Assembly: GCF_900167015.1 (NCBI RefSeq)
Contig: NZ_FUXX01000002.1
Location: 62,001-126,000 of the forward strand
From: Succinivibrio dextrinosolvens DSM 3072
GTDB taxonomy: Bacteria; Pseudomonadota; Gammaproteobacteria; Enterobacterales; Succinivibrionaceae
Direction of reading: 5' to 3'
Length of the DNA: 64,000 bases
In this document: piece after piece, positions 1 to 64,000 of the stretch
How the letters are laid out: every line of letters starts with the position of its first letter
Position numbering within the stretch: position 1 is the stretch's first letter
Made by a program: the position numbers and the translations under genes
Notes under the pieces: model-generated
Told to the model about the DNA's origin: nothing
Database searches by the model: none
Seen by the model: only the letters and a program-made list of their open reading frames with translations

Positions 1-120
1 TGTCATAGTAAAATTTTCCCTTTGTCTAATTTATTTATACAACAACAGAAAAATGAAATAAAGTAGTTTTTATAAAAAATAACAATTTTTTTTGAAAACT
101 CCCTTTTTTGGGGCTTAAAA

Positions 121-150
121 GAGCACTGGGGATGTTCCCTCCAGTGCCCT
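121..150 (-). terminator. Terminator of the OFOR/PaaK operon
   Basis: A hairpin with arms GCACTGG (123-129) and CCAGTGC (141-147), extended inside by GGA/TCC, lies just beyond the stop of the CoA-ligase gene. Read on the minus strand it is followed by only a short TTTT run, so termination may be weak. The 1-120 stretch beyond it is AT-rich and shows no gene. Confidence 0.6.
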
Positions 151-161
151 GAAATCAGGCT

Positions 162-1499
162 TTAAGAAGCCAGCTTGTGCTCACGTTCATCAATAACACG
201 CTTTGATTTGTGCTCAGAACGTGTATTCAGATCGCCATCCCTGTGCACAACTACATTTGCTGGTTTTACACCGATTCTGGCTTTCAGAGTATTTGCTACA
301 GTGTTGATTACTTCTGCATCACTCTGATCGTTTTCAGCCTTCTTCTCAACCTCAACTGCATACTTGCAGGTGAAATCCTGATCATAGATTCTGATGCGGT
401 ATTCACCGGTCAGACCTGGGATACTTCTGATACCAGCTTCAACGTCTGATGGGAAGACGTTAACAGCACTTACAATGAACATGTCATCCTTACGGCCAAG
501 AACATGAATTCTGCCATGGGTTCTGCCACACTTGCACTTTGAGGTATCAATCCAGCCGATATCACCGGTTCTAAAACGGATCAGCGGACGGGCATGCTTA
601 CGCAGTGTTGTGAATACGAACTCTCCCTTTGAACCAGGTGGCAGCACTTTACCAGTCTGAGGATCAACTGTCTCAACCAGAATATGATTCTCGGCAATAT
701 GCAGACCATCCTTGTATTCACACATTGCAGCGCAGGCACCAAAGATGTCTGACAGACCGTAGAAGTCGTAAACCTCAGCTCCCCACAGTTCCTCGATAGC
801 CTTGCGGGTTTCGTTGATTGAACCGCCTAGCTCGCCAGCGACGATTATCTTCTTGATGTTTAAATCCTTCTTAGGATCAATTCCGTTCTTTAAGGCCTTT
901 TCACCTAACTGCCATGCATATGATGGAGAAGTCCAGATTACTGTTGGCTTATAGTTCTGCAGTACCCACAGAAGTCTTTCTGATGGCAGGGTACCACCCC
1001 AGATGCACAGTGCACCGGTTTTCTGAGCTCCGATAACATCAGGTCCACCAACGTACAGTGAGAAATTCAGTGCATGTACATAACGGTCATTTGGTCTTAC
1101 ACCAACCTGCCAGAACCAGCGGGCCTCAGTCTCCTGGAACTCATCAAAGTCCTTCTGAGTGAATGGAGAGATGGTAGGAACACCGGTTGAACCTGATGAT
1201 GTTGAAATGAATACAACATCATTCTCCGGTACAGCACACAGCTCACCCAGGAAAGACCCCTTACCCTGAGTATCACGCTGGGTCTTTTTGTCCATGAATG
1301 GGAATTTCTCGATATCCTTTAAGGTTACGATATCCTCTGGCTTAACTCCAGCCTGATCAAAAGCTCTCTTGTAGTATGGAGAGTTGTCATAGGCATATTT
1401 AACGATCTTCTTAAGATCCTTTAACTGCTGTTTTTCGAGGTCCTCACGTGAAATGGTTTCAAGTTCCTCGTTCCAATATTTAGTGTCGTTGATAGGCAT
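162..1499 (-). CDS. Phenylacetate-CoA ligase-like AMP-forming ligase
   Basis: This 445-residue protein belongs to the PaaK group of adenylate-forming ligases, which activate an aryl or related carboxylate to its CoA thioester with ATP. The phosphate-binding loop is visible as STSSGSTGVPT (about residues 99-109), followed by the acceptor-binding YGLSDIFG (about 247-254) and the RTGDIG motif (about 316-321). Length matches the family (about 430-445). It is the last gene of a minus-strand operon, 26 bases after the beta subunit of a 2-oxoacid:ferredoxin oxidoreductase. That pairing suggests the ligase and the oxidoreductase share an acyl-CoA such as phenylacetyl-CoA or indoleacetyl-CoA; the substrate is inferred, not shown. 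A ligase for a different short acid is possible. Confidence 0.88.
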   Translation of the reverse strand: MPINDTKYWNEELETISREDLEKQQLKDLKKIVKYAYDNSPYYKRAFDQAGVKPEDIVTLKDIEKFPFMDKKTQRDTQGKGSFLGELCAVPENDVVFISTSSGSTGVPTISPFTQKDFDEFQETEARWFWQVGVRPNDRYVHALNFSLYVGGPDVIGAQKTGALCIWGGTLPSERLLWVLQNYKPTVIWTSPSYAWQLGEKALKNGIDPKKDLNIKKIIVAGELGGSINETRKAIEELWGAEVYDFYGLSDIFGACAAMCEYKDGLHIAENHILVETVDPQTGKVLPPGSKGEFVFTTLRKHARPLIRFRTGDIGWIDTSKCKCGRTHGRIHVLGRKDDMFIVSAVNVFPSDVEAGIRSIPGLTGEYRIRIYDQDFTCKYAVEVEKKAENDQSDAEVINTVANTLKARIGVKPANVVVHRDGDLNTRSEHKSKRVIDEREHKLAS

Positions 1500-1525
1500 T
1501 TTATATATCCTCTTGTTTATTTAAT

Positions 1526-2419
1526 TTATTTTGAAAAGTACTGTTTATCCAGAAGCTGCCATTTGGCATCTCTCTGAAGCGCAATCTCTTTAATTTCAGT
1601 GTCAGTCAGATGCTTGAATCTATCCTGACGTCTGATGTAGTGAGCAACATCAGTAAACTCACGTGGTCTTCTATTCAGTCTGTAGATTCCGTGCTCATAC
1701 TCAGCCAGGTACCACAGTCCGCAGTCCACAACCTCTTTTGCAACCTCTACACATTCGTCGGTCTTAATTCCCCAGCCGGTTGGACATGGAGCCAGTACAT
1801 GTATGTAGGAAGTGCCTTTGATAGAGGCAGCTTTCTCCACCTTGTTCATGAAATCCTGAAGGTATCCGATGCTTGCTGTGGCGCAGTAGCGGATCCCGTG
1901 TGCTGCCACAATTTCAAACATATTCTTCTTAACCTTCTGATTTCCCTTAATATTCCTTCCTGCCGGTGTGGTTGTTGTTCTGGCACCGAAAGGTGTCAGT
2001 GAGCTTTTCTGAATACCGGTATTCATATAGGCTTCATTGTCATAGCAGATATAAAGCACGTCGTCGTTTCTGTCGATGGCACCTGAAAGTGCCTGAATTC
2101 CGATATCAGCTGTACCGCCGTCTCCGGCGAAACCAACCACCTTGTAATCTTTTTTTCCAAGAGCCTTAAGACCTGCCTCAATTCCTGTCATCATTGATGC
2201 AGTTCCTGCAAAGGTTGAAATGATGGCATTGTTCTTAAAGCACAGCTGAGGAAAGTTAAAACCGACAGCTGACATACATCCTGCAGGTATGGTTGCAATG
2301 GCATTAGGTCCGATAACCTTGAGCGCGATTCTCACTGCCAGTGCACCGCCACAGCCGGCACATGCCTTGTGACCGAAGAAGTATTCATCTTCTCGAAGTG
2401 TATTTACATTAACGCTCAT
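1526..2419 (-). CDS. 2-oxoacid:ferredoxin oxidoreductase, beta subunit
   Basis: The thiamine-diphosphate-binding subunit of a four-subunit 2-oxoacid:ferredoxin oxidoreductase (OFOR), which interconverts a 2-oxoacid plus CoA with an acyl-CoA, CO2 and reduced ferredoxin in the cytoplasm. Visible features are the cluster-ligand region CAGCGG near residue 20, PAGCMSAVG near 46, the ThDP/Mg motif GDGGTADIG near 99-107 with a later YDNEAYMNTG, and a further cysteine in LAPCPTGWG. Length (297) is normal for PorB/VorB. The alpha gene ends two bases upstream. The sequence alone does not decide between pyruvate, branched-chain oxoacids and aryl-pyruvates; the downstream CoA ligase favours an aryl or branched substrate. 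Confidence 0.9.
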   Translation of the reverse strand: MSVNVNTLREDEYFFGHKACAGCGGALAVRIALKVIGPNAIATIPAGCMSAVGFNFPQLCFKNNAIISTFAGTASMMTGIEAGLKALGKKDYKVVGFAGDGGTADIGIQALSGAIDRNDDVLYICYDNEAYMNTGIQKSSLTPFGARTTTTPAGRNIKGNQKVKKNMFEIVAAHGIRYCATASIGYLQDFMNKVEKAASIKGTSYIHVLAPCPTGWGIKTDECVEVAKEVVDCGLWYLAEYEHGIYRLNRRPREFTDVAHYIRRQDRFKHLTDTEIKEIALQRDAKWQLLDKQYFSK

Positions 2420-2421
2420 GG

Positions 2422-3579
2422 TTATTCCTCAAGTCCTACAAAATGGACACCGTTCTGTTCCCTTTTAAGATCTGAAAAGATCTCTTCAATATCAGAGAGG
2501 GGAACATCTCTGCCGCCAAGTCCGGCTATATAGTTGGAGCATGGCTGATTAAAACCGCTCTGCTGCAGTGCTGAGCAGACATTTGTGTAAACTGTACCTT
2601 CATTGCCAAAGGAGATATCTTTCTCCAGAACTCCTACAGCTTTAACTCCCTTCAGAGCCTCAATCAGCTCCGCCTTAGGGAATGGTCTTAGGTATCTCAG
2701 TCTCAGACATCCAACCTTCTGATTCCTGTCGCGGAGCTTATCCACACATTCGCAGACACTCTTGTACAGTGTGCCAAGGGTGATGATTATGTATTCAGCG
2801 TCCTCTGTACGGTACTGTTCCACAAGTCCTGTGTACTTACGTCCGAAGTACTTTTCAAAACGTCCTTCACACTCTGAAATGACATCCCTTGCTGCAAGTA
2901 CGCCCAGATGTTCCTTATATTTGAATTCGGTGTTGGTATCTGGTCCTGCAGTGAAGGCCATATTCTTTGGTTCTTCAAGTGAGAGCTTGTTATCTGTTTC
3001 ATAATCAGGAAGAAATCCCTCCGCATCATCATCTGATGGAACCTCAACTGCCTCATATGTATGAGTCAGAGTAAAGCCATCAAGGTTTACCATTACAGGT
3101 GTTGCTACACGTTTATCCTCTGCAATATAGAAACTCATTAAAGCCAGATCTAAAGCCTCCTGGGCATCCTTTGCATAGGACTGAATCCAGCCAGAATCCA
3201 GAAGTGTCAGAGAATCTCTCTGATCACCGTAGATATTCCATGGCAGCGCAGTGGAACGGTTTGCATTCATCATTACAATCGGAAATCTGCCTCCTGCTGC
3301 GTAAGGAAGGCATTCAGCCATATACAGAAGTCCCTGTGAAGAGGTTGCTGTAAAGGTTCTTGCTCCCACAGCACTTGCTCCAATGGCAGCTGATAAAGCT
3401 GAATGCTCTGACTCAACATGGATGAAATCCGCTTTTAATTCACCTCTTTCAACCAGAGTTGCAAGCTTTTCCACAACCGTTGTCTGAGGTGTTATTGGAT
3501 AGGCTGAGATAACATGTGGCCTGGAGAGCTTTACTCCATAGGCAAATGCCTCATTTCCTGAGAGAAACTCCTTGGTCAT
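2422..3579 (-). CDS. 2-oxoacid:ferredoxin oxidoreductase, alpha subunit
   Basis: The pyrimidine-domain subunit of the OFOR. An upstream in-frame ATG at 3639 would give 405 residues, but its first 20 residues overlap the delta gene. The ATG at 3579 is preferred: it forms a TAATG overlap with the delta stop codon, has GGAGAAGGAAAG just upstream, and begins MTKEFLSGNEAFAYG as in PorA/VorA, giving 385 residues. YPITPQTT near residue 27, ESEHSALSAAIGASAVGART and TSSQGLLYM are the family's conserved ThDP and subunit-contact segments. It lies between the ferredoxin-like delta gene and the beta gene, with which it is evidently co-translated. Confidence 0.9.
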   Translation of the reverse strand: MTKEFLSGNEAFAYGVKLSRPHVISAYPITPQTTVVEKLATLVERGELKADFIHVESEHSALSAAIGASAVGARTFTATSSQGLLYMAECLPYAAGGRFPIVMMNANRSTALPWNIYGDQRDSLTLLDSGWIQSYAKDAQEALDLALMSFYIAEDKRVATPVMVNLDGFTLTHTYEAVEVPSDDDAEGFLPDYETDNKLSLEEPKNMAFTAGPDTNTEFKYKEHLGVLAARDVISECEGRFEKYFGRKYTGLVEQYRTEDAEYIIITLGTLYKSVCECVDKLRDRNQKVGCLRLRYLRPFPKAELIEALKGVKAVGVLEKDISFGNEGTVYTNVCSALQQSGFNQPCSNYIAGLGGRDVPLSDIEEIFSDLKREQNGVHFVGLEE

Positions 3580-3866
3580 TATCTTTCCTTCTCCATATGA
3601 ATTGCGTCCTTGCGGCAGATCTTCTGACAGATACCGCATCCCTTGCAGTAGTCATAATCTATCTTGATACTTTCCCCATCCTTGCTTATGACTCCGTCAG
3701 GACAGTACAGATAGCACAGAAAACAGCCGTTACATTTTTCCCTGTTGCATACTGGTTTTTCTGTTCTAAATCCGCTGTTTACACTAACCAGAGTGTGTTT
3801 GTAAGCCGGTGCAAAGGGTATGTTTTTTAAGGATGTAAAATCCTTTTCATTAACATCTGAAATCAT
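3579..3866 (-). CDS. 2-oxoacid:ferredoxin oxidoreductase, delta (2[4Fe-4S]) subunit
   Basis: A 95-residue ferredoxin-like subunit carrying two CxxCxxCxxxC clusters: CNGCFLCYLYC and CKGCGICQKIC, in the C-terminal half. It passes electrons between the ThDP site of the beta subunit and free ferredoxin. Gene order gamma-delta-alpha-beta with single-base stop/start overlaps on both sides (3866 and 3579) is the classic four-subunit OFOR arrangement known from Thermotoga, archaea and some anaerobic bacteria; aerobic relatives more often have fused forms. Confidence 0.92.
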   Translation of the reverse strand: MISDVNEKDFTSLKNIPFAPAYKHTLVSVNSGFRTEKPVCNREKCNGCFLCYLYCPDGVISKDGESIKIDYDYCKGCGICQKICRKDAIHMEKER

Positions 3867-4387
3867 CAGACCGCCTCCTCATAGGCAAATCTGATTGCCT
3901 CAAGGTTGATATCTGCGATTTTTGGTGACATAAGCTTCTGTACTGCTGGCTTTAAATCTTCGATCTTTATGGCATGAAAGACCTTTAGAAGAGCTCCCAG
4001 AACAACTGTATTGGTAATAGGTCTTTTTAAAATATCAAGAGCAATCTTCTGTCCGTCGATGCATAGAACACGAGCGTCATTTACTTTCTCTTTTGTGCAG
4101 AGAATGATCTTTCCGTTTTCCTTTAATTCCTCATATGCATGTTCATCGAAAAGAGTGTCATCCAGAAAGACAACATAGTCTGCTTTCTTTATCTGAGAGC
4201 GATCACCTAAAGAACCACTTCCAAGTCTTGAGAAGGCTCTGACAGGGGCGCCTCGTCTTTCCGGACCGAAAGAAGGGAAGGCTAGCGCCTTGTTCTCATC
4301 GGCTTTGAAGGTCCAGGCTGCAGATAGAAGTTTTGCTGCAGTAAAAGCTCCCTGTCCACCTCGTCCGTGCCATAAAATCTCGTACAT
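3866..4387 (-). CDS. 2-oxoacid:ferredoxin oxidoreductase, gamma subunit
   Basis: A 173-residue OFOR gamma subunit. It opens with the family signature WHGRGGQGAFTAAKLLS and continues with FPSFGPERRGAPVRAFSR, the region that contributes to CoA binding. It is the promoter-proximal gene of the operon. The 282-base gap upstream is AT-rich and contains an inverted repeat (GCTATA 4410-4415, TATAGC 4422-4427) about 25-40 bases before the start codon that could be an operator; no convincing -35/-10 pair was picked. Confidence 0.9.
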   Translation of the reverse strand: MYEILWHGRGGQGAFTAAKLLSAAWTFKADENKALAFPSFGPERRGAPVRAFSRLGSGSLGDRSQIKKADYVVFLDDTLFDEHAYEELKENGKIILCTKEKVNDARVLCIDGQKIALDILKRPITNTVVLGALLKVFHAIKIEDLKPAVQKLMSPKIADINLEAIRFAYEEAV

Positions 4388-4586
4388 ATCTCGAACCTTA
4401 TAGTTATTTGCTATAACTTTATATAGCTATTCTTTATAGTATGTTTATTTGTAATAATTATTGGATAAATCTTCTTTTTATAGAAAAGAACTATATCCGT
4501 AAATGATATGTAGCATTTTATAAAATATACAGAATCTGTCTAATACTATATTTTTATGGTTAGTTATAGCTGATATTTATATGTGT

Positions 4587-4622
4587 TAAAAAAAACTCCT
4601 TATGAAGAACTTATAAGGAGTT
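4587..4622 (-). terminator. Terminator of the metQNI-aminotransferase operon
   Basis: Perfect 10-bp arms AACTCCTTAT (4594-4603) and ATAAGGAGTT (4613-4622) around a 9-base loop. On the minus strand the hairpin is followed directly by seven T. It lies 48 bases after the aminotransferase stop codon. Confidence 0.85.
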
Positions 4623-4669
4623 GTGAACGAGGTATGTGTATCCTTGGAAAATAGATAAGCTTTTCGGAG

Positions 4670-5830
4670 TTATTTTTTTAGTAAATGAATATCCTCAAGA
4701 TTTTTTAATGCACTGTTTAGAACTTCATCTGACTTGGCAAAGTGCAGTCGTATATAACGGTTCTCTTTCTCCTTGAAGAATGAAGAACCAGGCACTGCAC
4801 CGACTTTAATCTTATTGGCTAGATCAAGACAGAACTGATAGTCATCGTCGTAGCCAAAGGAGCTTATATCAACAAGCACAAAGTAGGTTCCCTGAGGTTC
4901 ATAGAAATCAAGGTTAAGCTTTTTAAGTCCACCGCAGAAAAGATTCTTTCTGTGGGTAAAGAGCGCTCTTACATCCTGGTAGTATGAATCAGGCAGAGTC
5001 AGGCCTTTGATGATAGCTTTCTGCAGAGGTGCTGCTGCACCGACTGTAAGAAAATCATGAACCTTTCTGATTCTGTCCATAACCTCAGGAGGAGCCGCTA
5101 CATAACCAAGTCTCCAGCCTGTAATAGAGTAGGTCTTAGAAAGAGAGTTACACATAATGGTTCTCTCTCTCATACCATCAAGTGATGCAAAGTAGGTGTG
5201 GGTGTAAGGCTCGAAAATGATATGCTCATATACCTCGTCGGTAATCACAAAGGCATTGTACTTCTCTACAAGCTTTGCAATGGTTAAAAGCTCATCACGG
5301 GTAAATACCTTACCGCTTGGATTTGATGGATTACACAGGATCAGTGCTTTTGCTCCCTGTGAAAATGCCTTCTCAAGCTCTTTCTCATCAAATGAGAAGT
5401 CAGGAGTATGCAGCGGTACATATATAGGCTCTGCTCCACAGAGAATTGCGTCGGCACCGTAATTCTCATAAAAAGGTGAGAAGATTGCTATCTTATCGCC
5501 TGGATTTAAGGTTGCCATAACTGCACTCATCATGGCTTCAGTACCGCCGCAGGTTATACAGAGCTCAGTGTCTGGATTATATCTGAGACCAGAGAAGTGC
5601 TCGATTTTAGCAGAAAGTGCCTCTCTGGTGTCCTGAGCTCCAAAGGTAATTGAATACTGATGAGGTCCGCTAAGTGCAATCTCTGATAGACTCTGTGTCA
5701 TTTCAAATGGAGGCGGATTATCAGGGAATCCCTGAGAGAGGTTGATAGCTCCGCAGCCATTGCAGATTCTTGTCATACGGCGTATGACCGAATCAGTAAA
5801 ATATTTTGTTCTTTCACTTAGAGTAATCAT
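4670..5830 (-). CDS. Class I/II PLP-dependent aminotransferase in the met uptake operon
   Basis: A 386-residue fold-type I aminotransferase. The PLP lysine lies in NSLSKTYSITGWRLGY (about residues 229-244), the phosphate-contact region in CGGTEAMMSAVMAT (about 93-106), the substrate-binding segment in CNPSNPSGKVFTRDEL, and the PLP-ring Asp in VITDEVYEHI. The N-terminal NLSQGFPDNPPP resembles methionine/aspartate aminotransferases of the YbdL/AspC-like groups. It is the last gene of metQ-metN-metI, 20 bases downstream of metI, so transamination of methionine or its oxoacid (4-methylthio-2-oxobutanoate), or use of methionine as amino donor, is a reasonable inference. Aspartate or aromatic substrates cannot be excluded. 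Confidence 0.85.
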   Translation of the reverse strand: MITLSERTKYFTDSVIRRMTRICNGCGAINLSQGFPDNPPPFEMTQSLSEIALSGPHQYSITFGAQDTREALSAKIEHFSGLRYNPDTELCITCGGTEAMMSAVMATLNPGDKIAIFSPFYENYGADAILCGAEPIYVPLHTPDFSFDEKELEKAFSQGAKALILCNPSNPSGKVFTRDELLTIAKLVEKYNAFVITDEVYEHIIFEPYTHTYFASLDGMRERTIMCNSLSKTYSITGWRLGYVAAPPEVMDRIRKVHDFLTVGAAAPLQKAIIKGLTLPDSYYQDVRALFTHRKNLFCGGLKKLNLDFYEPQGTYFVLVDISSFGYDDDYQFCLDLANKIKVGAVPGSSFFKEKENRYIRLHFAKSDEVLNSALKNLEDIHLLKK

Positions 5831-5850
5831 GAGTATCCTTATTCTGTTTT

Positions 5851-6528
5851 TTAGTGGGTCAGCAGTTTTGCAATTCTGTCACCGGTTAGCTGTGCTAACT
5901 GTACGATAACAACCAGTACCACAATAGTAAAGATCATTACACCGGTTTCATATCGATAGTAACCATACTGGATCGCAAGGTTACCGATACCGCCGCCACC
6001 GACCATACCAGCCATTGCTGAGCAGCCGATAAGATTGATGAAGGTTATGGTGATACCTCTGACAATTGCTGGTGCCGCCTCAACCAGAAGAACATTTCTG
6101 ATAATAAGAGAATGAGAGGCTCCTGTTGCAATTGCAGCTTCAATTACACCTGCATCAACTTCCTTTAAGGCACTCTCAACCAGTCTTGCAAAGAAGACAA
6201 TGGCTGCGATTGATAAAGGTACAGATGCTGCAATCGGACCGATTTTGGTTCCCACCAGGATAAAGGTTAGAGGCAGTGAGAATACCACCAGAATAATAAA
6301 TGGTATGGAGCGGATAATGTTGATAAACGCTGATACTGTTTTATTTAGACTGATGGTCTTTTCAAAAAATGTCTTACCTGAGGTCAGGTATAGAACAAAG
6401 CCAAGTGCAAGACCGAAAATAAGACTTAATGAAAATGATATTCCGATCATCAGAGCGGTTTCATAGATGGACTTTAAAAACTCGTTCTGAAGAATATTTA
6501 TAGTTGATTCCAGTAACTGACTGCTCAT
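5851..6528 (-). CDS. metI: Methionine ABC transporter permease MetI
   Basis: A 225-residue inner-membrane permease of the methionine importer with about five hydrophobic segments. The EAA loop that contacts the ATPase is seen as EAAIATGASHSLIIRNVLL (about residues 129-147). Its start is three bases after the metN stop, so it is translated with metN. MetI works as a dimer with two MetN subunits and receives substrate from MetQ. Length is close to E. coli MetI (217). Confidence 0.93.
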   Translation of the reverse strand: MSSQLLESTINILQNEFLKSIYETALMIGISFSLSLIFGLALGFVLYLTSGKTFFEKTISLNKTVSAFINIIRSIPFIILVVFSLPLTFILVGTKIGPIAASVPLSIAAIVFFARLVESALKEVDAGVIEAAIATGASHSLIIRNVLLVEAAPAIVRGITITFINLIGCSAMAGMVGGGGIGNLAIQYGYYRYETGVMIFTIVVLVVIVQLAQLTGDRIAKLLTH

Positions 6529-6531
6529 TTT

Positions 6532-7542
6532 TTACTCCGCATCCAATCTGCTTATGAAGGTCTTTCTGTGCAGATAGCTGATTACAGACTCTTTTTCTTT
6601 TTCATCTCTGGTACGCAGAGAAATCAGAAGTCTTCCTATAGGTTTATCCTGCACGTACTCAATGTTGCCTTCGATAATTGATAAATCTGTGTTTAAGAAC
6701 TTTCTTGATACATCTGAAATAACAGGATCAAAAGCTCCCTCTTCCTTGTAGGTGATCATGTAAAGATCTTTTTCCTGCTCTAACACCTTCTTAGGTACAG
6801 CCTTTTTGTAATCACTGCTGATAAGAGCCTTGGCTGCCTCTGACTGTGGAGTCGCAAACAGGGTGTAGGAAGGTGCAACCTCAACAAGACGCCCCTTTTC
6901 CATTACTGCTATTCTGTCAAACAGAGATTTTGCAACCTCCATCTGATGTGTGATGAACAGAATGGTGATTGGATAGTGATTCTTAATGTTACGCAGTGTC
7001 TGAATCACTTCCTTGGTGTTGTCAGGGTCGAGTGCAGAGGTTGCCTCATCACATAGAAGGATCTGTGGATTGTTTGCTAGAGCGCGGGCAATAGCCACAC
7101 GCTGCTTCTGACCGCCTGATAATGATGGCGGAAATAATTCCGCCTTATCTGCAAGTCCTACCAGCTCTAAAAGCTCAGGAACTCTTTTCTGGATTTCCTT
7201 AACTGGAGTGCTGGAAGCTTTAAGGGCAAAAGCAATATTGTCATAGACTGTAGCATTAGATATCAGGTTGAAATGCTGAAAGATCATGCCGATGTTTAGT
7301 CGTAGGTTTCTAAGCTTCTGTCCGCTGTAGTTTACGATGTTTTCCCCATTGATATACACATTACCTGAGGTTGGCTTCTGCAGCAGGTTAACTGTACGAA
7401 CCAGTGTTGATTTACCTGCTCCAGATGCTCCTACTATTCCGAAGAACTCGCCTTTGTTAATGGTTAGATTAACGCGGTCAACTGCTGTATATTCAGCGTC
7501 GGTATGCGAGAACTTAACACTTAGATTTTCGAATCTGATCAT
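6532..7542 (-). CDS. metN: Methionine ABC transporter ATPase MetN
   Basis: A 336-residue ATPase with Walker A GASGAGKST (about residues 37-45), signature LSGGQKQRVAIARAL, Walker B ILLCDEATSALD and the switch histidine in LFITHQME. The C-terminal ~90 residues, after about 245, form the NIL/ACT-like domain that in E. coli MetN binds cytoplasmic methionine and inhibits transport (trans-inhibition). The regulatory domain therefore appears retained. It lies between metQ (40-base gap) and metI. Confidence 0.94.
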   Translation of the reverse strand: MIRFENLSVKFSHTDAEYTAVDRVNLTINKGEFFGIVGASGAGKSTLVRTVNLLQKPTSGNVYINGENIVNYSGQKLRNLRLNIGMIFQHFNLISNATVYDNIAFALKASSTPVKEIQKRVPELLELVGLADKAELFPPSLSGGQKQRVAIARALANNPQILLCDEATSALDPDNTKEVIQTLRNIKNHYPITILFITHQMEVAKSLFDRIAVMEKGRLVEVAPSYTLFATPQSEAAKALISSDYKKAVPKKVLEQEKDLYMITYKEEGAFDPVISDVSRKFLNTDLSIIEGNIEYVQDKPIGRLLISLRTRDEKEKESVISYLHRKTFISRLDAE

Positions 7543-7582
7543 TTTTATTTTTTCTTTCCACTAAAGGTTATTATTCTTTTTC

Positions 7583-8434
7583 TTAGTTTGCAGGCCACCA
7601 CTCTGGTTTAGCAAAATCCCTGTAAGTAGGATCTGCATTTACAGATGAGGTAAATTCACGGCTTGCAACTGCATCCTTTAAGAAGGCTCCAACGGTGTTT
7701 ACACGATCACTCTGTACTGTAACCACAAGCTTGATTGGTTCAGATACCTTCTCCTTTGCCAGTGCCTTGTCAAATGGCAGTTTTGCCTCATATGCATAGT
7801 TGCCAGGAACTAAAGCAAGGTCTGTTGAATCAAGTGAACGTGGCAGCTGAGCAGCTTCCATTGGCACGAAGTTTAAGTGCTTAGGGTTCTTGTCGATATC
7901 AGCAATAGATGCCTTGAGATCATCCTTGTCGGCCTTAAGGGTGATAATGCCTGCATCACGGGCGAATCTTAAAGCACGTGACAGGTTTACCGCATCGTTA
8001 GGCAGAGCAACCAAAGCTCCATCTCTAAGCTCATCAAGAGATTTAACCTTCTCTGAGAAAGCAAATAAGCCTAGGGTTGGTACGTTGATAACCTCATCAA
8101 GCTTTAAGCCCTGATTCTCAACAATTGCCTTAAGGTAGATTGAGTGCTGGAACAGATTGGCATCGATTTCACCTGCATCCAGTGCTGAATCAGGCTGTAC
8201 CCAGTCAGAAAACTCAACAAAATCCAGTTTGTGACCGCGGCTTTCAACAACCTTTGTCAGATGGTTTTTCAGCAGATCCTTGTAAGGACCTGGTACTACA
8301 CCGACTTTGATGTGCTCTGGGACAGTATCAGCCTTTGCTGATTTGCTGCCCTCATCATTGCAGGCGGTTACGGTTAAAGCTAAAAATGCTGATAAAACAG
8401 TAAGTAGGATATTTTTCTTTGATAATTTTGACAT
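7583..8434 (-). CDS. metQ: Methionine-binding lipoprotein MetQ
   Basis: A 283-residue substrate-binding lipoprotein of the NlpA family. The N-terminus has lysines, a hydrophobic stretch and a lipobox-like TVTAC with the acylated cysteine at about residue 25. IKVGVVPGPY and the LDAGEIDANLFQH segment are typical of MetQ. It binds methionine outside the inner membrane and delivers it to MetI. Its Shine-Dalgarno sequence, CCGGAG (8447-8442), 7 bases from the ATG, is almost fully complementary to a segment of the upstream leader ORF, so its translation is probably regulated (see the regulatory entry). Confidence 0.94.
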   Translation of the reverse strand: MSKLSKKNILLTVLSAFLALTVTACNDEGSKSAKADTVPEHIKVGVVPGPYKDLLKNHLTKVVESRGHKLDFVEFSDWVQPDSALDAGEIDANLFQHSIYLKAIVENQGLKLDEVINVPTLGLFAFSEKVKSLDELRDGALVALPNDAVNLSRALRFARDAGIITLKADKDDLKASIADIDKNPKHLNFVPMEAAQLPRSLDSTDLALVPGNYAYEAKLPFDKALAKEKVSEPIKLVVTVQSDRVNTVGAFLKDAVASREFTSSVNADPTYRDFAKPEWWPAN

Positions 8435-8440
8435 AATAAA

Positions 8441-8553
8441 ACTCCGGACAGCTTTTGCGCTGTTAAAAATAATTACTAAAAAATAATGGAAAATTTCTGT
8501 GAGATTAGTGTGCTACATGCACATACACATACAGTCAGAGGTGCTGTCGGAGT
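8441..8553 (-). promoter_or_regulatory. Predicted SD-sequestering switch between Cys/Met leader ORF and metQ
   Basis: In the minus-strand transcript, ACTCCGACAGC (8553-8543, leader codons 25-28) can pair with GCTGTCCGGAGT (8452-8441) over 11 bp with one bulged C. The second segment contains the whole metQ Shine-Dalgarno sequence. A competing local hairpin is ACAGC (8463-8459), loop GCAAAA, GCTGT (8452-8448); it uses the same GCTGT but leaves CCGGAG free. The two structures are mutually exclusive. A ribosome held at the Cys/Met codons (8533-8516) would cover or come very near the anti-SD segment. The sequences are seen directly; the switching model is inference. Confidence 0.65.
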
Positions 8554-8626
8554 ATTTGTTTAAGGTAATTCTTCTGTCAGATAAGAAGAGAGCTTCTTTC
8601 TGAAGATCTTGCTGATTCTTTTTCAT
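8513..8626 (-). CDS. 37-residue leader peptide ending CMCMCM
   Basis: A short ORF upstream of metQ begins ATG at 8626 after a good Shine-Dalgarno sequence (AAAAGGAATATT ATG) and ends with codons TGT ATG TGT ATG TGC ATG TAG. The peptide starts MKKNQQDLQK and ends DCMCMCM. Six alternating Cys and Met codons directly before the stop, in front of a methionine-importer operon, are the hallmark of a ribosome-stalling leader that senses charged tRNA-Cys and tRNA-Met. A small hairpin (TGTGC, loop ATGTA, GCACA) overlaps the last codons and the stop. The peptide is too short and unusual to be an enzyme. An alternative is a nascent metal- or thiol-sensing peptide, since Cys/Met alternation can bind soft metals. 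Confidence 0.72.
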   Translation of the reverse strand: MKKNQQDLQKEALFLSDRRITLNKYSDSTSDCMCMCM

Positions 8627-8733
8627 AATATTCCTTTTATTTTCTATTTTTAGGATTGTTTTTTTAGTATCTTTCGATGTTGTTATTCTTATCTTTAAAA
8701 TCTCTTTTGGCTAATACTAATTTCTAATTATCG

Positions 8734-8762
8734 GTTATAACTAAAAACTAATACTCAGTTAA
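8734..8762 (-). promoter_or_regulatory. Candidate sigma-70 promoter of metQNI
   Basis: On the minus strand TTAACT (8762-8757) and TATAAC (8739-8734) are separated by 17 bases, matching 4/6 and 5/6 of the consensus. This would give a leader of about 100 bases before the short ORF. Repeated ACTAAT-like words surround it (8711-8755). No clear MetJ box (AGACGTCT repeats) was seen. Confidence 0.4.
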
Positions 8763-8848
8763 CTTACTGAATATAAAGAATATTACTTAATTGAATTATC
8801 AGACGAGAGGCGATTTTCTCTGAAAAAAAATTGCCCTGATAAAGAAAA

Positions 8849-8873
8849 TGCAGGTCTGGAAATCCAGCCTGCA
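8849..8873 (-). terminator. Terminator of ntrBC
   Basis: Arms TGCAGG (8849-8854) with CCTGCA (8868-8873) and CTGG (8856-8859) with CCAG (8864-8867), with one bulged T, form a stable hairpin 37 bases after the ntrC stop. Read on the minus strand it is followed by TTTTC. Confidence 0.6.
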
Positions 8874-8909
8874 CTTAAATATTGCTTTACTATGAAACAA
8901 AATTTGCGA

Positions 8910-10346
8910 TTATTTCAGATTCAGTTCCTTAATCTTTCTGGTCAGAGTATTTCTTCCCCAGCCCAGAAGCTTTGCTGATTCCTGCTTGTGATTACCCGTA
9001 AAGGTAAGGGTAGCTTCAAGCATAACCTTCTCAAACTCAGGAACAGCCTCATTAAGAATATCTCTTTCTCCTGCCTTGAGCTTTGCATCCACCCAGCTTC
9101 TCAGCATATCCTGCCATGACTGATTTTCCTTAGCCACAGCACCGCTTGTGTTGCTCTTGTTCTGAGTGTTGTTAGCATGCAGGAATTCAGATGGAAGATC
9201 CACAAGCTGAATATCACGTCCTGTTACCATAATGGTTAGGTACTTACACAGATTCTTCAGCTGGCGTACATTGCCAGGCCATGGAAGACGGCATAGGAAT
9301 ACCAGAACCTCTGAAGTTAGCTTCTTAGGCTCGGTGTGTCCTTCCTGAGCTGCCTGTGCAAGGAAATGCTTTGTCAGCAGAGGAATATCATTATTTCTGT
9401 CTCTTAGAGGAGGAATATTGATGTTGATGATATTCAGTCTGTAGAAAAGATCAGAGTTAAAGGTACCCTTTGCGATCTTTGCCTCTAAATCCTGAGATGT
9501 TGAGGCGATTACTCTTACGTTTGCTTTGATTGCTGTTGTGCTGTCGATATTGGTGTATTCACCAGTCTGAAGAAGCTTTAACAGTCTTGACTGACAGTCC
9601 ATTGGAAGATCATTGATTTCACTGATGAACAGGGTACCGCCTTCTGCCTTTGCTATTGCGCAGGTTGAAGGATCTTTGGTAATGTCACCGAACAGCTCAT
9701 ACTTAACCATTTCCTGTGGAATAGAAGAGATGTTGATTGAAACAAAGCTCTTTCCTGTTCTCTCTCCGTGATTGTGCAGGGCTTTTGCAACCTGGCCACG
9801 ACCGGTACCGATTTCACCGTGGATAAGTACTGGTAAATCAGTCTTGGAAACACGGCCGATAAACTTGAATACATCCTGCATTGCAGGTGACTTGCCGATA
9901 ATCTCAGTCTCTTCCTTCTGCTCAACAGGAGAAGCCATAAGAGTATTACGGTTTCTCTGGCTTACAAGCTGAAGCATATTCACTCTGTGAACTGCTGCTC
10001 TTCTGATAACTGCAACTGCCTGATCAATGTCGAAAGGCTTTGGCAGGTATTCAAATGAGCCCTCATTGAAGGCATCAATAGCTGCTGACAGGTCTGAGTG
10101 AGCTGTCATGATAATGAAAGGAATGTTCTCATCGACCTCGTGAACTGCTTTGATTAGCTCAAGACCATCAATGCCAGGCATTTTGATATCTGAAACGATA
10201 ACATCAGGTGTCTCTTTCTTTATTGCTTCAAGTGCAGCTTCAGCGTTTTCAAAAAGACGATGATTAATGCTGTTTACATCCAAAGCCTTATCGAAAACAA
10301 AGCGAATGCTTGCATCATCGTCTATTACCCAAATCATTGGATTCAT
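8910..10346 (-). CDS. glnG: NtrC-family response regulator with degenerate AAA+ domain
   Basis: A 478-residue nitrogen-regulator NtrC. The receiver domain is intact: acidic D9-D11, phospho-acceptor D53 in VSDIKMPG, and K103. The Fis-type C-terminus (about 440-478) carries HKQESAKLLGWGRNTLTRK, nearly identical to enteric NtrC. The central sigma-54 ATPase domain is altered. Walker A reads GEIGTGRG (177-184) instead of GESGTGKE, Walker B reads GGTLFISE (236-243) with Ser at the Asp position, and the segment between ELFG (220) and GGTLF (236) is about six residues short with no GAFTGA. The sensor/arginine region (SDLFYRLN) and PGNVRQL remain. It probably binds DNA and receives phosphate but is unlikely to drive sigma-54 open-complex formation. 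It overlaps the ntrB stop by one base. Confidence 0.9.
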   Translation of the reverse strand: MNPMIWVIDDDASIRFVFDKALDVNSINHRLFENAEAALEAIKKETPDVIVSDIKMPGIDGLELIKAVHEVDENIPFIIMTAHSDLSAAIDAFNEGSFEYLPKPFDIDQAVAVIRRAAVHRVNMLQLVSQRNRNTLMASPVEQKEETEIIGKSPAMQDVFKFIGRVSKTDLPVLIHGEIGTGRGQVAKALHNHGERTGKSFVSINISSIPQEMVKYELFGDITKDPSTCAIAKAEGGTLFISEINDLPMDCQSRLLKLLQTGEYTNIDSTTAIKANVRVIASTSQDLEAKIAKGTFNSDLFYRLNIININIPPLRDRNNDIPLLTKHFLAQAAQEGHTEPKKLTSEVLVFLCRLPWPGNVRQLKNLCKYLTIMVTGRDIQLVDLPSEFLHANNTQNKSNTSGAVAKENQSWQDMLRSWVDAKLKAGERDILNEAVPEFEKVMLEATLTFTGNHKQESAKLLGWGRNTLTRKIKELNLK

Positions 10347-11446
10347 TATCGGTATTCTCCGTGATTTTCTGTTTTGACTGGTAAAATTATTCTAAATTCA
10401 GTTTCGTGAGCATCGGACAGACACTCAATGGTTCCATTATGACGTTCGATTATGTTCAGAGCCAGTGATAAGCCAAGACCGTTACCGTTAGGCTTGGTGG
10501 TTACCATTGGATAAAACAGTGTCTTTTTTAATTGTTCGGAAATCTGTGGTCCGTTGTTGATGATTGAAATAACCATGCACAGCGGATACTTGGTTTCTCT
10601 TATGATTGTTCTGAAACTTGCTCTGGTTTTAATCTTGATTACAGGATCGGTAAATACTTCGTTATCAAGTGCGTCAATTGCGTTGTTGACGATGTTTAGA
10701 ATAACCTGTTCGATTGAATCTGAATCTAAAGGCAGTTCAGGCAGAGATGGATCGTAATCCTTCTTAATCGTTATTCTCTTGCAGTTATCCTGAAGCTGAA
10801 CAAGCTTTAACACCTTTTCAATCAGATAGTGAATGTTAACCTGGGTCAAAGGATTTGGACGCTGAGGTCCTAAAAGGTTATTAACCAGAATCTTCAGTCT
10901 GTCGGTCTGTTCGATAATAACCTTGGTGTAATCCTTTAGATTCTCAACTTTGTCAGCATAGGTCATCTCAATAAGCTGAGCTGCGCCTCTGATGCCGCCA
11001 AGAGGATTCTTAATCTCATGAGCGAGGTTTCGGATAAGGTCTCTTGCTGCAGTGAACTGGAAATTCTGCTGAGCCTGATTGATAAGTTTTTCCTGATGAG
11101 CGATAGGGTGGATTTCAACAAGGAATCCGTCAAATTTATTTTCTGTATACTGGAAGATAGTGAGGTCGGCTTTTGATGTTTTGCCTGGATAAGGAGTGAA
11201 ACGCACGTCTGCGGCAGAGAAACCTTGGAAATTGACGTTGAAGTCTGGATTATTCAACGTATCTATCAGAGTAATTTCCTCTCTGTCTACAAGATCCTGA
11301 AGCTTCTGTGACTTAAGACGAGTTCGTGAAATTCCACACAACTGTTCTGCAGCGGTATTTGCATACAGGATACTCATCTTATTATCCGTAATCATTACCG
11401 CCGTTGTCAGGTTTTCTAATATATTTTCCTTATCTATTTCGGACAT
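10346..11446 (-). CDS. glnL: Nitrogen-regulation sensor kinase NtrB
   Basis: A 366-residue cytoplasmic histidine kinase with an N-terminal PAS-like domain, no membrane segments, H-box NLAHEIKNPLGGIRGA with H143, N-box SIEQVILNIVNNAIDAL (about 244-260), and a GNGLGLSLAL G2 box. The LFYPMVTTKPN stretch is specific to NtrB. The G1 box reads INNGPQI (296-302), where enteric NtrB has EDNGPGI; the adenine-contacting Asp is Asn297 and the second Gly is Gln301. Autokinase activity may be reduced, though the phosphatase role (with PII) could remain. It is co-transcribed with ntrC. glnA is not adjacent; typA lies upstream. Confidence 0.9.
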   Translation of the reverse strand: MSEIDKENILENLTTAVMITDNKMSILYANTAAEQLCGISRTRLKSQKLQDLVDREEITLIDTLNNPDFNVNFQGFSAADVRFTPYPGKTSKADLTIFQYTENKFDGFLVEIHPIAHQEKLINQAQQNFQFTAARDLIRNLAHEIKNPLGGIRGAAQLIEMTYADKVENLKDYTKVIIEQTDRLKILVNNLLGPQRPNPLTQVNIHYLIEKVLKLVQLQDNCKRITIKKDYDPSLPELPLDSDSIEQVILNIVNNAIDALDNEVFTDPVIKIKTRASFRTIIRETKYPLCMVISIINNGPQISEQLKKTLFYPMVTTKPNGNGLGLSLALNIIERHNGTIECLSDAHETEFRIILPVKTENHGEYR

Positions 11447-11460
11447 CAGATTGCCTATAA

Positions 11461-11477
11461 CGTTCTATAATAGTGCA
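11461..11477. promoter_or_regulatory. Half-conserved NtrC-type site near ntrB start
   Basis: On the plus strand GTTC-N7-GTGC (11462-11476) keeps the GCAC-N7-GTGC spacing of NtrC sites with one arm intact. It lies about 15-30 bases upstream of the ntrB start codon, 56 bases centre-to-centre from the better site at 11517-11533. It is weak evidence alone. Confidence 0.3.
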
Positions 11478-11516
11478 TGTGATATTTTCTTACACTTTAT
11501 CACAGAATTTGAAAAA

Positions 11517-11533
11517 GGCACAAAAATAGTGCA
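11517..11533. promoter_or_regulatory. Candidate NtrC operator upstream of ntrBC
   Basis: GGCAC-AAAAATA-GTGCA contains GCAC-N7-GTGC, the symmetric core of enteric NtrC sites (TGCACC-N5-GGTGCA). The DNA-reading helix of the NtrC encoded here matches the enteric one almost residue for residue, so the same target is expected. Its position, about 70-90 bases before ntrB, fits autoregulation. Confidence 0.55.
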
Positions 11534-11593
11534 GTTTTTTACGAATAATGAGGGGTTATGGAGGTAATCTTTTGATATATATAACGTTTTTGG

Positions 11594-11628
11594 AAATAAA
11601 AAAGCCTGCACCAAAATGGTACAGGCTT
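11594..11628 (-). terminator. typA terminator containing an NtrC-like palindrome
   Basis: Arms AAGCCTGCACC (11602-11612) and GGTACAGGCTT (11618-11628) with loop AAAAT, followed on the minus strand by a T-rich run, make a strong terminator just after typA. The inner part, TGCACCAAAATGGTACA (11608-11624), differs from an ideal NtrC site (TGCACCAAAATGGTGCA) by one base. It may serve both as terminator and as an upstream NtrC site for ntrB, or the match may be chance. Confidence 0.8.
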
Positions 11629-11649
11629 TCTGAACTCTAAACTTGAGTA

Positions 11650-13488
11650 TTATTCGTCAGCTTTCTTACCGCCAGCGGCTCTGAATGCACGAACACGATC
11701 AAGCTCAGACAGATTCTTCTTACGGATTCTGATGCTCTGAGGGGTAACCTCAACCAGCTCGTCCTCATTGATGAACTCCAGAGCCTGCTCCAGGGTCATC
11801 TTAACTGCTGGGGTCAGGATAATGTTATCGTCTGAACCTGCAGCACGAACGTTGGTTAGTTTCTTGGTCTTTAATGGGTTAACAGTCAGATCGTTTGAAC
11901 GAACGTGTAAACCGATAACCTCACCCTCGTAGATCTCTTCACCTGGAGATACGAACAGTCTGCCACGCTCCTGTAGGAACCATAGAGCATATGGAACAGC
12001 CTTACCGGTATCGTTAGATATTAGAACACCGTTCTGTCTCTCACCGATGCTGCCGCCTGCATACTCATCGTAGCTGTCGAAGGTATGGAACATTAAACCG
12101 GTACCTGAGGTTAGAGTCATGTATAGTGACTGGTAGCCGATAAGTCCACGTGCAGGGATACGGTAATCTAAACGAACACGACCCTTTCCATCTGGAACCA
12201 TGTTCTTTAACTCACCCTTACGAAGACCTAACTCTTCCATAACAGGACCCTGATGCTCTTCCTGAAGATCTAATGTAAGGATCTCATATGGCTCAAGAGT
12301 TCTGCCGCCTTCCTTGTGAAGAATAACCTCTGGACGTGAAACAGCCAGCTCGTAGCCTTCACGACGCATCTCTTCAATCAGAACTGACAGGTGTAATTCA
12401 CCACGGCCTGATACCTTGAATCTGTCAGTATCTTCAGTTGTTTCAACGCGTAGAGCAACGTTGTGAACAAGCTCCTCGCGAAGTCTCTCTTCAATGTTTC
12501 TGGATGTAATGAACTTTCCTTCACGACCAGCAAAAGGAGAGGTGTTAACACAGAAGTTCATAGAAACTGTTGGCTCATCAACTGATAGAGCAGGCAGAGC
12601 CTCAACAGCTGAGCTATCACAGATGGTGTCTGAAATCTTCAGCTCACCTAAACCGGTAACAGCAATAATGTCACCAGCCTCTGCGCTTTCAACCTGAGTT
12701 CTGTGAAGGCCTAGATAACCTAGAACCTGACCAATCTTACCGGTACGGGTATTGCCGTCACGGTCAATGATGGTTACAGGCTGATTTGCCTTAGCTACAC
12801 CGCGCTTTACACGGCCAACACCGATAACACCAACGTATGAGGTGAAATCAAGTGATGAAATCTGCATCTGGAAAGGACCTTCAAGATCTGCGTCTGGAGG
12901 GCTTACCTTATCAACGATAGCCTGGAATAATGGCTCCATGTTGTCGCCGTGATTCTCAAGATCTAATGATGCCCAGCCCTGGAAAGCTGATGCATAAACA
13001 ACAGGGAAATCCAGCTGTTCATCTGTTGCGCCAAGATTGTCGAACAGATCGAAAATCTGATCAATAACCCAGTCTGGTCTTGCGCCTTCACGATCGCATT
13101 TATTAATAACAACGATTGGTTTTAAACCTGCAGCGAAAGCCTTCTGAGTTACGAAACGTGTCTGAGGCATTGGGCCGTCTACAGCGTCAACCAGCAGTAG
13201 TACTGAGTCAACCATAGACATAACACGTTCTACTTCACCACCGAAATCAGCGTGGCCTGGGGTATCAACGATATTAATGCGGTAATCTTTCCAGTTGATA
13301 GCGGTATTTTTTGAAAGAATAGTAATACCACGCTCTTTTTCGATATCATTTGAGTCCATGATACGTTCCTGACCGATTTCATTGCGGTCAAGAGTTCCAG
13401 ACTGGCGTAGTAATTTATCAACTAATGTTGTTTTTCCGTGGTCAACATGAGCAATAATAGCAATGTTACGGATCTTCTGAACATCCAT
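11650..13488 (-). CDS. typA: Ribosome-associated GTPase TypA/BipA
   Basis: A 612-residue translational GTPase of the EF-G superfamily. G1 is [11 protein letters not shown] (about residues 14-24), G3 is [11 protein letters not shown], and G4 is NKCD. Domain II, two EF-G-like domains and the BipA-specific C-terminal domain account for the full length (E. coli 607). It binds 70S ribosomes and aids 50S assembly and stress or low-temperature growth. The gene stands alone between its own promoter region and terminator. Confidence 0.96.
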
Positions 13489-13548
13489 GTGGTAAACCCC
13501 AAGATAATTAACTCTGACTTATGAGTTCTTAGAAAAAAAATATGCGCT

Positions 13549-13576
13549 ATTGTATACCATTTTTGACCTGTGTAAC
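13549..13576 (-). promoter_or_regulatory. Candidate typA promoter
   Basis: On the minus strand GTTACA (13576-13571) and TACAAT (13554-13549) are spaced by 16 bases, about 60 bases before the typA ATG. The divergent gap 13489-13805 (317 bases) otherwise holds AT-rich DNA, an inverted repeat AAGTATA (13754-13760)/TATACTT (13778-13784) and the GGAGG of the plus-strand gene. Confidence 0.45.
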
Positions 13577-13805
13577 ATTTTCTTAAAAAAAAGATTAAAA
13601 AAAATTATCAATGAAATGGCATTTATATCGTATTCACTCGGTAAACAAGCGCATTAACCCTAAAAGAAAACCGTATTATACAAAAATCACCGTGATTCAC
13701 TATTTAGTTGAGGCTCTGAATAATGCCCGTTTAAGGTGTTTTTTGCACGTAAAAAGTATAGTGCATTAATTTGTATGTATACTTAAAAGATCTGGAGGAT
13801 GTTTT

Positions 13806-14561
13806 ATGTCTTTTATTTCCATAAGAAAAATCTGGTCTTCAATTTTTATTTGTCTGGCATTTGCATGCATGAACATTACATCTGCTTCAACGCTGGATGA
13901 TCTTGTTTCCATTAATCTTGATGGCGGAGATATTATTGATGAGCAGCTTTTGGATTTCTATGGGGAGAACAGTTTTTTCAGCATAAGTGACATTCCAGAT
14001 TCTGTATGGAAGAAAATGCAGGGCAAGTCCTATCATGAGAATCCTTACATTAAAAGAAGTGATCTGAGCTATATAAGAGTACTTCACTGTGATTATGACG
14101 GAAAAATCAGACTGGGTGAAATGGTCTGTAATAAAGCTATTGCAGAGGATCTTCGCGAAATTTTCTTTATCCTGTATAAAAATAAATATCCTATTGAGCG
14201 CATCCTGCTTGCTGATAATTATGATGCCGATGATGATATTCAGATGGGGGCGAACAATACCAACTGCTTCGTTTTCCGCTATATTACCGGATCAAACTTC
14301 CTCTCATATCATGCCAGAGGTCTGGCGGTTGATCTCAATCCACGCACCAATCCATACTGCAGAGTGAAAAAAGACGGCAGTTTTTTTGTCCAGCCGTCGA
14401 CTTCAAAGGAATACTGCGATCGTTCCAATAACTTCGTATATAAGATTGACAAGGAAGATCTTGCCTATAATCTGTTTATTTCTCATGGCTTTACCTGGGG
14501 AGGTGAATGGAAATCTCTGAAGGATTACTGTCACTTTGAAAAGGAAATCAATCAGTTATAG
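13806..14561 (+). CDS. Exported M15-type D-Ala-D-Ala carboxypeptidase-like protein
   Basis: A 251-residue protein with a signal peptide (about residues 1-27, ending in ITSASTL) and a C-terminal zinc-peptidase domain. SYHARGLAVDLNP supplies the first His and Asp ligands, and YCHFE near the end supplies the last His, with the FTWGGEWKSLKD segment typical of M15 (VanY/endolysin-like) peptidases between them. It probably trims peptidoglycan stem peptides in the periplasm. A clear GGAGG lies 8-12 bases before the ATG. The first ~90 residues of the mature protein are not recognised. No operon partner is evident. Confidence 0.8.
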   Translation: MSFISIRKIWSSIFICLAFACMNITSASTLDDLVSINLDGGDIIDEQLLDFYGENSFFSISDIPDSVWKKMQGKSYHENPYIKRSDLSYIRVLHCDYDGKIRLGEMVCNKAIAEDLREIFFILYKNKYPIERILLADNYDADDDIQMGANNTNCFVFRYITGSNFLSYHARGLAVDLNPRTNPYCRVKKDGSFFVQPSTSKEYCDRSNNFVYKIDKEDLAYNLFISHGFTWGGEWKSLKDYCHFEKEINQL

Positions 14562-14755
14562 ATTGTTTTTTTCGTAGCAGCTAATTCAAAAAAAACAAAT
14601 CGCTCATCTATTTTTTAGGATGATTTGTATCAAAATGTATAACATATTGAGCAAAAGAATCTCATTTTTTTAATTAACTTATTATCACATCTCAAAAAAT
14701 TATAGAATATTACCCTATACTAGAATAAGATTTCTGAAAATTTAGGGTGGGTACC

Positions 14756-15691
14756 GTGAAAGAGCTTTATATATATTTCTTCAATCGAGTAAAAAGAGAT
14801 TCTATCGGACTGGAAGCATCTGCCTTATCGTTTACATCAATTCTGGCTCTAATCCCTGCTATCAGTGTGATTTTCTATTTCTTTGCCGTTTTCCCTGCAT
14901 TTTCAGAATTCAGAGAATCATTAAAGGCTTTTGCTCAGGCCAACTTCATGCCTGTTTTTTCAGAATCTTTAGGCAAATATGTCGGAACCTTTGTTGATCA
15001 TGCCGGTAAACTGACTGCAACAAGTACTATTGTTTTCTTCATTATCTCTCTGATGCTGGTACGCTCAATTGATCAGTGTCTGAACCGTATCTGGAGAGGC
15101 GGTAAAAGAAAGCTTGGTTCAATGATTGCTATCTACTGGACTCTTTTAACCTTAGGTCCTATTGCTTTAGGTATTATTATCTGGATTTTCACCAGAGTTG
15201 TTGGTATTGCTATTTCAAGTAACGTGCATATCGGAATGGCTCTGATGCTGGCCTATTTCATATTTCCTATCATCATCGAATGCGCTGTTCTTACAGCTCT
15301 GTACGTTATTGTTCCAAGAGTAAGAGTAAAAATGCAGGATGCATTCTTGGGAGCTATCTTTGTTACAGTTGCTTTTGAGGTTTCAAAGAAACTATTCAGT
15401 ATCTTTGTTCTGAATTTCTCAAATTACGAGGCTATTTATGGCGCTATAGCAGTAATTCCTGCTCTGTTTGTCTGGATTTATATCAGCTGGTGGCTGGTAC
15501 TTTTGGGCGCTGAGTTTACTGCTTCATTAGGTGTTGTAAGATCTGGTCTTTCAGATGATGTTCCAAGCTTCATGGTTTATCTTGCAAATGTAACCGGATC
15601 AACCCTGGGCTCAGAGGAACTGGTAAGACCTAAGAATAAACAGGCTCCTATCAAAGTCAAGATAACTTCAAACAGAGCTAAACCAAATTAG
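14756..15691 (+). CDS. YihY/BrkB-family inner-membrane protein
   Basis: A polytopic membrane protein with about six hydrophobic segments. It has family landmarks LEASALSFTSILALIPAIS near the N-terminus, NRIWRGGKR, and YISWWLVLLGAEFTAS near the C-terminus. The family was once annotated as RNase BN, a name now given to another gene; its function is unresolved. An in-frame GTG at 14747 exists, but the GTG at 14756 is preferred because TTTAGGGTGG sits about 8 bases upstream, giving 311 residues. It ends in a lysine-rich cytoplasmic tail and is followed by a strong terminator. Confidence 0.88.
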   Translation: MKELYIYFFNRVKRDSIGLEASALSFTSILALIPAISVIFYFFAVFPAFSEFRESLKAFAQANFMPVFSESLGKYVGTFVDHAGKLTATSTIVFFIISLMLVRSIDQCLNRIWRGGKRKLGSMIAIYWTLLTLGPIALGIIIWIFTRVVGIAISSNVHIGMALMLAYFIFPIIIECAVLTALYVIVPRVRVKMQDAFLGAIFVTVAFEVSKKLFSIFVLNFSNYEAIYGAIAVIPALFVWIYISWWLVLLGAEFTASLGVVRSGLSDDVPSFMVYLANVTGSTLGSEELVRPKNKQAPIKVKITSNRAKPN

Positions 15692-15716
15692 CATTTAAGT
15701 CAAAACAAAGTTTAAG

Positions 15717-15740
15717 AGCGGAGTTTATCTCCGCTTTTTT
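15717..15740 (+). terminator. Terminator of the YihY-family gene
   Basis: AGCGGAG (15717-15723), loop TTTAT, CTCCGCT (15729-15735), then six T. It overlaps the very end of the convergent AsmA-like gene. Confidence 0.88.
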
Positions 15741-17967
15741 ATTGAGGCGTTAGCATTGATTTCTGCTCATCAAGAACCAGTGAATCCGGTGTAAGCGCCT
15801 TTTCTCTATTCTCATCATCACTGTGAACTGAGACTTTGTCATCTTCCGAGTCTTTGATATTAGGCTTGTCAGAAAGTTCCTTTGCCCTGACTCTGGTTAA
15901 TGTCCCATCCTCTGCAGCAGTATACTTTTCGTCTCCAAGAGCGCTCTCATCAATTCCCGGTCTTATAGCTCCGCGCATTATTGCAGATATGTAGAAGGTT
16001 GGATCTGTAATATGTCCACGGGTGATTACAGATGTGATACTGTCCTTTGCCAGCGAGATCAGTGTAGATTTTGATTCAATGATCCTGTCGTTGGCATCAT
16101 AGTTTCCCTTAGCGGTTAAATGTGATGTTGCAAGGTCTGTAGAGAGTCTGAATTTAGCCTGGCCCTTATCAAGGGTTGATTTGAAATCAAGACTGTAAAA
16201 GCCGCAGTCACCGCTTTCGATAGATGAAAGCAGCTGTTTTAATGTCAGCTCATAATCCTTTTTATTGCCACCGTTGATTAAATCAAGACCAAACGCAGAA
16301 ATCAGAAGTGATTTTGATTTTATAGAAATATTTCCAAAAAGCTTCTGTGTTACAGATAATGTGCTGTCCTCATTTTCATCTGAATGCAGATCAATATCGA
16401 AACTGATTTTTCCGTTGAATAGTTTTGAGAACAGGTCACTGTTCAGGTCAGACATATCAAAATCTTCAGATTTTGCCTTGAAGGCAAATGTATTCTTTGA
16501 AAAATCTCTTGAAATTGAGGCAGTTGCATTTGAGTTGTAGCTTTCAATCTTATCAAGAACTACTGAGTAACCGTCATTGCTGAATGCTCCGTGAAGCTCG
16601 GTTCCCTTTATAAACAGATCAGAATAGTAGGCACTGTCTGTCTTAAGAGTAAATTTACCTGGAGTGCCTATTACTTTCTTCGAGTTTTCATCAAACAGGA
16701 TGTCTTCCATTTTCAGGGTTACAGATTTAACTGATAAAGGAATCTTGTCGATGTGAGATACCAGTTCAGTATTATCAACGCTGAAGTCCTTCACTGTTGT
16801 ATTATGAGAAAACAGCAGGTATTTCAAACGGTTATAAAGTTCAGGAGTTGGTTCGAACTTAGCGTTTTTAAGAGTAAACCCGTTTATTGTTACGGAGGAA
16901 TTCTGTTTATCAAGATTTGTCATCTCGATATTGCTACTGTACTCTCCATTAAAGAGCTTACCTTCAGAGCTGATGCTGATGAGATCTTTTCTTATGGATG
17001 CCTTCAGAAGAGAATCATCCGCTGTAACCAGTAGATCTGGTTTAGAGATTTCACCTGCTTTTCCCTTGAAATCAAAGGAAATATTCTTATTCTCAATCAA
17101 AAGCTCCTCTATCTTGCCTGAGACCTGACCTAAAAGAAGATCTGCCGTAGGAATTGAGAGAACACAGTTGTTAAGATTGGCGTTTCTTGCTCGGATATAG
17201 TATTTATCAATCAGACTTGAGTAATTCTGGAAAATCGCATTGCTGATAGAAAGCTTTGAAAAATCAATGAGCTGTGTTTTTTTATCTATGCTCAGAGCTG
17301 CAAAAACAGTTCCTCCGAAAATCTGCATCTGTACGTCGGACAGTTCAACCTTATCCCCTGATGAGAGTATTCGTGCATGAACCTTTTTGACCTCGTGGTT
17401 ATCAATAGATCCTGTCTGTGCATTCAGGGTTGAGTCATTGAAGCTTATCTGCTGCTGTTCTGAGACTATGACATCAAAGGCGGAGAGATCTGCCTTGTTT
17501 GATTTGAATCTTCCCAGATACAGAGGACTGTTTATAAGATCAAGCTTACTGATGTTTATATTCTTATATCTGAATCTTTCTTTTTTAAGTTCTTCCAGAT
17601 CACTGTTGTCAAAGGAAATATCCTTTGCATACAGATACTTAATATCAAGATTTTCTGATGAGATTACACTTTTTAAATCGTACTCAACATAAATCTCGCC
17701 GATACTTGAATTACCCAGTGTTACCTTTTTTAACTTTAGAACGTCAGGGTACAGCGGAGAAAATTCAATTTCATCGCAGTTAATTGAGAAACTGGTACGC
17801 TCGGAGAGGAATTTTAAAAGAGGAGCCTTCACATGCTGTCCGTTGAAATACAGAATGAATCCCCACACGACGGCAATCGAGACAATGAGAACACAGACGG
17901 CAATCTTAATGACTTTAAGATAGCGCGGAGTCTGTTTTCTGTAGTATATATTCGGTTTGAACGCCAT
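15739..17967 (-). CDS. AsmA-family membrane-anchored protein
   Basis: A 742-residue protein with one N-terminal membrane anchor (about residues 20-44, KVIKIAVCVLIVSIAVVWGF) and a very long periplasmic beta-rich region. The C-terminal part (NGKISFDIDLHSDE, LFGNISIKSKSLLI) matches the AsmA C-terminal pattern. AsmA-like proteins are implicated in phospholipid traffic between inner and outer membranes and in outer-membrane homeostasis. It lies 12 bases after recG and close to pssA (phosphatidylserine synthase) in the same direction, so a link to phospholipid supply is tempting but inferred. The last ~70 residues are charged and low-complexity. Confidence 0.75.
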   Translation of the reverse strand: MAFKPNIYYRKQTPRYLKVIKIAVCVLIVSIAVVWGFILYFNGQHVKAPLLKFLSERTSFSINCDEIEFSPLYPDVLKLKKVTLGNSSIGEIYVEYDLKSVISSENLDIKYLYAKDISFDNSDLEELKKERFRYKNINISKLDLINSPLYLGRFKSNKADLSAFDVIVSEQQQISFNDSTLNAQTGSIDNHEVKKVHARILSSGDKVELSDVQMQIFGGTVFAALSIDKKTQLIDFSKLSISNAIFQNYSSLIDKYYIRARNANLNNCVLSIPTADLLLGQVSGKIEELLIENKNISFDFKGKAGEISKPDLLVTADDSLLKASIRKDLISISSEGKLFNGEYSSNIEMTNLDKQNSSVTINGFTLKNAKFEPTPELYNRLKYLLFSHNTTVKDFSVDNTELVSHIDKIPLSVKSVTLKMEDILFDENSKKVIGTPGKFTLKTDSAYYSDLFIKGTELHGAFSNDGYSVVLDKIESYNSNATASISRDFSKNTFAFKAKSEDFDMSDLNSDLFSKLFNGKISFDIDLHSDENEDSTLSVTQKLFGNISIKSKSLLISAFGLDLINGGNKKDYELTLKQLLSSIESGDCGFYSLDFKSTLDKGQAKFRLSTDLATSHLTAKGNYDANDRIIESKSTLISLAKDSITSVITRGHITDPTFYISAIMRGAIRPGIDESALGDEKYTAAEDGTLTRVRAKELSDKPNIKDSEDDKVSVHSDDENREKALTPDSLVLDEQKSMLTPQ

Positions 17968-17979
17968 TTACAGCATGCT

Positions 17980-20073
17980 CTACACTTTAAATTTAGGGAA
18001 CCAGCGGGCGATCAGAGCTCTGCAGGTTTCTGTATCATTATGAATGATATCCAAAGCTGCATTTCTGGCAATATCTATTAGTTCAAAATCTCGATTTACG
18101 TCAACAACTCTGAAGATATCAAATCCAGTCTGCTTGTTTCCTAACACTTCTCCAGGACCTCTTAACTTAAGATCCTCGGTTGCGATTTTGAATCCATCTG
18201 TTGTTGCTCTCATGATTGAGAGTCTCTGCATTGCGATATCGTTAACGTCAGTCTCAGAGCTCTTATAAATCAGAATACAGTAGGAATCCAGAGCTCCTCT
18301 GCCTACTCGTCCGCGCAGCTGATGAAGCTGTGCCAGTCCAAGTCTCTGAGCTCCCTCTATAACAATAATTGACGCATTAGGAACGTCGACACCGACCTCA
18401 ATGATAGTTGTTGCAACCAGAATATCGTATTCCTTCTCCAGGAAGGCTTTCATAACCTTGTTCTTTTCGTTTGTTGCAAGCTGACCGTGCAGAAGTCCTA
18501 TCTTAAGATCAGGAAGCTGTTTTTTAAGTTCCTTGTAGGTCGTCTTGACTGACTCGGTCTCATCCTCGTTTTCTTCAATGTTAGGACATACCCAGTAAAC
18601 CTGAGTTCCCTGATGACATACCTCATCAAGCCTTTTTATGACCTCAGCCTTTCTGGTGTCCGGCATAACAGCTGTAATAATAGGTTTTCTGCCTTTAGGC
18701 AGCTCATCAAGTGTTGAGACATCAAGATCAGAGAACAGGGCAAGCTGCAGTGTTCTCGGAATTGGGGTGGCGGTCATAACCAGCTGATGCATGGTGATAT
18801 CTGAAGGGGCTTTCTTCAAAAGAGCAATTCTCTGATCAATACCGAAACGGTGCTGCTCATCAATGATTGCCAGAATAAGATTTCTGTAATGAACCTCTTC
18901 CTGATAGACACTGTGTGTTCCGATGATGACCTGAACTTCTCCGGATTCAATATCCTCCAAAAGCTTTTTACGCTTTACTCCCTTGATGGATGAGGTTATA
19001 AGTTCTGTACGGATCCCGCATGGATCGAGAAGTGCCTTAAATTTCTGATAATGCTGCTGGGCAAGAAGTTCTGTCGGTGCCAGAACTACACACTGATTTC
19101 CTGACTTAGCAACCTGAATTGCAGCCAGGACAGCGACCATTGTTTTACCTGAGCCTACATCACCGTGAAGCAGTCTAAGCATCGGCTTTTGTGAGCTTAA
19201 ATCCTGCTGAACCTCTTTAAAGGATCGCATCTGGGCACCGGTAAGCTCAAAAGGCAGTGATTTGATGAAGCGGTCTGTATCTTCCAAAGCCTTATCTATA
19301 GCAACAGCATTGTGCTGTTCATTCTTTCTTTTTACAGATAGAAGGGTCAGCTGATAGGCTATAAGCTCCTCGTAGCTTATTCTTTTAAATCCTTCTGTTT
19401 TCTCTGGAATAATCTTCTGATTTGGTATATCAGGAGGAAATGGATAGTGACACAGATCCAGAGCCTGACTTAGTGTCAGGTTAAAAGGATTATGCTTCTG
19501 TGGCAGAAGCTCTGGCAGAGGAATGGCATGCAGAGACTGCAGTACTCCGTTTACCGCTTTTCTGATAGCAGCCTGTGGAACCTTTTCAACAGCATGGTAA
19601 ACCGGAGTCATTCGCTCCTGAGGCTTGACCTCATCTCCTTCTTCAAGGAAGGTTACCGTAGGCTGGGTAAAGTTGACCACTCCGTTGTAGTCATTGTACT
19701 TAACAGGACCAAAAGCCAGTATTCTTCGACCTCTGGTGTAAGCCTTGATCTGATTTGGATACAGATTGAAGAATACCGCCTCGATTTTACCGGTGTCGTC
19801 CTGAAGCATCATCTTGAGCATCTTTACTCTGCGGGTGAGAACATTCTGTACCGCAACAATATGCGCATCGATAAAATAGAAACCGCCATCAGGTCTGATA
19901 TCGGAAATCTTGGTTATCTTTGTCTGATCAAGAAACTTGAAAGGAAAGTCTAAAAGGAGATCAAATAAGGTAAAGATCCCCTTTTTATAGAAGCTTGATG
20001 TATAAGTAGTCCCTAGCCCTTTGATGATGGCTATATCTGAGTTTGCATAGTAAGAATCATCTTTAGGGACCAT
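17980..20073 (-). CDS. recG: ATP-dependent DNA helicase RecG
   Basis: A 697-residue RecG (E. coli 693). It has an N-terminal OB/wedge domain, then helicase motif I GDVGSGKTMVA, motif II AIIDEQHRFGI (DEQH), motif III VMTATPIPRT, and the C-terminal RGRVGRG with the RecG/Mfd TRG-type segment (LKLRGPGEVLG). It remodels stalled replication forks and processes Holliday-type and D/R-loop structures. It is 7 bases downstream of pssA and upstream of the AsmA-like gene, in a run on the minus strand. Confidence 0.96.
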   Translation of the reverse strand: MVPKDDSYYANSDIAIIKGLGTTYTSSFYKKGIFTLFDLLLDFPFKFLDQTKITKISDIRPDGGFYFIDAHIVAVQNVLTRRVKMLKMMLQDDTGKIEAVFFNLYPNQIKAYTRGRRILAFGPVKYNDYNGVVNFTQPTVTFLEEGDEVKPQERMTPVYHAVEKVPQAAIRKAVNGVLQSLHAIPLPELLPQKHNPFNLTLSQALDLCHYPFPPDIPNQKIIPEKTEGFKRISYEELIAYQLTLLSVKRKNEQHNAVAIDKALEDTDRFIKSLPFELTGAQMRSFKEVQQDLSSQKPMLRLLHGDVGSGKTMVAVLAAIQVAKSGNQCVVLAPTELLAQQHYQKFKALLDPCGIRTELITSSIKGVKRKKLLEDIESGEVQVIIGTHSVYQEEVHYRNLILAIIDEQHRFGIDQRIALLKKAPSDITMHQLVMTATPIPRTLQLALFSDLDVSTLDELPKGRKPIITAVMPDTRKAEVIKRLDEVCHQGTQVYWVCPNIEENEDETESVKTTYKELKKQLPDLKIGLLHGQLATNEKNKVMKAFLEKEYDILVATTIIEVGVDVPNASIIVIEGAQRLGLAQLHQLRGRVGRGALDSYCILIYKSSETDVNDIAMQRLSIMRATTDGFKIATEDLKLRGPGEVLGNKQTGFDIFRVVDVNRDFELIDIARNAALDIIHNDTETCRALIARWFPKFKV

Positions 20074-20080
20074 AAATCTC

Positions 20081-21451
20081 TTATAAAAGCTGTTTAATGA
20101 AGATAGATGCTCTCAGGCGTTTAACCTTCTTCAGAATCTTTACTACCTCAGGAGGATAGTTGTCGATTGACTCAATCTCATCCTCTGAACGGATTCTGGT
20201 GGTCTGACGCAGCAGATACTGCTGTTCATGGATGAACTTCTCCTGCAGATGATGATTCTGATCGCTGATAATGATTCCATTCTCAAGATCAAGACTCCAT
20301 GCACGAGGGTTCAGGTTGTTTCCTGTAATCAGAGCATAGTTGTTATCAATAAACATACCCTTTACGTGGTAGGTATTGATACCGTCTTTCCATAGCATAA
20401 CCTTTAGCAGACCAGAATCAATGAACTTCTTGTTTTTAATGATAAAGTTCTTGAGGTTCTGCTCATAAATGTATGGAATTGCACCAATAGTGCAGAAATT
20501 TTCACTGTCACGGATAAAGAAGTCGTTGGCAGTCTTGTCGCCTACAACCAGAGTAATTGAAACATCACGGTTTAATGCGTCCTCTAAAGCCTTGATAATG
20601 ATCTTTGGAGGATTGAAATAAGGAGTGCAGATAAACATCTTCTCGCGTGCGGCTCCTAAAAGCCACAGGATTGAGCGGTTCAGAAGATTTGCTCTCTTGC
20701 CAAGACCAACCAGAGGAGTAACTCCAACGTGGTATTTTGTTACCTTCTCATTCTTGACCATGTACTGTACTGAGCTTAAGTGTTTACGAAGCTCCTTGAT
20801 TTCTTCTCTCATGTCTTTTGCAGGACGAACCTGTCCCTGAGAGAAATCCTGTACAGCAAAGTTAGGATGGAAAGCGTTGGTTGCAAAGGCACATAAAGTG
20901 TTTGCCAGCTCTCTTGAATGAATCTCATGGTAGCGGTCAAGACGGTACTTGCCGTTGTAACCCATGTATACATTGTTGATACTTGCTCCGGTGTAAAGAA
21001 CAGTATCATCAAATACAAATCCCTTAAGATGCATTACACCGAAAAGCTCGCGGCGCTTGACAGGAACACCATAGATTGCAGGTGGTGTCTCAGTCTTTTT
21101 TGCCATGTCATAGTAAAGCTGTGAGTTTCCAAGTGATGCTCCTTCACCGATACGGCCACGCTGAGCGCGATGGAAATCCACATATACTCTCACATATAGT
21201 TTTGGATTCTTTTCCTTTGCTTCATAAAGAGCGTTAAGGATTTCTCGTCCGATCTCATCATTTTCAAGATACAGGGCGGTGATAAGAATTCGTTCTTTGG
21301 CTGAAGCTATCAGCTCTAGTATTCTTGTGTAGCAGTGATGAGGAGTTTCAAGAATATTGTAATCCGATATTCCTACAGGAATAGTTGGAAGCTGCTGAAG
21401 TCTTGTCTGACAATATAATGAATTTGGAAGACTTTTTTTCCAAAAAGGCAT
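20081..21451 (-). CDS. pssA: CDP-diacylglycerol-serine phosphatidyltransferase (PLD type)
   Basis: A 456-residue phospholipase-D-superfamily phosphatidylserine synthase (E. coli PssA 451). Both HKD motifs are visible: HLKGFVFDD with TGASINN, and HVKGMFIDN with TGNNLNPRAW. It makes phosphatidylserine from CDP-diacylglycerol and serine at the cytoplasmic membrane face, feeding phosphatidylethanolamine synthesis. It lies 9 bases after the aminopeptidase gene and 7 before recG. Confidence 0.94.
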   Translation of the reverse strand: MPFWKKSLPNSLYCQTRLQQLPTIPVGISDYNILETPHHCYTRILELIASAKERILITALYLENDEIGREILNALYEAKEKNPKLYVRVYVDFHRAQRGRIGEGASLGNSQLYYDMAKKTETPPAIYGVPVKRRELFGVMHLKGFVFDDTVLYTGASINNVYMGYNGKYRLDRYHEIHSRELANTLCAFATNAFHPNFAVQDFSQGQVRPAKDMREEIKELRKHLSSVQYMVKNEKVTKYHVGVTPLVGLGKRANLLNRSILWLLGAAREKMFICTPYFNPPKIIIKALEDALNRDVSITLVVGDKTANDFFIRDSENFCTIGAIPYIYEQNLKNFIIKNKKFIDSGLLKVMLWKDGINTYHVKGMFIDNNYALITGNNLNPRAWSLDLENGIIISDQNHHLQEKFIHEQQYLLRQTTRIRSEDEIESIDNYPPEVVKILKKVKRLRASIFIKQLL

Positions 21452-21460
21452 ATCTTGCTC

Positions 21461-23410
21461 CTAAATTGCAGCGGTGGCTTTTGTCAGCCATACGATTTCA
21501 TCATCACTTAGTGATGTTGCTGCATTTGTAATTACATTATTTACATTCTGATGATAATTGTTCAGCCAGTCTATCTCTTTTTGAGATAAAAGGTCTCTGA
21601 TGATAAATCTAGTATCAAAAGGTACCAGTGTCAAAGGAGTAAAGCATAGCATATGTTTCATGCCTGGCTGTGTACAAGGCATAACTACCATCAGGTTTTC
21701 AAGACGGATACCGAATTCTCCTTCCTTATAGAATCCAGGCTCGTTTGAAATAACCATTCCAGGTTCAAGGGCAATCATGGAACGTTTTGATGAAATACAC
21801 TGAGGTCCCTCATGTACTGACAGAACGTGACCTACACCATGGCCTGTACCGTGAGCAAAATCCTCACCGTAGTCCCACAGCGGACGTCTTGCAATCGCAT
21901 CAATCTGAAGGCCGGTTGTACCTTTAGGGAATATCAGTGTTGCAAGAGAAATATGAGACTTCAATACCAGGGTATACATCTTTCTCAGTTCATTCGAAAG
22001 ATGAGGGCCGACCAGAACGGTTCTTGTTATATCAGTTGTACCGTCCTTGTAGTGAGCTCCACTGTCGATGAGATATACGCTGTCATGTCCCATTGCTCTA
22101 GGTTTGTCAGCATTCTCATGATTATAGTGGCACATTGCCGCATTTGGACCTAGTGCGGAAATAGTTGCAAAGGAAGGCTCAATGTAGCCTGCCTCAACCT
22201 TTCTGAACATTTCTGCTCTGGCGGCAAGGTCTGCTTCTGTTGTTTCCTCAACACGTCTGATAAAGCTCTCGTCGTTCTCAAGAGTTTCAATCCTGGTGAG
22301 GTTATCAAGCCAGCATAGGAAACGGCACATCGCAATACCGTCTTTAATGTGAGCCTTATACTCACCGGCAACCTCGATGTGATTTTTGATTGATTTTGGT
22401 TTCTGACAGAGTCCAAGACCCTCAATCAGCTTTGCGCCTCCGTTAATCAGGCTAAGCATGATGTGGGCATTGGTTGAGTCAGGATCAACATAAACCTTGC
22501 AGTTTGATGAGCACAGTCTGTTCAGCACATCATCAAAGGCGTTTTCAGGGAAGATATCAATATGTCCGATATGCTCATGAAGTTTTTCATGAATATCTTC
22601 ACCGCTTTCCTTGTCAATGAAGTGCTCCGGATTTATGTACCACTCAACTGCCTCGTTTGAATAGGCTACAACACGGCTGTTGATAACCGGAAGGTATTTT
22701 CTGTCATTACCGCGGATATTCAAAAGCCAGCAGATACTTTCCGGATCAGTGATTACAGTTGCGTCCAGATCAAGGTCACGCAGGGTTTCTGCAAGCTTCT
22801 TACGCTTCTGTGTACTTGGACTGCCGTTGTATTCGTCGTTGAATATTCTGATAGGGGAGACAATCTCTTCAGGGCGGTCATCCCAGATTCTGTCCACAAG
22901 ATTTCCCTGTGTCTGAACAAGGTTAATGTTCAGAGCCTGAAGATCTTTTTCTATATTCTTGTATTCCTTGTAACTGATACAGTTTGCATCGATACCTACA
23001 GTAGCATTTTTCTGCAGAATTGAGCAAAGCCAGTTGCTTGGGCTTACCTTTGAAAAGTCGAAATCCTGATAAAGCTTTGAGTCGATCTGATCTTTTACCT
23101 GAACGACATAACGACCGTCTACAAAAACGGCACAGCTTCTCTCTGCAACTGTGGTTTCATCGCCACGGTTGTTGCTAAGCTCGATACCGCGGGTTTCAAG
23201 CTGAGGATTAAAGTTACGGGCAATAACCACATAACCGGCACTTCCTGAAAATCCGCTGATATATTTGATTCGTTCTTTATCTTCATTTAACTCATATGAC
23301 AGAAACTCGTCATCATGAGAAATAATCAGAGCATCAAGCTCTGCCTGAGCCATTGCATCTTTCAGTACACTGACTCTCTGTGAAAAGATAGTTTTATTTA
23401 GGTCAGACAT
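21461..23410 (-). CDS. Xaa-Pro aminopeptidase, three-domain M24 type
   Basis: A metallo-aminopeptidase that removes N-terminal residues preceding proline. The open frame starts at 23485, but the ATG at 23410 (MSDLNKTIFSQRVSVL) is preferred because the family begins there and the upstream part is AT-rich promoter DNA; the product is 649 residues. M24 ligands are visible in YLIDSGAHYKDGTTDITR, GTGHGVGHVLSVHEGP, ISNEPGFY and GIRLENL. The size is that of three-domain XPNPEP1-like enzymes rather than the ~440-residue E. coli PepP. A short insertion (about residues 75-90, SNNRGDETTVAERS) is unusual. Confidence 0.9.
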   Translation of the reverse strand: MSDLNKTIFSQRVSVLKDAMAQAELDALIISHDDEFLSYELNEDKERIKYISGFSGSAGYVVIARNFNPQLETRGIELSNNRGDETTVAERSCAVFVDGRYVVQVKDQIDSKLYQDFDFSKVSPSNWLCSILQKNATVGIDANCISYKEYKNIEKDLQALNINLVQTQGNLVDRIWDDRPEEIVSPIRIFNDEYNGSPSTQKRKKLAETLRDLDLDATVITDPESICWLLNIRGNDRKYLPVINSRVVAYSNEAVEWYINPEHFIDKESGEDIHEKLHEHIGHIDIFPENAFDDVLNRLCSSNCKVYVDPDSTNAHIMLSLINGGAKLIEGLGLCQKPKSIKNHIEVAGEYKAHIKDGIAMCRFLCWLDNLTRIETLENDESFIRRVEETTEADLAARAEMFRKVEAGYIEPSFATISALGPNAAMCHYNHENADKPRAMGHDSVYLIDSGAHYKDGTTDITRTVLVGPHLSNELRKMYTLVLKSHISLATLIFPKGTTGLQIDAIARRPLWDYGEDFAHGTGHGVGHVLSVHEGPQCISSKRSMIALEPGMVISNEPGFYKEGEFGIRLENLMVVMPCTQPGMKHMLCFTPLTLVPFDTRFIIRDLLSQKEIDWLNNYHQNVNNVITNAATSLSDDEIVWLTKATAAI

Positions 23411-23435
23411 ATGGAAATTTGTCTCTGTTGTCCAC

Positions 23436-23456
23436 ATATATACATTATGTATATAT
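23436..23456. promoter_or_regulatory. Perfect 21-base palindrome in the aminopeptidase/prlC divergent region
   Basis: ATATATACAT (23436-23445), one central T, ATGTATATAT (23447-23456). It lies 26-46 bases upstream of the aminopeptidase ATG and about 100 bases upstream of prlC. It could be an operator or a doubled -10-like element. No regulator is assigned. Confidence 0.35.
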
Positions 23457-23559
23457 ATTGTTGTATATTTAGATGATCTTAACACATAGCAAAATAGGTA
23501 TCAAAAACTAACATAGACTTTGATTGTAAGATCGGTTTAGTCTTAAGCAGGAAAAACAT

Positions 23560-25620
23560 ATGAATGAACAAGTTAACAAGAATCCGCTTCTAGATTACAG
23601 TGGATTACCATTATTTTCAGCAGTAAAGCCAGAACATGTTAAGCCTGCTGTAGAGAACGCTATTGAGAAATGCAGAAATATCATTATTGAGGTTAGTGAG
23701 AAATACAAGGAAGATCCTAGCTGGGATAATTCCATTGCACCTGTCGAAGAAGCTGATGACAGACTGTCAAAGGTATGGGGTGTCGTTTCTCATCTGAATT
23801 CTGTAAACAATACTGATGAGCTAAGAGCCGCTCATGATGAATGTCTGCCAATGCTTGCCGAGTTCAGTTCATGGGCTGGTCAGTACAAGCCTTATTTTGA
23901 GATTTTAAAGAAAATTGAGGCATCAGATGCTTTCGGCAGACTGTCTATTCCTCAGCAGAAAGCCATCAAGAACTCAATCCGTGACTTCAAGCTGTCAGGT
24001 ATCGACCTGCCTGAAGAGGCTCAGGCTGAATACACCAAGGTTGTATCAAGACTGTCTGAGCTGCAGTCAAAGTTTTCAAACAATGTTTTAGATGCAACTC
24101 ATGGCTATACCCTTCATATTACAGATAAGGAAAGATTAAAGGGACTTCCTGAGAGCTCTCTGAATCTTGCCAGGTCTGAGGCTGCCCAGAGAAAGCTGGA
24201 CGGTTATGTATTCACTCTGGAGATGCCATCCTATCTTCCATTTATGACCTACTGTGAGGACAGAGAATTAAGACGTGAGATGTATGTTGCCTACGGTACC
24301 AGATCATCAGATGTCGGTCCTAATGCAGGCAAATGGGATAATGCTCCTTTAATGGAGGAGATCCTAAAGCTGCGTGACAGAGAAGCCAAGCTTTTAGGTT
24401 TCAAGACTTTTGCTCATCTGTCTCTTGCAACCAAGATGGCTGATAAGCCTGAAACTGTAATCTCTTTCTTAGAGGATCTTGCAAAAAAATCCTACAAGCA
24501 GGGTAAGGCTGAGGTGAAGGCTCTTGAGGATTTTGCCAAGGAGCAGGGCCTTGATAAGCTTGAGCCTTGGGATATTTCCTTCTATTCTGAGAAACTTCGT
24601 CAGAAGAAGTATTCATATTCTGAGGAAGAGCTTCGTCCATATTTCCCTGAGGACAAGGTTATTGCCGGCATGTTCGAGTGTGCACACCGTCTTTACGGTA
24701 TCACCTTAAAGCAGCGCTACGGTGTAGATGTATGGAATGAGAACGTAAAGTGCTTTGATGTTTATGAGGACAAGTTCGGCTCAATCATCGGTACTCTGTT
24801 TATGGATCTGTATGCCCGTCCAGGAAAGAACGGCGGTGCATGGATGGATGAATGTCTGACCAGACGTTACCGTTCTGACGGTGTTCTTCAGCTTCCAGTA
24901 ACCTATCTTGTATGTAATTTCAGCCGTCCTGTAGGAAGAAAGGTTTCTCTTCTGACTCACGATGAGGTTGTAACCATGTTCCACGAGTTTGGTCACAGCC
25001 TGAACCATCTTTTAACCAAGATTGACATTGCTGATGTATCTGGTATCAACGGTGTACCTTGGGATGCGGTTGAGCTTCCAAGTCAGTTCAATGAGAACTT
25101 TGCATGGCAGGAAGAGGTCTTAAACTTCCTATCATCAAATGTTACCACTCATGAGCCTCTTCCAAAGGAGAAGCTTAAGGCTCTGTTGGATGCCAAGAAC
25201 TTTGAGTCTGCAATGGCTATGCTGCGTCAGATTGAGTTTGCTCTGTTTGACTTCAGAATCCATCTTGAGTACGACGAGAAGAAAGGTGGCAGAATCTTTG
25301 AGATCCTGAACGATGTTAAGTCAAAGGTTGCTGTTACCCCTCAGTTTAAGGACAGTCGTTTCCCTAATAACTTTACTCACATCTTCTCAGGCGGCTATTC
25401 AGCCGGCTATTACAGCTACAAGTGGGCTGAGGTTCTAGCTGCAGATGCTTTCTCCAAGTTCGAGGAGGATGGTATCTTCAACAAGAATACCGGTAGAGAT
25501 TTCCAGGAGCTGATTCTTGCATCAGGCGGAGCCTATGATCCACTAAAGAACTTTGAAGAGTTCAGAGGCAGAAAACCTGAGGTTGATGCTCTTCTAAAGC
25601 AGAGCGGAATCTCCTTCTAA
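23560..25620 (+). CDS. prlC: Oligopeptidase A
   Basis: A 686-residue M3 zinc metallopeptidase (E. coli OpdA/PrlC 680). The zinc motif HEFGH lies in MFHEFGHSLNHLL, with the third ligand Glu in the ELPSQFNENF region. It degrades signal peptides and short peptides in the cytoplasm. An AGGAAAAAC sequence precedes the ATG. In many gammaproteobacteria rsmJ follows prlC; here rsmJ is about 13 kb away. Confidence 0.96.
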   Translation: MNEQVNKNPLLDYSGLPLFSAVKPEHVKPAVENAIEKCRNIIIEVSEKYKEDPSWDNSIAPVEEADDRLSKVWGVVSHLNSVNNTDELRAAHDECLPMLAEFSSWAGQYKPYFEILKKIEASDAFGRLSIPQQKAIKNSIRDFKLSGIDLPEEAQAEYTKVVSRLSELQSKFSNNVLDATHGYTLHITDKERLKGLPESSLNLARSEAAQRKLDGYVFTLEMPSYLPFMTYCEDRELRREMYVAYGTRSSDVGPNAGKWDNAPLMEEILKLRDREAKLLGFKTFAHLSLATKMADKPETVISFLEDLAKKSYKQGKAEVKALEDFAKEQGLDKLEPWDISFYSEKLRQKKYSYSEEELRPYFPEDKVIAGMFECAHRLYGITLKQRYGVDVWNENVKCFDVYEDKFGSIIGTLFMDLYARPGKNGGAWMDECLTRRYRSDGVLQLPVTYLVCNFSRPVGRKVSLLTHDEVVTMFHEFGHSLNHLLTKIDIADVSGINGVPWDAVELPSQFNENFAWQEEVLNFLSSNVTTHEPLPKEKLKALLDAKNFESAMAMLRQIEFALFDFRIHLEYDEKKGGRIFEILNDVKSKVAVTPQFKDSRFPNNFTHIFSGGYSAGYYSYKWAEVLAADAFSKFEEDGIFNKNTGRDFQELILASGGAYDPLKNFEEFRGRKPEVDALLKQSGISF

Positions 25621-25624
25621 AAAC

Positions 25625-25655
25625 AAAAATCCACTTAAGATTGTTTCTTAAGTGG
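25625..25655 (-). terminator. Terminator of the GNAT gene
   Basis: CCACTTAAG (25631-25639) and CTTAAGTGG (25647-25655) form a perfect 9-bp stem. On the minus strand it is followed by ATTTTTGTTT, so it most likely ends the minus-strand acetyltransferase transcript. Confidence 0.6.
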
Positions 25656-25691
25656 AATATCGACTCTTGAATCAAAGATAACAAAACCATG

Positions 25692-25720
25692 TCGCAGGAA
25701 AATAATCCTGCGATTTTTTT
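25692..25720 (+). terminator. Terminator of prlC
   Basis: TCGCAGGA (25692-25699), loop AAATAA, TCCTGCGA (25706-25713), then seven T. Confidence 0.88.
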
Positions 25721-25745
25721 CTATCAGGTTCTTCTGGAAAAAACT

Positions 25746-26201
25746 CTATAGGTCTTTAATCATATAGAAGGTGTTAGGCTTTGGCTTAACGTCTTCACCT
25801 TCATAGACTTCAAATCCATGTTTCTTATACAGATTTACAGCTGCAGTAACACTTAGAGGTGTATTCACAATCACCTCGGTGAAACCTGAATCCTTTGCTT
25901 TTTTCAGGAGTTCTCCCAAAAGCAGATCACCTAAATGCTGACCGCGTGCTTCACGTCTAACATACAGTCTTTTGACCTCACATCTTTCATCGCTGACTTT
26001 TTTGAATGCTGCCATTCCCTGAAATTCGTCTTCATCAACAGCTACGATCAGATCTCCGAAAGGAGGAAGGTATTTTTTCTCGACATTATCAAGTTCGTTT
26101 TCAAAATGCTGGAATGCGGCATCCTGATTAAGATTCAGGGCCGAGTCTTCGATCATTTTTTTTACCTGAGGCAAGTAACTCTTACCGTCTATAATTTCCA
26201 T
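25746..26201 (-). CDS. GNAT-family N-acetyltransferase
   Basis: A 151-residue single-domain acetyltransferase. VKRLYVRREARGQHLGDLLLG is the acetyl-CoA pyrophosphate-binding motif A (R/QxxGxG/A, here RGQHLG), followed by the C-terminal VNLYKKHGFEVYEG. Acceptor unknown. A single-gene transcript with its own terminator, convergent with prlC. Confidence 0.85.
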   Translation of the reverse strand: MEIIDGKSYLPQVKKMIEDSALNLNQDAAFQHFENELDNVEKKYLPPFGDLIVAVDEDEFQGMAAFKKVSDERCEVKRLYVRREARGQHLGDLLLGELLKKAKDSGFTEVIVNTPLSVTAAVNLYKKHGFEVYEGEDVKPKPNTFYMIKDL

Positions 26202-26251
26202 AAATACTCCTGTATGTTTTTGTTATCTATCATTTTCTATTTTAAATTCAA

Positions 26252-26282
26252 ATAAAAAAAAAGCTTCAAATTATTGAAGCTT
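26252..26282 (-). terminator. Terminator of rnb
   Basis: AAGCTTCAA (26261-26269), loop ATTA, TTGAAGCTT (26274-26282). On the minus strand it is followed by nine T. Confidence 0.88.
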
Positions 26283-26310
26283 CTTTTTAAAAATGCGATT
26301 TTAAACGGTT

Positions 26311-28317
26311 TTATTTGCGTTTTGGCGCAACCTTAGCTTTTTTAGGCGCATAAGGATCAGGAAGCATCAATCCTCCGATGCTCTCGCAAGGCGCTGCAAT
26401 AATTGATCTGGTCTTCTTGTTGATTTCAACAACCTTCAGATTGATCTTGTCTCCAAGTCTATAAACCAGATCCTGTTTAACATAGATTTCACCAGTGTCT
26501 CCCTGAAGAGTAAGAGAATCCTTATCCTCTGTCATCATGGAGAATGGAACGAATACCATGGCTCCGTTAGCCTCAAGAATAGCCTTGAATCCACCTCTTG
26601 AAACCTCGAAGATTACAGCTTCAAATTTTGTCTTCTTTTCAATGTCTGGCTCAAGGAACTCAACGTATAACCAGTCTTTAACATCTCTTTCTGCCATACG
26701 GTTTGTTCTTCTGGCTTCATTCATGATCTTAAGCAGGTTCTCATCCGGCATGGTGATCTGCTCTTTGTGCTCAATCATGGATTTCAGAAGACGGTGGTTT
26801 ACCATATCGCCGTATTTTCTGATTGGAGATGTCCAGGTTGCATAGTTGTACACACCCAGTGCGTAGTGAGGGCCTGGTTTAATTGAAATCTCTGAGAATT
26901 CCTGCAGCTTTCTGATTCTGCTGTCAAGATAGTCATTGTTGTGTTCAATGGCGAATCTTCTGATGGCATTGTATTCTTCAAGCTCACCTAACTTCTCTTC
27001 ATTGAAAGGACAATGTTCCTTGTTTAAAAGTTCAATCAGATCCTTTTTCTTCTGAAGATCAAAGCCCTTATGCAGGTTAAAGATACCGCTGTTTAGTTTT
27101 TCAGCAAGGAAACTGCCTGCTGCGATATTGGCAATGATCATTGATTCTTCAACAATACGGTTGGCAATACGGCGGAAGTTAACCTCGATATGATCAAGTG
27201 AACCGTCCTCTTTTAGAACGAAATCATAATCAGGCTTGTTCTTGAATGTTGCGGCATGAGTAGCACGATACTTATCGCGACACTCGGTAAATCTGATAAG
27301 AGTCTCAAGGACAGTCTTGATTTCTTCGGTTGGAACGAAATCGGCGCCCTCAACCTTCTCAAAGTAGTCAGATACCTTGTTGTATGCAAGTTTTCCGTGA
27401 GACATGATGTTTGCAAGCTTGAACTCTGTCTTGTCTGCAAGCAGAGTACCGTCCTTGGCAACAGTCATGATTCCAACCAGTGCAGGTCTTAATTCATTCT
27501 CTCTTAATGAGCATAGATTCTGAGAAAGAATTCTTGGCAGCATTGGAATATCTCTACCTGGAAGGTAGATTGAGAATGCTCTGTGTGAGGCGCTTTCATT
27601 CTCAGGTGTATTCTGCTCGATATATCCGGTTGGATCTGCAATAGCTACATACAGCTTGTAGTTATCATCGTTCTCTTCAATATATAAAGCATCATCCATA
27701 TCCTCGGTGTGCTCTGAGTCGATGGTAACGAATGGAATAGAGGTCATATCCTCACGAGGAAGATCCTTCTCTTTGAACTCAAATTCTGAATCCTCAGGTT
27801 CCTGAGTTGGAAGATCGTATTTTCTTAAGCTTACAAGCCAAGGAGTCTTTGGATCATCCTTTTTGCAGATAAGTTCATCAAGAGTTGCTCTGAATTCCTT
27901 TTTCTGCAGAGCATGTGATTTAAGGTTACAGATAACCCAGTCCCCATTGTTCAGCTTTACTGACTGGTCCTTGCGTCTGTCATCTGCAGCAATCCTGATA
28001 TTGATGCTAGGATGATCAGGAATGATGAACAGTTTTCCTGAAACAAAAAGAACCTTTGCAACAAATCTTGTCAGATAGGCTTCAACAAGTTTCTCTGGAA
28101 CAGCCTTGGTCTTGTCGCCGTCTTTTTCAATAATGGCTACAACCTTATCGCCGTTGACAACATTCTTCATGTCATTAGGGGCAATAAAGAAAGAATCTCT
28201 GTCTACCTCAAGAAAACCGAATGCGCGATCGGTGGTCTTTACGTAGCCTTCTTTTCTTACCTTCTCTTTCTCAAAGGTGTTTTTCAGCTGCTTTAATGCT
28301 GGATCGTCAAATAACAT
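26311..28317 (-). CDS. rnb: Exoribonuclease II
   Basis: A 3'-5' exoribonuclease of the RNB family. The frame is open from 28398, but the ATG at 28317 (MLFDDPALKQLKNTF) matches the start of E. coli RNase II, with CGGAGAG about 10 bases upstream; this gives 668 residues (E. coli 644). Visible parts are the N-terminal cold-shock domains (GYVKTTDRAFGFLEVD), the catalytic RNB core (IDSEHTEDMDDALYI, with the Asp cluster), ATWTSPIRKYGDMVNHRLL and a C-terminal S1 domain. The alignment favours RNase II over RNase R, which is longer with a basic tail, although a short Lys-rich tail is present. Confidence 0.92.
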   Translation of the reverse strand: MLFDDPALKQLKNTFEKEKVRKEGYVKTTDRAFGFLEVDRDSFFIAPNDMKNVVNGDKVVAIIEKDGDKTKAVPEKLVEAYLTRFVAKVLFVSGKLFIIPDHPSINIRIAADDRRKDQSVKLNNGDWVICNLKSHALQKKEFRATLDELICKKDDPKTPWLVSLRKYDLPTQEPEDSEFEFKEKDLPREDMTSIPFVTIDSEHTEDMDDALYIEENDDNYKLYVAIADPTGYIEQNTPENESASHRAFSIYLPGRDIPMLPRILSQNLCSLRENELRPALVGIMTVAKDGTLLADKTEFKLANIMSHGKLAYNKVSDYFEKVEGADFVPTEEIKTVLETLIRFTECRDKYRATHAATFKNKPDYDFVLKEDGSLDHIEVNFRRIANRIVEESMIIANIAAGSFLAEKLNSGIFNLHKGFDLQKKKDLIELLNKEHCPFNEEKLGELEEYNAIRRFAIEHNNDYLDSRIRKLQEFSEISIKPGPHYALGVYNYATWTSPIRKYGDMVNHRLLKSMIEHKEQITMPDENLLKIMNEARRTNRMAERDVKDWLYVEFLEPDIEKKTKFEAVIFEVSRGGFKAILEANGAMVFVPFSMMTEDKDSLTLQGDTGEIYVKQDLVYRLGDKINLKVVEINKKTRSIIAAPCESIGGLMLPDPYAPKKAKVAPKRK

Positions 28318-28479
28318 TATTAATATGCTCTCCGAAAAAATATCAGCGTGAATTATACATGCATAGCGCATTCTTTTCACAAAATTTAAAAAAAACACAA
28401 AAAGTAATTTAAAATAGAAGGAAAGACCCTAGAAAAATCAAATAATAATCATTTTTTAAGAAAAAGAATTAATAGTACG

Positions 28480-29424
28480 ATGCTTAATGATCAGATAAAC
28501 TCACAAATCCGTTTTAATTCGTATGCTTTTGCACTGACAAACTGTATTCTTGGATGTGCACTGGGATTTTTCTATGGCCATGTCACCTTTGCTACTCTGA
28601 TTACTGCTGTTTCAATTTCCATAACAGGTGTAAGTGTCCTTGCTCTGTGCAACTTTTCTATTGATTATTCAAGAGCTTATAAGAACCATTTAAGAGATAA
28701 GAAAGCAGGTATTATCTCTCCTATTATGGTTGGTGATATACCTGTTACACAGCTTAGAAAACGCATGGCTATGATGACCCTGATTGCTGCTGTATTTGGC
28801 GCGATTGCCATCTATTTAGCTCTTGGCTCAAACATTCAGGTTCTGTCTTGGTTTATCTTTCTGTGCGTAATGTGTGTGCTTGCGACTCTGTTTTACAATG
28901 TTTCCGCTCTGTACCTGTACAGAGGTATAGGCGCAATTGCGATTTTTCTGGTGTTTGGAATGGCATCTGTTGTTTGCGCACAGTTTCTGATTGTTGCCGC
29001 AAGTCATTCCACTATCGATATATATCCTGATACCATTCTTCTTGCCTTCTCATCAGGAGCTTCATCTTTAATGATCCTGTACGGCCGCTCCATAAGAATG
29101 ATGGTTTCGGATGAACCTCATGTAGCCAGCAAGTCTTTTGTGCTTTCTTTTGGTTACAAGATTACTTCCATCTACCTGTTAGGACTTCTAGTTGCTAACA
29201 TTTTCTTCTCAGTACTTGCATGTGTATCCTCACACAGACCTATTGAGGCTCTGATGCTGCTGGCTGGCTTTATTCCTATGTCATATCAGGTCTACACCAT
29301 TATCAGACATATGAAAATGTCGGTCATTCTTAAGCAGAGTTTTAACAATCTTATGTTCTTCTGCTGTATAAATAATCTTGTATGGGTTATCATCCTTGCT
29401 GTAGATTATTGGATATATAACTGA
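28480..29424 (+). CDS. MenA-like UbiA-fold protein lacking catalytic motifs
   Basis: A 314-residue polytopic membrane protein clearly homologous along its whole length to the next gene (shared LTNCxxGCALG, QLRK.M, CINN/IHN.VWVIIL segments). The first Asp-rich motif, NFADDYGD in the neighbour, is here NFSIDYSR (58-65), and the second, RDIDEDR, is RMMVSDE. Prenyltransferases of this fold need those Asp residues to hold Mg and the prenyl diphosphate, so this copy is probably not an active transferase. It is full length and intact, with 23 bases to the next gene. It may be a partner subunit, a lipid-binding protein or a decaying duplicate. Confidence 0.8.
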   Translation: MLNDQINSQIRFNSYAFALTNCILGCALGFFYGHVTFATLITAVSISITGVSVLALCNFSIDYSRAYKNHLRDKKAGIISPIMVGDIPVTQLRKRMAMMTLIAAVFGAIAIYLALGSNIQVLSWFIFLCVMCVLATLFYNVSALYLYRGIGAIAIFLVFGMASVVCAQFLIVAASHSTIDIYPDTILLAFSSGASSLMILYGRSIRMMVSDEPHVASKSFVLSFGYKITSIYLLGLLVANIFFSVLACVSSHRPIEALMLLAGFIPMSYQVYTIIRHMKMSVILKQSFNNLMFFCCINNLVWVIILAVDYWIYN

Positions 29425-29447
29425 TTCTTGTTAAATTTGAGTATCTT

Positions 29448-30386
29448 ATGATGTCAGACTGGATTACTGAATTACGTATCAAATCTCTTTTATTGTCTTT
29501 AACAAACTGTTCTGTCGGCTGTGCCTTAGGCTGCTACTACGGCGTAGTCTCTCTTTACACCATAATTGCATCTGTACTTATTGTTACAACCGGTGTTCTG
29601 CTTCAGATTCTAAGTAATTTCGCAGATGACTATGGTGATGCCCTCAAGGAGGCAGATGGACCTAACCGATTAGGTCCAATCCGTGCTGTAATGATTGGCT
29701 CCATCTCGCTTACACAGCTGAGAAAAGCCATGGGAACTGTAACTGTTGCAGCAACAATCTGCGGTATTCTTGCAATCTACATGTGTCTTGGAAGCAATCT
29801 TCAGGCCCTGGCCTGGTTTGCCTTCCTTGGTGTGTTTGCAATTCTGGCAGCGATTTTCTATACCATTGGTTTTGCCTATGGCTATAAGGGCTTTGGTGAT
29901 ATTGCCGTATTTATCTTTTTCGGCCTTGCCGCAGTAATAGGTTCTCAGCTTCTGGTTCTTGGCGCAAGCGGTCAGCCAGTGGACATATTCCCAGACTCTA
30001 TATATCTTGCTTGTGCTATCGGTATTCACTCCGTAATGATTCTGCATGTGTCTGCTATGCGAGATATCGATGAGGACCGTCTAAACGGTAAGAAGACTGT
30101 TGCTGCAAGACTTGGTCACAGACTTTCCGGTATCTATCTTGTAACCATGTTTGTGGTATCAGCATTGCTATCATTAGGCGCTTGTCTGACTTCCCACAAG
30201 CTTTGGGAGTGTTCAATCCTGGTTATTGCGCTTATACCTCTTTTAGCTTCAACCTACAGAGCCTTTATTCACTGTGAAGATGGCTCAAAGGTAGCAAAGG
30301 AGCGTAAATTCAGTCTTATCGGCTGCGCTATTCACAATATTGCATGGATCATTATTCTGATTGTTGATTTCTGGGTTTACTACTAG
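29448..30386 (+). CDS. menA: 1,4-dihydroxy-2-naphthoate polyprenyltransferase
   Basis: A 312-residue UbiA-superfamily membrane enzyme attaching a polyprenyl chain to dihydroxynaphthoate, the committing step to demethylmenaquinone. LQILSNFADDYGDALK (about residues 52-67) and PNRLGPIRA reproduce the MenA first motif; MRDIDEDRLNGKKTVAARLG is the second. About eight to nine membrane segments. Its presence suggests menaquinone-based anaerobic respiration (for instance fumarate reduction, inferred). It is followed by a strong terminator and sits in a two-gene unit with its degenerate paralogue. Confidence 0.92.
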   Translation: MMSDWITELRIKSLLLSLTNCSVGCALGCYYGVVSLYTIIASVLIVTTGVLLQILSNFADDYGDALKEADGPNRLGPIRAVMIGSISLTQLRKAMGTVTVAATICGILAIYMCLGSNLQALAWFAFLGVFAILAAIFYTIGFAYGYKGFGDIAVFIFFGLAAVIGSQLLVLGASGQPVDIFPDSIYLACAIGIHSVMILHVSAMRDIDEDRLNGKKTVAARLGHRLSGIYLVTMFVVSALLSLGACLTSHKLWECSILVIALIPLLASTYRAFIHCEDGSKVAKERKFSLIGCAIHNIAWIIILIVDFWVYY

Positions 30387-30410
30387 AAATCCGAAGAACA
30401 TAACACTAGA

Positions 30411-30456
30411 AACAGCACTGAACGTTTTGTATTTAACAAACAGTGCTGTTTTTTTT
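30411..30456 (+). terminator. Terminator of the menA pair
   Basis: AACAGCACTG (30411-30420) and CAGTGCTGTT (30441-30450) form a perfect 10-bp stem around a 20-base loop, followed by a run of T. It lies between convergent menA and trkH. Confidence 0.85.
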
Positions 30457-30457
30457 A

Positions 30458-31912
30458 TTACTGCTTATAGAAGATTCTTGTAAAGCACAGCAGTACCGGC
30501 AGAATCTCAAGACGTCCTAGAATCATGTCACAGCTGAAAAGCAGACATAATGAATCTGAAATCTGACTGAAGTTTGTTGATGGGTTCAGAGTTGTACCCA
30601 TTGCAGGTCCAATGTTTGAAAGACATGATATGGTTGCTGTTACTGAGTCACCAAGGTCAAGACCTAAAATTGAGGCGATAACTGAAGATACTGCCAGAAA
30701 GGCGATGTATGACACCATATAGGTAATAACTGCAGATAAGGTACCAGGATCGATTACCTTGCCCTTAAATCTTGGCTCACTGACAATATGTGGATGGATC
30801 AGTTTTAACAGCTGTGTCTTGTACATTGAATAGCAGATCTGCAGACGGAAGGTCTTGATACCGCCTGATGTTGAACCTGAACAGCCGCCGATGGCCAGAA
30901 TAAAGAGGAATGCCATGGAAGCAAAGTGATTCCATAAAGTGAAGTCCTCAAGTGCGAAGCCTGTTGTTGAGGTAATAGCTACCACGTTAAACAATGATAT
31001 TCTAAATGCTTTCTCAATACTGTAATCATTCTTGAATATCAATGAGATAGCAACACTTGTTGCAATAATCAGATTGATAAGCAGAAAACCTCTGACCTGC
31101 TGATCTTTGAAGAACTGCAGATAGTTTCCTGCAAGCGATGACAGAATCAGCATGAATGGACAGCTTGATATGAACATGAAGATGATGGCTGTGTACTGAA
31201 TGAAAGGTGAAGTTCCGTTCATTGACATATCAGTTGGAGTCATACCTCCGGTAGCCACTGTACTCATGGCTGTGGTTACAGCTCTGAACAGATCGAATCC
31301 GCCAACCACATACAGGAAGGTACACAGACCTAAAATAGCAATGTACCAGATGATAAGTGACAGAGCCATAATCTTGATATGGGGAGTATATTTTGCTGAA
31401 TCATCAAAAGAGCTTGATTCTGTACGGAAAATACTCATACCACCCATTGCTGAGATTGGAAGAATAATAACCGCCAAAGCCACGAATCCTACGCCTCCTA
31501 CATACTGCAGAATAGCTCTCCATAAAAGAATGGCATTTGGTCTTGAATCAAGATGGGTGATTACTGTTGAGCCTGTTGTTGACAGGGCAGAACAGGATTC
31601 AAAAATTGCTTTGTAGACGTTGATATCAGGAAGATCAAAGTAAAAAGGAATCGCAGAGATTAAGGACACAATAACCCATAGAGAGGTTGTGAATAGGAAC
31701 AGCACTCGAAGCGAAGGATACTGTCCTGCCTTTTTACCGATCAGATAGAAAATAAAACTGATAAAAATACTGAGACCGCCTGTGAAGTAAAAGGCTGTTC
31801 CTCCTCTTGCCTCATTGATATGTGCATATATCGCCGGAATGAATGTAACCAGTCCGAAGACGAATAATGCCGGGGTAAGTAGCTTTGCTACCAGTCTGAA
31901 ATCTACAACCAC
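30458..31912 (-). CDS. trkH: Trk potassium uptake channel TrkH
   Basis: A 484-residue inner-membrane K+ channel subunit (E. coli TrkH 483). Four pore-type repeats are visible, including STTGSTVI, STVATGGMTPTD, TSTTGFA and LSNIGPAMGT. It imports K+ under TrkA control. Its start overlaps the end of trkA by 10 bases, so the pair is translationally coupled. Confidence 0.95.
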   Translation of the reverse strand: MVVDFRLVAKLLTPALFVFGLVTFIPAIYAHINEARGGTAFYFTGGLSIFISFIFYLIGKKAGQYPSLRVLFLFTTSLWVIVSLISAIPFYFDLPDINVYKAIFESCSALSTTGSTVITHLDSRPNAILLWRAILQYVGGVGFVALAVIILPISAMGGMSIFRTESSSFDDSAKYTPHIKIMALSLIIWYIAILGLCTFLYVVGGFDLFRAVTTAMSTVATGGMTPTDMSMNGTSPFIQYTAIIFMFISSCPFMLILSSLAGNYLQFFKDQQVRGFLLINLIIATSVAISLIFKNDYSIEKAFRISLFNVVAITSTTGFALEDFTLWNHFASMAFLFILAIGGCSGSTSGGIKTFRLQICYSMYKTQLLKLIHPHIVSEPRFKGKVIDPGTLSAVITYMVSYIAFLAVSSVIASILGLDLGDSVTATISCLSNIGPAMGTTLNPSTNFSQISDSLCLLFSCDMILGRLEILPVLLCFTRIFYKQ

Positions 31913-33315
31913 GATGGAATCCAGAATGAATCAGGTCTGAACATTTTAACCAGTTTACGCATCTGAGTATGATCGTCCAGGAATGCAATCAGATGATCCT
32001 TAGGCTCAAAAACAAAGGAATCATCAATACGTACAAACTTTCTTTCTCTCTTAACAAGACCAAGAGTAACACCCTTTGGCAGATTTAAATCGGAAAACTT
32101 CTTGCCGATAATCTTTGAGCTTGACTTTGAGCCCTCAAGAATAAACTCTATGGCCTCTGCCTTTCCCTGTCTGAAAAGACTTACCGATTCCACACCTTCC
32201 TGTCTGATTGAGGTAAGCATAGCGGAAATAATTGATTCCTTTGGAAGAATTACGGTTCCGATTTCGCTTCGCTCATTGTCAGATAGCTGCAGGTAGCCTT
32301 CGGATTTGATAATAGCTGCTGTTTCAACGTTATGCATTCTGCGCATAATCAGTGATGACATGATATTGGTTTCATCAGAAGGGGTAGCTGAAATATACAG
32401 ATCAGTCTTGTCCAGATTCTCCTCAAGGATGAAATCCATATCAGTAGGATCAGCATTGAAAACCTGAACTGATGAACTGTGAAGATTGATTGCGGTTCGT
32501 TTCGCTCTCTGAGGATCAGCTTCGATAAGTTTAATACGATAGTTCTCTGACAGTGTTCTTGCCATGTAGTCAGCAATATGGGTACCGCCAGCGATGGTGA
32601 TGTATCTCTTTGAAACCGGCAGAGCTCTGAATGCTCTTAAATGATGTTTGATGTTCTCTTTGATACAGCAGTAGAACACCTCATCTCCCTCGACGAAAAC
32701 CTCGTTTTCCATCTTGGTAAGGTATTTTTCTCTGCCGTTCTCATCTTTTCTGTAGATAGCTAGAACTACAGCATCGGCAGCATCGAATTTGTTGAAATCA
32801 GCTACAAGCTTGCCGCATAGTTTACCTTCAGCAGTAACCTTGGTACTTACAACTACCAGAGATCCGTTACAGAATGCCCCATAGGCGTTGATTCCAGGAA
32901 AATCAACCTTGGCTTTGATAATCTTTGTGACCTCATCCTCGGTAGCGATAATGTGATCAATTGGAATACCGTCCTTACCAAAAAGATTATTTCTCTCTTC
33001 AAGGTAGTCATGAGCGCGCAGTCGGGCGATGGTTCTGGTGGTTTTAAACAGGAAATGCGCAACAGAACAGGCAGTGATATTGGTTTCATCGTCTGAGGTT
33101 GTTGCCACCAGAAGCTCGGTATTCTTGGCTCCTGCCTTACGCAGTGTTTCAGGTGATGCAGGATTGCCTACAACAACACGAAGATCAATTCGGTTGGCAA
33201 TCTCAGCCAGCTTCTCAGAAGCTGTGTCAGCAATGGTCACAGCATGGCCAGCGTCAACAAGGTACTTTGCAAGCTCTAAACTTACATCACCGGAACCTAA
33301 TATAATGATCTTCAT
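31903..33315 (-). CDS. trkA: Trk potassium uptake regulatory protein TrkA
   Basis: A 470-residue cytoplasmic protein with two tandem RCK/NAD-binding units (first nucleotide motif near GSGDVSLELAKYL, second near TIAGGTHIADYMARTL), each followed by a TrkA-C domain. It gates TrkH in response to nucleotides. It follows rsmB by six bases, in the def-fmt-rsmB-trkA order common in gammaproteobacteria. Confidence 0.95.
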   Translation of the reverse strand: MKIIILGSGDVSLELAKYLVDAGHAVTIADTASEKLAEIANRIDLRVVVGNPASPETLRKAGAKNTELLVATTSDDETNITACSVAHFLFKTTRTIARLRAHDYLEERNNLFGKDGIPIDHIIATEDEVTKIIKAKVDFPGINAYGAFCNGSLVVVSTKVTAEGKLCGKLVADFNKFDAADAVVLAIYRKDENGREKYLTKMENEVFVEGDEVFYCCIKENIKHHLRAFRALPVSKRYITIAGGTHIADYMARTLSENYRIKLIEADPQRAKRTAINLHSSSVQVFNADPTDMDFILEENLDKTDLYISATPSDETNIMSSLIMRRMHNVETAAIIKSEGYLQLSDNERSEIGTVILPKESIISAMLTSIRQEGVESVSLFRQGKAEAIEFILEGSKSSSKIIGKKFSDLNLPKGVTLGLVKRERKFVRIDDSFVFEPKDHLIAFLDDHTQMRKLVKMFRPDSFWIPSWL

Positions 33316-33321
33316 AAAAAA

Positions 33322-34692
33322 CTATTCTTTTATAAATCTTGCGTAAAAGAATCCGTCAGCGTTTAATTCACCCGGAAGTCTCTGATATGTTTCAACTTCA
33401 TTTCCATTCATTATAAATGGAAGAAGTCTTGCATCAGTATGGCGGGTTAAAAAACTTCTAACTTGCTCAATATTTTCTCTTTTCAGAATTGAGCAGGTGG
33501 TATATACAAGAATGCCACCTTTTTTCAGTTTGGCAAAGGCATTGTCCAGAATTTTTGCCTGTGTTTCAACAAGCTTCTCAATATCTTTCTGTCTGCGAAG
33601 CCACTTAATGTCAGGATGTCTTCTGATTACACCTGTTCCTGAGCATGGTGCGTCCACAAGAATACGGTCAAATTCGCCTTCCAGTGAAGATAGAGACTCG
33701 GATGCGTCAATCTGTCTTAGCTCTGGATTGCGGTTAAGTCTTGATAGTCCGCGCTTGGTTTCCTCAAGTCTCTTTTCATCAATATCGCAGGAAATAAGTT
33801 CAATATCCTTTGCCAAATCAAGAATATGAGCTGATTTTCCGCCTGGGGCAGCACAGGTATCCAGTACTCTCATGCCGTCTTTGAGAGCTAAAAGAGGGGC
33901 TGCCATCTGGGCAGATACGTCCTGAACCGCTACATAGCCCTGCTCAAAATAAGGCAGTCTTGAAACGTGCTCAGGTTCATCAAGAAGTACTGCTGAAGGG
34001 CACTGTTCAACTGCAGTGGCTCCAATCTCTTTTTTCTCAAGGCACTTTAAGTAGTCTTCTGTTGAGATTTTTGAGTTCTCTACACGCAGATACATTGGAG
34101 GATGAACATTTGAGTTCTTCATGATCTCTATAACTTCATCTGCAGTGTATGTCTGTGACAGCTCATCAAACAGCCATTTAGGGAATGAATGTTCGACACA
34201 TGGATCTGCACTGTGAATTAAATGAGCTCCCTCACGCAGGAATCTTCTTAAAACAGCGTTAACTACACCTGTGAATTTTCTGCATTTGATTAAATCACAT
34301 GCGCCAACAGTTGCTGCAACAACAGCGTGAGCTGGTGAACGGGTAAAGATAATCTGGTATAGGGCGCAGATTATAAGTGTTCTTACCTGATTGAATCTCT
34401 GGTTGATTCCTCTGTCTAAAAGCTCTGATGCTGTAGTGGACAGAAGTCTCTTATGACGCAGTGTTCCGTATACGATTTCCTGTACAAAGGCTCTGTCTCT
34501 ATCATCGAGATCCTTTGTATACATAGGTAAAGCTGTACTTAAAGAGTTACCTTCCTCGACGGCATTAACACATAGTGCTGCTGCGGCTCTTGACTGAGAA
34601 CCTGATGCAATAACCGGCTTAGAAAAAGAAGGCTTACGTTTTGTATTTGAAGGACGTGACTTGTATGGTCCTTTTCTTTGAATATCAGACAA
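33322..34692 (-). CDS. rsmB: 16S rRNA m5C967 methyltransferase RsmB
   Basis: A 456-residue SAM-dependent RNA cytosine methyltransferase. An N-terminal NusB-like domain (about residues 30-170) is followed by the Rossmann core with CAAPGGKSAHIL, the DAPCSGTGVIRRHPDIKW motif IV and the catalytic TTCS (VYTTCSILKREN). A basic ~30-residue N-terminal extension (KGPYKSRPSNTKRKPS) precedes the usual start. It overlaps fmt by 8 bases. Confidence 0.94.
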   Translation of the reverse strand: MSDIQRKGPYKSRPSNTKRKPSFSKPVIASGSQSRAAAALCVNAVEEGNSLSTALPMYTKDLDDRDRAFVQEIVYGTLRHKRLLSTTASELLDRGINQRFNQVRTLIICALYQIIFTRSPAHAVVAATVGACDLIKCRKFTGVVNAVLRRFLREGAHLIHSADPCVEHSFPKWLFDELSQTYTADEVIEIMKNSNVHPPMYLRVENSKISTEDYLKCLEKKEIGATAVEQCPSAVLLDEPEHVSRLPYFEQGYVAVQDVSAQMAAPLLALKDGMRVLDTCAAPGGKSAHILDLAKDIELISCDIDEKRLEETKRGLSRLNRNPELRQIDASESLSSLEGEFDRILVDAPCSGTGVIRRHPDIKWLRRQKDIEKLVETQAKILDNAFAKLKKGGILVYTTCSILKRENIEQVRSFLTRHTDARLLPFIMNGNEVETYQRLPGELNADGFFYARFIKE

Positions 34693-35626
34693 ATCTATTT
34701 CCTATACTAAAAACATCTTTCTTTGATCTTGCAATATCAGCTGCCTTAACAGGGCCCTTTCCTGGAGCCTGAATAGTTATGAGTTTAATCTGGCCATGGG
34801 CGCAGGCAACATTGATACCCTCTTTATCCACGCTGACAATACTGCCTGGTTCAAGGTTGCAATCTTCATTGATAACAGCTGTATCAAAAAGTTTGTATTT
34901 GACGTCATTTAAGGTTGAGGTAGCAACAGGCCATGGGTTTAAGCCTCTGATAAGACGGCTTACTGCCTTTGCATCCTGATTAAAGTTAACAGCAGATTCC
35001 TCTTTTGAAATCTTTGCTGCATAGGTAACCTTGGACTCATCCTGAGGTGTAGCAACAGCTGTTCCGTCAAGAACTGATGGCAGTATATCAATCAGTGTTG
35101 ATGCTCCAAGAGCGGCAAGGCGATCGAACAGTGTACCTGAGGTATCCTCGTCAGTGATTTTTGTTGTAGCAATCTTAAATACGTCACCAGCATCAAGCTT
35201 AAGACCGATCTTCATGATTGATACACCAGTCTCCTCCTCTCCGTCAAGAAGGGCTCTCTGAATTGGAGCTGCACCTCTGTATTTAGGAAGAATTGAGCCG
35301 TGAACATTGATACATCCCAGCTTTGGCGCATCAAGAATTCTCTGTGGAAGAATAATTCCATAGGCTACAACGATGCACAGGTCTGCATTTAATGATTCAA
35401 ACTGTCTGATGTCATCCTCATTTTTGAAGTTGACAGGAGTATAGACATCAAGTCCAGCCTCAAGTGCAACCTTCTTTACATCGGATGGACATAGTTTGTG
35501 ACCGCGACCTGCAGGACGGTCTGGCTGTGTGTATACAGCTACCGGTCTGATTCCAGCCTTCAGCAGCTCCTGAAGATGGATTGCTGCGAAGTCAGGAGTA
35601 CCTGCAAAAATAATTCTTTTATCCAT
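34685..35626 (-). CDS. fmt: Methionyl-tRNA formyltransferase
   Basis: A 313-residue enzyme that formylates initiator Met-tRNA with 10-formyl-THF (E. coli 315). It has the FAGTPDFAA start, the hallmark INVHGSILPKYRGAAPIQRA, and a C-terminal tRNA-binding domain. It lies between def and rsmB in the expected operon, 9 bases after def. Confidence 0.96.
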   Translation of the reverse strand: MDKRIIFAGTPDFAAIHLQELLKAGIRPVAVYTQPDRPAGRGHKLCPSDVKKVALEAGLDVYTPVNFKNEDDIRQFESLNADLCIVVAYGIILPQRILDAPKLGCINVHGSILPKYRGAAPIQRALLDGEEETGVSIMKIGLKLDAGDVFKIATTKITDEDTSGTLFDRLAALGASTLIDILPSVLDGTAVATPQDESKVTYAAKISKEESAVNFNQDAKAVSRLIRGLNPWPVATSTLNDVKYKLFDTAVINEDCNLEPGSIVSVDKEGINVACAHGQIKLITIQAPGKGPVKAADIARSKKDVFSIGNRFV

Positions 35627-35635
35627 ATTCTTTAT

Positions 35636-36169
35636 TTACTCTGCAGCAGCTCTTTGTTCTTTCTTGATTTTTTCAAACTTCTTTTTCAGACGATCTCTTT
35701 TCAGTCTTGATAGCTTATCAATGAAAAGCTTTCCTTCGAGATGATCAATTTCGTGCTGCAGACAGATTGCGAACAGACCGTCTACGTTGTCAAAAACGCA
35801 GTGGTTGCCCTGAAGATCCTGATACTCAACGGTAGCTCTCTCAAATCTTTCAACTGTATCCTGATAGCCAGGAACACTCAGACAACCTTCCTGAGATTCT
35901 ACCTTTTCACCCTCAAGCTTCTTGATTACAGGGTTGATGATAACCAGCTTGTTGTTTCCCTGTGAACCGTCCTCCTCAGGGATATCAATAACTACAATTC
36001 GTTTGTTTACACCGATCTGAGGACCTGCAAGACCGATACCCTCAAACTCGTACATGGTATCGAACATGTCATCGGTAAGAGTCTTAAGCTCATCGTTGAA
36101 TTCTGTAACCTCTGTGCAAGGTTTTCTTAATGTATCATCTGGATAAGTAATTACTTCGCGAATAGCCAT
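35636..36169 (-). CDS. def: Peptide deformylase
   Basis: Removes the N-formyl group from nascent proteins. All three motifs are present: GIGLAGPQIG (motif 1, with Gly where Ala is usual in GxGLAAxQ), EGCLSVPG and HEIDHLEG. Two in-frame ATGs exist, at 36175 and 36169. The AAAGGA directly abuts the first but lies six bases before the second, so MAIREVITYPDD at 36169 (177 residues) is the probable start. It is the first gene of def-fmt-rsmB-trkA-trkH. The upstream gap to 36446 is AT-rich promoter space. Confidence 0.95.
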   Translation of the reverse strand: MAIREVITYPDDTLRKPCTEVTEFNDELKTLTDDMFDTMYEFEGIGLAGPQIGVNKRIVVIDIPEEDGSQGNNKLVIINPVIKKLEGEKVESQEGCLSVPGYQDTVERFERATVEYQDLQGNHCVFDNVDGLFAICLQHEIDHLEGKLFIDKLSRLKRDRLKKKFEKIKKEQRAAAE

Positions 36170-36446
36170 TGTCATTCCTTTAAATAGACAAATACTCCGT
36201 ATAACAAAAGGAGTAATCCAAACTTAAAAATTCTCTTTTCGTAAACAAAACAATATAGTTAGAGAAAATAATCGCGCTAATTTTACCATTGAATCGTATA
36301 TTTTGCGCGTTTTCAGAGATTCTCCTGAAAAAAGAATTCGCTATCATGAAAAAATGCTGATATATGTGATAGTTATTTAAGCTCTTCGGGCCATAAATAT
36401 AACTATTTGCAGCGAAAGATAATTCTGCTGTATTTAAAGTAGTAAA

Positions 36447-37016
36447 ATGTCCGCCATGAAAGATTATTCTCAGTACGAGCATTTAAAGGAGGGAGATGCC
36501 TGTCCTTTATGCGGTCAGACTCTGGTTTTAAGACATTCCAATCACGGTGATTTTCTAGGCTGCTCAGATTATCCGTCCTGTTCATTCTTAAAGCCTGTAG
36601 CTGTATCGCATTCTGTTATTACTCTAGGTGAGGTTGGAGCCCCCTGTCCATCCTGCGGTGAACCGCTTTTGGTCAAGAAAGGCCGTTTCGGTATTTTCAT
36701 TGGCTGCTCAAATTATCCTGAGTGTAACTATGTACATAATCCTCAGGAAAGCATAAAGATTCAATGTCCGGTCTGTAAGAAGAGCGAACTGCATCAGAGA
36801 ACACTGCGTTCCGGACGTGTTTTCTATGCCTGCGGTAATTTCCCTGACTGCAAGTTTTCAACACCTGGCAAGCCAGTGGAAAGAGTATGTGAGTACTGTT
36901 CCTTTCCTCTGATGTTTGAAAAGAAGTTTAAAAGAGGTATAGGTCTCGTCTGTGCAAATGCTCTATGTGAGAGCAGAAAGAAACGTAAGCATATAATCGT
37001 TCGTCCTAACTCTTAA
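36447..37016 (+). CDS. Topoisomerase-type zinc-ribbon protein (YrdD-like)
   Basis: A 189-residue protein made of three to four short zinc ribbons of the kind found at the C-terminus of topoisomerase I: CPLCGQTL...GCSDYPSC, CPSCGEPL...GCSNYPEC, CPVCKKSEL...ACGNFPDC and CEYCSFPL...CANALC. It probably binds single-stranded nucleic acid. The genomic neighbourhood (near tsaC, aroE and divergent to def) is that of E. coli yrdD. No strong SD; the ATG at 36456 is an alternative start. Confidence 0.82.
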   Translation: MSAMKDYSQYEHLKEGDACPLCGQTLVLRHSNHGDFLGCSDYPSCSFLKPVAVSHSVITLGEVGAPCPSCGEPLLVKKGRFGIFIGCSNYPECNYVHNPQESIKIQCPVCKKSELHQRTLRSGRVFYACGNFPDCKFSTPGKPVERVCEYCSFPLMFEKKFKRGIGLVCANALCESRKKRKHIIVRPNS

Positions 37017-37057
37017 GCGTGATACAATTCACAGAGTTTTTTTAGGAGATTTCACTG

Positions 37058-37567
37058 ATGTCTAACGCTTTTGTATCAATTATTATGGGCTCTGACTCTG
37101 ATTTACCTTTACTTGAGAATACCATGGCAATTCTAAAGGGCTTTGGTATCCGCTATGAGGCAAGAGTTGCATCAGCTCACCGTACCCCAGATGTTGTATC
37201 TTCATACGTTGCAGATGCAGAGAAGAGAGGCTGTGCAGTATTTATCGGTGCAGCAGGTCTTGCTGCTCATCTTGCAGGTGCAATTGCTGCCAGAACTACC
37301 AGACCTGTAATTGGTATTCCTTGTGATGGCGGTCCTCTAAGTGGAATCGATGCTCTTTACTCAACTGTTCAGATGCCAGGCGGAATCCCTGTAGCAACAG
37401 TTGCAGTAGGAAAGGCTGGTGCCAAGAATGCAGCTTATCTTGCTGCTCAGATTATTGCTTTAACCGATCCTGAGATTGATGCCAAGGTTAAGGCTGATAG
37501 AAAGGCAGCTAGCGAAGAAGTCATGAAGAAAGATCAGAAACTTCAGGAAAAACTTGTAAATCTGTAA
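37058..37567 (+). CDS. purE: 5-(carboxyamino)imidazole ribonucleotide mutase
   Basis: A 169-residue purine-synthesis enzyme with GSDSDLP (about residues 11-17), ASAHRTP and PLSGIDALYSTVQMPGGIPV, which places it with class I PurE (N5-CAIR mutase) rather than the animal-type class II. purE and purK usually sit together; here the next gene, overlapping by one base, is tsaC. PurK is not in this window. Confidence 0.94.
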   Translation: MSNAFVSIIMGSDSDLPLLENTMAILKGFGIRYEARVASAHRTPDVVSSYVADAEKRGCAVFIGAAGLAAHLAGAIAARTTRPVIGIPCDGGPLSGIDALYSTVQMPGGIPVATVAVGKAGAKNAAYLAAQIIALTDPEIDAKVKADRKAASEEVMKKDQKLQEKLVNL

Positions 37568-38172
37568 TGTCTACTATATTTACTGACAGTATTGAACAGG
37601 CAGCTTCAGTTATTGCTGATGGTGGTGTAATCGTCTGCCCTTCCGAAGGTGTATACGGGATAAGCTGCTCTGTTCTGAATGAGGCGGCAGTTAAAAGAAT
37701 TATTGCCATAAAACATAGAAGTTCAACAAAGGGACTGATCATTGTTGACAGTTCTCTTGAATACCTCAGGGAATATCTTGATACTTCAAGAGTAGATGCC
37801 AAGGCTATGGCTATTATGGATGGAATGTGGCCTGGTCCTCATACTTTTGTTGTGCCTGTGATCGACGAATTTAGAAATGCAGCTGTAAGGGACGATCACA
37901 CTGCAGGTGTAAGAATTTCAGCCTTCAGACCGTTTGCTGAGATCTGTCTGCAGGCAAAGACTCCTATTGTCTCGACAAGTGCCAATATCTCCGGAGAAGA
38001 TCCAACAACTGATATTGATTCGCTTGATCCCCGTATAACAGACAATGTTGATCTGGTACTGACTCTTCCTTGCGGAGGTCTGTCAGCTTCAACTTCAATC
38101 TACAATACATTGACCCACACCCTTATAAGACCGGGCCCTATGTGGGAAGAAAAACTAGCAAAGATAAAATAA
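37567..38172 (+). CDS. tsaC: Threonylcarbamoyl-AMP synthase TsaC
   Basis: A 201-residue YrdC/Sua5-domain protein making threonylcarbamoyl-AMP from Thr, bicarbonate and ATP for the t6A37 tRNA modification. GGVIVCPSEGVYGISCSV and KHRSSTKGLIIV (the KxR-SxxK motif) are visible, as is PIVSTSANISGEDP. It has the short TsaC form without the Sua5 tail. Its start overlaps the purE stop (TAATG). The window also encodes TcdA (62073), which acts on t6A later in the same pathway. Confidence 0.93.
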   Translation: MSTIFTDSIEQAASVIADGGVIVCPSEGVYGISCSVLNEAAVKRIIAIKHRSSTKGLIIVDSSLEYLREYLDTSRVDAKAMAIMDGMWPGPHTFVVPVIDEFRNAAVRDDHTAGVRISAFRPFAEICLQAKTPIVSTSANISGEDPTTDIDSLDPRITDNVDLVLTLPCGGLSASTSIYNTLTHTLIRPGPMWEEKLAKIK

Positions 38173-38197
38173 TCTTACAAATCAATAAGGTGCAAAG

Positions 38198-39013
38198 ATG
38201 AGTAATACCGATAAATATGCTGTCCTTGGAAATCCGATAGAACATTCGATGTCTCCTCTTCTGCACGAGTTTTTCGCTGAAAAGACCAGTCAGGATTTAA
38301 CCTACGGCAGAATCCTGGTTGAAACCGGTACTTTTGAGAAAACTGTAAGGGATTTTTTCAAAAGTGGCGGTCGAGGCTGTAATGTAACAGTCCCATGTAA
38401 ACTTGATGCCTATAAGCTGGCCGATAGCCTAAGCGATTATGCAAAGGCTGCTGGTGCAGTTAATACCCTCAAGGTAATGGAAGACGGTTCCATTTATGGA
38501 GATAACACCGATGGACGCGGATTAGTCTATGATTTAAAAAGACTTTCCTGTCCTCTTGCAGGAGCAAGAATTCTGATTATCGGTGCAGGCGGTGCTGCCA
38601 AGGGTATCATGCTTCCAATTATCAATGAAGATCCTAAAGAGATTGTGATTGCCAACAGAACAGTTTCCAAGGCTCAGGCTCTGGCTTCTGTATATCCACA
38701 GAAGGTTAAAGGCTGTGGATTTGATGAGCTTGAAGGCTCTTTTGATCTTATTATTAATGCCTCATCATCTTCATTAAGCGGTGATGTACCTCCGGTAAAA
38801 GATGAGATAATAGCAGGAGCTAAGGCTGTTTATGATTTAATGTATTCTAAAACAGCTAAGACTGCCTTTACCGAGAAGGCTTTATCTCTGAATGTTCAGA
38901 ATGTTAATGACGGATTTGGTATGCTGATAGGGCAGGCCATCCTGAGTTTTGAACTGTGGAGAGGTGTAAAGCCTGATTTTGATACCGCAATTAAAAAGTT
39001 TCGCCCATGCTAA
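38198..39013 (+). CDS. aroE: Shikimate dehydrogenase
   Basis: A 271-residue NADP-dependent enzyme of aromatic amino acid synthesis. Substrate motifs are NPIEHSMSP and NVTVPCK, the catalytic Asp is in GDNTDGRG, the nucleotide loop is GAGGAAKG, and NRTVSKA follows. It is downstream of tsaC and overlaps the start of rsmJ by seven bases. Confidence 0.95.
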   Translation: MSNTDKYAVLGNPIEHSMSPLLHEFFAEKTSQDLTYGRILVETGTFEKTVRDFFKSGGRGCNVTVPCKLDAYKLADSLSDYAKAAGAVNTLKVMEDGSIYGDNTDGRGLVYDLKRLSCPLAGARILIIGAGGAAKGIMLPIINEDPKEIVIANRTVSKAQALASVYPQKVKGCGFDELEGSFDLIINASSSSLSGDVPPVKDEIIAGAKAVYDLMYSKTAKTAFTEKALSLNVQNVNDGFGMLIGQAILSFELWRGVKPDFDTAIKKFRPC

Positions 39014-39771
39014 AGATCCAGATTGAAGATAATTCTCCGTTTAAAGATGCCGCTTTGGATGTAATGTCCTATATAGACAGGCATTCTCTTAAGTTTGAGA
39101 ATGAGCTTCTTTTAAAGGTCGGGCAGAAGATTGTACTTGAGCTCTCTGATGATTCGATTACTCCTCTGGATTTTGAGATTGATCTGTTCAGAGACAAGCT
39201 TCTGTGGAGACTAGCTCATAGCGGCAAAAACTCAGAGGCTGTGTGTCGAGCTGTAATCGGAAAAACAGTAAAGCCTTTAGTGTTTGATGCTACCGCAGGA
39301 CTTGGTCGTGAGAGTATCATTCTACAGTCAGCCGGCTGTCAGGTTTATATGTTTGAGCGTAATCCTGTTATCTGGCTGCTTCTTAAATCAGCCATGACTC
39401 ATGCTGAGAATAATACTGAGATTCTGTCCTCTCTGAAAAACGGACTGCCACATCTGACATCATTAGGCTCTGTTGCTGAACAGCTGAAGAATGGCGAGAA
39501 ACTGCCTGAGCCTGATGTTATTTACTATGATCCTATGTTTCCTCAGAGAACCAAGAGTGCTCTTGTGAAAAAGGATATGAGAGTATTTCACGAGATTGTT
39601 GGCTTTGATCAGGATACCACTGAGTATGCGAATTTCCTTCTGACAGTGGCTAAACACCATCTTGTGGTTAAGCGTCCTTCAAATGAGCCTCCACTGGAGC
39701 TCAATCTCAGAAGAAGCAGCTTTGTTGACGGCAAAGCCTGTCGTTTTGACTGCTACTTCTGTGGTAACTAG
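39007..39771 (+). CDS. rsmJ: 16S rRNA m2G1516 methyltransferase RsmJ
   Basis: A 254-residue SAM methyltransferase. The SAM-binding segment FDATAGLGRESIILQSAG and the YYDPMFPQRTKSALVKKDMR motif are specific to RsmJ (YhiQ). It modifies G1516 of 16S rRNA. It overlaps aroE at its start and converges with the ModA-like gene by four bases at its end. Confidence 0.94.
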   Translation: MLKIQIEDNSPFKDAALDVMSYIDRHSLKFENELLLKVGQKIVLELSDDSITPLDFEIDLFRDKLLWRLAHSGKNSEAVCRAVIGKTVKPLVFDATAGLGRESIILQSAGCQVYMFERNPVIWLLLKSAMTHAENNTEILSSLKNGLPHLTSLGSVAEQLKNGEKLPEPDVIYYDPMFPQRTKSALVKKDMRVFHEIVGFDQDTTEYANFLLTVAKHHLVVKRPSNEPPLELNLRRSSFVDGKACRFDCYFCGN

Positions 39772-40529
39772 TTGTTAAGAGCCTCGAAACCTGCGCTGTA
39801 GAACTCAGCCAGGTTCTTTTTATTTCCCCTGATATAGTTATACAGTTCCTGTGTCTTATCAGATTTATCTGTGCTGATTATGTAGTAGTAGATAGGTGAA
39901 TAGTACTCATGAGGAATATACCAGTATGAGCCGGTAGCTTCTCCATTCTTCATAATCAGAGGTTTGGTTATGAAACCAGTCTGGATATTGTTGTTCTTCA
40001 GTAAAGAGTAGATCTGGTATTCATGCTCTGCACGATAGATTGAATTCTTCTTTTTTAGATACTCTGAAGGGAAATCCTTTCTTTTTACTACTTCTGTTGC
40101 AGCGAATCCAACTGTAGTCAGGCTGTCCTTTGGAATTGCCAGTGACTTAAGTTTCTTTTTTACGATAACGTTGATGTTGTCCTTTAGAAGGAATCTGTTG
40201 TTGGACCAGAGGATCAGAGGTGCTTTTACAAGTCTTGCAACACTGTTCTGAGTAATCTTGCCTTCCTTGATTAGATTTGCAGGTAATCTTTCCTCGTTGG
40301 TGATAATTACGTTGCACTTACCGCGATAGTAAATGGCTCGTGACTCAATATCCTGCATTGTGCCGAAATAGCTGTTAAATGTAATCTCAGAGTATTCTCT
40401 GACGCCTTCAAGAGCAGAGTAAACCTGTGGCACACCACATACTTCAGGAATATCATCAGTAGCCTGTACTGAAGTGAATGAGGTAGAAAGAATTAGTAGT
40501 CCGATTAGTTTAATAATTCTGTTTTGCAT
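39768..40529 (-). CDS. Exported ModA-like solute-binding protein
   Basis: A 253-residue secreted protein with a signal peptide (about residues 1-23, ending SVQA). The mature part resembles the type 2 periplasmic binding fold of molybdate-binding ModA: CNVIITNEERLPANLI, LVKAPLILWSNNRF, SLAIPKDSLTTVGFAATEVV and a late YYIISTDKS. No modB/modC permease or ATPase lies nearby, so it is an orphan or has been adapted to another anion. The mature protein has two cysteines (PEVCGV and GKCNV) that could form a disulphide. Confidence 0.62.
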   Translation of the reverse strand: MQNRIIKLIGLLILSTSFTSVQATDDIPEVCGVPQVYSALEGVREYSEITFNSYFGTMQDIESRAIYYRGKCNVIITNEERLPANLIKEGKITQNSVARLVKAPLILWSNNRFLLKDNINVIVKKKLKSLAIPKDSLTTVGFAATEVVKRKDFPSEYLKKKNSIYRAEHEYQIYSLLKNNNIQTGFITKPLIMKNGEATGSYWYIPHEYYSPIYYYIISTDKSDKTQELYNYIRGNKKNLAEFYSAGFEALNN

Positions 40530-40580
40530 AATTTATGGTAAGGTTAAATTTAATTACAAATTACTTATACTCTTCAAAAG

Positions 40581-42452
40581 TTATTTAAATAGCTTTTTCT
40601 CGCAAAGGATCAGTCTCTTGGTAATCTCCTCACTTGATCCTGCTCGTCTTAACTTATCTGCAAATCCAGGTTCGCTCAGCATAAGAGATAGGTTTGCAAG
40701 AATACTGATATGGGAATTTCCATCATCAGGAACAGCAATCAGGAAGAACAGATCACAAGGCTTGTTATCCAGAGCTCCACAGTTGATTGGTTTTGATAGT
40801 GATGCTACAGCAATAGCTGAACGGTTAACAAAGCTTCCTCTTGCATGTGGAATTGCAATTCCGTGAGCAATACCTGCAGGATTCTGATCCATTTTCGCTT
40901 TAATCGCATTTAGGAAATCATGTTTTGAATTGATTGCTCTTACAAGTGACAGTCTGTCTGTTAGTACGTGAATAATTTCATCAACGGACTGCGCTTTAAG
41001 ATTATAGATAACACTATTCTCATCTAAAGCATATCTGATGGTGTTAATATTTGATTTTGCAGAATTATCTCTGTTATTTCCAAAATGATTGATAGCATTC
41101 AGGATGTTCTCAAAGAAACTTCCATGTAATTTATAGTAGTTCGCGTATATCACAATCATGCTTATGCTGCAGACACATACTATAAGAGTACATATGTTTA
41201 CTGAGTTGAAAAATAGATTCTCATCAAGTCCTTTTGAAGTGAACAGTGAAGCATAAGAAGATCCCTGTGCAGCAAATACCATTGCAAACAGAGAACCGAA
41301 TTTTGCTGACATTATCTGAATTGAGAAATTCATACACTCAGAACGACAACCGAATTTGAATTCTCCATAATCGATGCAGTCTGCTGTCATAACTGTGGTT
41401 GATGCCTGAGAAAGACAGAATCCAAGTGATAACAGACACATAAGGAAACTCAGTGACAGCATGTTTAGTCTTGATGTGCTGTGCATTGCATACAGTGTTA
41501 AAAATGACAGCAGAATCAACAAGGTAGAGAATATAAAAATCTGCTTGCGGGACGTGTACTTAATTATCAGATGAAAAAAAGTATAAGTTAGAAGGCTTAC
41601 TACCAGCCAAGGAATCTGGATAAAGAACAGAATATCGTTGTCAGATGGAACATCCTGAATGGTAATAGCAAAGTAGTTCTGGTATCCGACAAAAACACAC
41701 AGACACATCTGCTGCAGAAGAGTCAGGAAGAAAATAATCATCAGCTGATCATTACCGAAGAAGGTTGCTGTGGCATTTTTTGCTTTAACTACCTTTCTCT
41801 CTGGTTCTTCCATGGTAAAGAAGCTGGCAAAAATAATGGAACTCAGGAAAATTGTTGCAGCAATATACCATGAAGCTGTTCTAAAACTGTCGGCTTCCAT
41901 TGAAGAAAAAATATGTGTAGGGAGCCCCTGGTCCTCATAGAAAAAAGCGTAGGTCAGAACCAGTGTTAAACAGAATCCCAGTACAGCTGAACCTCGACCT
42001 AGTCCACATATAATTTCGCGTGTTCTATGATCTGAACCGAAAATAGATGTTAATGACCAAGAAGGGATATCAAGCATTGAGAATGAAAGAGACCATGCGA
42101 TGTACATGAAGATAGCATAAATAATCTGTACTGATGAATTCATGCTTGGAATGTCAAACATCTGAATCAGGATTGCAGCATTAATGATGCCTCCTGCCAG
42201 TATTGTCATTCTGAACTTGTTGTACTTAAAGATATCGGCGCATAAATCAATAAGCATACCGATAAATGGTTCTTTTATCAGCTCAATGAACTTAACAATC
42301 AGGAAGATTGGAACAATATATACAGGAGAAATATCCAGTACAGTTGTCAGATACAGATAGTAAAAGGACAGCACAAACATATAGACTGCATCACGGCCGA
42401 TGCCGACAACAGCATATGGAAGTGCCCATTTTAGAGAGACCTGATTGTTCAT
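40581..42452 (-). CDS. GPH-type sugar symporter fused to PTS EIIA (fructose/mannitol type)
   Basis: A 623-residue fusion. Residues 1 to about 450 form about 12 membrane segments of the GPH (MelB-like) family: DIPSWSL, and MTADCIDYGEFKFGCRSECMNFS, which matches the family's late signature. The cation-site DxxxD of MelB corresponds to ELIKE here, with both Asp replaced by Glu. After a ~35-residue linker, residues about 480-623 form a type-2 EIIA domain with GIAIPHAR containing the expected phospho-His (His536). The known precedent, LacS of lactic streptococci, carries a glucose-type EIIA, a different fold. The EIIA domain is presumably phosphorylated by HPr or an FPr-like donor and tunes transport. 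Substrate unknown. No other PTS genes are nearby. Confidence 0.82.
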   Translation of the reverse strand: MNNQVSLKWALPYAVVGIGRDAVYMFVLSFYYLYLTTVLDISPVYIVPIFLIVKFIELIKEPFIGMLIDLCADIFKYNKFRMTILAGGIINAAILIQMFDIPSMNSSVQIIYAIFMYIAWSLSFSMLDIPSWSLTSIFGSDHRTREIICGLGRGSAVLGFCLTLVLTYAFFYEDQGLPTHIFSSMEADSFRTASWYIAATIFLSSIIFASFFTMEEPERKVVKAKNATATFFGNDQLMIIFFLTLLQQMCLCVFVGYQNYFAITIQDVPSDNDILFFIQIPWLVVSLLTYTFFHLIIKYTSRKQIFIFSTLLILLSFLTLYAMHSTSRLNMLSLSFLMCLLSLGFCLSQASTTVMTADCIDYGEFKFGCRSECMNFSIQIMSAKFGSLFAMVFAAQGSSYASLFTSKGLDENLFFNSVNICTLIVCVCSISMIVIYANYYKLHGSFFENILNAINHFGNNRDNSAKSNINTIRYALDENSVIYNLKAQSVDEIIHVLTDRLSLVRAINSKHDFLNAIKAKMDQNPAGIAHGIAIPHARGSFVNRSAIAVASLSKPINCGALDNKPCDLFFLIAVPDDGNSHISILANLSLMLSEPGFADKLRRAGSSEEITKRLILCEKKLFK

Positions 42453-42479
42453 AAGGATTCTGATGTTGTGTTCTTATCT

Positions 42480-42521
42480 AAAAAAACATTGGCCTTCGAT
42501 CAAGCAGAATGAGGGAAGGCC
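42480..42521 (-). terminator. Terminator of glmS
   Basis: GGCCTTC (42491-42497) and GAAGGCC (42515-42521) form a 7-bp stem around a 17-base loop. On the minus strand it is followed by AATG and seven T. Confidence 0.65.
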
Positions 42522-42543
42522 TATAAAATTTTAATTATATAAA

Positions 42544-44373
42544 TTATTCTACGGTTACTGATTTAGCCAGATTACGAGGCTGATCAACATCTGTACCGTT
42601 AATTACAGCACAGTGATATGACAGTAACTGCAGAGGAATTGTAAATAAAATTGGCTGCAGGATCTCAGGACAGTCAGGAAGTGACAGCATATTGGTCTGT
42701 CCATCTGACTTGATAACTGTATTGCCAGACTTAAAGATATAAAGCTGTGCTCCACGTGCTCTGACTTCTTCAACATTGGAGATTAACTTATCCATCAGTG
42801 AGTTATCTGGAGCAACAACGACAACAGGCATTTCCTTATCAATCAGGGCGATTGGTCCATGCTTCAATTCTCCGGCAGCGTAGCCTTCAGCATGGATATA
42901 ACTGATTTCCTTTAGCTTTAATGCACCTTCAAGAGCAATTGGGAACATAACTCCACGTCCCAGGAACAGACAGTGACGTTTGCCTGAGAACTGCTCTGAA
43001 AGAGTTGCAATCAGCTTGTCACATGAGAGGAATTCCTCTGCAAGTGAAGGCAGCTTGCGGATTGCTTCAATAATTTCGTGATTCTTCTCTGCACTGATAG
43101 AACCGTTCTGCTTGCCGATAATCAGGGCAAGGATCAGAAGTGACAGCAGCTGTGTTGTGAAAGCCTTGGTTGAAGCTACACCGATTTCTGCGCCTGCCTT
43201 TGTAAACAGAGTAAAGTCCGATTCGCGAACCAGAGATGAACCGTTAACATTGCAGATTGATAGAGTTTTGCTGTAGTTCTGTTCTTTTGCAAGTCTTAAT
43301 GATGCCAGAGTATCAGCGGTTTCACCTGACTGAGAGATTGTAATGAACAGACTGTTGTCTCTTACAACAGCTTTTCTGTAGCGGTACTCTGAGGCAATCT
43401 CAACATTTGTTGCAATTCCGGTTAACTCTTCAAGCCAGTATCTGCCTACAAGACCTGCATGATATGAGGTACCGCAGGCTACAATCTGAATACTGCTGAT
43501 GTTGCGGAAGGTATTCTCATCTGCGCCGACAACAGTTTCCAGAGAGATATCATCGCCGTTTAATCTGCCTAAAAGAGTGTTTCTTAAAGACTGAGGCTGC
43601 TCATAAATCTCTTTCTGCATGAAGTGACGGAACTTACCCTTTGAAATACTTTCTGCATCAAGATCTGATTCTACGATCTGCTTTTCAAGCTTATTGCCCT
43701 CAAGATCGTATACATTAACCTCTTCGGTGGTCAGAACTGCAAGCTCATTTTCCTCAAGATAAATGAATCTGCGGGTTACAGGCAGCAGTGCCAGGGTATC
43801 TGAAGCGATGAAGTTTTCACCGATACCAAGACCGATAATAAGAGGTGAGCCTGAGCGGGCTGCGTACAGAGTATCAGGATCGTTCTTGTCGATTAGTGCA
43901 AGGCCGAATGAACCCTTAACTTCCTTTAAAGCCTTCTTGAAAGCTTCAAAAACTGAAGAGCTGTTCTTTAAATGACTGTGAATCAGACATACCAGAACCT
44001 CAGTGTCAGTCTGTGACTTGAACTGATAGCCCTGCTTTAGTAAATCTTCCTTAAGTGAGGCAAAATTCTCAATAATACCGTTGTGAACCAGTGCCAGGTT
44101 CTCACAGATGTGAGGATGGGCATTTGTCTCTGATGGGATACCGTGGGTTGCCCATCTGGTGTGTGCGATACCGATAAATCCCGGACAGCCTTTTTCCTTT
44201 ACAGCTTCCTTAAGATTCTTAACCTTTCCGGTGGTCTTGATGCAATGCTGCTCTCCATCACTGATGGTACAGATTCCTGCACTGTCATATCCACGATATT
44301 CAAGTCTTGACAGTCCTTCCAGAAGAATCTGAGATACGTTACGCTGAGCAATAGCACCGACAATTCCGCACAT
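42544..44373 (-). CDS. glmS: Glutamine-fructose-6-phosphate aminotransferase
   Basis: A 609-residue enzyme (E. coli 609) making glucosamine-6-phosphate. The N-terminal nucleophile Cys follows Met1 (MCGIVGAIAQ), with HTRWATHG and HNGIIENF in the glutaminase half. Two SIS domains form the isomerase half, with the SQSGETADT and VASTKAFTTQ motifs and the C-terminal AKSVTVE. It starts the path to UDP-GlcNAc that GlmU, next upstream, completes. No glmS-ribozyme-like structure was recognised upstream. Confidence 0.97.
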   Translation of the reverse strand: MCGIVGAIAQRNVSQILLEGLSRLEYRGYDSAGICTISDGEQHCIKTTGKVKNLKEAVKEKGCPGFIGIAHTRWATHGIPSETNAHPHICENLALVHNGIIENFASLKEDLLKQGYQFKSQTDTEVLVCLIHSHLKNSSSVFEAFKKALKEVKGSFGLALIDKNDPDTLYAARSGSPLIIGLGIGENFIASDTLALLPVTRRFIYLEENELAVLTTEEVNVYDLEGNKLEKQIVESDLDAESISKGKFRHFMQKEIYEQPQSLRNTLLGRLNGDDISLETVVGADENTFRNISSIQIVACGTSYHAGLVGRYWLEELTGIATNVEIASEYRYRKAVVRDNSLFITISQSGETADTLASLRLAKEQNYSKTLSICNVNGSSLVRESDFTLFTKAGAEIGVASTKAFTTQLLSLLILALIIGKQNGSISAEKNHEIIEAIRKLPSLAEEFLSCDKLIATLSEQFSGKRHCLFLGRGVMFPIALEGALKLKEISYIHAEGYAAGELKHGPIALIDKEMPVVVVAPDNSLMDKLISNVEEVRARGAQLYIFKSGNTVIKSDGQTNMLSLPDCPEILQPILFTIPLQLLSYHCAVINGTDVDQPRNLAKSVTVE

Positions 44374-44540
44374 ATATTTTTTATCCTTTAAACATTATTT
44401 CGTGATCAGCTTGGTATTTTAGCAGAAAAAAGTGATTATTTAGCAGATAAAAAGTTGCTATATGTACGGAAAGAAGCCTGTTTTTTCTGAAGGACGTTGT
44501 ATAACCTATTAAACTAGCAATTCCAGGGATTAACATATGA

Positions 44541-44589
44541 AAAAAAATGCACTCATGAGGCACAGAGCTATGTGCCGTCAGAGTGCATT
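44541..44589 (-). terminator. Terminator of lgt-glmU
   Basis: AATGCACTC (44546-44554) pairs with GAGTGCATT (44581-44589), and an inner GGCACA/TGTGCC stem extends it. On the minus strand it ends in a run of about eight T. Confidence 0.85.
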
Positions 44590-44607
44590 GCAGCATAATT
44601 ACCCGGA

Positions 44608-45990
44608 TTACTTGTGTGGTCTTGGGTAATTATCGATAACAGTTGCCTGAGCTCGGGTGATAATCAGAGCGCCTTCGTTAGCCTTTATTCTGCGGGTTAC
44701 GGTTGTACCTGCTCCGATGGTAACGCCGTTCTTTACTGTAACAGGTGCAACCAGCTGAGTATCAGATCCAACGAAAACATCATCACCGATTACAGTCTTG
44801 AACTTGTTTGCTCCATCATAATTACAGGTGATGGTACCGGCACCGATGTTAACGTCCTTACCAATCTCTGCATCACCCAGGTATGACAGATGTCCTGCCT
44901 TGGTTCCAACTCCAAGATGCGCTTTCTTACACTCAACGAAGTTTCCAACGTGTACATTATCCTCAAGTACATTACCAGGACGCAGTCTTGCAAAAGGTCC
45001 GATGGTAGCAGCCTTTTTAATCTCTGAATCCTCAAGAACAGAATATGGAGAGATTACTGAGTTGTCTCCGATTGTACAGTTCTTGATTACACAGCCGGCG
45101 CAGATCTTAACGTTGTTTCCAAGAACAACCTTACCCTCAAAAATACAGTTGATGTCGATGAATACATCTTCACCGCAGGTAAGTTCACCGCGTACATCAA
45201 TACGCTGTGGATCAGCCAGGGTTACACCTGCAACCATCAGCTTATCTGCCTGATTTTTCTGGTAAAGTCTCTCAACAAAAGCAAGCTGTGGCTTTGAGTT
45301 TACACCTGAGAGAATGTCAAAATCAGGGGCAATCAGAATGTTTACAGCCTTGCCCTCTGATGAAAGCTGGCCTGATAAATCTGTCAGGTAGTATTCACCC
45401 TGAGCATTGTTGTTCTTCAGCTTAGGCAGATATTCCTTCAGAACAGATGCCTTGCAGACGATCATGCCGGTATTTACCTCATCAATCTTTCTCTGCTCGT
45501 CAGTTGCATCCTTTTCCTCAACAATAGCCTTAAGCTTATTGTCTGAACCACGGATAATTCTGCCGTAGCCATATGGATTTGGCGCAATTGCACTTAATAC
45601 ACTAAGCTCATTTCCTGCAAGTGAGGCGATAAGATCCTTTAGCAGGTCAGCTGGTGTAAGTGGGGTATCACCGTACAGAACCAGAACGTCAGAATCATCT
45701 GCAACCTTAGGCATTGCACAGTTTACAGCATGACCTGTTCCCAGCTGCTCTTCCTGTACAGAGATGGTTACAAGTTTTCTTAACTCTTCTGGCAGGTCGT
45801 TCAGCATCTGCTCGACTTTCTCTGCCATATGTCCGATAACTACATGAATTGCCTTAGGATTTAACTCTGCAGAGGTTCTGATTACATGTTCAAGCATAGG
45901 TCTGTTGGCTACCCTGTGTAACACCTTAGGTAGCGCTGAGTGCATTCTCTTACCTTTGCCAGCAGCAAGAATTACGATTTCTAATGACAT
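44608..45990 (-). CDS. glmU: Bifunctional UDP-GlcNAc pyrophosphorylase/GlcN-1-P acetyltransferase
   Basis: A 460-residue two-domain enzyme (E. coli 456). The N-terminal uridyltransferase domain has LAAGKGKRMHSALPKVLH; the C-terminal left-handed beta-helix of hexapeptide repeats (from about residue 250) holds the acetyltransferase site, with NFVECKKAHLG and HLSYLGDAEIG. It makes UDP-GlcNAc for peptidoglycan and LPS. It follows lgt by two bases. Confidence 0.97.
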   Translation of the reverse strand: MSLEIVILAAGKGKRMHSALPKVLHRVANRPMLEHVIRTSAELNPKAIHVVIGHMAEKVEQMLNDLPEELRKLVTISVQEEQLGTGHAVNCAMPKVADDSDVLVLYGDTPLTPADLLKDLIASLAGNELSVLSAIAPNPYGYGRIIRGSDNKLKAIVEEKDATDEQRKIDEVNTGMIVCKASVLKEYLPKLKNNNAQGEYYLTDLSGQLSSEGKAVNILIAPDFDILSGVNSKPQLAFVERLYQKNQADKLMVAGVTLADPQRIDVRGELTCGEDVFIDINCIFEGKVVLGNNVKICAGCVIKNCTIGDNSVISPYSVLEDSEIKKAATIGPFARLRPGNVLEDNVHVGNFVECKKAHLGVGTKAGHLSYLGDAEIGKDVNIGAGTITCNYDGANKFKTVIGDDVFVGSDTQLVAPVTVKNGVTIGAGTTVTRRIKANEGALIITRAQATVIDNYPRPHK

Positions 45991-45992
45991 TT

Positions 45993-46784
45993 TTAGATAC
46001 CTTTCTTTAGTTTTGAATTCTTTTTCACAGCGTAGATAATTACAGCTATTCCAACCACAATAAATGGAATTGACAGGAGCTGTCCTACGTTGAATATTGC
46101 ATTTGTTGAGTAGTCTGCCTGTTCAACCTTGAATGGTTCGATAGCCATTCTTGCAGTGAAGGTCAGGGTTAGAAGCAGACCTACAAGCAGTCCGTCCGGT
46201 CTGTTCTTTACAAACAGATACAGCGCCATAAGGATCAGAAATACGGTGAAGTAGGCTGCAGCCTCATAAAGCTGTGCCGGATGACGAGGGAAGGTTTCAC
46301 CAAGTCTTACAAAGATTACACCGAAATCCGCATTAGTTGGATTTCCAAGAATCTCTGAGTTGAAATAATTACCAATACGGATGAGTGAGCAGACAAGTGC
46401 GATTGGAACACATAGCATGTCTCCAAGCTCAAAGAACTTATACTTGTTTTTGCGCAGGAAAATCAGTGTTGCGACAACTACACCAAGTGAGCCGCCATGA
46501 CTTGCAAGGCCTCCCTGCCAGATTTTCAGGATTTCAATCGGATGGGCCAGATAGAAGTCTGGTTCGTAGATCAGACAGTGGGCAAGTCTTGCTCCGATAA
46601 CTGTACCTGCAAAAATGTAAACCAGCAGTTTATCCAGATCCTCGGTTTTGTATTTTTTCTGTTTAAAAAACAACTGCATAATAATATAGCCAAGGATAAA
46701 ACCGAATGAGAAAAACAGTCCATACCAGCGTATAGACAGTGGTCCTACAGAAAAAGCTATAGGATCTAAGTTGTTAATAAACAT
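45993..46784 (-). CDS. lgt: Prolipoprotein diacylglyceryl transferase
   Basis: A 263-residue inner-membrane enzyme with about seven segments, which attaches diacylglycerol to lipobox cysteines (for example MetQ in this window). The essential HGGSLGVV segment, RIGNYFNSEILG and RHPAQLYEA are present. It is promoter-proximal to glmU in a two-gene operon that diverges from the small membrane-protein gene at 46841. Confidence 0.95.
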   Translation of the reverse strand: MFINNLDPIAFSVGPLSIRWYGLFFSFGFILGYIIMQLFFKQKKYKTEDLDKLLVYIFAGTVIGARLAHCLIYEPDFYLAHPIEILKIWQGGLASHGGSLGVVVATLIFLRKNKYKFFELGDMLCVPIALVCSLIRIGNYFNSEILGNPTNADFGVIFVRLGETFPRHPAQLYEAAAYFTVFLILMALYLFVKNRPDGLLVGLLLTLTFTARMAIEPFKVEQADYSTNAIFNVGQLLSIPFIVVGIAVIIYAVKKNSKLKKGI

Positions 46785-46840
46785 TTGTGTTCCTATTTTG
46801 GTAAAATTAGTCGCGTGTATTTTAGCAGTTTTTAACGATT

Positions 46841-47296
46841 ATGATTAGTATTGAAGCAACTCAAACTTTTTTTTCTGGTCTAGGAATTGCCTTCTGCATC
46901 CTGAGTTTTATCGCTGTATTTATTCCATCCAAGACTAAATTCGGTATCATTTCACTGTGTCTTGGAAATGTTCCTCTGTGGTCCGCTATTGTTATGCCGA
47001 AATCTCTGGCTCCTGTTATGGATCTTTTCCATGTAAATCAGTCAGCTAACCTTTTTGTGGCTGGTTGTATCGCAGGTGCTGCATGCCTTGTTATCTGGTA
47101 TTTTGTTACTAGTAAAATAATGGTATTTATCAGACAGAAATTTGGGTCTGATTCAAAGGACAAGACAGAACACTCTGAATCCTCAGAAGTATCAGGAAAC
47201 GGTGAAGATGCTTCTGAAAATAAACTTTCAGATACTAAGAGCGAAAGTGCAAATCCTCACCTGTTTGATAATCTGAAAGTTAACGATAAAGAGTAG
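46841..47296 (+). CDS. Small membrane protein of unknown function
   Basis: A 151-residue protein not recognised. Three hydrophobic segments fill residues about 8-30, 34-52 and 65-95; the last ~50 residues are charged, Ser/Glu/Asp/Lys-rich and probably disordered in the cytoplasm (SSEVSGNGEDASENKLSD). It is eight bases upstream of the phosphopantetheinyl transferase and probably co-transcribed with it. Confidence 0.65.
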   Translation: MISIEATQTFFSGLGIAFCILSFIAVFIPSKTKFGIISLCLGNVPLWSAIVMPKSLAPVMDLFHVNQSANLFVAGCIAGAACLVIWYFVTSKIMVFIRQKFGSDSKDKTEHSESSEVSGNGEDASENKLSDTKSESANPHLFDNLKVNDKE

Positions 47297-47304
47297 AACT
47301 TCAC

Positions 47305-48009
47305 ATGAAGATTATTCTCTCCACAATTGAAGATGCCTATGCCCACAGTAATATCCTCAAAAAGGAGTGGCACGACTTTGCATCTTCATTCTCTCAGAAC
47401 AGACAGAAAAGCTTTTTAGGCGGAAGAGCTGTTCTGCAGGAGAGTCTGTCTGTATTCTACTCACAGAAATATCTTCCAGAGATTACAACTCTGTCTCATG
47501 GAAAACCTGTATTTGTCGAAAGCCGCTATCCATTCTTCAACATCTCTCACAGCTCAAAGCTTATCTGTCTTGCCATAGGAGAGAGTGATCTTGGCATTGA
47601 TGTTGAGTACATCAAGCCTCGTCGTAATATTGAGGGGCTGAAGAAAAGAATCCTCTCTGAAGGGGAATATGAATACTTTGAGAAGCTCGATGAAGATAAG
47701 CAGCTTTATCTTTTCACCGCTCTTTGGACACTGCGAGAGTGTCTAATCAAGACTTCTGGAAGAGGTCTGGTGGATATCAGTTCAATTGATGCTGATATAG
47801 AAAAGAAAACTTTTGATTATTTCTCTGTTCCTGATAGAACCGAGGTCAACATTATAAGACTGGACAGTGTTCTTGATAATGATGGCGCTGCCTTTCTATC
47901 CTACAGCTCATGCTCAGGTGAAGAGTGTGAGTTCTACATTTTCAGGGATTCAAAGCTTGTAAAAACCAAGACCCCTGAAATTCTCTATACCTTTCGCAGC
48001 AGAAGCTAG
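47305..48009 (+). CDS. Sfp/EntD-type 4'-phosphopantetheinyl transferase
   Basis: A 234-residue transferase that moves phosphopantetheine from CoA to carrier proteins. PFFNISHSSKLICLAIG, GIDVEYIKPRR (Mg-binding Asp/Glu) and LWTLRECLIKTSGRGL are visible. The last motif is usually WxxKEAxxK; here the first Lys is Arg. No NRPS/PKS genes are nearby, so the partner may be the fatty-acid carrier protein. It converges with dnaE, overlapping by four bases. Confidence 0.85.
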   Translation: MKIILSTIEDAYAHSNILKKEWHDFASSFSQNRQKSFLGGRAVLQESLSVFYSQKYLPEITTLSHGKPVFVESRYPFFNISHSSKLICLAIGESDLGIDVEYIKPRRNIEGLKKRILSEGEYEYFEKLDEDKQLYLFTALWTLRECLIKTSGRGLVDISSIDADIEKKTFDYFSVPDRTEVNIIRLDSVLDNDGAAFLSYSSCSGEECEFYIFRDSKLVKTKTPEILYTFRSRS

Positions 48010-51000
48010 TAGGCGATCTTAACGCTGTCTACACCTGCCATATCACGGATTCCTTCAACCAGATCATCTGAAGGCAGGAATCTGTATTTATCGTCTCGAA
48101 GCTGAATCAGCTTGTTGTCGATAATCATCCTTAACGAACATCCTGAGATTACATCGTCAGGATTATCGGCCATTTTCTTCTTCGCATTGACTTCCTTGAC
48201 ATCAAGCTTGTTTCTCATCAGGATTTCATCAATGAAGGAAATGTTTTCATTCAGTACATGACTGGTGAAATTCAGAGTTAATCTGTTAGCTCGATGCATG
48301 CGCAGAGTCTCGAGTGTATCAAAGCTGGAGATTCTCATTCTGGTTGAGCCGTTCTCAGGATCCATGGTCAGCCAGCCGTCTAAAACCAGAATCAGAGGAG
48401 TTGGGATATCCTCCCCCTTAGGGGTAGTCTTCTTTTTAAGTTCCTTTCTCTCTTCGATTTCTTCAAGGATTCTTGTCATCTTGTCGGCATTCTTGCCAAA
48501 GAGCAGTGTTTCGAAGGTTGCGGTTCCATCATCCAGAGTGATGATGTAGAACTTTTTGGTTGGATCCTTCTTTGAAGGCATGGCGCTGGCTCCGATAACT
48601 ACACCACCGATAACTACATGATTAGGACTGTCAGGTGTTCCTGGCAGCATGTTGTTCAGGGTGGTATCTCCACAGTATTTAACCAGTTCGGCCTTGTATC
48701 CATCTATTGGATGGCCTGAAAGATATAGACCTAAAAGAGCCTTTTCATGGAATAGTCGAACCTTGTCTGACCAGTTGCGAACAAGTACATAGTTAGGTTT
48801 AACGTTCTGATCATCCAAAGCTGCAAACAGATCCATCTGACCTGTAGCCATATTGTCTGATTTCTGAGATGCATACTTGATTGCTGTAGGAATCGAAGCC
48901 AGCATCTGTGCTCGGTTAGGTCCGATGCTGTCTAAAGCACCACTCTTTACAAGTGCCTCCAGAGTTCCCTTTGACAGGAAGTTGGTTCCTACTCTGTATA
49001 CAAAGTCAAAGAAGTCTGAGAACTTGCCGTGAGCCTCACGTTCCTCAACGATATGATCAACCAGTCTCTCTCCGATTCCCTTGATGGCAGAGAAGCCGTA
49101 GATTACATTACCGTCAAGATCAACTCCGAAACGGAATTTACCGATATTAACATCCGGAGGATTTACATCAACTCCAAGACGGTGACACTCACCGATATAG
49201 GCAATCAGTTTTTCGGTCTTCATACAGTCTGCTGTCATCATCGCTGCCAGGAATTCAGCAGGGTAATGAACCTTCAGATACAGTGTCCACCATGCAACCA
49301 GTGCATAGGCAGCTGAGTGAGACTTGTTGAAGCCGTATGCCGCGAACATTTCCACCTGGTCGAAGATCTGTCCCATGATTTTCAGATCTTTACCTTTCTT
49401 TTGACAGCCTCGGTTGAAAACGTCACGCTGGGCAGCCATTTCGGCAGGGATCTTTTTACCCATCGCACGACGAAGAATATCCGCACCACCTAGAGAGTAA
49501 CCTGCAAGTACCTGAGCAATCTGCATAACCTGCTCCTGGTACACAATAACGCCGTAGGTGGAATCAAGAATTGGTTTTAAATCAAGATCCTGTGCCTCTG
49601 GAAGAGGGTAGCTTACAGGTTCGGTACCGTGTTTACGATCAACGAAGTGATCAACCATTCCTGAGTTTAACGGACCTGGTCGGTATAGAGCCACAAGAGC
49701 CACAAGATCATCAAAGCGGTCAGGCTGCATTTTTCCGATAAGCTTACGCATACCGGTGGATTCAAGCTGGAATACCGCTGTGGTTTCCGTCTCCTGAATC
49801 ATCTTGTAGGATGCCTCATCCTCATAAGGAATTGCTGCGATATTGATTGGAGGCTTTCCCTGACGGGCAAGCTTTGCATCAATCATTTCCTTGGCATCGT
49901 CAATAATGGTAAGAGTGGTCAGACCTAAGAAGTCGAACTTAACCAGACCGGCGTGCTCAACGTCCTTTTTATCGTACTGAGTAATAGGTCGACCGTCAGA
50001 ATCGAGCATTAGAGGGGCAAACTCAGCAATTCTGGTAGGTGAGATAACCACACCAGCTGCGTGCTTACCGATACTTCTGATTACGCCCTCAAGTCTTACG
50101 GATACATCGATAAGCTCGATGGATTCCTTATCGTCATTGGCTTTGGCGCGATTATAGAATTCAAGAAAATCTGGAGATACAGATTCACATGGATTGCCTT
50201 TCTTATCAATACCGAAACAGGCCTTGAAGGTAGTACCTGGAGTTTCAGGAATCAGAGCTGCGACACGGCGCACCTGTCCTAAAGGTACACCGATGGCTCT
50301 GCCAACACCCTGAATAGCAGCTTTAGGTGCCAGAGTACCGAAGGCTGCAATCTGAGATACCGCATTACGACCGTAGTGATCTACCACGTGCTGCAGTGTC
50401 ATCTGTCTCTTACGCTGACAGAAGTCAACGTCGAAGTCAGGCATTGAAACACGCTCCGGGTTCAGGAATCTTTCGAACAGCAGATCAAAGCGCAGAGGAT
50501 CAAAGTCTGTAATTGTAAGCGCATAGGCTACAAGTGAACCGCCGCCTGAACCACGTCCTGGTCCCACAGGAACACCGTGCGCCTTGGACCACTGAATAAA
50601 TTCCATCACGATTAGGAAGTAGCCAGGGAAATCCATGGTGATGATAACGTCCAGCTCGGTTTCCAGACGCTTCTCGTAAATCGGACGTTTTTCCTCACGC
50701 TCCTTCTCATCAGGGAACAGGAACTCAAGTCTTTTCTCAAGTCCCTCGTGAGCTTTCATTCTAAGACAGTCTGCTGTTGATAATTCGCCTGTGTCATATC
50801 TTGGAAGGCGAGGTACATCAAGCTCAATCTCGACGTTACAGCGTTCTGCAATACGTCTGGTGTTGATGATTGCTTCAGGAAGATCTGAGAAAAGTTCTGC
50901 CATCTCCTCTGGTGATCTCATGTACTGCTGAGGTGAATAGGTTCTGGCATTCTCTCGTGAACCTTTCTGACAGCCCTGCTGAATGGAAACACGAATATCA

Positions 51001-51683
51001 TGTACATAGTAGTCGCTAAGTCCATCCTTTGGAATTTCGTCAGGACCAAGAAGGAATCTGGTATCGTTGGTGGCAACAGGGAAGAATCCGTATTCAAGAC
51101 AGAAGTCTAAGGCTGCTTTCTCAAACTGTCCTTCGCCTTCTCGACCTGTTCTGGTGATTTCAAAACAGAATCTGTCACCGTAATATTTCTTATAAAGATC
51201 AAGGCGTTCTTTTAGCTTGTTCTTCTCATCCGCTCTTAAAAATGCGCCAATATCTCCTCTGAAACCGTTCAGAATTATAAGACCTTCAGAGTATTTCCAT
51301 AGATCATCAACTGTGCAGACAACATCTGCAATATCAGGAGAGCCTGTATTAACCCAGGCATCAGACAGAATGTCATAAAGATTCTGTTTGCCCTGACGGT
51401 TCATGGCAAGAAGGGTAACTGTAAAGATTACTTCAGGATCACCTGGCTTGGTGTTTTCTCTTACCTGAAGATCTGCTCCCATGATTGGTTTAATTCCCGC
51501 ACCGTAACATGCATTATAGAAGCGGACGAATCCGGCCATATTGTTGTAGTCTGTTACAGCAATTGCAGGAATATTGAACTTAGATGCTTTCTTTACGATG
51601 TCTCCAACGTTCTGAAGTCCGTCGTTAATTGAATAACAGGAGTGAACATGGAGGGGGACATAAGTTAATTCTTTTTCAATCAT
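48006..51683 (-). CDS. dnaE: DNA polymerase III alpha subunit
   Basis: The replicative C-family polymerase, 1225 residues (E. coli 1160). The N-terminal PHP domain (YVPLHVHSCYSINDG) is followed by the polymerase core with GPGRGSGGGSLVAYALTITD and the catalytic PDFDVDFCQRKR, then the tandem HhH region and a C-terminal OB domain (VVIGGVVIGASAMPSKKD). GQMDLFAAL (about residue 940) is a good internal beta-clamp-binding motif. It stands alone on the minus strand with a 270-base divergent region upstream. Confidence 0.97.
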   Translation of the reverse strand: MIEKELTYVPLHVHSCYSINDGLQNVGDIVKKASKFNIPAIAVTDYNNMAGFVRFYNACYGAGIKPIMGADLQVRENTKPGDPEVIFTVTLLAMNRQGKQNLYDILSDAWVNTGSPDIADVVCTVDDLWKYSEGLIILNGFRGDIGAFLRADEKNKLKERLDLYKKYYGDRFCFEITRTGREGEGQFEKAALDFCLEYGFFPVATNDTRFLLGPDEIPKDGLSDYYVHDIRVSIQQGCQKGSRENARTYSPQQYMRSPEEMAELFSDLPEAIINTRRIAERCNVEIELDVPRLPRYDTGELSTADCLRMKAHEGLEKRLEFLFPDEKEREEKRPIYEKRLETELDVIITMDFPGYFLIVMEFIQWSKAHGVPVGPGRGSGGGSLVAYALTITDFDPLRFDLLFERFLNPERVSMPDFDVDFCQRKRQMTLQHVVDHYGRNAVSQIAAFGTLAPKAAIQGVGRAIGVPLGQVRRVAALIPETPGTTFKACFGIDKKGNPCESVSPDFLEFYNRAKANDDKESIELIDVSVRLEGVIRSIGKHAAGVVISPTRIAEFAPLMLDSDGRPITQYDKKDVEHAGLVKFDFLGLTTLTIIDDAKEMIDAKLARQGKPPINIAAIPYEDEASYKMIQETETTAVFQLESTGMRKLIGKMQPDRFDDLVALVALYRPGPLNSGMVDHFVDRKHGTEPVSYPLPEAQDLDLKPILDSTYGVIVYQEQVMQIAQVLAGYSLGGADILRRAMGKKIPAEMAAQRDVFNRGCQKKGKDLKIMGQIFDQVEMFAAYGFNKSHSAAYALVAWWTLYLKVHYPAEFLAAMMTADCMKTEKLIAYIGECHRLGVDVNPPDVNIGKFRFGVDLDGNVIYGFSAIKGIGERLVDHIVEEREAHGKFSDFFDFVYRVGTNFLSKGTLEALVKSGALDSIGPNRAQMLASIPTAIKYASQKSDNMATGQMDLFAALDDQNVKPNYVLVRNWSDKVRLFHEKALLGLYLSGHPIDGYKAELVKYCGDTTLNNMLPGTPDSPNHVVIGGVVIGASAMPSKKDPTKKFYIITLDDGTATFETLLFGKNADKMTRILEEIEERKELKKKTTPKGEDIPTPLILVLDGWLTMDPENGSTRMRISSFDTLETLRMHRANRLTLNFTSHVLNENISFIDEILMRNKLDVKEVNAKKKMADNPDDVISGCSLRMIIDNKLIQLRDDKYRFLPSDDLVEGIRDMAGVDSVKIAY

Positions 51684-51815
51684 AGGCTGTATATTTCTAA
51701 TCTCTTCAGCAGATTATTCTACCATTCAAAATGGCTATGACCTACTTTTGTTTTCCGCTGTTTTTAATTTTTGATTATGACGCTCATGTTTTACATTTAT
51801 TCCCGGATTCAACTT

Positions 51816-51843
51816 CTGCACAAAAAAACTGTTTTTTATGCAG
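51816..51843. repeat. Inverted repeat between dnaE and the TRAP binding-protein gene
   Basis: CTGCA (51816-51820) with TGCAG (51839-51843), and an A run with a T run inside, form a hairpin with one mismatch; a second TTTTTATGC follows at about 51850. It may be an operator in the divergent region or a weak terminator. Function not assigned. Confidence 0.35.
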
Positions 51844-51955
51844 AAAATCGATTTTTATGCCTGATTTTGTGAGCATTATAGACTGTTAAACTTTTGATCG
51901 AATCTATACTTTTAGTATTGCCTCAGTAAATAATTTGTCAGAGAGAACTGAAATT

Positions 51956-52939
51956 ATGAATCTGAAAAAAATGATCACGATTTCTGTCTGTGTGCTGTCA
52001 GCCCTGGCGCTTTCTGTTTCTGCTCAGGCAAGAACCACCATAACCATTGCCCATACCCATGTGGAAACACATCCTGAACATAAGGCATTTCTGGCATTCA
52101 AGAATCATATTGAGAACAATATTGACGATAAATATGAGATTCAGATTTATCCAAACGGTCTGTCCGGTTCAAATGAGAGAGTTTTCGAGCTTGTAAAGAT
52201 AAACTCTATTCAGTTTATGGCGATTTCCTCCTCCAATATTGAGAATCTGGCAAAAAGCTATGCGATTTTCTCAATTCCATACCTATTCAATTCAGAGGAT
52301 GTATACGAGAAGTTTATCAGTGATCCTGAGGTGTTAAAGGAACTTGGAAAGAATTCTGATAAGGAGGGCTTTGTTCCTCTGGCAGCCTTTACTGCAGGTA
52401 CCCGTAACTTTTATGCAAAATTCCCGATTTATTCTGTTGATGATCTGAAGGATAAGGTAATCCGTGTACAGACTGGCAGAACCAACAGTCTGATGATGGA
52501 GGCTTTTGGTGCCAATGACTACATTATGAAGTTTTCCGATGTCTATCAGGCTCTTAAACATGATGTTATTGATGGTGCTGAAAACAATGAACTTGTTCTT
52601 GTCGACCAGAAACACGGTGAACTCTGTAAGTATTACTCCTATGACGGTCATCAGATGATCCCGGATCTGCTTATCGGCTCAAGGGATTTTCTCAAATCTT
52701 TAAGCGATGAGGAGTATGCCGTCTTCAAAGAGGCTGCAATGGAGGCTCAGAGAGTTGAATTCAGAGAATGGAAATACAGAATCAATGCAGCAAAGGAACA
52801 GGCAAAGACAATGGGAGTAAATTTCATCAATGTTGATGTGAATGCTTTCAGAGAAAAGGTACTTCCTCTGCATGATGAGCTGCTTGAGAAGAATCCTAAA
52901 ATAAGAGAACTATATGAAATAGCAAAGAAATACTATTAG
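51956..52939 (+). CDS. TRAP transporter substrate-binding protein, DctP family
   Basis: An exported solute-binding protein for a TRAP (tripartite, ion-gradient-driven) carboxylate importer. An in-frame TTG at 51935 exists, but the ATG at 51956 begins a proper signal peptide (MNLKKMITISVCVL, cleavage near SAQA), giving 327 residues. ITIAHTHVETHPEH, GLSGSNERVFELV, KVIRVQTGRTNSLMMEAFGAN and VIDGAENNELVL are typical DctP segments, including the conserved Arg that binds the substrate carboxylate. No dctQ or dctM membrane genes are in the window, so it is an orphan here. Confidence 0.88.
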   Translation: MNLKKMITISVCVLSALALSVSAQARTTITIAHTHVETHPEHKAFLAFKNHIENNIDDKYEIQIYPNGLSGSNERVFELVKINSIQFMAISSSNIENLAKSYAIFSIPYLFNSEDVYEKFISDPEVLKELGKNSDKEGFVPLAAFTAGTRNFYAKFPIYSVDDLKDKVIRVQTGRTNSLMMEAFGANDYIMKFSDVYQALKHDVIDGAENNELVLVDQKHGELCKYYSYDGHQMIPDLLIGSRDFLKSLSDEEYAVFKEAAMEAQRVEFREWKYRINAAKEQAKTMGVNFINVDVNAFREKVLPLHDELLEKNPKIRELYEIAKKYY

Positions 52940-52983
52940 GGACTCCTTAACAGAAGATATTGGAAGCAAAAGGTGTTCCTCAA

Positions 52984-53023
52984 AGAAAAAACCGTTATTA
53001 GTCCATAGGATTAATAACGGTTT
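52984..53023 (-). terminator. Terminator of pgi
   Basis: AAACCGTTATTA (52989-53000) and TAATAACGGTTT (53012-53023) form a perfect 12-bp stem. On the minus strand it is followed by TTTTTCTTTG. It may also end the convergent plus-strand transcript. Confidence 0.8.
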
Positions 53024-53052
53024 GTTGTATTTCTTAATGGTTAATCAGAAGA

Positions 53053-54705
53053 TTACTTCATCTTCTTGAATGCATTGATTAAACCATTGGTTGAGCTGTC
53101 GTGAGATGTGATTTCATCTGAGTTCTCCAGCTCTGGGATAATCTTTAATGCAAGCTGCTTACCTAACTCAACACCGAACTGGTCGAATGAGTAGATGTTC
53201 CAGATTGAACCCTGAACGAAGATCTTGTGCTCGTACATAGCAACCAGCATACCTAGGGTACGAGGAGTGATTTCCTTAACCAGGAATGAGTTGGTTGGAC
53301 GGTTGCCTTCGAATACCTTGAATGGAACAACATCCTTGTACTCGCTCTCTTTCTTGCCCTTAGCCTCGAACTCTGCAACAACAGTCTCGCGTGACTTACC
53401 GAATGCAAGAGCCTCGGTCTGAGCGAAGAAGTTAGAAATCAGTTTTACATGGTGATCACCGATTGGGTTGTGGCTGCGTGCTGGAGCAATGAAGTCACAA
53501 GGGATAACCTTGGTGCCCTGATGGATTAACTGGTAGAAAGCGTGCTGGCCGTTGGTGCCTGGCTCACCCCAGATGATAGGGCCGGTTTCGTAATCAACCT
53601 TGTTACCGTTTCTGTCTACGTATTTACCGTTAGATTCCATATTGCCCTGCTGGAAGTAAGCTGGGAAACGGCTCATGTACTGATCGTATGGAAGAATTGC
53701 TTCTGTTGAGTACTTGTAGAAGTTGTTGTACCAGATTCCGATTAAAGCAAGGATAACTGACAGGTTCTTCTCAAGTGGAGCCTCTCTGAAGTGGCAGTCA
53801 TACTCGTAGCCGCCCTTTAGGAACTCTTCGAAGTTTTCAAAGCCACATGCTAAAGCAACTGACAGACCGATTGCTGACCATGATGAATAACGGCCGCCAA
53901 CCCAGTCCCAGAACTCAAACATGTTGTTAGGATCGATACCGAACTCTACGCAGCCCTTAACATTGGTTGAAAGAGCAACGAAGTGCTTTGCGATGAACTT
54001 CTCATCCTTAGCCTTCTTCAGGAACCAGTTACGTGCAGTATGAGCATTGGTCATGGTCTCTAAGGTGGTGAAGGTCTTAGATGCGATCAGGAACAGAGTG
54101 GTCTCAGGATCGCACTTCTTGCATACCTCAGCGATGTGGGTAGCATCAATGTTTGAAACGAAGTGAGCCTTCAGTCTTGAGTGATATGGAGTTAAAGCCT
54201 CGGTAATCATAACAGGGCCAAGGTCTGAACCACCGATACCGATGTTAACAACGTCAGTGATTTCCTTACCGGTGTAACCTTTCCACTCGCCAGAGATAAC
54301 CTTGTGGCAGAAATCCTTCATCTTAGCAAGAACAGCCTTAACGTCTGGCATTACATCTTTGCCGTCAACCATTACGCTCTTGCCTGAGAAGTTTCTTAAA
54401 GCGGTGTGAAGAACAGCACGACCCTCAGTGCGGTTGATAATCTCGCCCTGGAACATAGCCTCGATGTTCTCTGATAACTTGGTCTCACGAGCAAGTTCGA
54501 ACAGAAGATTTAAAGTGGTCTCATCGATGATGTTCTTAGAGTAGTCAGCAACGATATCACCATTGGCGATGGTTAGAGAGTATTTGTCAAAGCGGTTTGG
54601 ATCCTTTTCGAATAACTCTTTGATAGTGCGGCCTTTGGTTGCTTCAAAATGAGCGGTTAATTTTTTCCATGCTTCAGTTTGGGTAGGATTGATACCGTAA
54701 AACAT
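53053..54705 (-). CDS. pgi: Glucose-6-phosphate isomerase
   Basis: A 550-residue glycolytic enzyme (E. coli 549). [30 protein letters not shown], the [11 protein letters not shown] region with its catalytic Glu, and [15 protein letters not shown] are the expected signatures. It interconverts glucose-6-P and fructose-6-P, the latter also a substrate of GlmS. Single gene with its own terminator. Confidence 0.97.
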
Positions 54706-54744
54706 GCTGTATTCTCCTTTTATTGGAAATTTATAATCTTTGTA

Positions 54745-54771
54745 ATCTGAACCTATATATAGGTATCAGAT
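54745..54771. promoter_or_regulatory. Extended palindrome upstream of pgi
   Basis: A perfect 14-base palindrome ACCTATATATAGGT (54751-54764) is flanked by ATCTGA (54745-54750) and TCAGAT (54766-54771), with one extra base on the right. It lies 40-66 bases before the pgi ATG, where a promoter is expected, so an operator is plausible; no regulator is assigned. The rest of 54706-54928 is AT-rich. Confidence 0.4.
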
Positions 54772-54928
54772 CGAATCGCTTTAGCTATTATAGCTTTTTT
54801 GAAAAATTTTTCATAAAAGTTGTATGTTTAAGAAAATTTTTTTTGAGGACTATCGTTGCCTCAGATAAAAAAGCTGTTTCCATTATTCTTTTTTGCCATA
54901 AGAGCAGATTCTTTTCTAACTGAATCCT

Positions 54929-55861
54929 CTACATAATTCCAAGATCGTTTCTGCGACGGGTCAGATCAGGGCTGAAACTTGGTGCCAGTCTTTTTGCCAG
55001 ATCATGCACTATTTTGATGTTTGGATTCTTTGCTCTGTTCTTTAGTGAGCAGAGTGCTACACGGAAATTGGACCAAGGCAGTTCCTTGATCACCACTACA
55101 TCATTCTTGAATGGAGAGATGTCATAGACAAGTCTTGGTACAACCGAGATGCCAAAACCAAGTGCAGTAATGGATACGATTGCCTCATGACCTGAAATCT
55201 CAGAGTAGATGTGAGGAGGAACTTCCAGTGTCTGGAAGAATTTCTCAACCTCATAGCGTAGCTGTCCCTTTTCAGGCATTACAAAAGGCACACCTGAAAG
55301 ATCTCCTGAGGAGAAATCACATTCTGATGAAAAGCGTGGCTTTTTTGGTGCAATCAGAATCAGAGGGAAAGTTACCAGATCGACATATCTGATGTTATCT
55401 GGGATTTCATTTGGAAGAGCGCTGATTACAAAGTCAGTATCAGGATCTTCAAGCTTCTGCAGTGCTTCTGCAGGATCACCTGTTTCCAGTTTGATCTCAA
55501 GATTTGGGGCTGTCAGATGAAGCTCGTTAAGCAGTCTTGGAATAAACAGATAGGATGCGGTAACAGAGCAGAATATCTTAACGATTCCGCTGGCTGTCTG
55601 CATATTTCCGTTCAGGTCATGCTCAAGTTCAGCATATGCATTAAGAGTCTTTCTTGCGAATTCCTCAAACTTGTGTCCGGCTTCGGTAATAAAGATTCCT
55701 TTCTTGTCACGGATACACAGTTTTGTATTCAGTTTTGCCTCAAGTTTGTTCAAGGTTCTGCTTAAGGTAGATGGGCTGACATCACACAGTGTAGCTGTTC
55801 TGGTGAGGTTTGAAGTCTCACAGAGCCTTAAAAAAGCCGCAGCATCTTTTAAATCAATCAC
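54929..55861 (-). CDS. ilvY: LysR-type activator of ilvC
   Basis: A LysR regulator, divergent from ilvC as in E. coli. The winged-helix is seen in SNLTRTATLCDVSPSTLSR and the effector domain follows. An ATG at 55882 gives 317 residues, but the GTG at 55861 (MIDLKDAAAFLRL, 310 residues) better matches the E. coli IlvY start and has AGGAAAAG about 7 bases upstream. That also places the operator palindrome fully outside the gene. It presumably binds acetolactate or acetohydroxybutyrate and activates ilvC. Confidence 0.88.
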   Translation of the reverse strand: MIDLKDAAAFLRLCETSNLTRTATLCDVSPSTLSRTLNKLEAKLNTKLCIRDKKGIFITEAGHKFEEFARKTLNAYAELEHDLNGNMQTASGIVKIFCSVTASYLFIPRLLNELHLTAPNLEIKLETGDPAEALQKLEDPDTDFVISALPNEIPDNIRYVDLVTFPLILIAPKKPRFSSECDFSSGDLSGVPFVMPEKGQLRYEVEKFFQTLEVPPHIYSEISGHEAIVSITALGFGISVVPRLVYDISPFKNDVVVIKELPWSNFRVALCSLKNRAKNPNIKIVHDLAKRLAPSFSPDLTRRRNDLGIM

Positions 55862-55886
55862 GATAATCTTTTCCTGAAACATGTCC

Positions 55887-55909
55887 TATATTGCAAAAAT
55901 TGCAATATA
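55887..55909. promoter_or_regulatory. IlvY operator palindrome
   Basis: Perfect 10-bp arms TATATTGCAA (55887-55896) and TTGCAATATA (55900-55909) around AAA. It contains the T-N11-A LysR pattern and the TTGCAA words known from IlvY sites. It sits 13 bases upstream of the candidate ilvC -35 element and 26 bases from the preferred ilvY start. Confidence 0.75.
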
Positions 55910-55921
55910 AAATAAATCGTA

Positions 55922-55949
55922 TTCCATTTTATAAAATTTCTGCTATGAT
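55922..55949 (+). promoter_or_regulatory. Candidate ilvC promoter
   Basis: TTCCAT (55922-55927) and TATGAT (55944-55949) with a 16-base spacer. The poor -35 element fits an activator-dependent promoter under IlvY. Confidence 0.5.
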
Positions 55950-55970
55950 TAAAAGCATATACCGCAAGGT

Positions 55971-56008
55971 TTAGTTTTTTTTTAGTTTTTTAGTTTTTTA
56001 GTTTTTTT
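55971..56008 (+). repeat. AGTTTTTT repeat tract in the ilvC leader
   Basis: AG dinucleotides at 55973, 55984, 55992 and 56000 are separated by T runs of 9, 6, 6 and 7; the later units are exact 8-bp AGTTTTTT copies. It lies between the likely transcription start and the ilvC Shine-Dalgarno region (ATAGGTCTAAAC). It could be a slippage-prone tract, a U-rich translation enhancer or an RNA-binding site. Confidence 0.75.
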
Positions 56009-56032
56009 CTTTTCTATGGTATAGGTCTAAAC

Positions 56033-57520
56033 ATGGCTAATTTCAATTATTTTAATACATTGAATTTACGCGAAAAGTTAGCACAGCTAGGCTGCTGTGA
56101 GCTGATGGATCGCAGTGAGTTTGCCGATGGTTGTAATTTTTTAAAGGGTAAGAAGATTGTAATTATCGGTTGTGGTGCTCAGGGTTTAAATCAGGGTTTA
56201 AACCTGAGAGATTCTGGTCTTGATGTAAGCTACGCTTTACGTCAGTCAGCAATCGACGAGAAGAGAGCCTCTTTCAAGAGAGCAACTGAGAACGGCTTCA
56301 AGGTTGGTACCTATGACGAGCTGATCCCAACCGCTGATCTTGTAATCAACCTGACTCCAGATAAGCAGCATGAGGCTGTTGTTAATGCAGTTCAGCCACT
56401 TATGAAGTCTGGCGCATGCCTAGGTTACTCACACGGTTTTAATATGATTGAGTTAGGTATGCAGGTTCGTAAGGATCTTACCGTTGTTATGGTTGCTCCT
56501 AAGTCACCTGGTACCGAGGTTCGCGAGGAGTTCCGTCGTGGATTCGGTGTTCCAACCCTTCTTGCTGTTCATCCAGAAAACGATCCAAACGGCGAAGGCT
56601 GGGATTATGCAAAGGCATGGGCTGCTGGTACCGGTGGTCACAAGGCTGGCTGTCTACGTTCATCATTCGTAGCTGAGGTTAAGTCTGATCTGATGGGCGA
56701 GCAGACCATTCTATGCGGTGTTCTTCAGGCTGCTACCGTTCTATGCTACGACCACGCTGTAGCTTTAGGCGCTGACAAGGCTTATGCATGTAAGCTTCTT
56801 CAGTACGGCTGGGAAACCATCTGTGAGGCTCTAAAGCAGGGCGGTATCACCAATATGATGGATCGTCTGTCAAATCCTGCAAAGATCAAGGCATTCCATT
56901 TAGCTGAGGAATTAAAGTCTCTGATGAAGACTCTATACCGCAAGCACATGGATGACATTGAGAGCGGTGAGTTCTCACGCATCATGATGGAAGACTGGGC
57001 AAACAATGACGTAAATCTTCTAACCTGGAGAGAGAACTACGCTAAGTGCGCATTCGAGAATGCTCCTGCATGCGATGAGAAGATTTCTGAGCAGGAATAC
57101 TTCGACAAGGGTACTCTGCTGGTTGCTTTCTGTAAGGCTGGTATTGAGCTTGCATTCGAGACCATGACTGAGTCAGGCATTTACCCTGAGTCAGCATACT
57201 ATGAGTCATTACATGAGCTGCCTCTGATTGCAAATACCATTGCTCGTCGCCGTCTGTATGAGATGAACGTTGTTATTTCTGATACTGCTGAGTACGGTAA
57301 CTACCTGTTCGCTAATGCAGCAATTCCTCTATTAAAGGAATTCATGAGCCGTCAGAAGCTGGATGTATTCGGTGAGACTCTGTCAGGTGACAACTGTGTT
57401 GATAACGTTGAACTGATCAATGTTAACGATGCAATCCGCAATCACCCAATTGAAATTGTTGGCCGCAAGCTGCGTGCCTATATGTCAGACATGAAGTCTG
57501 TTGCTGTAGGTAACAACTAG
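56033..57520 (+). CDS. ilvC: Ketol-acid reductoisomerase, class II
   Basis: A 495-residue long-form KARI (E. coli 491) for valine, leucine and isoleucine synthesis. The Rossmann motif [19 protein letters not shown] (about residues 43-61) carries the residues for NADPH choice; two C-terminal KARI domains follow, with [15 protein letters not shown] as the metal-binding Asp/Glu region. It is controlled by the divergent ilvY and followed by its own terminator. Confidence 0.97.
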
Positions 57521-57555
57521 TTACTGATTTATAAAGATTAATTCAATATATCTTA

Positions 57556-57586
57556 GGATGGGATCGCAAGGTTCCATCCTTTTTTA
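57556..57586 (+). terminator. Terminator of ilvC
   Basis: GGATGGGA (57556-57563) pairs with TTCCATCC (57572-57579) with one G-T, followed by six T and then A. Confidence 0.85.
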
Positions 57587-57597
57587 TTCTGCAGTTT

Positions 57598-57987
57598 TTA
57601 ATGCTCTCTTTTGAGCTTTTCAATAATGGAGAGGTCTGCCTCAAGCCATTTAACATCGTCAAGCTCTGAAACGGAAAGCCATTTTGCAGACATATGCTCT
57701 ACAAGAGAAGGCTCTTTACCTTCAAGAGAACATAAAAAGCAGTCCATGTGCAGATGGAATTTTGGATAGTCATAGTCGATAGAATCAAAGAAGCGATCAA
57801 CACTGATAGGACAGGCAAGCTCCTCGAGGATTTCTCTTTTTAAGGCTTCTTCTTTGGATTCTCCTTCCTCGATTTTTCCTCCAGGGAATTCCCACCAGCC
57901 TTTGTAATCTCCATAGCCTCTCTGTGTTGCAAAGATTTTTCTGTCTTCACTTACGATAATGGCGGCAACAACGTTAATGGTCTTCAT
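57598..57987 (-). CDS. mutT: MutT-like Nudix hydrolase (8-oxo-dGTPase)
   Basis: A 129-residue Nudix protein (E. coli MutT 129). The Nudix box is GGKIEEGESKEEALKREILE followed by EL, with the RE-EE residues in place. VVAAIIVSEDRKIFATQR and WWEFPGGK are typical of MutT. It clears oxidised dGTP from the nucleotide pool. Its start overlaps the end of rep by four bases, so the two are translationally coupled. Confidence 0.88.
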   Translation of the reverse strand: MKTINVVAAIIVSEDRKIFATQRGYGDYKGWWEFPGGKIEEGESKEEALKREILEELACPISVDRFFDSIDYDYPKFHLHMDCFLCSLEGKEPSLVEHMSAKWLSVSELDDVKWLEADLSIIEKLKREH

Positions 57988-60017
57988 AGTATTTCATCCA
58001 GCTGACGTAAGGCTTCATCAAAATCGCTCTTGTACTGTTCTTCAGAGGTGGCTGGAGATTCTCCCAGAGGATAATACTCAATATCTGCTGAAGGCAGTTC
58101 GCGCAGGAATCTGCTTGGAGAAATCGCTGTCGGAATACCTCTTCTTGAGGAGGTTTCGCGGGCTAAAAGCATGGTCAGTTCCTTTCTTGCTCTTGTAATT
58201 CCTACATAGGCAAGACGGCGCTCTTCATCAACATTATCAAGATCAGGATTCTCATCTGATGGCAGAGAATTCTTGTGAGGCAGGGAGCCTTCCTCCATTC
58301 CTACAAGAAAAACATAAGGAAATTCAAGTCCTTTTGAGGCATGCAGGGTCATCATCTGTACGGCATCATTGTCCTGATCATCATTGTTTCTGTCCATCAT
58401 CTCGCGAAGACCAAGTCTGTCTACAGCTTCAATAAAGGATAGAGTCTCTCCGCTCTTTTTTCCGCGGATAAGATCGATAATCCAGGTCATTAACTGTTTG
58501 ATATTGTTGGTTTTGATTTCAACGGCAACCTTGCTTTCGGTGTTAGCCTTGATATAAGCGTTATATCCGATGATATCCACAAGATTCTCGGCAAGCTCCA
58601 GATCCTTTTTTGACAGAATCAGTGTTCTCATCCTGGTTAAAAGTACCATGAATTCAGTCATGGACTTTTTCTGTCTTGGAATCATGTCCTGAGCAATATT
58701 AGGATTCAGTGCTGTCTCATATAGCGACTTACCTGTCTCTTTTGCCTTGGTAAACAGATAGTTAATGGTTTCTGCACCGATTCCTCGTCTTGGAACATTG
58801 ATAACACGAAGCAGTGCCATGTCATCAAAAGGATTGCAGATTACCCGGCACCAGCTGAGCATATCTTTGATTTCAACCTGTTCAAAGAAACTTGTACCGC
58901 CAGAGATGAAGCATGGAATTCTTGCAGAGTGAAATGCTTTTTCAAGTATCTTTGACTGTCCGTTTGAACGGTATAAAACTGCATAGTCCTTCCATTCTGT
59001 ATGGTTTCTGAACTGGTGGGCCAGAATCAGCTGTACTACTCTGTCAGCCTCATCTGCCTCTGTTCGAAGTTCCATAATCTTTACCTTTTCACCCTCGGAT
59101 GAATTGGTGAAAAGAGTTTTGTTGAAGATATGATCGTTATGTGAAATCAGCGTATTGGCACAGTTAAGAATGTGGGAGGTAGAACGGTAGTTCTGCTCCA
59201 GCTTGATAACCTTAAGATCAGGGAATTCATGTGCCAGAACCTTGATGTTTTCAGGTCTTGCTCCACGCCATGCATAAATTGACTGATCATCGTCGCCAAC
59301 CACGGTGAAGGTTTTGTAGTGGGAGGTCAGGCATTTTAAAAGCTGATACTGAGTCTCATTGGTATCCTGATACTCATCTACGAGCACATATCTGAAGAGT
59401 TTTGTGTACTTCTCTCTGACTTTTGCATTGTCACGAAGAAGAAGGGTAGTCTTAAAGATCAGATCTTCAAAGTCGGCAGCATTGCATGCTTTAAGATATT
59501 CCTGATAATCGTCGTAGATTTCAACGCGGATGGTTCGATCTTCAATATCCTCTGGACGCAGCAGATTTGTTTTCCAGTTGCTGATCATTGAGGCGATTTC
59601 CTCAACCACGCTCTTCTCTGAATTATCCACCAGTATCTGTGAATATTTCTCGCGGACGATATCTCTTATGACCTTCAGAGAGTCATACTGATCGAACAGT
59701 GTGAAGTTTTTGGACAGGCCCATCTCCAGATATTCACTTTTAAGGATGGTAAGTCCCAAAGAGTGGAAGGTTGAGATGGTGATTTTTGATGCTATTTCAT
59801 TACCAAGTTCTTTTTTTACACGCTCACGCATTTCGGCAGCAGCCTTATTGGTGAAGGTAACCGCACAGATATTCTGAGGCGGAATATTGTAGCTGTGGAT
59901 AAGCTTAACAATCTTGGTGGTAATAACTCTGGTCTTGCCCGAACCTGCTCCGGCCAAAACCAGGCAGGGACCGCTGATATAGTCAACAGCCGCCTGCTGT
60001 GCATCATTCAAACGCAT
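57984..60017 (-). CDS. rep: ATP-dependent DNA helicase Rep
   Basis: A 677-residue UvrD/Rep superfamily 1A helicase (E. coli Rep 673, UvrD 720). Motif I AGAGSGKTRVIT, motif II VLVDEYQDTNETQY, motif III VVGDDDQSIYAWRGA, and motif V/VI VQMMTLHASKGLEFPYVF and EERRLAYVGITRARKEL are present. The start MRLNDAQQAAVDYISGPCLVLAG matches Rep. It helps forks through obstacles. It lies between the TOPRIM protein (two bases upstream) and mutT. Confidence 0.93.
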   Translation of the reverse strand: MRLNDAQQAAVDYISGPCLVLAGAGSGKTRVITTKIVKLIHSYNIPPQNICAVTFTNKAAAEMRERVKKELGNEIASKITISTFHSLGLTILKSEYLEMGLSKNFTLFDQYDSLKVIRDIVREKYSQILVDNSEKSVVEEIASMISNWKTNLLRPEDIEDRTIRVEIYDDYQEYLKACNAADFEDLIFKTTLLLRDNAKVREKYTKLFRYVLVDEYQDTNETQYQLLKCLTSHYKTFTVVGDDDQSIYAWRGARPENIKVLAHEFPDLKVIKLEQNYRSTSHILNCANTLISHNDHIFNKTLFTNSSEGEKVKIMELRTEADEADRVVQLILAHQFRNHTEWKDYAVLYRSNGQSKILEKAFHSARIPCFISGGTSFFEQVEIKDMLSWCRVICNPFDDMALLRVINVPRRGIGAETINYLFTKAKETGKSLYETALNPNIAQDMIPRQKKSMTEFMVLLTRMRTLILSKKDLELAENLVDIIGYNAYIKANTESKVAVEIKTNNIKQLMTWIIDLIRGKKSGETLSFIEAVDRLGLREMMDRNNDDQDNDAVQMMTLHASKGLEFPYVFLVGMEEGSLPHKNSLPSDENPDLDNVDEERRLAYVGITRARKELTMLLARETSSRRGIPTAISPSRFLRELPSADIEYYPLGESPATSEEQYKSDFDEALRQLDEIL

Positions 60018-60019
60018 GT

Positions 60020-62062
60020 CTAGAAGCTACTCGTTTTTACAAAGAAGGCAGGACGCCCCTGCTCATTTATGGTTTTTACGGTAAATTCTCCACCTTCAGA
60101 AATATCCACATTCAGATTCTGAATGCAGATACCCTCGGCAGCTTCACGAGCTGACTGATTACACAGTAAAACCATAGCAACCTTCAGAACCTGGTTCTCA
60201 TCTTCGATTTTTCTGATGATACCTGCAGCTTCCTGCTCTGTCAGAGAGGTTAAGTCTACAAAGGTTACAAGATCGGTATGGCCCTGAATGATCATCGAGC
60301 CAACACCAGTAATCAGCTTGGAGATTAAATTCTCCTTAGTATATTCTATAAATCTGATGTTCTCAGAATAAGAGGTTCCTAAATTCTGGTTATTGGCGTT
60401 AATAATTGATTCTAAAGCATTTCTCTGACAGCTTAAGGATGCGTAAATGCATTTTTTGGAGCTGTTTCTTATAAGTGCCGCACTGATACGTCTTAGCACC
60501 ATAGGATGGCCGCTCAGTGAATACAGAGAAGGAGAGAATCTTAGTGATGACAGATCTTCACTTGAATTGATGTATCTGTAGCCAGGAACATTACTCTTTA
60601 GTCCGTCAAGCTTTAAGGTCAGCATCTTCTCAAGCGATGACAGTCTCTGTGACAGAGTATCTCTGTCTGAGCACAGAGCTTCATTTAAATCCTTGTATGG
60701 GTGAGCAAGGTTGATTCTGTTGAAGCTGATTCCAGACTGGAACATCATGGCTCCAAGTTTGTTTGCAGCCTCTTCGCCTGCGGCATCATTATCAAGACAG
60801 ATGTAGTAGTGATGCTTTACATTCACTCCACGGATACTTTCCATCAGCAGCTGAATGTTTCCTGCTCCGCCCAGGGCAATTGCGTGCATGCCCAGAGTCT
60901 CCAGAGACAGAGCATCCATTTCACCTTCGGTAATGAAGATTGTGCCCGGCTGTTCTAAAGCCTCGTGATTATAGATGTTGAAGAATCCTTTCTTACGGAA
61001 GCGTTCTCCAGAATCATCCTCTATGGTATTTCTTGCAACATAGCCATGGGTTCCGTAAGGAATAATCGCAGCCTTCCAGATTACAGAATCAGGATTGTTA
61101 TCGCCATCGGCATAATAGCAGTCATCATATCCAAGACGGAATTTCTCGATGATGCTGTCGCTAAGTCCCCTTTCTCTGAAATAATCAGTTGCTCCGACAT
61201 TCTCACAGCACTTCTTTATATATGCAGTATAGTCGTAGGTATCCTCGCGGCTGAAGGTCTGGAAAGGTGAATGCTCCATGTCGCTTAGCTTTGGAGTATC
61301 AGTATTCTTCTCGTCAGGGGTATTCAGATTATGCAGTGAAGAAGCAATGTTCTGGGCCTGTCCGAATCCTCCGAAGGTAGGTTGAACTGGTGTGTTTGAT
61401 GCAACTGTGTTTCTGGCGTTAAAAGGGTGCAGTCTGGCTTCGTCAAAAGGTGAGATTGCATTTGCACTCCTCTGCTGGGAAACTCCATCTGATCCGATAT
61501 TTGATGGATTGAAACGCTCATTATTCATAAGGTTTCCGCCAAAAGGCTCCGGCTCAATATGTCCGAATCTGCTCTCATCTATCTTCTTTGCACCGAAGAC
61601 ATCATCACTCTTGATGGCATCATTATGTCCAAAAGGAATAAAGGTGTTCTGTTTCTGATGCTCGTCGGCAATTTCAAATACAGGCTCCTTTATATATGGC
61701 TTTGGACTGGTGTTCTCTGTACTGAAAGATGCTTCTCTTTCTGAATTCAGCTTAGATAGAATTGAAACGAATCCTATTGGAAGCTTGCCGACATACAGCT
61801 CGTATGCCTTGGCAAACTGCTGAGAAAAGCTTGAAAGATTGTTGTCCATACCGATCAGATCAAAGATGTTGTAGCAGGTATTGCAGTTATAGCACTTAAC
61901 TGTATTTGTTGCTGCATCATACTTCATGGATGGAAGATGAGAGGTGTCTTTCGGATTAAGACAGCTAAAGCTTGATTCTGTGTTGATTCCCTTTGCCTTC
62001 AGATAATCTGGAAGCTTAGCTAGAAGAAACTTTTTCTTGCTTTCAAACTCTTGTTCTAACAT
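60020..62062 (-). CDS. Phage/plasmid-style primase-like TOPRIM protein
   Basis: A 680-residue protein not matching chromosomal DnaG. Residues about 30-71 look like a CHC2-type zinc finger of mobile-element primases (CLNPKDTSHLPSM, then VKCYNCNTCYNIFDLIG; C34, H42, C57, C60). Residues about 115-270 are a low-complexity Asn/Ser/Pro/Phe-rich linker. A TOPRIM domain follows (about 330-470), with ITEGEMDAL (E379), CLDNDAAGEEAA (D424, D426) and YKDLNEAL. The last ~200 residues may be a degenerate RecA/DnaB-like domain: a Walker-B-like LVTFVDLTSL is present, but no Walker A is seen. It sits between tcdA (10 bases) and rep (2 bases) in one minus-strand run, so it appears settled in the chromosome. 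Confidence 0.65.
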   Translation of the reverse strand: MLEQEFESKKKFLLAKLPDYLKAKGINTESSFSCLNPKDTSHLPSMKYDAATNTVKCYNCNTCYNIFDLIGMDNNLSSFSQQFAKAYELYVGKLPIGFVSILSKLNSEREASFSTENTSPKPYIKEPVFEIADEHQKQNTFIPFGHNDAIKSDDVFGAKKIDESRFGHIEPEPFGGNLMNNERFNPSNIGSDGVSQQRSANAISPFDEARLHPFNARNTVASNTPVQPTFGGFGQAQNIASSLHNLNTPDEKNTDTPKLSDMEHSPFQTFSREDTYDYTAYIKKCCENVGATDYFRERGLSDSIIEKFRLGYDDCYYADGDNNPDSVIWKAAIIPYGTHGYVARNTIEDDSGERFRKKGFFNIYNHEALEQPGTIFITEGEMDALSLETLGMHAIALGGAGNIQLLMESIRGVNVKHHYYICLDNDAAGEEAANKLGAMMFQSGISFNRINLAHPYKDLNEALCSDRDTLSQRLSSLEKMLTLKLDGLKSNVPGYRYINSSEDLSSLRFSPSLYSLSGHPMVLRRISAALIRNSSKKCIYASLSCQRNALESIINANNQNLGTSYSENIRFIEYTKENLISKLITGVGSMIIQGHTDLVTFVDLTSLTEQEAAGIIRKIEDENQVLKVAMVLLCNQSAREAAEGICIQNLNVDISEGGEFTVKTINEQGRPAFFVKTSSF

Positions 62063-62072
62063 TATTCGTCTC

Positions 62073-62813
62073 TTATTTCTGAGTAATTCTGTTTATCATC
62101 CAGGATGAAATCAGTAATCCTGCAGATGCTGTTACGCTCATTGATGCACCGAATGCAGGAAGATCACCGCTTATGTAACTTTCTTTACATGAGTATATAG
62201 GCTTTTCATTAGAAAATGTGCAGCTTATCCTGAAGTTTTTACCATTTGAAGGAAAACCGTATTCCTTTCTTAAACGGGAGCGGAGTTTAGAAATCAGGGC
62301 ATCTCCCTGAGCCTGTGCTACATCGCCGATCTTAAGACGGGTAGGATCGATTCTGCCACCGGCACCTCCGGCTACGATAAAGGTAGATTTCTTTCGGAAC
62401 AGGTAGTTGGCAATATAGGCCTTGGCATCAAGATCGTCAATACATTCACAGACGTAATCACATTTTCCCTGAAGAATCTCGTCAATGTTTTCAGGAGTCA
62501 GCTTTTTAGTGATGATTTCAATCTTAAGTTCTGGATTAAGCTCTAAAAGATGCCCCCTCATTACTTCAGTTTTTGTTCTTCCTTCAGTCTTTACTGTTGT
62601 GTGCAGCTGTCGGTTGAGGTTTGTAATTTCAATTACATCGCTGTCAATGAGAGTCAGTGAACCTACTCCGGTTCGACAAAGTGCTTCTGTACACCATGAT
62701 CCAATGCCGCCTATTCCAATAACAGTGACATGTGTATTCTGGAGTTTTTCAAAGCCGTCATCACCATAAAGGGCTCTTATTCCACGGAATGCTTGTTTCT
62801 TTTCAAATGACAT
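62073..62813 (-). CDS. tcdA: tRNA threonylcarbamoyladenosine dehydratase TcdA
   Basis: A 246-residue E1-like (ThiF fold) enzyme that cyclises t6A37 of tRNA to ct6A using ATP. VIGIGGIGSWCTEALCRTGVG is the nucleotide loop, then DSDVIEITNLNRQ and CIDDLDAKAYI; length and the AGGAGGRIDPTRLKIGDVAQAQGDALIS stretch fit TcdA (CsdL). With tsaC in the same window, two steps of one tRNA modification are present. Confidence 0.92.
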   Translation of the reverse strand: MSFEKKQAFRGIRALYGDDGFEKLQNTHVTVIGIGGIGSWCTEALCRTGVGSLTLIDSDVIEITNLNRQLHTTVKTEGRTKTEVMRGHLLELNPELKIEIITKKLTPENIDEILQGKCDYVCECIDDLDAKAYIANYLFRKKSTFIVAGGAGGRIDPTRLKIGDVAQAQGDALISKLRSRLRKEYGFPSNGKNFRISCTFSNEKPIYSCKESYISGDLPAFGASMSVTASAGLLISSWMINRITQK

Positions 62814-62902
62814 AAAATGGCTCCTGTTCTCTCTGAACGCGCAATATATTAAACAAAATGCTTTCTTTCTGAAATTTCATTAACTTATTTTACTTGTCTT
62901 TA

Positions 62903-62930
62903 TTGCAAGATTAAAGATTATTGTTATAAT
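62903..62930 (+). promoter_or_regulatory. Promoter of the tRNA pair
   Basis: TTGCAA (62903-62908) and a perfect TATAAT (62925-62930) with a 16-base spacer, 31 bases before the first tRNA. Confidence 0.75.
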
Positions 62931-62961
62931 AGGCACTGTGTTCTAACGAGAGAACAATGAT

Positions 62962-63035
62962 GATCCCGTAGCTCAGGTGGATAGAGTATCGGTTTCCGAA
63001 GCCGGTGGTCATGAGTTCGACTCTCATCGGGATCA
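62962..63035 (+). tRNA. tRNA-Arg(CCG)
   Basis: A full cloverleaf. Acceptor GATCCCG/CGGGATC, D-arm GCTC/GAGT, anticodon loop TTCCGAA (anticodon CCG, reading CGG), T-arm ATGAG/CTCAT with TTCGACT. The anticodon stem TCGGT/GCCGG has two G-T pairs. The discriminator A is followed by CAT, so the 3' CCA is not encoded, unlike the next tRNA. Confidence 0.92.
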
Positions 63036-63042
63036 CATCAAT

Positions 63043-63127
63043 GCGAAGGTGGCGAAATTGGTAGACGCGCAAGCTTCAGGTGTTTGTACCGCAAGGCGTG
63101 AGGGTTCGAGTCCCTTCCTTCGCACCA
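63043..63127 (+). tRNA. tRNA-Leu(CAG)
   Basis: A class II tRNA. Acceptor GCGAAGG/CCTTCGC, anticodon stem CAAGC/GTTTG with loop TTCAGGT (anticodon CAG, reading CTG), long variable arm, T-arm GAGGG TTCGAGT CCCTT, and encoded ACCA end. It begins seven bases after tRNA-Arg and shares its promoter and terminator. Confidence 0.95.
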
Positions 63128-63144
63128 ATCATTAGGCGAAACAG

Positions 63145-63167
63145 GCATCCAGATGGATGCTTTTTTT
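63145..63167 (+). terminator. Terminator of the tRNA operon
   Basis: GCATCC (63145-63150), loop AGAT, GGATGC (63155-63160), then seven T. Confidence 0.9.
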
Positions 63168-63336
63168 GTCACATTAATTCCTCTTTTTATATAAAAATTA
63201 TCTTATAAATCAAATTGTTAATATAATAATTTTTAATTAAAGAATTTATAATAACAAATTAACAAGCCCAAATTTAAAGCAAAAAACACTCGTTTTTACA
63301 CTAATTATTTGATTTTAAATATTTATATTTATATAT

Positions 63337-63369
63337 ACTTTGTATATATTTTGTATACACTTTGTTTCT
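63337..63369. repeat. Three tandem 11-base imperfect repeats
   Basis: ACTTTGTATAT (63337-63347), ATTTTGTATAC (63348-63358) and ACTTTGTTTCT (63359-63369). The period equals about one helical turn, like iterons or stacked protein sites, but the run is short and AT-rich. Confidence 0.5.
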
Positions 63370-63371
63370 AT

Positions 63372-63405
63372 GAAAAAAAAGTAACACCTAAAGTGTTACT
63401 TTTTG
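63372..63405. terminator. Bidirectional terminator-like hairpin
   Basis: AGTAACAC (63380-63387), loop CTAAA, GTGTTACT (63393-63400), with an A run before and a T run after, so it can act on either strand. It may end the minus-strand transcript of the unrecognised ORF at 63662. Confidence 0.75.
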
Positions 63406-63661
63406 GGGTGACCAGTGATGAAGTTAAGGGTGAATATTTTTCTAGGCAATGATTTTTGCGTTTAGCACATATATTAATATACTGTAATATACTTATTTAT
63501 ATATTAATTGTTATTATAGAGAAAATTTTGTGGAAAACTCTTATCTGAATTAAATGAAAACTAAAAAAAATAGAATTTTTTTATAGCACGTAAATATAAT
63601 CCAAACATGATGGGCTATTTAATACTTATAGTATTCAAATGAAACAGCCTCTTTATATTAG

Positions 63662-63988
63662 TTACATATAAAAATAACAAAAGAAGATCTGACTATATTG
63701 ACTCTGAACATAATTGTTAGGAGTTTCTTTTTCCTCAATAGCTCTTTGCTTTCCCTCTAATACTTGTCTTAGTCTTGTTTGGAATAGATGAATGTACTGA
63801 CTAGCTGCAATTTTTTGTGTAAACGCTCCTGTTTTAATTAAATGTTGAGAAGATTTAAATACAGCGTGTATTACATGGACAACCTGATTAACAGTTAGTA
63901 CATTCAAGGATTCTTGTATAAATTGTCGGCTCTTTTGTGATAAAGAGAAATTATCTGTATTTCTCAGTTGGCATATGCAGTGATTCAT
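63662..63988 (-). CDS. Hypothetical protein, possibly cut by the window end
   Basis: A 108-residue ORF with no recognised family. It looks mostly helical and fairly charged (TRLRQVLEGKQRAIEEKE). The frame stays open from the ATG at 63988 to the window edge, so the true start may lie outside. No good Shine-Dalgarno sequence is visible before the ATG, and its codon use is AT-rich compared with the core genes. It may be a real accessory gene, a fragment or a spurious ORF. Confidence 0.35.
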   Translation of the reverse strand: MNHCICQLRNTDNFSLSQKSRQFIQESLNVLTVNQVVHVIHAVFKSSQHLIKTGAFTQKIAASQYIHLFQTRLRQVLEGKQRAIEEKETPNNYVQSQYSQIFFCYFYM

Positions 63989-64000
63989 GAAATTACAACA

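Follow-up and report, generated by a model that had tools for sequence, protein, structure and literature searches.

The trp, his, leu, ilv, thr and phe operons of Proteobacteria are controlled by amino-acid attenuators with leader peptides. Genes for methionine transport and synthesis are the targets of MetJ repression, SAM riboswitches and methionine T-boxes. Any attenuator that reads methionine codons is complicated by the fact that methionine shortage also limits initiation. Cysteine leaders have been predicted for cys operons of Mycobacterium and other Actinobacteria (PMC1262725), and the mycobacterial polycysteine leaders have been shown to respond to cysteine (Canestrari et al. 2020, as cited in PMC9094748 and PMC9031893). 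The accessible part of a broad survey of attenuators contains no methionine leader (PMC2965389). No description of a leader peptide for methionine, or for cysteine and methionine together, was found in the literature searched, from which subscription papers were mostly missing, and this absence is not proof of novelty; the preliminary description of the present locus, which knew of no such leader, holds within the same limit.

The locus lies in a window of 64,000 nucleotides from the rumen bacterium Succinivibrio dextrinosolvens; the leader, the operon and the conserved and pairing segments described here are on its minus strand. A leader ORF of 37 codons followed by TAG (8513-8626), the product of which is read from the window sequence as MKKNQQDLQKEALFLSDRRITLNKYSDSTSDCMCMCM, ends with TGT ATG TGT ATG TGC ATG TAG, the three Cys-Met pairs at 8516-8533 being the putative control codons. 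An ORF with a Shine-Dalgarno (SD) sequence and a Cys/Met tail had been claimed in front of metQ, and its exact position, its tail and the AGGA at 8632-8635 were all verified. The leader stop codon is 78 nt from the start of metQ (7583-8434), which encodes an NlpA-family substrate-binding lipoprotein (PF03180, 1.1e-59; MetQ families). metN (6532-7542; ABC ATPase with a methionine-type NIL domain, TIGR02314 and PF09383), metI (5851-6528; permease by family match) and a gene for a methionine aminotransferase-like aminotransferase (4670-5830; family match) follow, the last of these closing the apparent operon. The leader has no match in Rfam, Pfam or NCBIfam.

Like the classic attenuators, this leader is a short ORF with a ribosome-binding site upstream of the operon (ORF and SD are conserved; translation is inferred), and its control codons are near the stop codon and correspond to the amino acids of the operon, Cys/Met before metQ and Cys only before a Cys operon. 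A sister Cys leader in genome G006 also shares, by computation, the alternative terminator folding, which is not evident for the window leader. In contrast to the classic attenuators, the window leader mixes two amino acids, precedes genes of uptake rather than synthesis and has no robust intrinsic terminator in its clade. With the mycobacterial polycysteine leaders it has in common Cys codons in the final part of a short ORF, the lack of an obvious terminator and a sulphur amino-acid target. Those leaders belong to leaderless mRNAs and contain Cys only, whereas the window leader has an SD and added Met codons and precedes a methionine importer. It fails to qualify as a polycysteine leader on two points: Cys and Met alternate instead of forming a Cys run before the stop, and the ORF does not begin a leaderless message, as the SD and upstream sequence are conserved, although the start site is unmapped. 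The Cys run is present in the sister leader found before the Cys operon, and this Succinivibrio poly-Cys leader is very similar to the mycobacterial ones.

A terminator-like hairpin at about 8845-8873 after the upstream ntrC, read directly from the sequence, and a block conserved across genomes at 8708-8739 (TATAACCGATAATTAGAAATTAGTATTAGCC), the probable operator/promoter, suggest by inference that the leader and metQNI form a separate transcript starting upstream of the leader. No start site has been mapped; a start downstream of 8626 is unlikely because this block, the most conserved non-coding stretch, lies upstream of the leader. The block is TATAAC-rich. TATAG-N7-CTATA-like sites are found upstream of metQ paralogues (L056 and L057), and these are perhaps sites of a LysR-type regulator.

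The same leader was observed before metQ in four further genomes of the genus, labelled Succinivibrio and Succinatimonas, with tails CMCMCM or CMCMCMCM. Over the five genomes, the only indels in the leader ORF are of 18, 3 and 6 nt, all in frame, those in the adjoining linker to metQ are of 1, 2 and 4 nt, and the ribosome-binding site AGGAATATTATG is identical. A search of 19 genomes of the genus located the 18-mer TGYATGTGYATGTGYATG in five of them, solely at the metQ leader, and a reversed control pattern gave one match. In 2.4 Mb (about 69%) of the relative G014, 3591 small ORFs before a gene were ranked by Cys plus Met in their last 15 residues; the metQ leader came first (8) and the leader of a second paralogue, metQ2, came second (7). 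The leader of the window is more than chance, because the 18-mer is restricted to it, indels in it are only in frame and its counterpart in G014 has the top rank. The tail being a 6-nt repeat (TGTATG) in three or four copies, a functionless ORF arising by chance over a hexanucleotide microsatellite has to be considered. Against this are the in-frame indels, the invariant ribosome-binding site and the ranking, and also the finding, which would be sufficient for refutation, that other nucleotide patterns encode the Cys/Met tails before distant metQ and metQ2 genes, so that hardly any credence is left for it.

Nine more-distant metQ orthologues (48-64% identity) have leaders with unalignable bodies, mostly with Cys/Met-rich ends: SCLSMSCLCMRMTF, SCRCPLSCMCLCMRMPL, RAVMCCMRSCMRMPR, SCSLSSSMAMSMRMSH, LSCSMRMPVLA, MCSLSMRMPVLA and MCTFLKINMCM. 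Two tails are poorer, SLKRMPVLA in G005 (one Met, one Cys) and QTMPSYIRMYS in G020 (two Met, no Cys). A separate leader also precedes metQ2, reading SMCCSCHMCCSPMSM in the genome of the window, SMCTCHSCTLMCM in G014 and SACLSLCMCMPMCMR in G006. In G014, the gene after metQ2 (L074; L057 in the window's genome) encodes a methionine sulphoxide reductase, an arrangement that suggests a function of metQ2 in uptake of oxidised methionine. Several further metQ orthologues within the genus (G001, G009, G012 and G015) showed no recognisable leader, and none was found at metQ of the GC-rich genus g2 or, in Enterobacteriaceae and most Firmicutes, at metQ-like genes. The preliminary description had proposed looking for the Cys/Met codons upstream of metQ in relatives and would have been refuted by a missing ORF or tail in close ones. 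Both are found there, and the codons extend farther than proposed, to distant orthologues, to metQ2 and to the leader of the Cys operon. Its strictly alternating Cys/Met run is confined to the five-genome S. dextrinosolvens clade, the residues being mixed elsewhere.

Third in the G014 ranking (6, all Cys) is a leader with the tail YCCCCCC before an operon that encodes a methyltransferase of the LCM family, a cystathionine gamma-lyase/homocysteine desulfhydrase-type enzyme and a cysteine-synthase-like enzyme, plausibly a methionine-to-cysteine route. Eight genomes carry this poly-Cys leader, its tails being CCCCCC, CCNCCC, CCCQR, CCICR and CCCCR. In the genome studied here, only its beginning falls inside the window: the first two codons (ATG ACA) of MTNL...LYCCNCCC occupy positions 6-1 of the minus strand, and the remainder is beyond the left edge (contig C44:61890-62006). 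In the upstream regions of the Cys operon (L301-L308), the stretch from the poly-Cys leader to the first gene contains a conserved hairpin, AAAGCAGAAAGCTTT / TGAGCAGAAAGCTCA, both arms of which show changes. The last 14 residues were compared between non-redundant sets of 15 metQ leaders and 5 Cys-operon leaders. The metQ tails, enriched in both residues, contain 16.7% Cys and 22.4% Met, and the Cys-operon tails 30% Cys and 0% Met; the difference in Met (47/210 versus 0/70) has a Fisher P of 4.5e-7, which is approximate as the sequences are related. Ahead of these 14 residues, the metQ leaders have 6 Cys and 0 Met in 400 residues. Because metQ tails carry Cys and Met, and Cys-operon tails Cys without Met, the control codons are judged from sequence comparison to follow the pathway: the importer feeding both amino acids has both, and the Cys-making operon has Cys.

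This distribution bears on two further explanations. Cys-Met repeats can bind soft metals, and the leader might be a functional small protein, such as a Cu(I)- or thiol-binding peptide, rather than a cis-regulator. This is very improbable for an ORF that is always directly upstream of metQ, whose body is not conserved between species and matches no Pfam or NCBIfam family, and whose Cys-only version precedes the Cys operon. Alternatively, a peptide with a Cys-Met or C-M-R-M core might itself sense methionine, SAM, metal or thiol state and stall within the exit tunnel, without empty codons being the signal. Such a nascent-peptide or metal sensor is still alive because C-M-R-M is found repeatedly, both among metQ1 leaders and in the metQ leaders of three Clostridia, and has an invariant codon in the former: CGA encodes the Arg before Met in all 9 metQ1 leaders having it (L006, L009 and L012-L018), compared with 7.7% of Arg codons in G014. 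Preservation of one Arg codon rather than of the residue alone is, however, not expected of an arrest peptide. Moreover, the spacing to the stop codon is not fixed, upstream residues are not conserved, and the window clade has no Arg. Cys and Met are free to vary in their order and number, and the Cys leader, with Cys alone to match the pathway, goes with the Cys operon; these two facts make arrest by the nascent chain less likely, and we regard it as improbable. The metal or thiol alternative of the preliminary description is likewise not favoured, as the poly-Cys sister leader sits before a cysteine-synthesis operon.

The leader is quite probably a ribosome-stalling leader-peptide attenuator of metQNI, although its translation, the stalling and the response to starvation are inferred. 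The ribosome would translate the 37-codon leader and, at a low supply of charged tRNA-Cys or tRNA-Met, stall in the Cys/Met run. The stalled ribosome would alter the fold or exposure of the surrounding RNA, leading to expression of metQNI. When both charged tRNAs are plentiful, the ribosome would reach the stop codon and metQNI would be held down. A shortage of either amino acid would be sufficient, as in an OR gate; such logic fits an organism that imports methionine and appears able to turn methionine into cysteine. The earlier reading of the leader as a sensor of two sulphur amino acids gains support from the mixed tails observed before metQ and metQ2 and the Cys-only leader before the Cys operon. 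Of the other regulators of such target genes, MetJ was detected in none of 57 family genomes (E. coli as positive control), and no riboswitch or T-box was detected, there being no Rfam match at gathering score other than tRNA. Full-length MetE had no match in the window's genome (G000), which has seven MetQ-family genes; dependence on imported methionine is therefore plausible but not shown.

The step after stalling is also inferred; Rho-dependent termination in the linker is favoured, with masking of the metQ SD a close second. The fold computed for the G006 Cys leader has four segments, with a hairpin that covers the stop codon, an alternative pairing and a terminator GCCGTC...GACGGCTTTTTT. 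The terminator is predicted to form with a probability of 1.00 if the leader end is free, 0.94 if a ribosome occupies the stop codon and 0.24 if the ribosome is stalled at Cys44/45. By computation, this leader is a textbook attenuator. No robust intrinsic terminator was found before metQ in the window clade (G000). A small hairpin, TGTGC-ATGTA-GCACA (8509-8523), spans the leader stop codon, is invariant in five genomes and is a candidate protector hairpin. Leader-end hairpins are stronger than shuffles over 19 leaders pooled (summed z -6.7); the window leader alone, with a z of 0.37, is not exceptional. The 78-nt linker (8435-8512) is G-poor with C over G, at the 96th percentile of G014 upstream regions (the metQ2 leader of the window's genome is at the 98th), and Rho output stays possible because Rho sites have this composition. 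ATGCGAATGCC-N-GGCA was tried as a shared RNA motif and rejected: its non-metQ matches in a family scan are inside genes (a pyruvate formate-lyase-like gene has at least four of them on its antisense strand) and are attributed to chance on account of this location.

In translation attenuation of the erm/cat type, a stalled ribosome unmasks the SD of the next gene. The same could occur here, although the signal would be tRNA charging instead of an antibiotic and the evidence for a masking helix is weak. The leader segment ACTCCGACAGC (8543-8553) is complementary to the metQ SD region GCTGTCCGGAGT (8441-8452), and would mask it unless a ribosome stalls at the first Cys/Met codons. The computed helix has 11 bp and one bulge, with 89% of cells paired over five genomes and one two-sided (compensatory) change in five sequences, but half of it is lost in G003 and it is not above a column-shuffle control. 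With a ribosome at the first Cys, the predicted unpaired probability of the metQ SD rises from 0.07 to 0.26 in G000 (Cys32), from 0.34 to 0.52 in G003 and from 0.27 to 0.50 in G004. The unmasking is modest, and in G000 little changes once the ribosome is past Cys32. There is no rise in G010, just 0.23 to 0.29-0.31 in G014 and none in the majority of distant leaders, and a conserved thermodynamic SD switch was not seen over all leaders. SD masking, which is a sub-case of the attenuator and does not exclude it, is accordingly possible but doubtful. The sensor is claimed with some confidence, and Rho termination and SD masking both remain possible as its output, which is left undecided because there is no robust terminator, SD unmasking is modest and the helix is no better than its shuffle control.

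In three related Clostridia (L314, L317 and L318; Tyzzerella record), a conserved leader before metQ, such as MRTDFTRLENMHMCMRMLRTKDHCVSRCCMQKV, with the consensus ..MCMRMLRTKD.CV.R.CM.K, is followed by an intrinsic terminator. Pairing of its segment CCAAGGAT is possible immediately ahead of the terminator, with a small computed effect. The Arg before Met is encoded by CGA in two of the three leaders. No Pfam, NCBIfam or Rfam match was found for this leader, and convergence and transfer are both possible. A sulphur amino-acid leader regulon in Succinivibrio, with Cys/Met leaders on importers and a Cys-only leader on the methionine-to-cysteine operon, to which the C-M-R-M leader of Clostridia is related or convergent, can be put forward only tentatively. 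If the Clostridial C-M-R-M leader is indeed a related or convergent one, dual Cys and Met attenuators would be a widespread class.

Leader-peptide attenuation is classic, and what is new, within the literature searched, is a leader reading Met, or Cys and Met jointly. It raises the question of how a Met-sensing leader works when initiation is limited by the same shortage. The paired Cys-only leader provides a built-in control in the same organisms. If confirmed, the leader would be a two-input ribosome sensor in place of the MetJ of enteric bacteria and the riboswitches or T-boxes of Firmicutes.

Follow-up and report, generated by a model that had tools for sequence, protein, structure and literature searches.

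The segment upstream of metQ in Succinivibrio dextrinosolvens, a bacterium of the gut and rumen, was read as an attenuator leader that would respond to methionine (and cysteine) and control the metQNI-aminotransferase operon, with ribosome stalling on the leader releasing the metQ Shine-Dalgarno (SD) sequence. We give this reading as a whole a probability of roughly 0.55. Taken separately, a Met/Cys leader-peptide attenuator at this locus is quite likely, while the odds on an output at the level of the SD at this operon are about even. Positions refer to the window, i.e. the whole 64,000-nt stretch of DNA analysed. The leader and its signals are as follows:

8513..8626, minus strand: leader ORF of 37 codons, MKKNQQDLQKEALFLSDRRITLNKYSDSTSDCMCMCM followed by its stop codon (from the sequence and from orthologous leaders in relatives)
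8632..8636, minus strand: SD of the leader ORF, AAGGA (from the sequence; kept in five of five clade members)
8516..8533, minus strand: sensor codons 32–37, Cys-Met-Cys-Met-Cys-Met, with the stop codon next (from the sequence and from relatives)
8510..8522, minus strand: small hairpin GUGC-AUGUA-GCAC across the last leader codons and the stop (invariant in five relatives)

Orthologues of the leader occupy the same position in four other Succinivibrio genomes (L008/L058, L009, L010/L059 and L011/L060) and end in 6–8 Cys/Met codons, and the gaps that an alignment of the five Succinivibrio sequences places within the ORF (18, 6 and 3 nt) are all multiples of three. As four Succinivibrio relatives retain the peptide, the SD and gaps in steps of three, comparison indicates that the 37-codon leader is very likely a real coding sequence; its pattern of substitutions by codon position involves too few differences to inform by itself. 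No family was matched by the eight leader peptides compared with NCBIfam or by the six compared with Pfam. The small hairpin at the leader end has counterparts, with other sequence, at several other metQ leaders. The coordinates that the first-pass annotation had assigned to the leader, the two pairing arms, the SD and the Cys codons were all correct, base for base.

The metQ start lies 78 nt beyond the leader stop codon on the minus strand, and the operon reads:

7583..8434, minus strand: metQ, substrate-binding lipoprotein of the NlpA/MetQ family (Pfam PF03180, E = 1e-59; best NCBIfam match MetQ, below the curated cut-off)
6532..7542, minus strand: metN, ABC ATPase with a C-terminal NIL domain (PF00005, PF09383; best NCBIfam match TIGR02314 MetN, below cut-off)
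5851..6528, minus strand: metI, permease (PF00528; best NCBIfam match MetI, below cut-off)
4670..5830, minus strand: class I/II aminotransferase (its best NCBIfam matches include methionine aminotransferase models, below cut-off)

The window MetQ is 93% identical to that of S. dextrinosolvens ACV-10, and its nearest named relatives are from Succinivibrio; the only MetQ relatives found on viral contigs were three distant ones. A short conserved ORF with CMCMCM before metQNI would, to judge by sequence, place the locus among the general amino-acid leader-peptide attenuators.

Met/Cys-rich leaders were sought ahead of 116 MetQ-family genes, almost all of them from Succinivibrionaceae, as short ORFs no more than 400 nt upstream with at least five Cys/Met per 10 residues. 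They were found at 19 of these genes, against 0 in reversed and 3 in reverse-complement sequences and 1 of 56 before metA/metE-type genes (Fisher values of 0.0005–0.004, in which independence is overstated, the sequences being related within subgroups). At this threshold the 19 leaders were spread over 11 genomes and two genera; several family members had no recognisable leader, and before the metA/metE-type genes of Succinivibrionaceae none was found above background. The leaders comprise several unrelated sequences, CMCMCM being that of the window group. Those of a second operon, SMCTCHSCTLMCM and SMCCSCHMCCSPMSM, precede an NlpA lipoprotein and MsrAB, the window genome included (L003/L317), and further unrelated sequences are FFMMMGMCMMMY, MCMFSMCCVMCMMCSVM, ACCRMCMCMMRR, LMFRMCRIMCLRMMR, SMCRMMETVMCMCMR and the MRMP-type leaders. 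The runs in Succinatimonas hippei (SSMAMSMRMSH) and in an Anaerobiospirillum MAG (L075) contain Met without Cys, which makes Met the common denominator.

Some further features of these leaders were recorded. The second leader of the window genome (C36, L003/L317) has a bifunctional MsrA/MsrB gene downstream and no terminator was seen there, which is also the case at G014:C1, G004:C28 and G010:C79. The metQ leaders L018–L023, L027 and L028 end in (C)MRMP.., have a small hairpin AUGCC..GGCAU (with variants) over the last codons and the stop, and are apparently conserved in both peptide and RNA. In L068, L070 and L071, also of the MRMP type, a conserved hairpin-like sequence (GGUAGAAAACUGG and variants, with changes that by eye are paired) precedes the leader ATG by ∼70 nt. 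A leader at L145 (G006:C4, ∼1368–1515 of its reverse complement) resembles the metQ leader that this genome also has (L023), and precedes an apparent outer-membrane porin gene. The motif ATGCGAATGNC..GNCA was considered as a family-wide element and discarded; it occurs at several metQ leaders, but most of its other matches look unrelated.

At the MetQ-family loci G036:C7, G011:C168, G008:C72, G013:C55 and G006:C1, the leader is followed by a strong hairpin with a U-run and then by the gene, a layout also present at the metNI locus G016:C95 (L160/L316). The terminators of these six sister loci lie 16–34 nt past the leader, with energies of −11 to −18 kcal/mol, and the part of the leader that comes directly after the Met/Cys codons is complementary to the 5′ side of the terminator, a rival antiterminator pairing. 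This rival pairing gave P values against shuffles of 0.000, 0.006 and 0.016 in three of the loci and of 0.10, 0.19 and 0.41 in the other three; it is clear at G036:C7, G008:C72 and G006:C1, fair at G011:C168 and weak at G013:C55 and G016:C95. Judged by predicted structure, the six loci have a textbook attenuator layout, with the rival pairing in most. Their operon mates include MetNI, MsrA/MsrB and an FAD oxidoreductase, the last of which, of the DAO type, accompanies the Met/Cys-leader metQ operons at G016:C95 (L316), G011:C168 (L313) and G008:C72 (L314). Among clostridial MetQ relatives, L088 and L089 have the upstream sequence TATAGGATATTAGACAAA in common and carry a leader of different sequence (CMRMLR...CM) ∼126–290 nt upstream of the MetQ match, together with an intrinsic terminator; in L086 the leader is similar and the hairpin weaker.

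MetJ was found in none of 56 Succinivibrionaceae genomes (completeness 90% or more in 41; the E. coli control was detected) and in 75 of 93 sampled genomes of the same order outside the family, while the SAM-I riboswitch occurred in 1 of the 56. An Rfam scan returned only two tRNAs in the window, with no riboswitch or T-box, and neither of these elements at 18 related loci. With MetJ absent and SAM-I so rare, a leader-peptide system would fill the vacancy, and it may have replaced MetJ. That the whole family replaced MetJ by Met-codon leaders on its methionine and methionine-sulfoxide uptake operons, with terminator and SD outputs evolving in parallel, is a tentative extension, for which the odds are slightly short of even. 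Because the leaders are conserved and recurrent, sister attenuators exist and MetJ is absent, leader-peptide attenuation by Met (with Cys) is well supported, and the leader probably acts as a starvation sensor for methionine uptake. The first-pass annotation had proposed translational attenuation for this uptake; leaders, sister loci and the lack of MetJ uphold the attenuator in that proposal, while its SD-release output drew partial support from the elements listed here:

8543..8553, minus strand: anti-SD segment ACTCCGACAGC, leader codons 25–28 (from sequence, duplex energy and alignment)
8441..8452, minus strand: SD-side arm GCTGTCCGGAGT, with the metQ SD GGAG at 8445–8442 (from sequence, duplex energy and alignment)
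8448..8463, minus strand: local hairpin ACAGC-GCAAAA-GCUGU directly upstream of the metQ SD, with a second ACAGC at 8463–8459 (from the sequence and one compensatory pair among relatives)

Codons 25–28 are complementary to the metQ SD, as had been claimed, ACTCCGACAGC pairing with GCTGTCCGGAGT on the minus strand of the window over 11 bp with one bulged C, and 9 nt do separate the end of the anti-SD from the first Cys codon (8533). The window duplex has an energy of −18.2 kcal/mol (P = 0.018–0.030 against synonymous recodings of the leader; P = 0.005–0.022 against dinucleotide shuffles), a complementarity that is unusual, though not extreme for a single locus. The duplex of S. dextrinosolvens among the relatives reached −16.2 kcal/mol (P = 0.004–0.053 against synonymous shuffles); in L058, L009 and L059 the complementarity was not significant, significance being attained in two of the five species overall. 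The two arms had been expected to be conserved and to covary. In the five-sequence alignment 89% of the cells of the 11-bp helix are paired, against 27–38% in slid controls, a measure that favours the helix since it was read from one of the aligned sequences; covariation, however, was no greater than in shuffles (329/500), and in the closest relative four inner pairs are broken. The local hairpin shows one compensatory pair (UA/CG) in two sequences, a score reached by 25 of 500 shuffles. Minimum-energy folds of the ribosome-free RNA place the SD within the anti-SD stem in four of the five sequences. In those of the window and L058, the local ACAGC/GCUGU hairpin forms together with the six outer pairs (ACUCCG/CGGAGU) and competes with the inner five alone. 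The role of competitor proposed for this hairpin holds for the inner five pairs; the two RNA states that had been envisaged are not wholly exclusive, because the outer six pairs can form alongside it.

Stalling was modelled with a ribosome masked at the first Cys codon, by folding either the whole RNA or only the RNA 3′ of the ribosome. The accessibility of the window SD rose from 0.02 to 0.13 by the whole-RNA method and from 0.00 to 0.08 when the RNA 3′ of the ribosome was folded. By the latter procedure it increased from 0.05 to 0.49 in L058 (where the whole-RNA method gave no rise) and from 0.26 to 0.51 in S. dextrinosolvens among the relatives, and was not raised in L009 or L059. The modelled release of the metQ SD by a stalled ribosome was weak in the window and, with only the RNA 3′ of the ribosome folded, missing in L009 and L059. 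A ribosome farther along the run (codons 34–37) would leave the anti-SD uncovered. Leaders of other groups gave no clear SD effect, and the SD switch was rejected as a feature common to all leaders.

In the mechanism envisaged for the window operon, ribosomes would translate the 37-codon leader and, under a shortage of charged tRNA-Met or tRNA-Cys, come to a halt on the codons that open the CMCMCM run, methionine being inferred as the ligand ahead of cysteine. A ribosome with Cys32 or Met33 in its A site would cover most of the anti-SD, leaving the metQ SD less sequestered and raising uptake. When Met and Cys are plentiful, the ribosome would reach the stop codon, and the exposed anti-SD would pair with the metQ SD and lower metQ translation. 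Such an SD mechanism at metQ is plausible.

The main rival to this SD switch is Rho-dependent attenuation, in which the ribosome stalled at the Met/Cys codons would block the loading of Rho onto the poorly structured RNA, richer in C than in G, that follows the stop codon, and its normal release would lead to termination before metQ. The window group has no intrinsic terminator and most second-operon and MRMP-type leaders no convincing one, C exceeds G after the window leader stop (0.20 versus 0.11) as in many similar leaders, and Rho was likewise proposed for the Cys-run leaders at cys operons of actinobacteria, where terminators are also lacking (PMC1262725). However, the absolute C content is low, Rho sites are not reliably recognisable from sequence, and the leader/SD complementarity would be left unexplained. 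Rho control appears rather unlikely. Transcription attenuation by an intrinsic terminator within the window operon might be expected from the layout of the six sister loci and from the UUUUAUUAU that comes after the anti-SD stem, but the best local candidate amounts to −8.1 kcal/mol, with many A-U/G-U pairs and an interrupted U-run adjoining the metQ start, and relatives L009 and L060 have no candidate at all. With no convincing candidate found, an intrinsic terminator was rejected for the window group; the pair of terminator and rival antiterminator that marks a classical attenuator is not seen between the window leader and metQ. Transcription attenuation of this type is very improbable.

The peptide itself might be the sensor, through nascent-chain arrest or a redox or metal response of the Cys/Met run, in place of codon starvation. 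The MsrA/MsrB genes linked at sister loci make oxidation a possible signal, and a C-terminal motif is common to the MRMP-type leaders; yet apart from their Met/Cys richness the peptides vary widely, down to the Cys-less run of S. hippei, and the terminator/antiterminator layouts match codon-based stalling, leaving a peptide sensor little credence. Equally doubtful is that the leader is real and its RNA complementarity due to chance, the leader working through translational coupling alone or not at all. This would agree with a pairing significant in only two of five species and with covariation not above shuffles, but the leader class at Met operons far exceeds the controls, and the distance from the leader stop to metQ is long for coupling.

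A leader-peptide attenuator that releases the metQ SD, the reading preferred here, has parts in common with several known systems. As in the classical his, trp, leu, thr, phe and ilv attenuators, there is a short leader rich in codons of the operon's own amino acid, and the sister loci add terminator and antiterminator; the differences are the Met (with Cys) codons, the uptake operon and a window copy without recognisable terminator. At the actinobacterial cys operons, which belong to sulfur metabolism, a short leader peptide likewise ends in a run of Cys codons, with no clear terminator (PMC1262725; Canestrari et al. 2020, cited in PMC9094748), whereas here the runs are alternating Cys-Met or pure Met, the family is gammaproteobacterial, the genes serve methionine uptake and sulfoxide, and no peptide kinship is apparent. 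For actinobacterial methionine operons no conserved RNA structures were reported (PMC1262725), and where a passage of PMC2965389 touches on the methionine transporter, a T-box alone is mentioned. With erm translational attenuators the window would share a sequestered SD that a leader-stalled ribosome exposes; unlike there, the signal would be amino-acid supply instead of an antibiotic, and the anti-SD is itself part of the leader, close ahead of the sensor codons. Methionine-responsive control is also the task of MetJ, SAM riboswitches and Met T-boxes, but MetJ is absent from Succinivibrionaceae, SAM-I nearly so, and the window has no such Rfam match.

To our knowledge, the amino acids with a described leader-peptide attenuator are Trp, His, Leu, Ile/Val, Thr, Phe and Cys; Met is not among them, perhaps because any leader has to begin with Met anyway. 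The open-access papers searched yielded no earlier case of a methionine-codon leader-peptide attenuator, which is weak evidence, most subscription journals lying outside that scope. Leader-peptide attenuation being known, the likely novelty is methionine as the sensed amino acid. If this is true, a Met-codon sensor can work, the sister loci would represent different outputs from one sensor type, and the finding suggests how methionine uptake could be controlled in a family that lacks MetJ and has hardly any SAM-I riboswitches.

Follow-up and report, generated by a model that had tools for sequence, protein, structure and literature searches.

We found that the NtrC protein of Succinivibrio dextrinosolvens DSM 3072, encoded in the 64,000-nucleotide stretch of contig NZ_FUXX01000002.1 analysed here (the window), has lost the motor motifs of a sigma-54 activator, and that one clade of eight Succinivibrionaceae genera shares this loss. 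NtrC is the textbook ATPase activator of sigma-54. Because the motor motifs are gone, it is close to certain, as far as sequence can tell, that the protein no longer activates sigma-54 promoters, and the missing sigma-54 promoter at glnA agrees with this. We think it probable that NtrC of this clade, no longer a sigma-54 activator, now binds DNA under the control of phosphorylation, regulates sigma-70 promoters and represses its own operon, ntrBC.

By Pfam, the protein consists of a receiver, an AAA domain of the sigma-54-activator type with its lid, and a Fis-type helix-turn-helix (HTH). The losses named in the original prediction (Walker A, Walker B, GAFTGA and a shortening of about six residues) were all present as described, on the minus strand; in the alignment, the segment from ELFG to GGTLF is 6 residues shorter than in intact NtrC and lacks GAFTGA. 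Alignment also bore out that D53 and the recognition helix LLGWGRNTLTRK are kept. The best NCBIfam match was ntrC (TIGR01818) at 536 bits, which misses the curated cut-off of 558.6 bits. Nevertheless, by descent the protein is the NtrC of eight Succinivibrionaceae genera, Succinivibrio and seven of its allies: its partner ntrB is adjacent, and the tree places it with the NtrC of the order. The E. coli NtrC row in our alignment served only as a ruler, and the conclusions rest on retrieved intact relatives. An AlphaFold model, built from a 13-sequence alignment and poor past residue 318 (mean pLDDT 63.7), confirmed the AAA core fold only.

Table 1. Features of the ntrBC region, in positions of the window
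Feature	Position	Strand	Remarks
ntrC (478 aa)	8910..10346	minus	receiver, AAA core, lid, Fis-type HTH; sigma-54 and ATPase motifs lost
HTH recognition stretch LLGWGRNTLTRK	8934..8969	minus	in ntrC
RNND (residues 317-320), start of lid	9387..9398	minus	fixed or nearly so in the degenerate clade
Walker B GTLFISEI	9615..9638	minus	in ntrC; D replaced by S242, E243 kept
Shortened L1 loop DITKDPSTC	9660..9686	minus	at the place of GAFTGA; sequence and length vary in the clade
Walker A GEIGTGRG (G177 to G184)	9795..9818	minus	in ntrC; K replaced by R183
Phospho-acceptor D53	10188..10190	minus	in ntrC; kept
ntrB, sensor kinase	10346..11446	minus	H-box intact; NCBIfam NR(II) cut-off passed
Second box TGCACTATTATAGAACG, putative	11461..11477	minus	weak; just past the predicted start site
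Extended -10 TGATAAAGT of the predicted sigma-70 ntrB promoter	11494..11502	minus	conserved in the genus
Predicted NtrC box TGCACTATTTTTGTGCC 5' of ntrB	11517..11533	minus	right half over the -35 region
typA	11650-13488		upstream neighbour of ntrB

To follow the losses across the family, we surveyed 57 Succinivibrionaceae genomes, 51 of which had an NtrC match, and aligned 50 orthologs. Degenerate NtrC occurred in 39 species-level genomes of eight genera. The Walker A lysine is replaced by arginine and the GAFTGA loop is missing in every one (39/39), and the Walker B aspartate is lost in 38/39 (N in 29, S in 9, D in 1), while E243 is retained in 38/39 and the recognition stretch LLGWGRNTLTR in 39/39. 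Intact motifs were found in the NtrC of 11 family genomes from five other genera, and in 27 NtrC sequences sampled from other families in the order. The 39 degenerate proteins form one monophyletic group (support 100) whose stem branch measures 1.0 substitutions per site, whereas depth inside the clade averages 0.52. Apart from the single D at the Walker B position, no aligned genome had an intermediate set of losses. Thus the family-wide alignment suggested in the original prediction assigned all three losses to one clade, with intact motifs elsewhere. A sequencing error, which that prediction had considered as an artefactual source, is ruled out, since 38 other orthologs carry the same loss, the group is monophyletic with support 100, and dN/dS is low (0.01-0.07). 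Two further genomic observations were made in this survey. Genus g12 (G049-G053) has rpoN and no clear NtrC ortholog at 1e-60, with a 30% match in one genome only, and may have lost NtrC outright. Elsewhere in the order, a 1.1-Mb, 100%-complete genome (L241, G096) still encodes an NtrC in which the Walker motifs and GAFTGA are intact, although the genome is strongly reduced.

We next considered whether the gene is decaying. Whole-gene dN/dS was 0.01-0.07 between the degenerate ntrC pairs tested, with dS saturated in several of them, and no stop codon was found in any ntrC ortholog, so ntrC is under strong purifying selection. The domains differ in their conservation: invariant sites make up 20% of the AAA core in the degenerate clade versus 61% in intact relatives, indicating relaxation, compared with 51% versus 32% in the lid and 58% versus 42% in the HTH. 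The two sets are unlike in size and depth (39 vs 11), and we therefore place weight on the contrast in direction between domains. R183, R317, N319, C352 and R353 are present in 100% of the degenerate clade, R303 and R361 are retained in 38/39 and 36/39, and the arginine-finger region is retained, whereas N318 and N319 of the RNND motif vary in intact relatives. A vestigial NtrC, kept for its receiver or HTH alone and with little regulation left, would account for the relaxed core, for a loop that varies in length and sequence, and for the modest genome-wide excess of NtrC boxes described below. The low whole-gene dN/dS, the hyperconserved lid and HTH, the lack of stop codons and the conserved boxes at ntrB (22/29 genomes) make this explanation very unlikely. 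The pattern of conservation is that of a changed function rather than of decay.

The original prediction had also suggested that the lineage may have lost RpoN. This proved incorrect: a full-length rpoN is present in the genome (532 aa, adjoining hpf- and ptsN-like genes) and in 54/57 family genomes, including all 41 of high quality. Five other activators of the genome, about 30% identical to NtrC, have both Walker motifs and GAFTGA intact; none scored above the cut-off of any NCBIfam model, and by our own reading of their sequences two resemble FleQ/FlrC-type (flagellar) and three PrpR-type proteins. Because rpoN and these activators are kept, the change is specific to NtrC, and the loss is confined to it. 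As a separate observation, the RpoN of genus g10 (G027:C51:30217-30699) has the lowest DNA-binding-domain score in the family, 182.7 bits compared with about 200-234 elsewhere. The coexistence of RpoN with five intact activators, together with the retained arginine-finger region, could also fit an NtrC that mixes as an inactive partner into the rings of an intact activator and so modulates sigma-54 activation. We regard this as extremely unlikely, as the other activators are so distant in sequence, and as the clade lacks a sigma-54 promoter at glnA and an exact match upstream of ntrB.

The promoters of glnA separate the two groups. In intact relatives, 8/9 glnA regions have a sigma-54 promoter that matches TGGCAY-N7-GCW exactly, 70-84 bases before the gene, and in the intact genera g7, g9 and g14 an NtrC box with one or two mismatches lies at about -160 to -177. 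In the degenerate clade, no sigma-54 promoter was found in 27 glnA regions from 25 genomes, even with one mismatch allowed, and no exact match was found 5' of ntrB. Thus the -24/-12 promoters that the original prediction had proposed to look for exist at glnA of intact genera and are missing there in the degenerate clade. A sigma-54-like match about 150-176 bases before ntrB in intact genera was rejected, as by our own reading it is part of the 3' coding end of the upstream gene (a DGKIIAS-type peptide). The second glnA of Succinivibrio has, by eye, a conserved TTGACA-17-GAAAAT-like element. The locus itself also differs. In intact g7, g9 and g14, the order is glnA-ntrB-ntrC, all on one strand, whereas the degenerate genera have typA-ntrB-ntrC with glnA divergent, and the ntrBC locus in the Succinivibrio window no longer includes glnA. 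ntrBC has therefore moved out of the glnA operon to behind typA. On the other side, directly 3' of ntrC and on its strand, comes a methionine-type cluster of ABC transporter genes (permease, ATPase and lipoprotein; 5851-8434), and after that an aminotransferase gene.

We then searched for predicted binding sites, scoring the enteric consensus box TGCAC-N7-GTGCA with at most one mismatch in the 200 bases upstream of genes. A box precedes ntrB in 22/29 degenerate genomes, whereas among 319 control palindromes of matched GC content the best reached 9; the remaining 7/29 had no box within these limits. At asnB it was found in 12/34 regions of the degenerate clade (best control, 4) and in none of five from intact relatives. 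In 10 of the 16 regions inspected, the box at ntrB is centred 26-27 bases ahead of an extended -10 (TGNTAAAGT or TGCTAAAAT), and therefore near -38, over the -35; the overlap with the -35 is seen in most Succinivibrio. In several species a weaker, half-conserved copy follows about 56-61 bases downstream. The asnB boxes lie at variable distances from candidate -10 elements, often further upstream than at ntrB. A second candidate before ntrB, at 11607-11623, was rejected as an NtrC site because it is part of the hairpin of the typA terminator (GCCTGTACCATTTTGGTGCAGGC, then a run of T's); this hairpin (11594-11630) looks like an NtrC box with a single mismatch and is a trap for motif scans here. 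Elsewhere in the S. dextrinosolvens genome, one box each was found before asnA, before the second glnA and before an ornithine-carbamoyltransferase-like gene. We treat these as leads only, because the genome-wide excess is modest (36 boxes vs 19 for a reversed control pattern). At G000:C100:29668-29702 (L169), a pair of NtrC-like boxes stands in tandem, spaced by 18 bases, about 280-300 bases before a DAHP-synthase-like gene; it could be a site of NtrC or of another regulator.

The position of the boxes strongly suggests that degenerate NtrC acts at sigma-70 promoters. NtrB would phosphorylate NtrC on D53, and NtrC dimers would then bind the boxes cooperatively; the genome encodes the genes for signal input, namely NtrB, two PII-type, GlnD-like and GlnE-like proteins. 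At ntrBC, bound NtrC would mask the -35, resembling enteric NtrC, which autorepresses at glnLp. Autorepression is the likeliest sign of regulation at this promoter, since the predicted box lies over the -35, the -10 is of the extended type and a weak second box lies near the start; at asnB NtrC may activate or repress. Of the proposed switch from sigma-54 activator to sigma-70 regulator or repressor, the lost motor, the absent glnA sigma-54 promoter and the predicted box over the ntrB -35 all stood, and the supposed loss of RpoN did not.

A class II activator, too, could work from a box with its centre near -38. Phosphorylated NtrC, perhaps ATP-bound, might thus recruit sigma-70 polymerase directly from the boxes at ntrBC and asnB, as in Rhodobacter capsulatus. 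The asnB boxes further upstream of candidate -10s would fit such activation, the polymerase might be contacted through the newly fixed residues of the lid, and the P-loop is otherwise invariant. However, the arrangement at ntrB described above suits repression better, and ATP binding is usually impaired when the Walker A lysine becomes arginine, in contrast to R. capsulatus NtrC. We therefore consider direct activation rather unlikely and favour the autorepressing regulator. ATP hydrolysis by degenerate NtrC has very probably gone, judging from the replaced Walker residues, and the invariant GxxG(T/S)GR pocket and the kept arginines give a hint of nucleotide binding without hydrolysis. It is possible, and we put it forward tentatively, that this pocket and the hyperconserved lid (RNND, CR) represent an AAA+ domain repurposed as a non-hydrolysing nucleotide-sensing or sigma-70-contact module, and that the ntr system of the clade was rewired from sigma-54 to sigma-70 with sigma-54 staying in the cell.

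Several known regulators resemble the protein in part. R. capsulatus NtrC, in which GAFTGA is deleted, is reported to activate sigma-70 promoters and to require ATP binding and not hydrolysis (PMC10274813). It is likewise an NtrC-type regulator paired with NtrB, so the comparison drawn in the original prediction was apt. However, its Walker A works, whereas the Succinivibrio clade has both the Walker K and D replaced and goes further; R. capsulatus belongs to another bacterial class, so the two losses are independent events. Caulobacter NtrC also lacks GAFTGA (an eight-residue deletion) and acts at sigma-70 promoters, with both activation and repression reported, and it needs Walker A K178 and Walker B D235 to grow on ammonium (PMC10274813); the equivalents of these two residues are replaced in the Succinivibrio clade. 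Vibrio cholerae VpsR, a bEBP-type protein without GAFTGA that works with sigma-70, reportedly does not need ATP (PMC10274813). It was among the structural matches of our model (Z about 21.7, 23% identity in the structural alignment), although it is no NtrC ortholog and responds to c-di-GMP. Brucella NtrX, which ranked high among both the sequence and the structure matches, has a shortened L1 without GAFTGA, but it keeps the Walker A GK and Walker B D and is a different paralog. TyrR, DhaR and HupR are sigma-54-activator relatives with defective GAFTGA that act with sigma-70 (PMC3162934); they belong to different families with different signals, and the likeness concerns GAFTGA and sigma-70.

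Set against these cases, the Succinivibrio protein lacks every sequence feature of a sigma-54 activator that we tested (GAFTGA, Walker A K, Walker B D and the glnA promoter). Like the sigma-70-acting bEBP relatives of the R. capsulatus NtrC and VpsR type, it is missing GAFTGA and keeps its DNA-binding domain, and at ntrB the sequence predicts a site at a sigma-70 promoter. Among the papers available to our search, we found none uniting all three losses in an NtrC and none naming Succinivibrionaceae together with NtrC; the nitrogen transcriptome paper on S. dextrinosolvens Z6 leaves ntrC unmentioned in its main text (PMC7507024). An enteric-type NtrC that has lost both of its Walker residues is new relative to these precedents.

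Family-based annotation tends to label these NtrCs as sigma-54 activators, which is misleading. In one enteric-type clade the motor has been lost and the target promoter and operon have changed too, with intact sister genera at hand for comparison, and the role of the NtrC AAA+ domain outside sigma-54 becomes directly testable. The clade consists of rumen and gut bacteria, and these findings are relevant to ammonia assimilation in abundant rumen bacteria.

Follow-up and report, generated by a model that had tools for sequence, protein, structure and literature searches.

A MelB-like carrier joined to a fructose-type EIIA domain in the Succinivibrionaceae, with a galactoside-symporter-like branch and a branch whose carrier half is the less constrained

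The window analysed here, a stretch of 64,000 nucleotides from Succinivibrio dextrinosolvens DSM 3072, encodes on its minus strand a protein of 623 residues (40581..42452, stop codon included) in which a MelB-like GPH carrier is followed by a PTS EIIA domain of type 2, as evidenced by the open reading frame, profile matches and fold. The plus strand across the same interval is riddled with stops. The carrier half (residues 13–438; 41139..42416, minus strand) matches the Pfam family MFS_2 (PF13347) at 113.9 bits against a cut-off of 27, and the EIIA half (residues 476–613; 40614..41027, minus strand), which contains the phospho-His536 and a second histidine, His581, matches PTS_EIIA_2 (PF00359) at 106.4 bits, also against a cut-off of 27. 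Both folds are recovered in the predicted structure: an AlphaFold2 model based on a 26-row alignment (mean pLDDT 81.7) shows a carrier built entirely of helices, a low-confidence linker (455–468) and an EIIA domain, and Foldseek aligned the two halves with MelB (7l16, TMt 0.87) and with EIIANtr of N. meningitidis (2a0j, TMt 0.90), respectively. These results bear out the first-pass annotation, which had read the gene as a fusion of a GPH carrier and a type-2 EIIA with an intact GIAIPHAR phosphorylation motif; its histidine, residue 536, is invariant across the fusion family. On the NCBIfam GPH model (TIGR00792) the protein reaches 173.9 against a curated cut-off of 231.35, and by these scores the carrier is a divergent member of the Pfam GPH family that lies under the narrower NCBIfam model. 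The EIIA half scores 90 bits on the fructose-subfamily model TIGR00848, just below its cut-off of 103.5, and 51 bits on the NCBIfam PtsN model, in keeping with the fructose/mannitol type initially assigned to it. Counterparts in a yak-rumen Succinivibrio MAG and in S. dextrinosolvens are 94% and 81% identical, and dN/dS values against near relatives (0.09–0.11 for the carrier half, 0.04–0.06 for the EIIA half) indicate that the fusion is a maintained gene.

It had been stated that no sugar enzymes flank the fusion, which proved wrong: glmS, encoding glucosamine-6-phosphate synthase (42544..44373), and glmU (44608..45990) lie directly upstream, both on the minus strand. Directly downstream on this strand is a gene for a ModA-like periplasmic binding protein of 253 residues (39768..40529), assigned to SBP_bac_11 by profile and fold. 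The glmU-glmS pair and the ModA-like gene flank the fusion in nearly all genera examined, the exception for glmS being Anaerobiospirillum, and the order in most genera is lgt-glmU-glmS-fusion-binding protein, with rsmJ, aroE, tsaC and purE beyond. Since the whole neighbourhood from lgt to def is syntenic within the Succinivibrionaceae, the adjacency of the fusion and glmS is weak evidence of a functional link. In the window and its closest relatives, a hairpin resembling an intrinsic terminator (GGCCTTC..GAAGGCC plus a T run; 42480..42521, minus strand) lies between glmS and the fusion, and a single operon with glmS was consequently rejected as a general arrangement; in three other loci (L050, L073, L080) the gap between the two genes is 16–30 nt. 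An Rfam match to PAGEV (24.2 bits against a gathering score of 61.1) was taken as chance.

The domain-architecture search proposed in the first-pass annotation recovered the combination of GPH and PTS_EIIA_2 in about 35 species of the Succinivibrionaceae, a rumen and gut family, including the isolates S. dextrinosolvens ACV-10, S. faecicola, Succinatimonas hippei YIT 12066 and A. succiniciproducens DSM 6400. Beyond the family, the fusion was not found in samples of the class (369 genomes), order (247) and phylum (398), where proteins were GPH-only or EIIA-only, and a pattern scan of 84,980 species likewise returned GPH-only or EIIA-only proteins outside the Succinivibrionaceae among the best 80 matches listed; these searches used two peptide patterns and scored a few candidates per genome. 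In the open literature we found no paper on a fusion of GPH with type-2 EIIA, although an entry in a 2019 survey of C-terminal MFS fusions is possible. The family comprises two classes, here called G, to which the window's gene belongs, and P. Counted from coordinates, 34 of 57 Succinivibrionaceae genomes carry a G-class and 10 of 57 a P-class fusion, and some (e.g. G013, G018, G020) carry both. In a quick tree of the carrier half, which came with a long-branch warning, G forms one clade (SH-aLRT 100) within a joint G and P clade (99), which further includes two Anaerobiospirillum carriers that are nested within P and have no EIIA; in the EIIA tree, G is again one clade (100/99), separate from FruA. 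As G and P share the junction residues YxxxYKLHG...VRYALDE and fall into a single supported carrier clade, the most parsimonious view is that a MelB-like GPH carrier and a fructose-type EIIA were joined once, at the origin of a family specific to the Succinivibrionaceae. The two EIIA-less carriers within P (L075, 579–2108; L076, 9983–11503), in which D19 is replaced by Ser, appear to have lost the EIIA domain. Conversely, EIIA-only remnants of P fusions occur at three loci (L137, 3213–3764; L136, 2944–3429; L138, 3417–3833); among these remnants, that of S. dextrinosolvens retains the end of TM12 together with EIIA, and that of genome G019 is a lone EIIA adjoining a GH32-like gene.

All ten P-class fusions keep the MelB residues K18, D19, D55, N58, D59, Y120, T121, D124, W128, R149, Q372, T373, V376 and K377 (for the roles of cation- and sugar-site residues in MelB see PMC8329300), and the class differs from MelB in its hydrophobic lining (I22, Y26, W342). 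It passes the NCBIfam MelB model (472.5, cut-off 456), and the member at L058 scores 416.9 on the NCBIfam GPH model, above the cut-off of 231.35. Several P loci adjoin genes for LacZ (1277 bits against 999), a GH36 alpha-galactosidase, GalE, GalT and GalK; neighbours of these kinds occur at L054, L057, L058, L059, L063, L064 and L077 and were absent near L065 and L069. The gene for the ModA-like binding protein is missing from all ten P loci examined. Judged by sequence and gene context, the P class is probably a galactoside symporter regulated by PTS phosphorylation, and as such an independent analogue of LacS with an unrelated EIIA fold. The earlier picture of PTS-coupled sugar uptake fits this sister class better than it fits the window's own gene.

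A comparison of the two halves revealed an inverted pattern of constraint in the G class: identity is higher in EIIA than in the carrier for 434 of 435 G pairs versus none of 43 P pairs, with medians of 46% (EIIA) and 25% (carrier) in G against 50% and 71% in P. Within Anaerobiospirillum alone, G has EIIA/carrier medians of 83/43 and P has medians of 60/76. His536 is kept in every G fusion, and His581 is replaced by Tyr in three G lineages, the same ones that are short of most cation-site acids. In the window, the ELIKE motif was rightly noted as standing in place of DxxxD; more specifically, E57, K60 and E61 correspond to D55, N58 and D59 of the MelB-type Na+ site, both acids being retained as Glu and N58 being gone, which makes K60 the actual novelty. 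Close relatives of the window fusion have D57. The window carrier also retains D128, W132, R153 and K366, and in MelB numbering its sugar site is mostly intact, with R for K18 and with D19, D124, W128, R149 and K377 kept. Across G the cation site drifts stepwise, from E/D-K-E in Succinivibrio to zero acids in Anaerobiospirillum, where R149 is lost, K377 is mostly lost and His536 is retained. The central loop between the two halves of the carrier is additionally expanded in the Anaerobiospirillum G proteins, by an inserted low-complexity segment that can reach about 300 residues (e.g. L072, 9965–12757; L079, 9965–12802). By these comparisons the carrier is the less constrained half of the window's protein, and the conservation pattern of G differs from what plain transport would give.

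We posit, with not quite even confidence, that after one fusion origin the G branch shifted from transport towards PTS-linked sensing or regulation and the P branch became a regulated galactoside symporter. The sensing or regulatory role of G is suggested by the better conservation of EIIA than of the carrier and by the invariance of His536 while site residues erode. In such a system the EI/HPr chain would phosphorylate His536 of the membrane-tethered EIIA, the eroding carrier and the co-encoded ModA-like protein would sense or slowly pass a periplasmic ligand, and the phosphorylation state of EIIA would control a cytoplasmic partner, for which the amino-sugar pathway encoded next door, with GlmS, is the most attractive candidate. 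Against a shift towards sensing stand the mostly kept sugar site of the window's protein, the presence of both cation-site acids as Glu, and a carrier dN/dS that is still low (0.09–0.11). The main rival is a plain sugar or amino-sugar cation symporter tuned, in the manner of LacS, by HPr~P acting on EIIA, with an altered cation site in which K60 may occupy the place of Na+, H+ serving as the coupling ion. In favour of this possibility are the retention of most sugar-site residues by the G proteins of Succinivibrio, the MelB fold of the modelled carrier, the sister class beside lacZ, GH36 and galETK, and the precedent of LacS (PMC10710835, PMC10703360); however, constraint is inverted in G, whole G lineages are without cation and sugar residues, and catabolic sugar genes are absent at the window locus, so that we consider it a serious but doubtful alternative.

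Each of the 34 Succinivibrionaceae genomes that hold a G fusion has the binding-protein gene beside it on the same strand. In eight species the start of this gene overlaps the fusion's stop, by 25 nt in seven of them and by 31 nt in the other, an arrangement suggestive of translational coupling; the window's two genes are 51 bases apart. The downstream protein scores 50.8 bits on SBP_bac_11 and 57 bits on the modA equivalog TIGR01256 (cut-off 62.5), and its predicted structure (pLDDT 89.4) aligns with ModA of P. aeruginosa (7t4z) at a Z score of 26.9 and 21% identity. Members of this ModA-like family share two invariant cysteines and a nearly invariant Glu170, which in the alignment to 7t4z occupies a ligand-adjacent position, presumably the equivalent of Val147 in the A. 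vinelandii protein. This glutamate renders molybdate unlikely, and the ligand is probably another compound. The constant company of the binding protein in G, with its frequent overlap, and its absence from the P loci could mean that it delivers its ligand to the fused carrier in the way known from ABC and TRAP systems, which would make the fusion the first MFS member fed by a binding protein. We know of no precedent for this in the MFS, and the binding-protein gene also occurs in 10 Succinivibrionaceae genomes without the fusion. It is therefore the older resident, co-occurrence was rejected as proof of partnership, and we regard delivery to the carrier as improbable.

The genome contains EI, one HPr, PtsP, PtsN-RapZ, FruA IIABC and a short EI-like protein with EIIAGlc; EI and HPr, among the genes that the first-pass annotation had recommended looking for, are thus present. 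The short EI-like protein is divergent and adjoins EIIAGlc (L153, 5442–7797). Given the type-2, fructose-type EIIA, its intact phospho-His and the EI and HPr of the genome, the PTS coupling first proposed is plausible. Matches to PF00358 in this genome are located elsewhere than in the fusion, and no EIIA of type 2 was found in it beyond the fusion, FruA and PtsN, from both of which the fusion EIIA clade is separate. The fructose type of the domain and the presence of FruA IIABC would also accommodate a role of EIIA in the fructose PTS, either as a sink or as a donor of phosphoryl groups (to the IIB domains of FruA, for instance), with the carrier as a mere membrane anchor; yet FruA has a IIA of its own, the fusion's EIIA forms a clade apart from it, and the setting is one of a binding protein and glm genes without fru genes, all of which renders this role very improbable. 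An assembly or annotation artefact, named at the outset as a possible refutation, can be dismissed almost entirely, as about 35 species including isolates share the architecture and both halves are under purifying selection.

For the PTS-linked sensing or regulation that we favour in the G branch, GlmS is considered as a partner by analogy with Salmonella, where phospho-EIIANtr binds and inhibits GlmS (PMC5024086). Basal Succinivibrionaceae genera have the order glmU-glmS-nfo-SBP-HPr, with the HPr gene just downstream of glmU-glmS-nfo-(ModA-like) at L131 (3640–3909), L132 (7025–7294), L133 (7911–8180) and L134 (5033–5302), and in derived genera the fusion sits between glmS and SBP. In Anaerobiospirillum, glmS has been relocated to nudH-ptsP-thyA-glmS-sdhE, beside enzyme I-Ntr (L174, L175, L176), and the fusion stays though glmS is elsewhere. 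A PTS gene is thus near glmS in every arrangement (HPr, the fusion or ptsP), which is suggestive only, because the pattern was noticed post hoc and the entire region is conserved in gene order. That the phosphorylation state of EIIA targets GlmS or the amino-sugar pathway is a guess and rather unlikely, and the fusion's EIIA being of fructose type rather than PtsN type counts against it. Less likely still is the full chain, a PTS-wired membrane sensor in which a decoupled GPH carrier would join with the binding protein in reporting an extracellular or periplasmic ligand to the attached EIIA, whose phosphorylation would then set amino-sugar synthesis through GlmS and so make the provision of cell-wall precursors depend on PEP and on what is available outside. 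Should the GlmS link be true, abundant bacteria of the rumen would have their supply of cell-wall precursors tied to PTS state.

According to a 2023 review (PMC10710835), direct phosphorylation regulates one bacterial transporter only, LacS, and the present family is a second candidate, independently evolved, with a non-homologous EIIA fold and, as its hosts are Gram-negative, testable in E. coli. The co-occurrence in the same genomes of a symporter-like branch and a branch with a better-conserved regulatory domain represents a natural experiment in the possible transition from transporter to receptor. LacS, the lactose-galactose carrier of Streptococcus and Lactobacillus, likewise has a PTS EIIA attached to a GPH carrier at the C-terminus, after TM12, and galactoside enzymes are encoded near several of the P-class relatives as well; however, the EIIA of LacS is of glucose type (PF00358), whereas the fusion has the unrelated type-2 fold (PF00359) and a separate origin in the Gammaproteobacteria, and the window copy lies with glmUS and a binding protein, has no galactoside enzymes at its locus and shows an eroding carrier. 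MelB shares the fold of the window's carrier half, and the P class exceeds the NCBIfam MelB cut-off, but MelB lacks an EIIA, and the window protein reaches only 170.9 on that model (cut-off 456), differs by N58K and D55E/D59E, and is 24% identical. The fusion shares the EIIA fold, the invariant phospho-His and, in most cases, the second His with EIIANtr (PtsN) and fructose-type EIIA, the difference being that its domain is membrane-tethered. The yeast proteins Snf3 and Rgt2 are also MFS carriers, and their long cytoplasmic tails are conserved for signalling (PMC12740885), whereas the fusion is bacterial, its tail is a phosphorelay domain and sensing is something we infer. The fusion thus belongs to a known kind, the LacS-type carrier-EIIA fusion, and what is new is its EIIA fold and its unusual second branch, the window's own.
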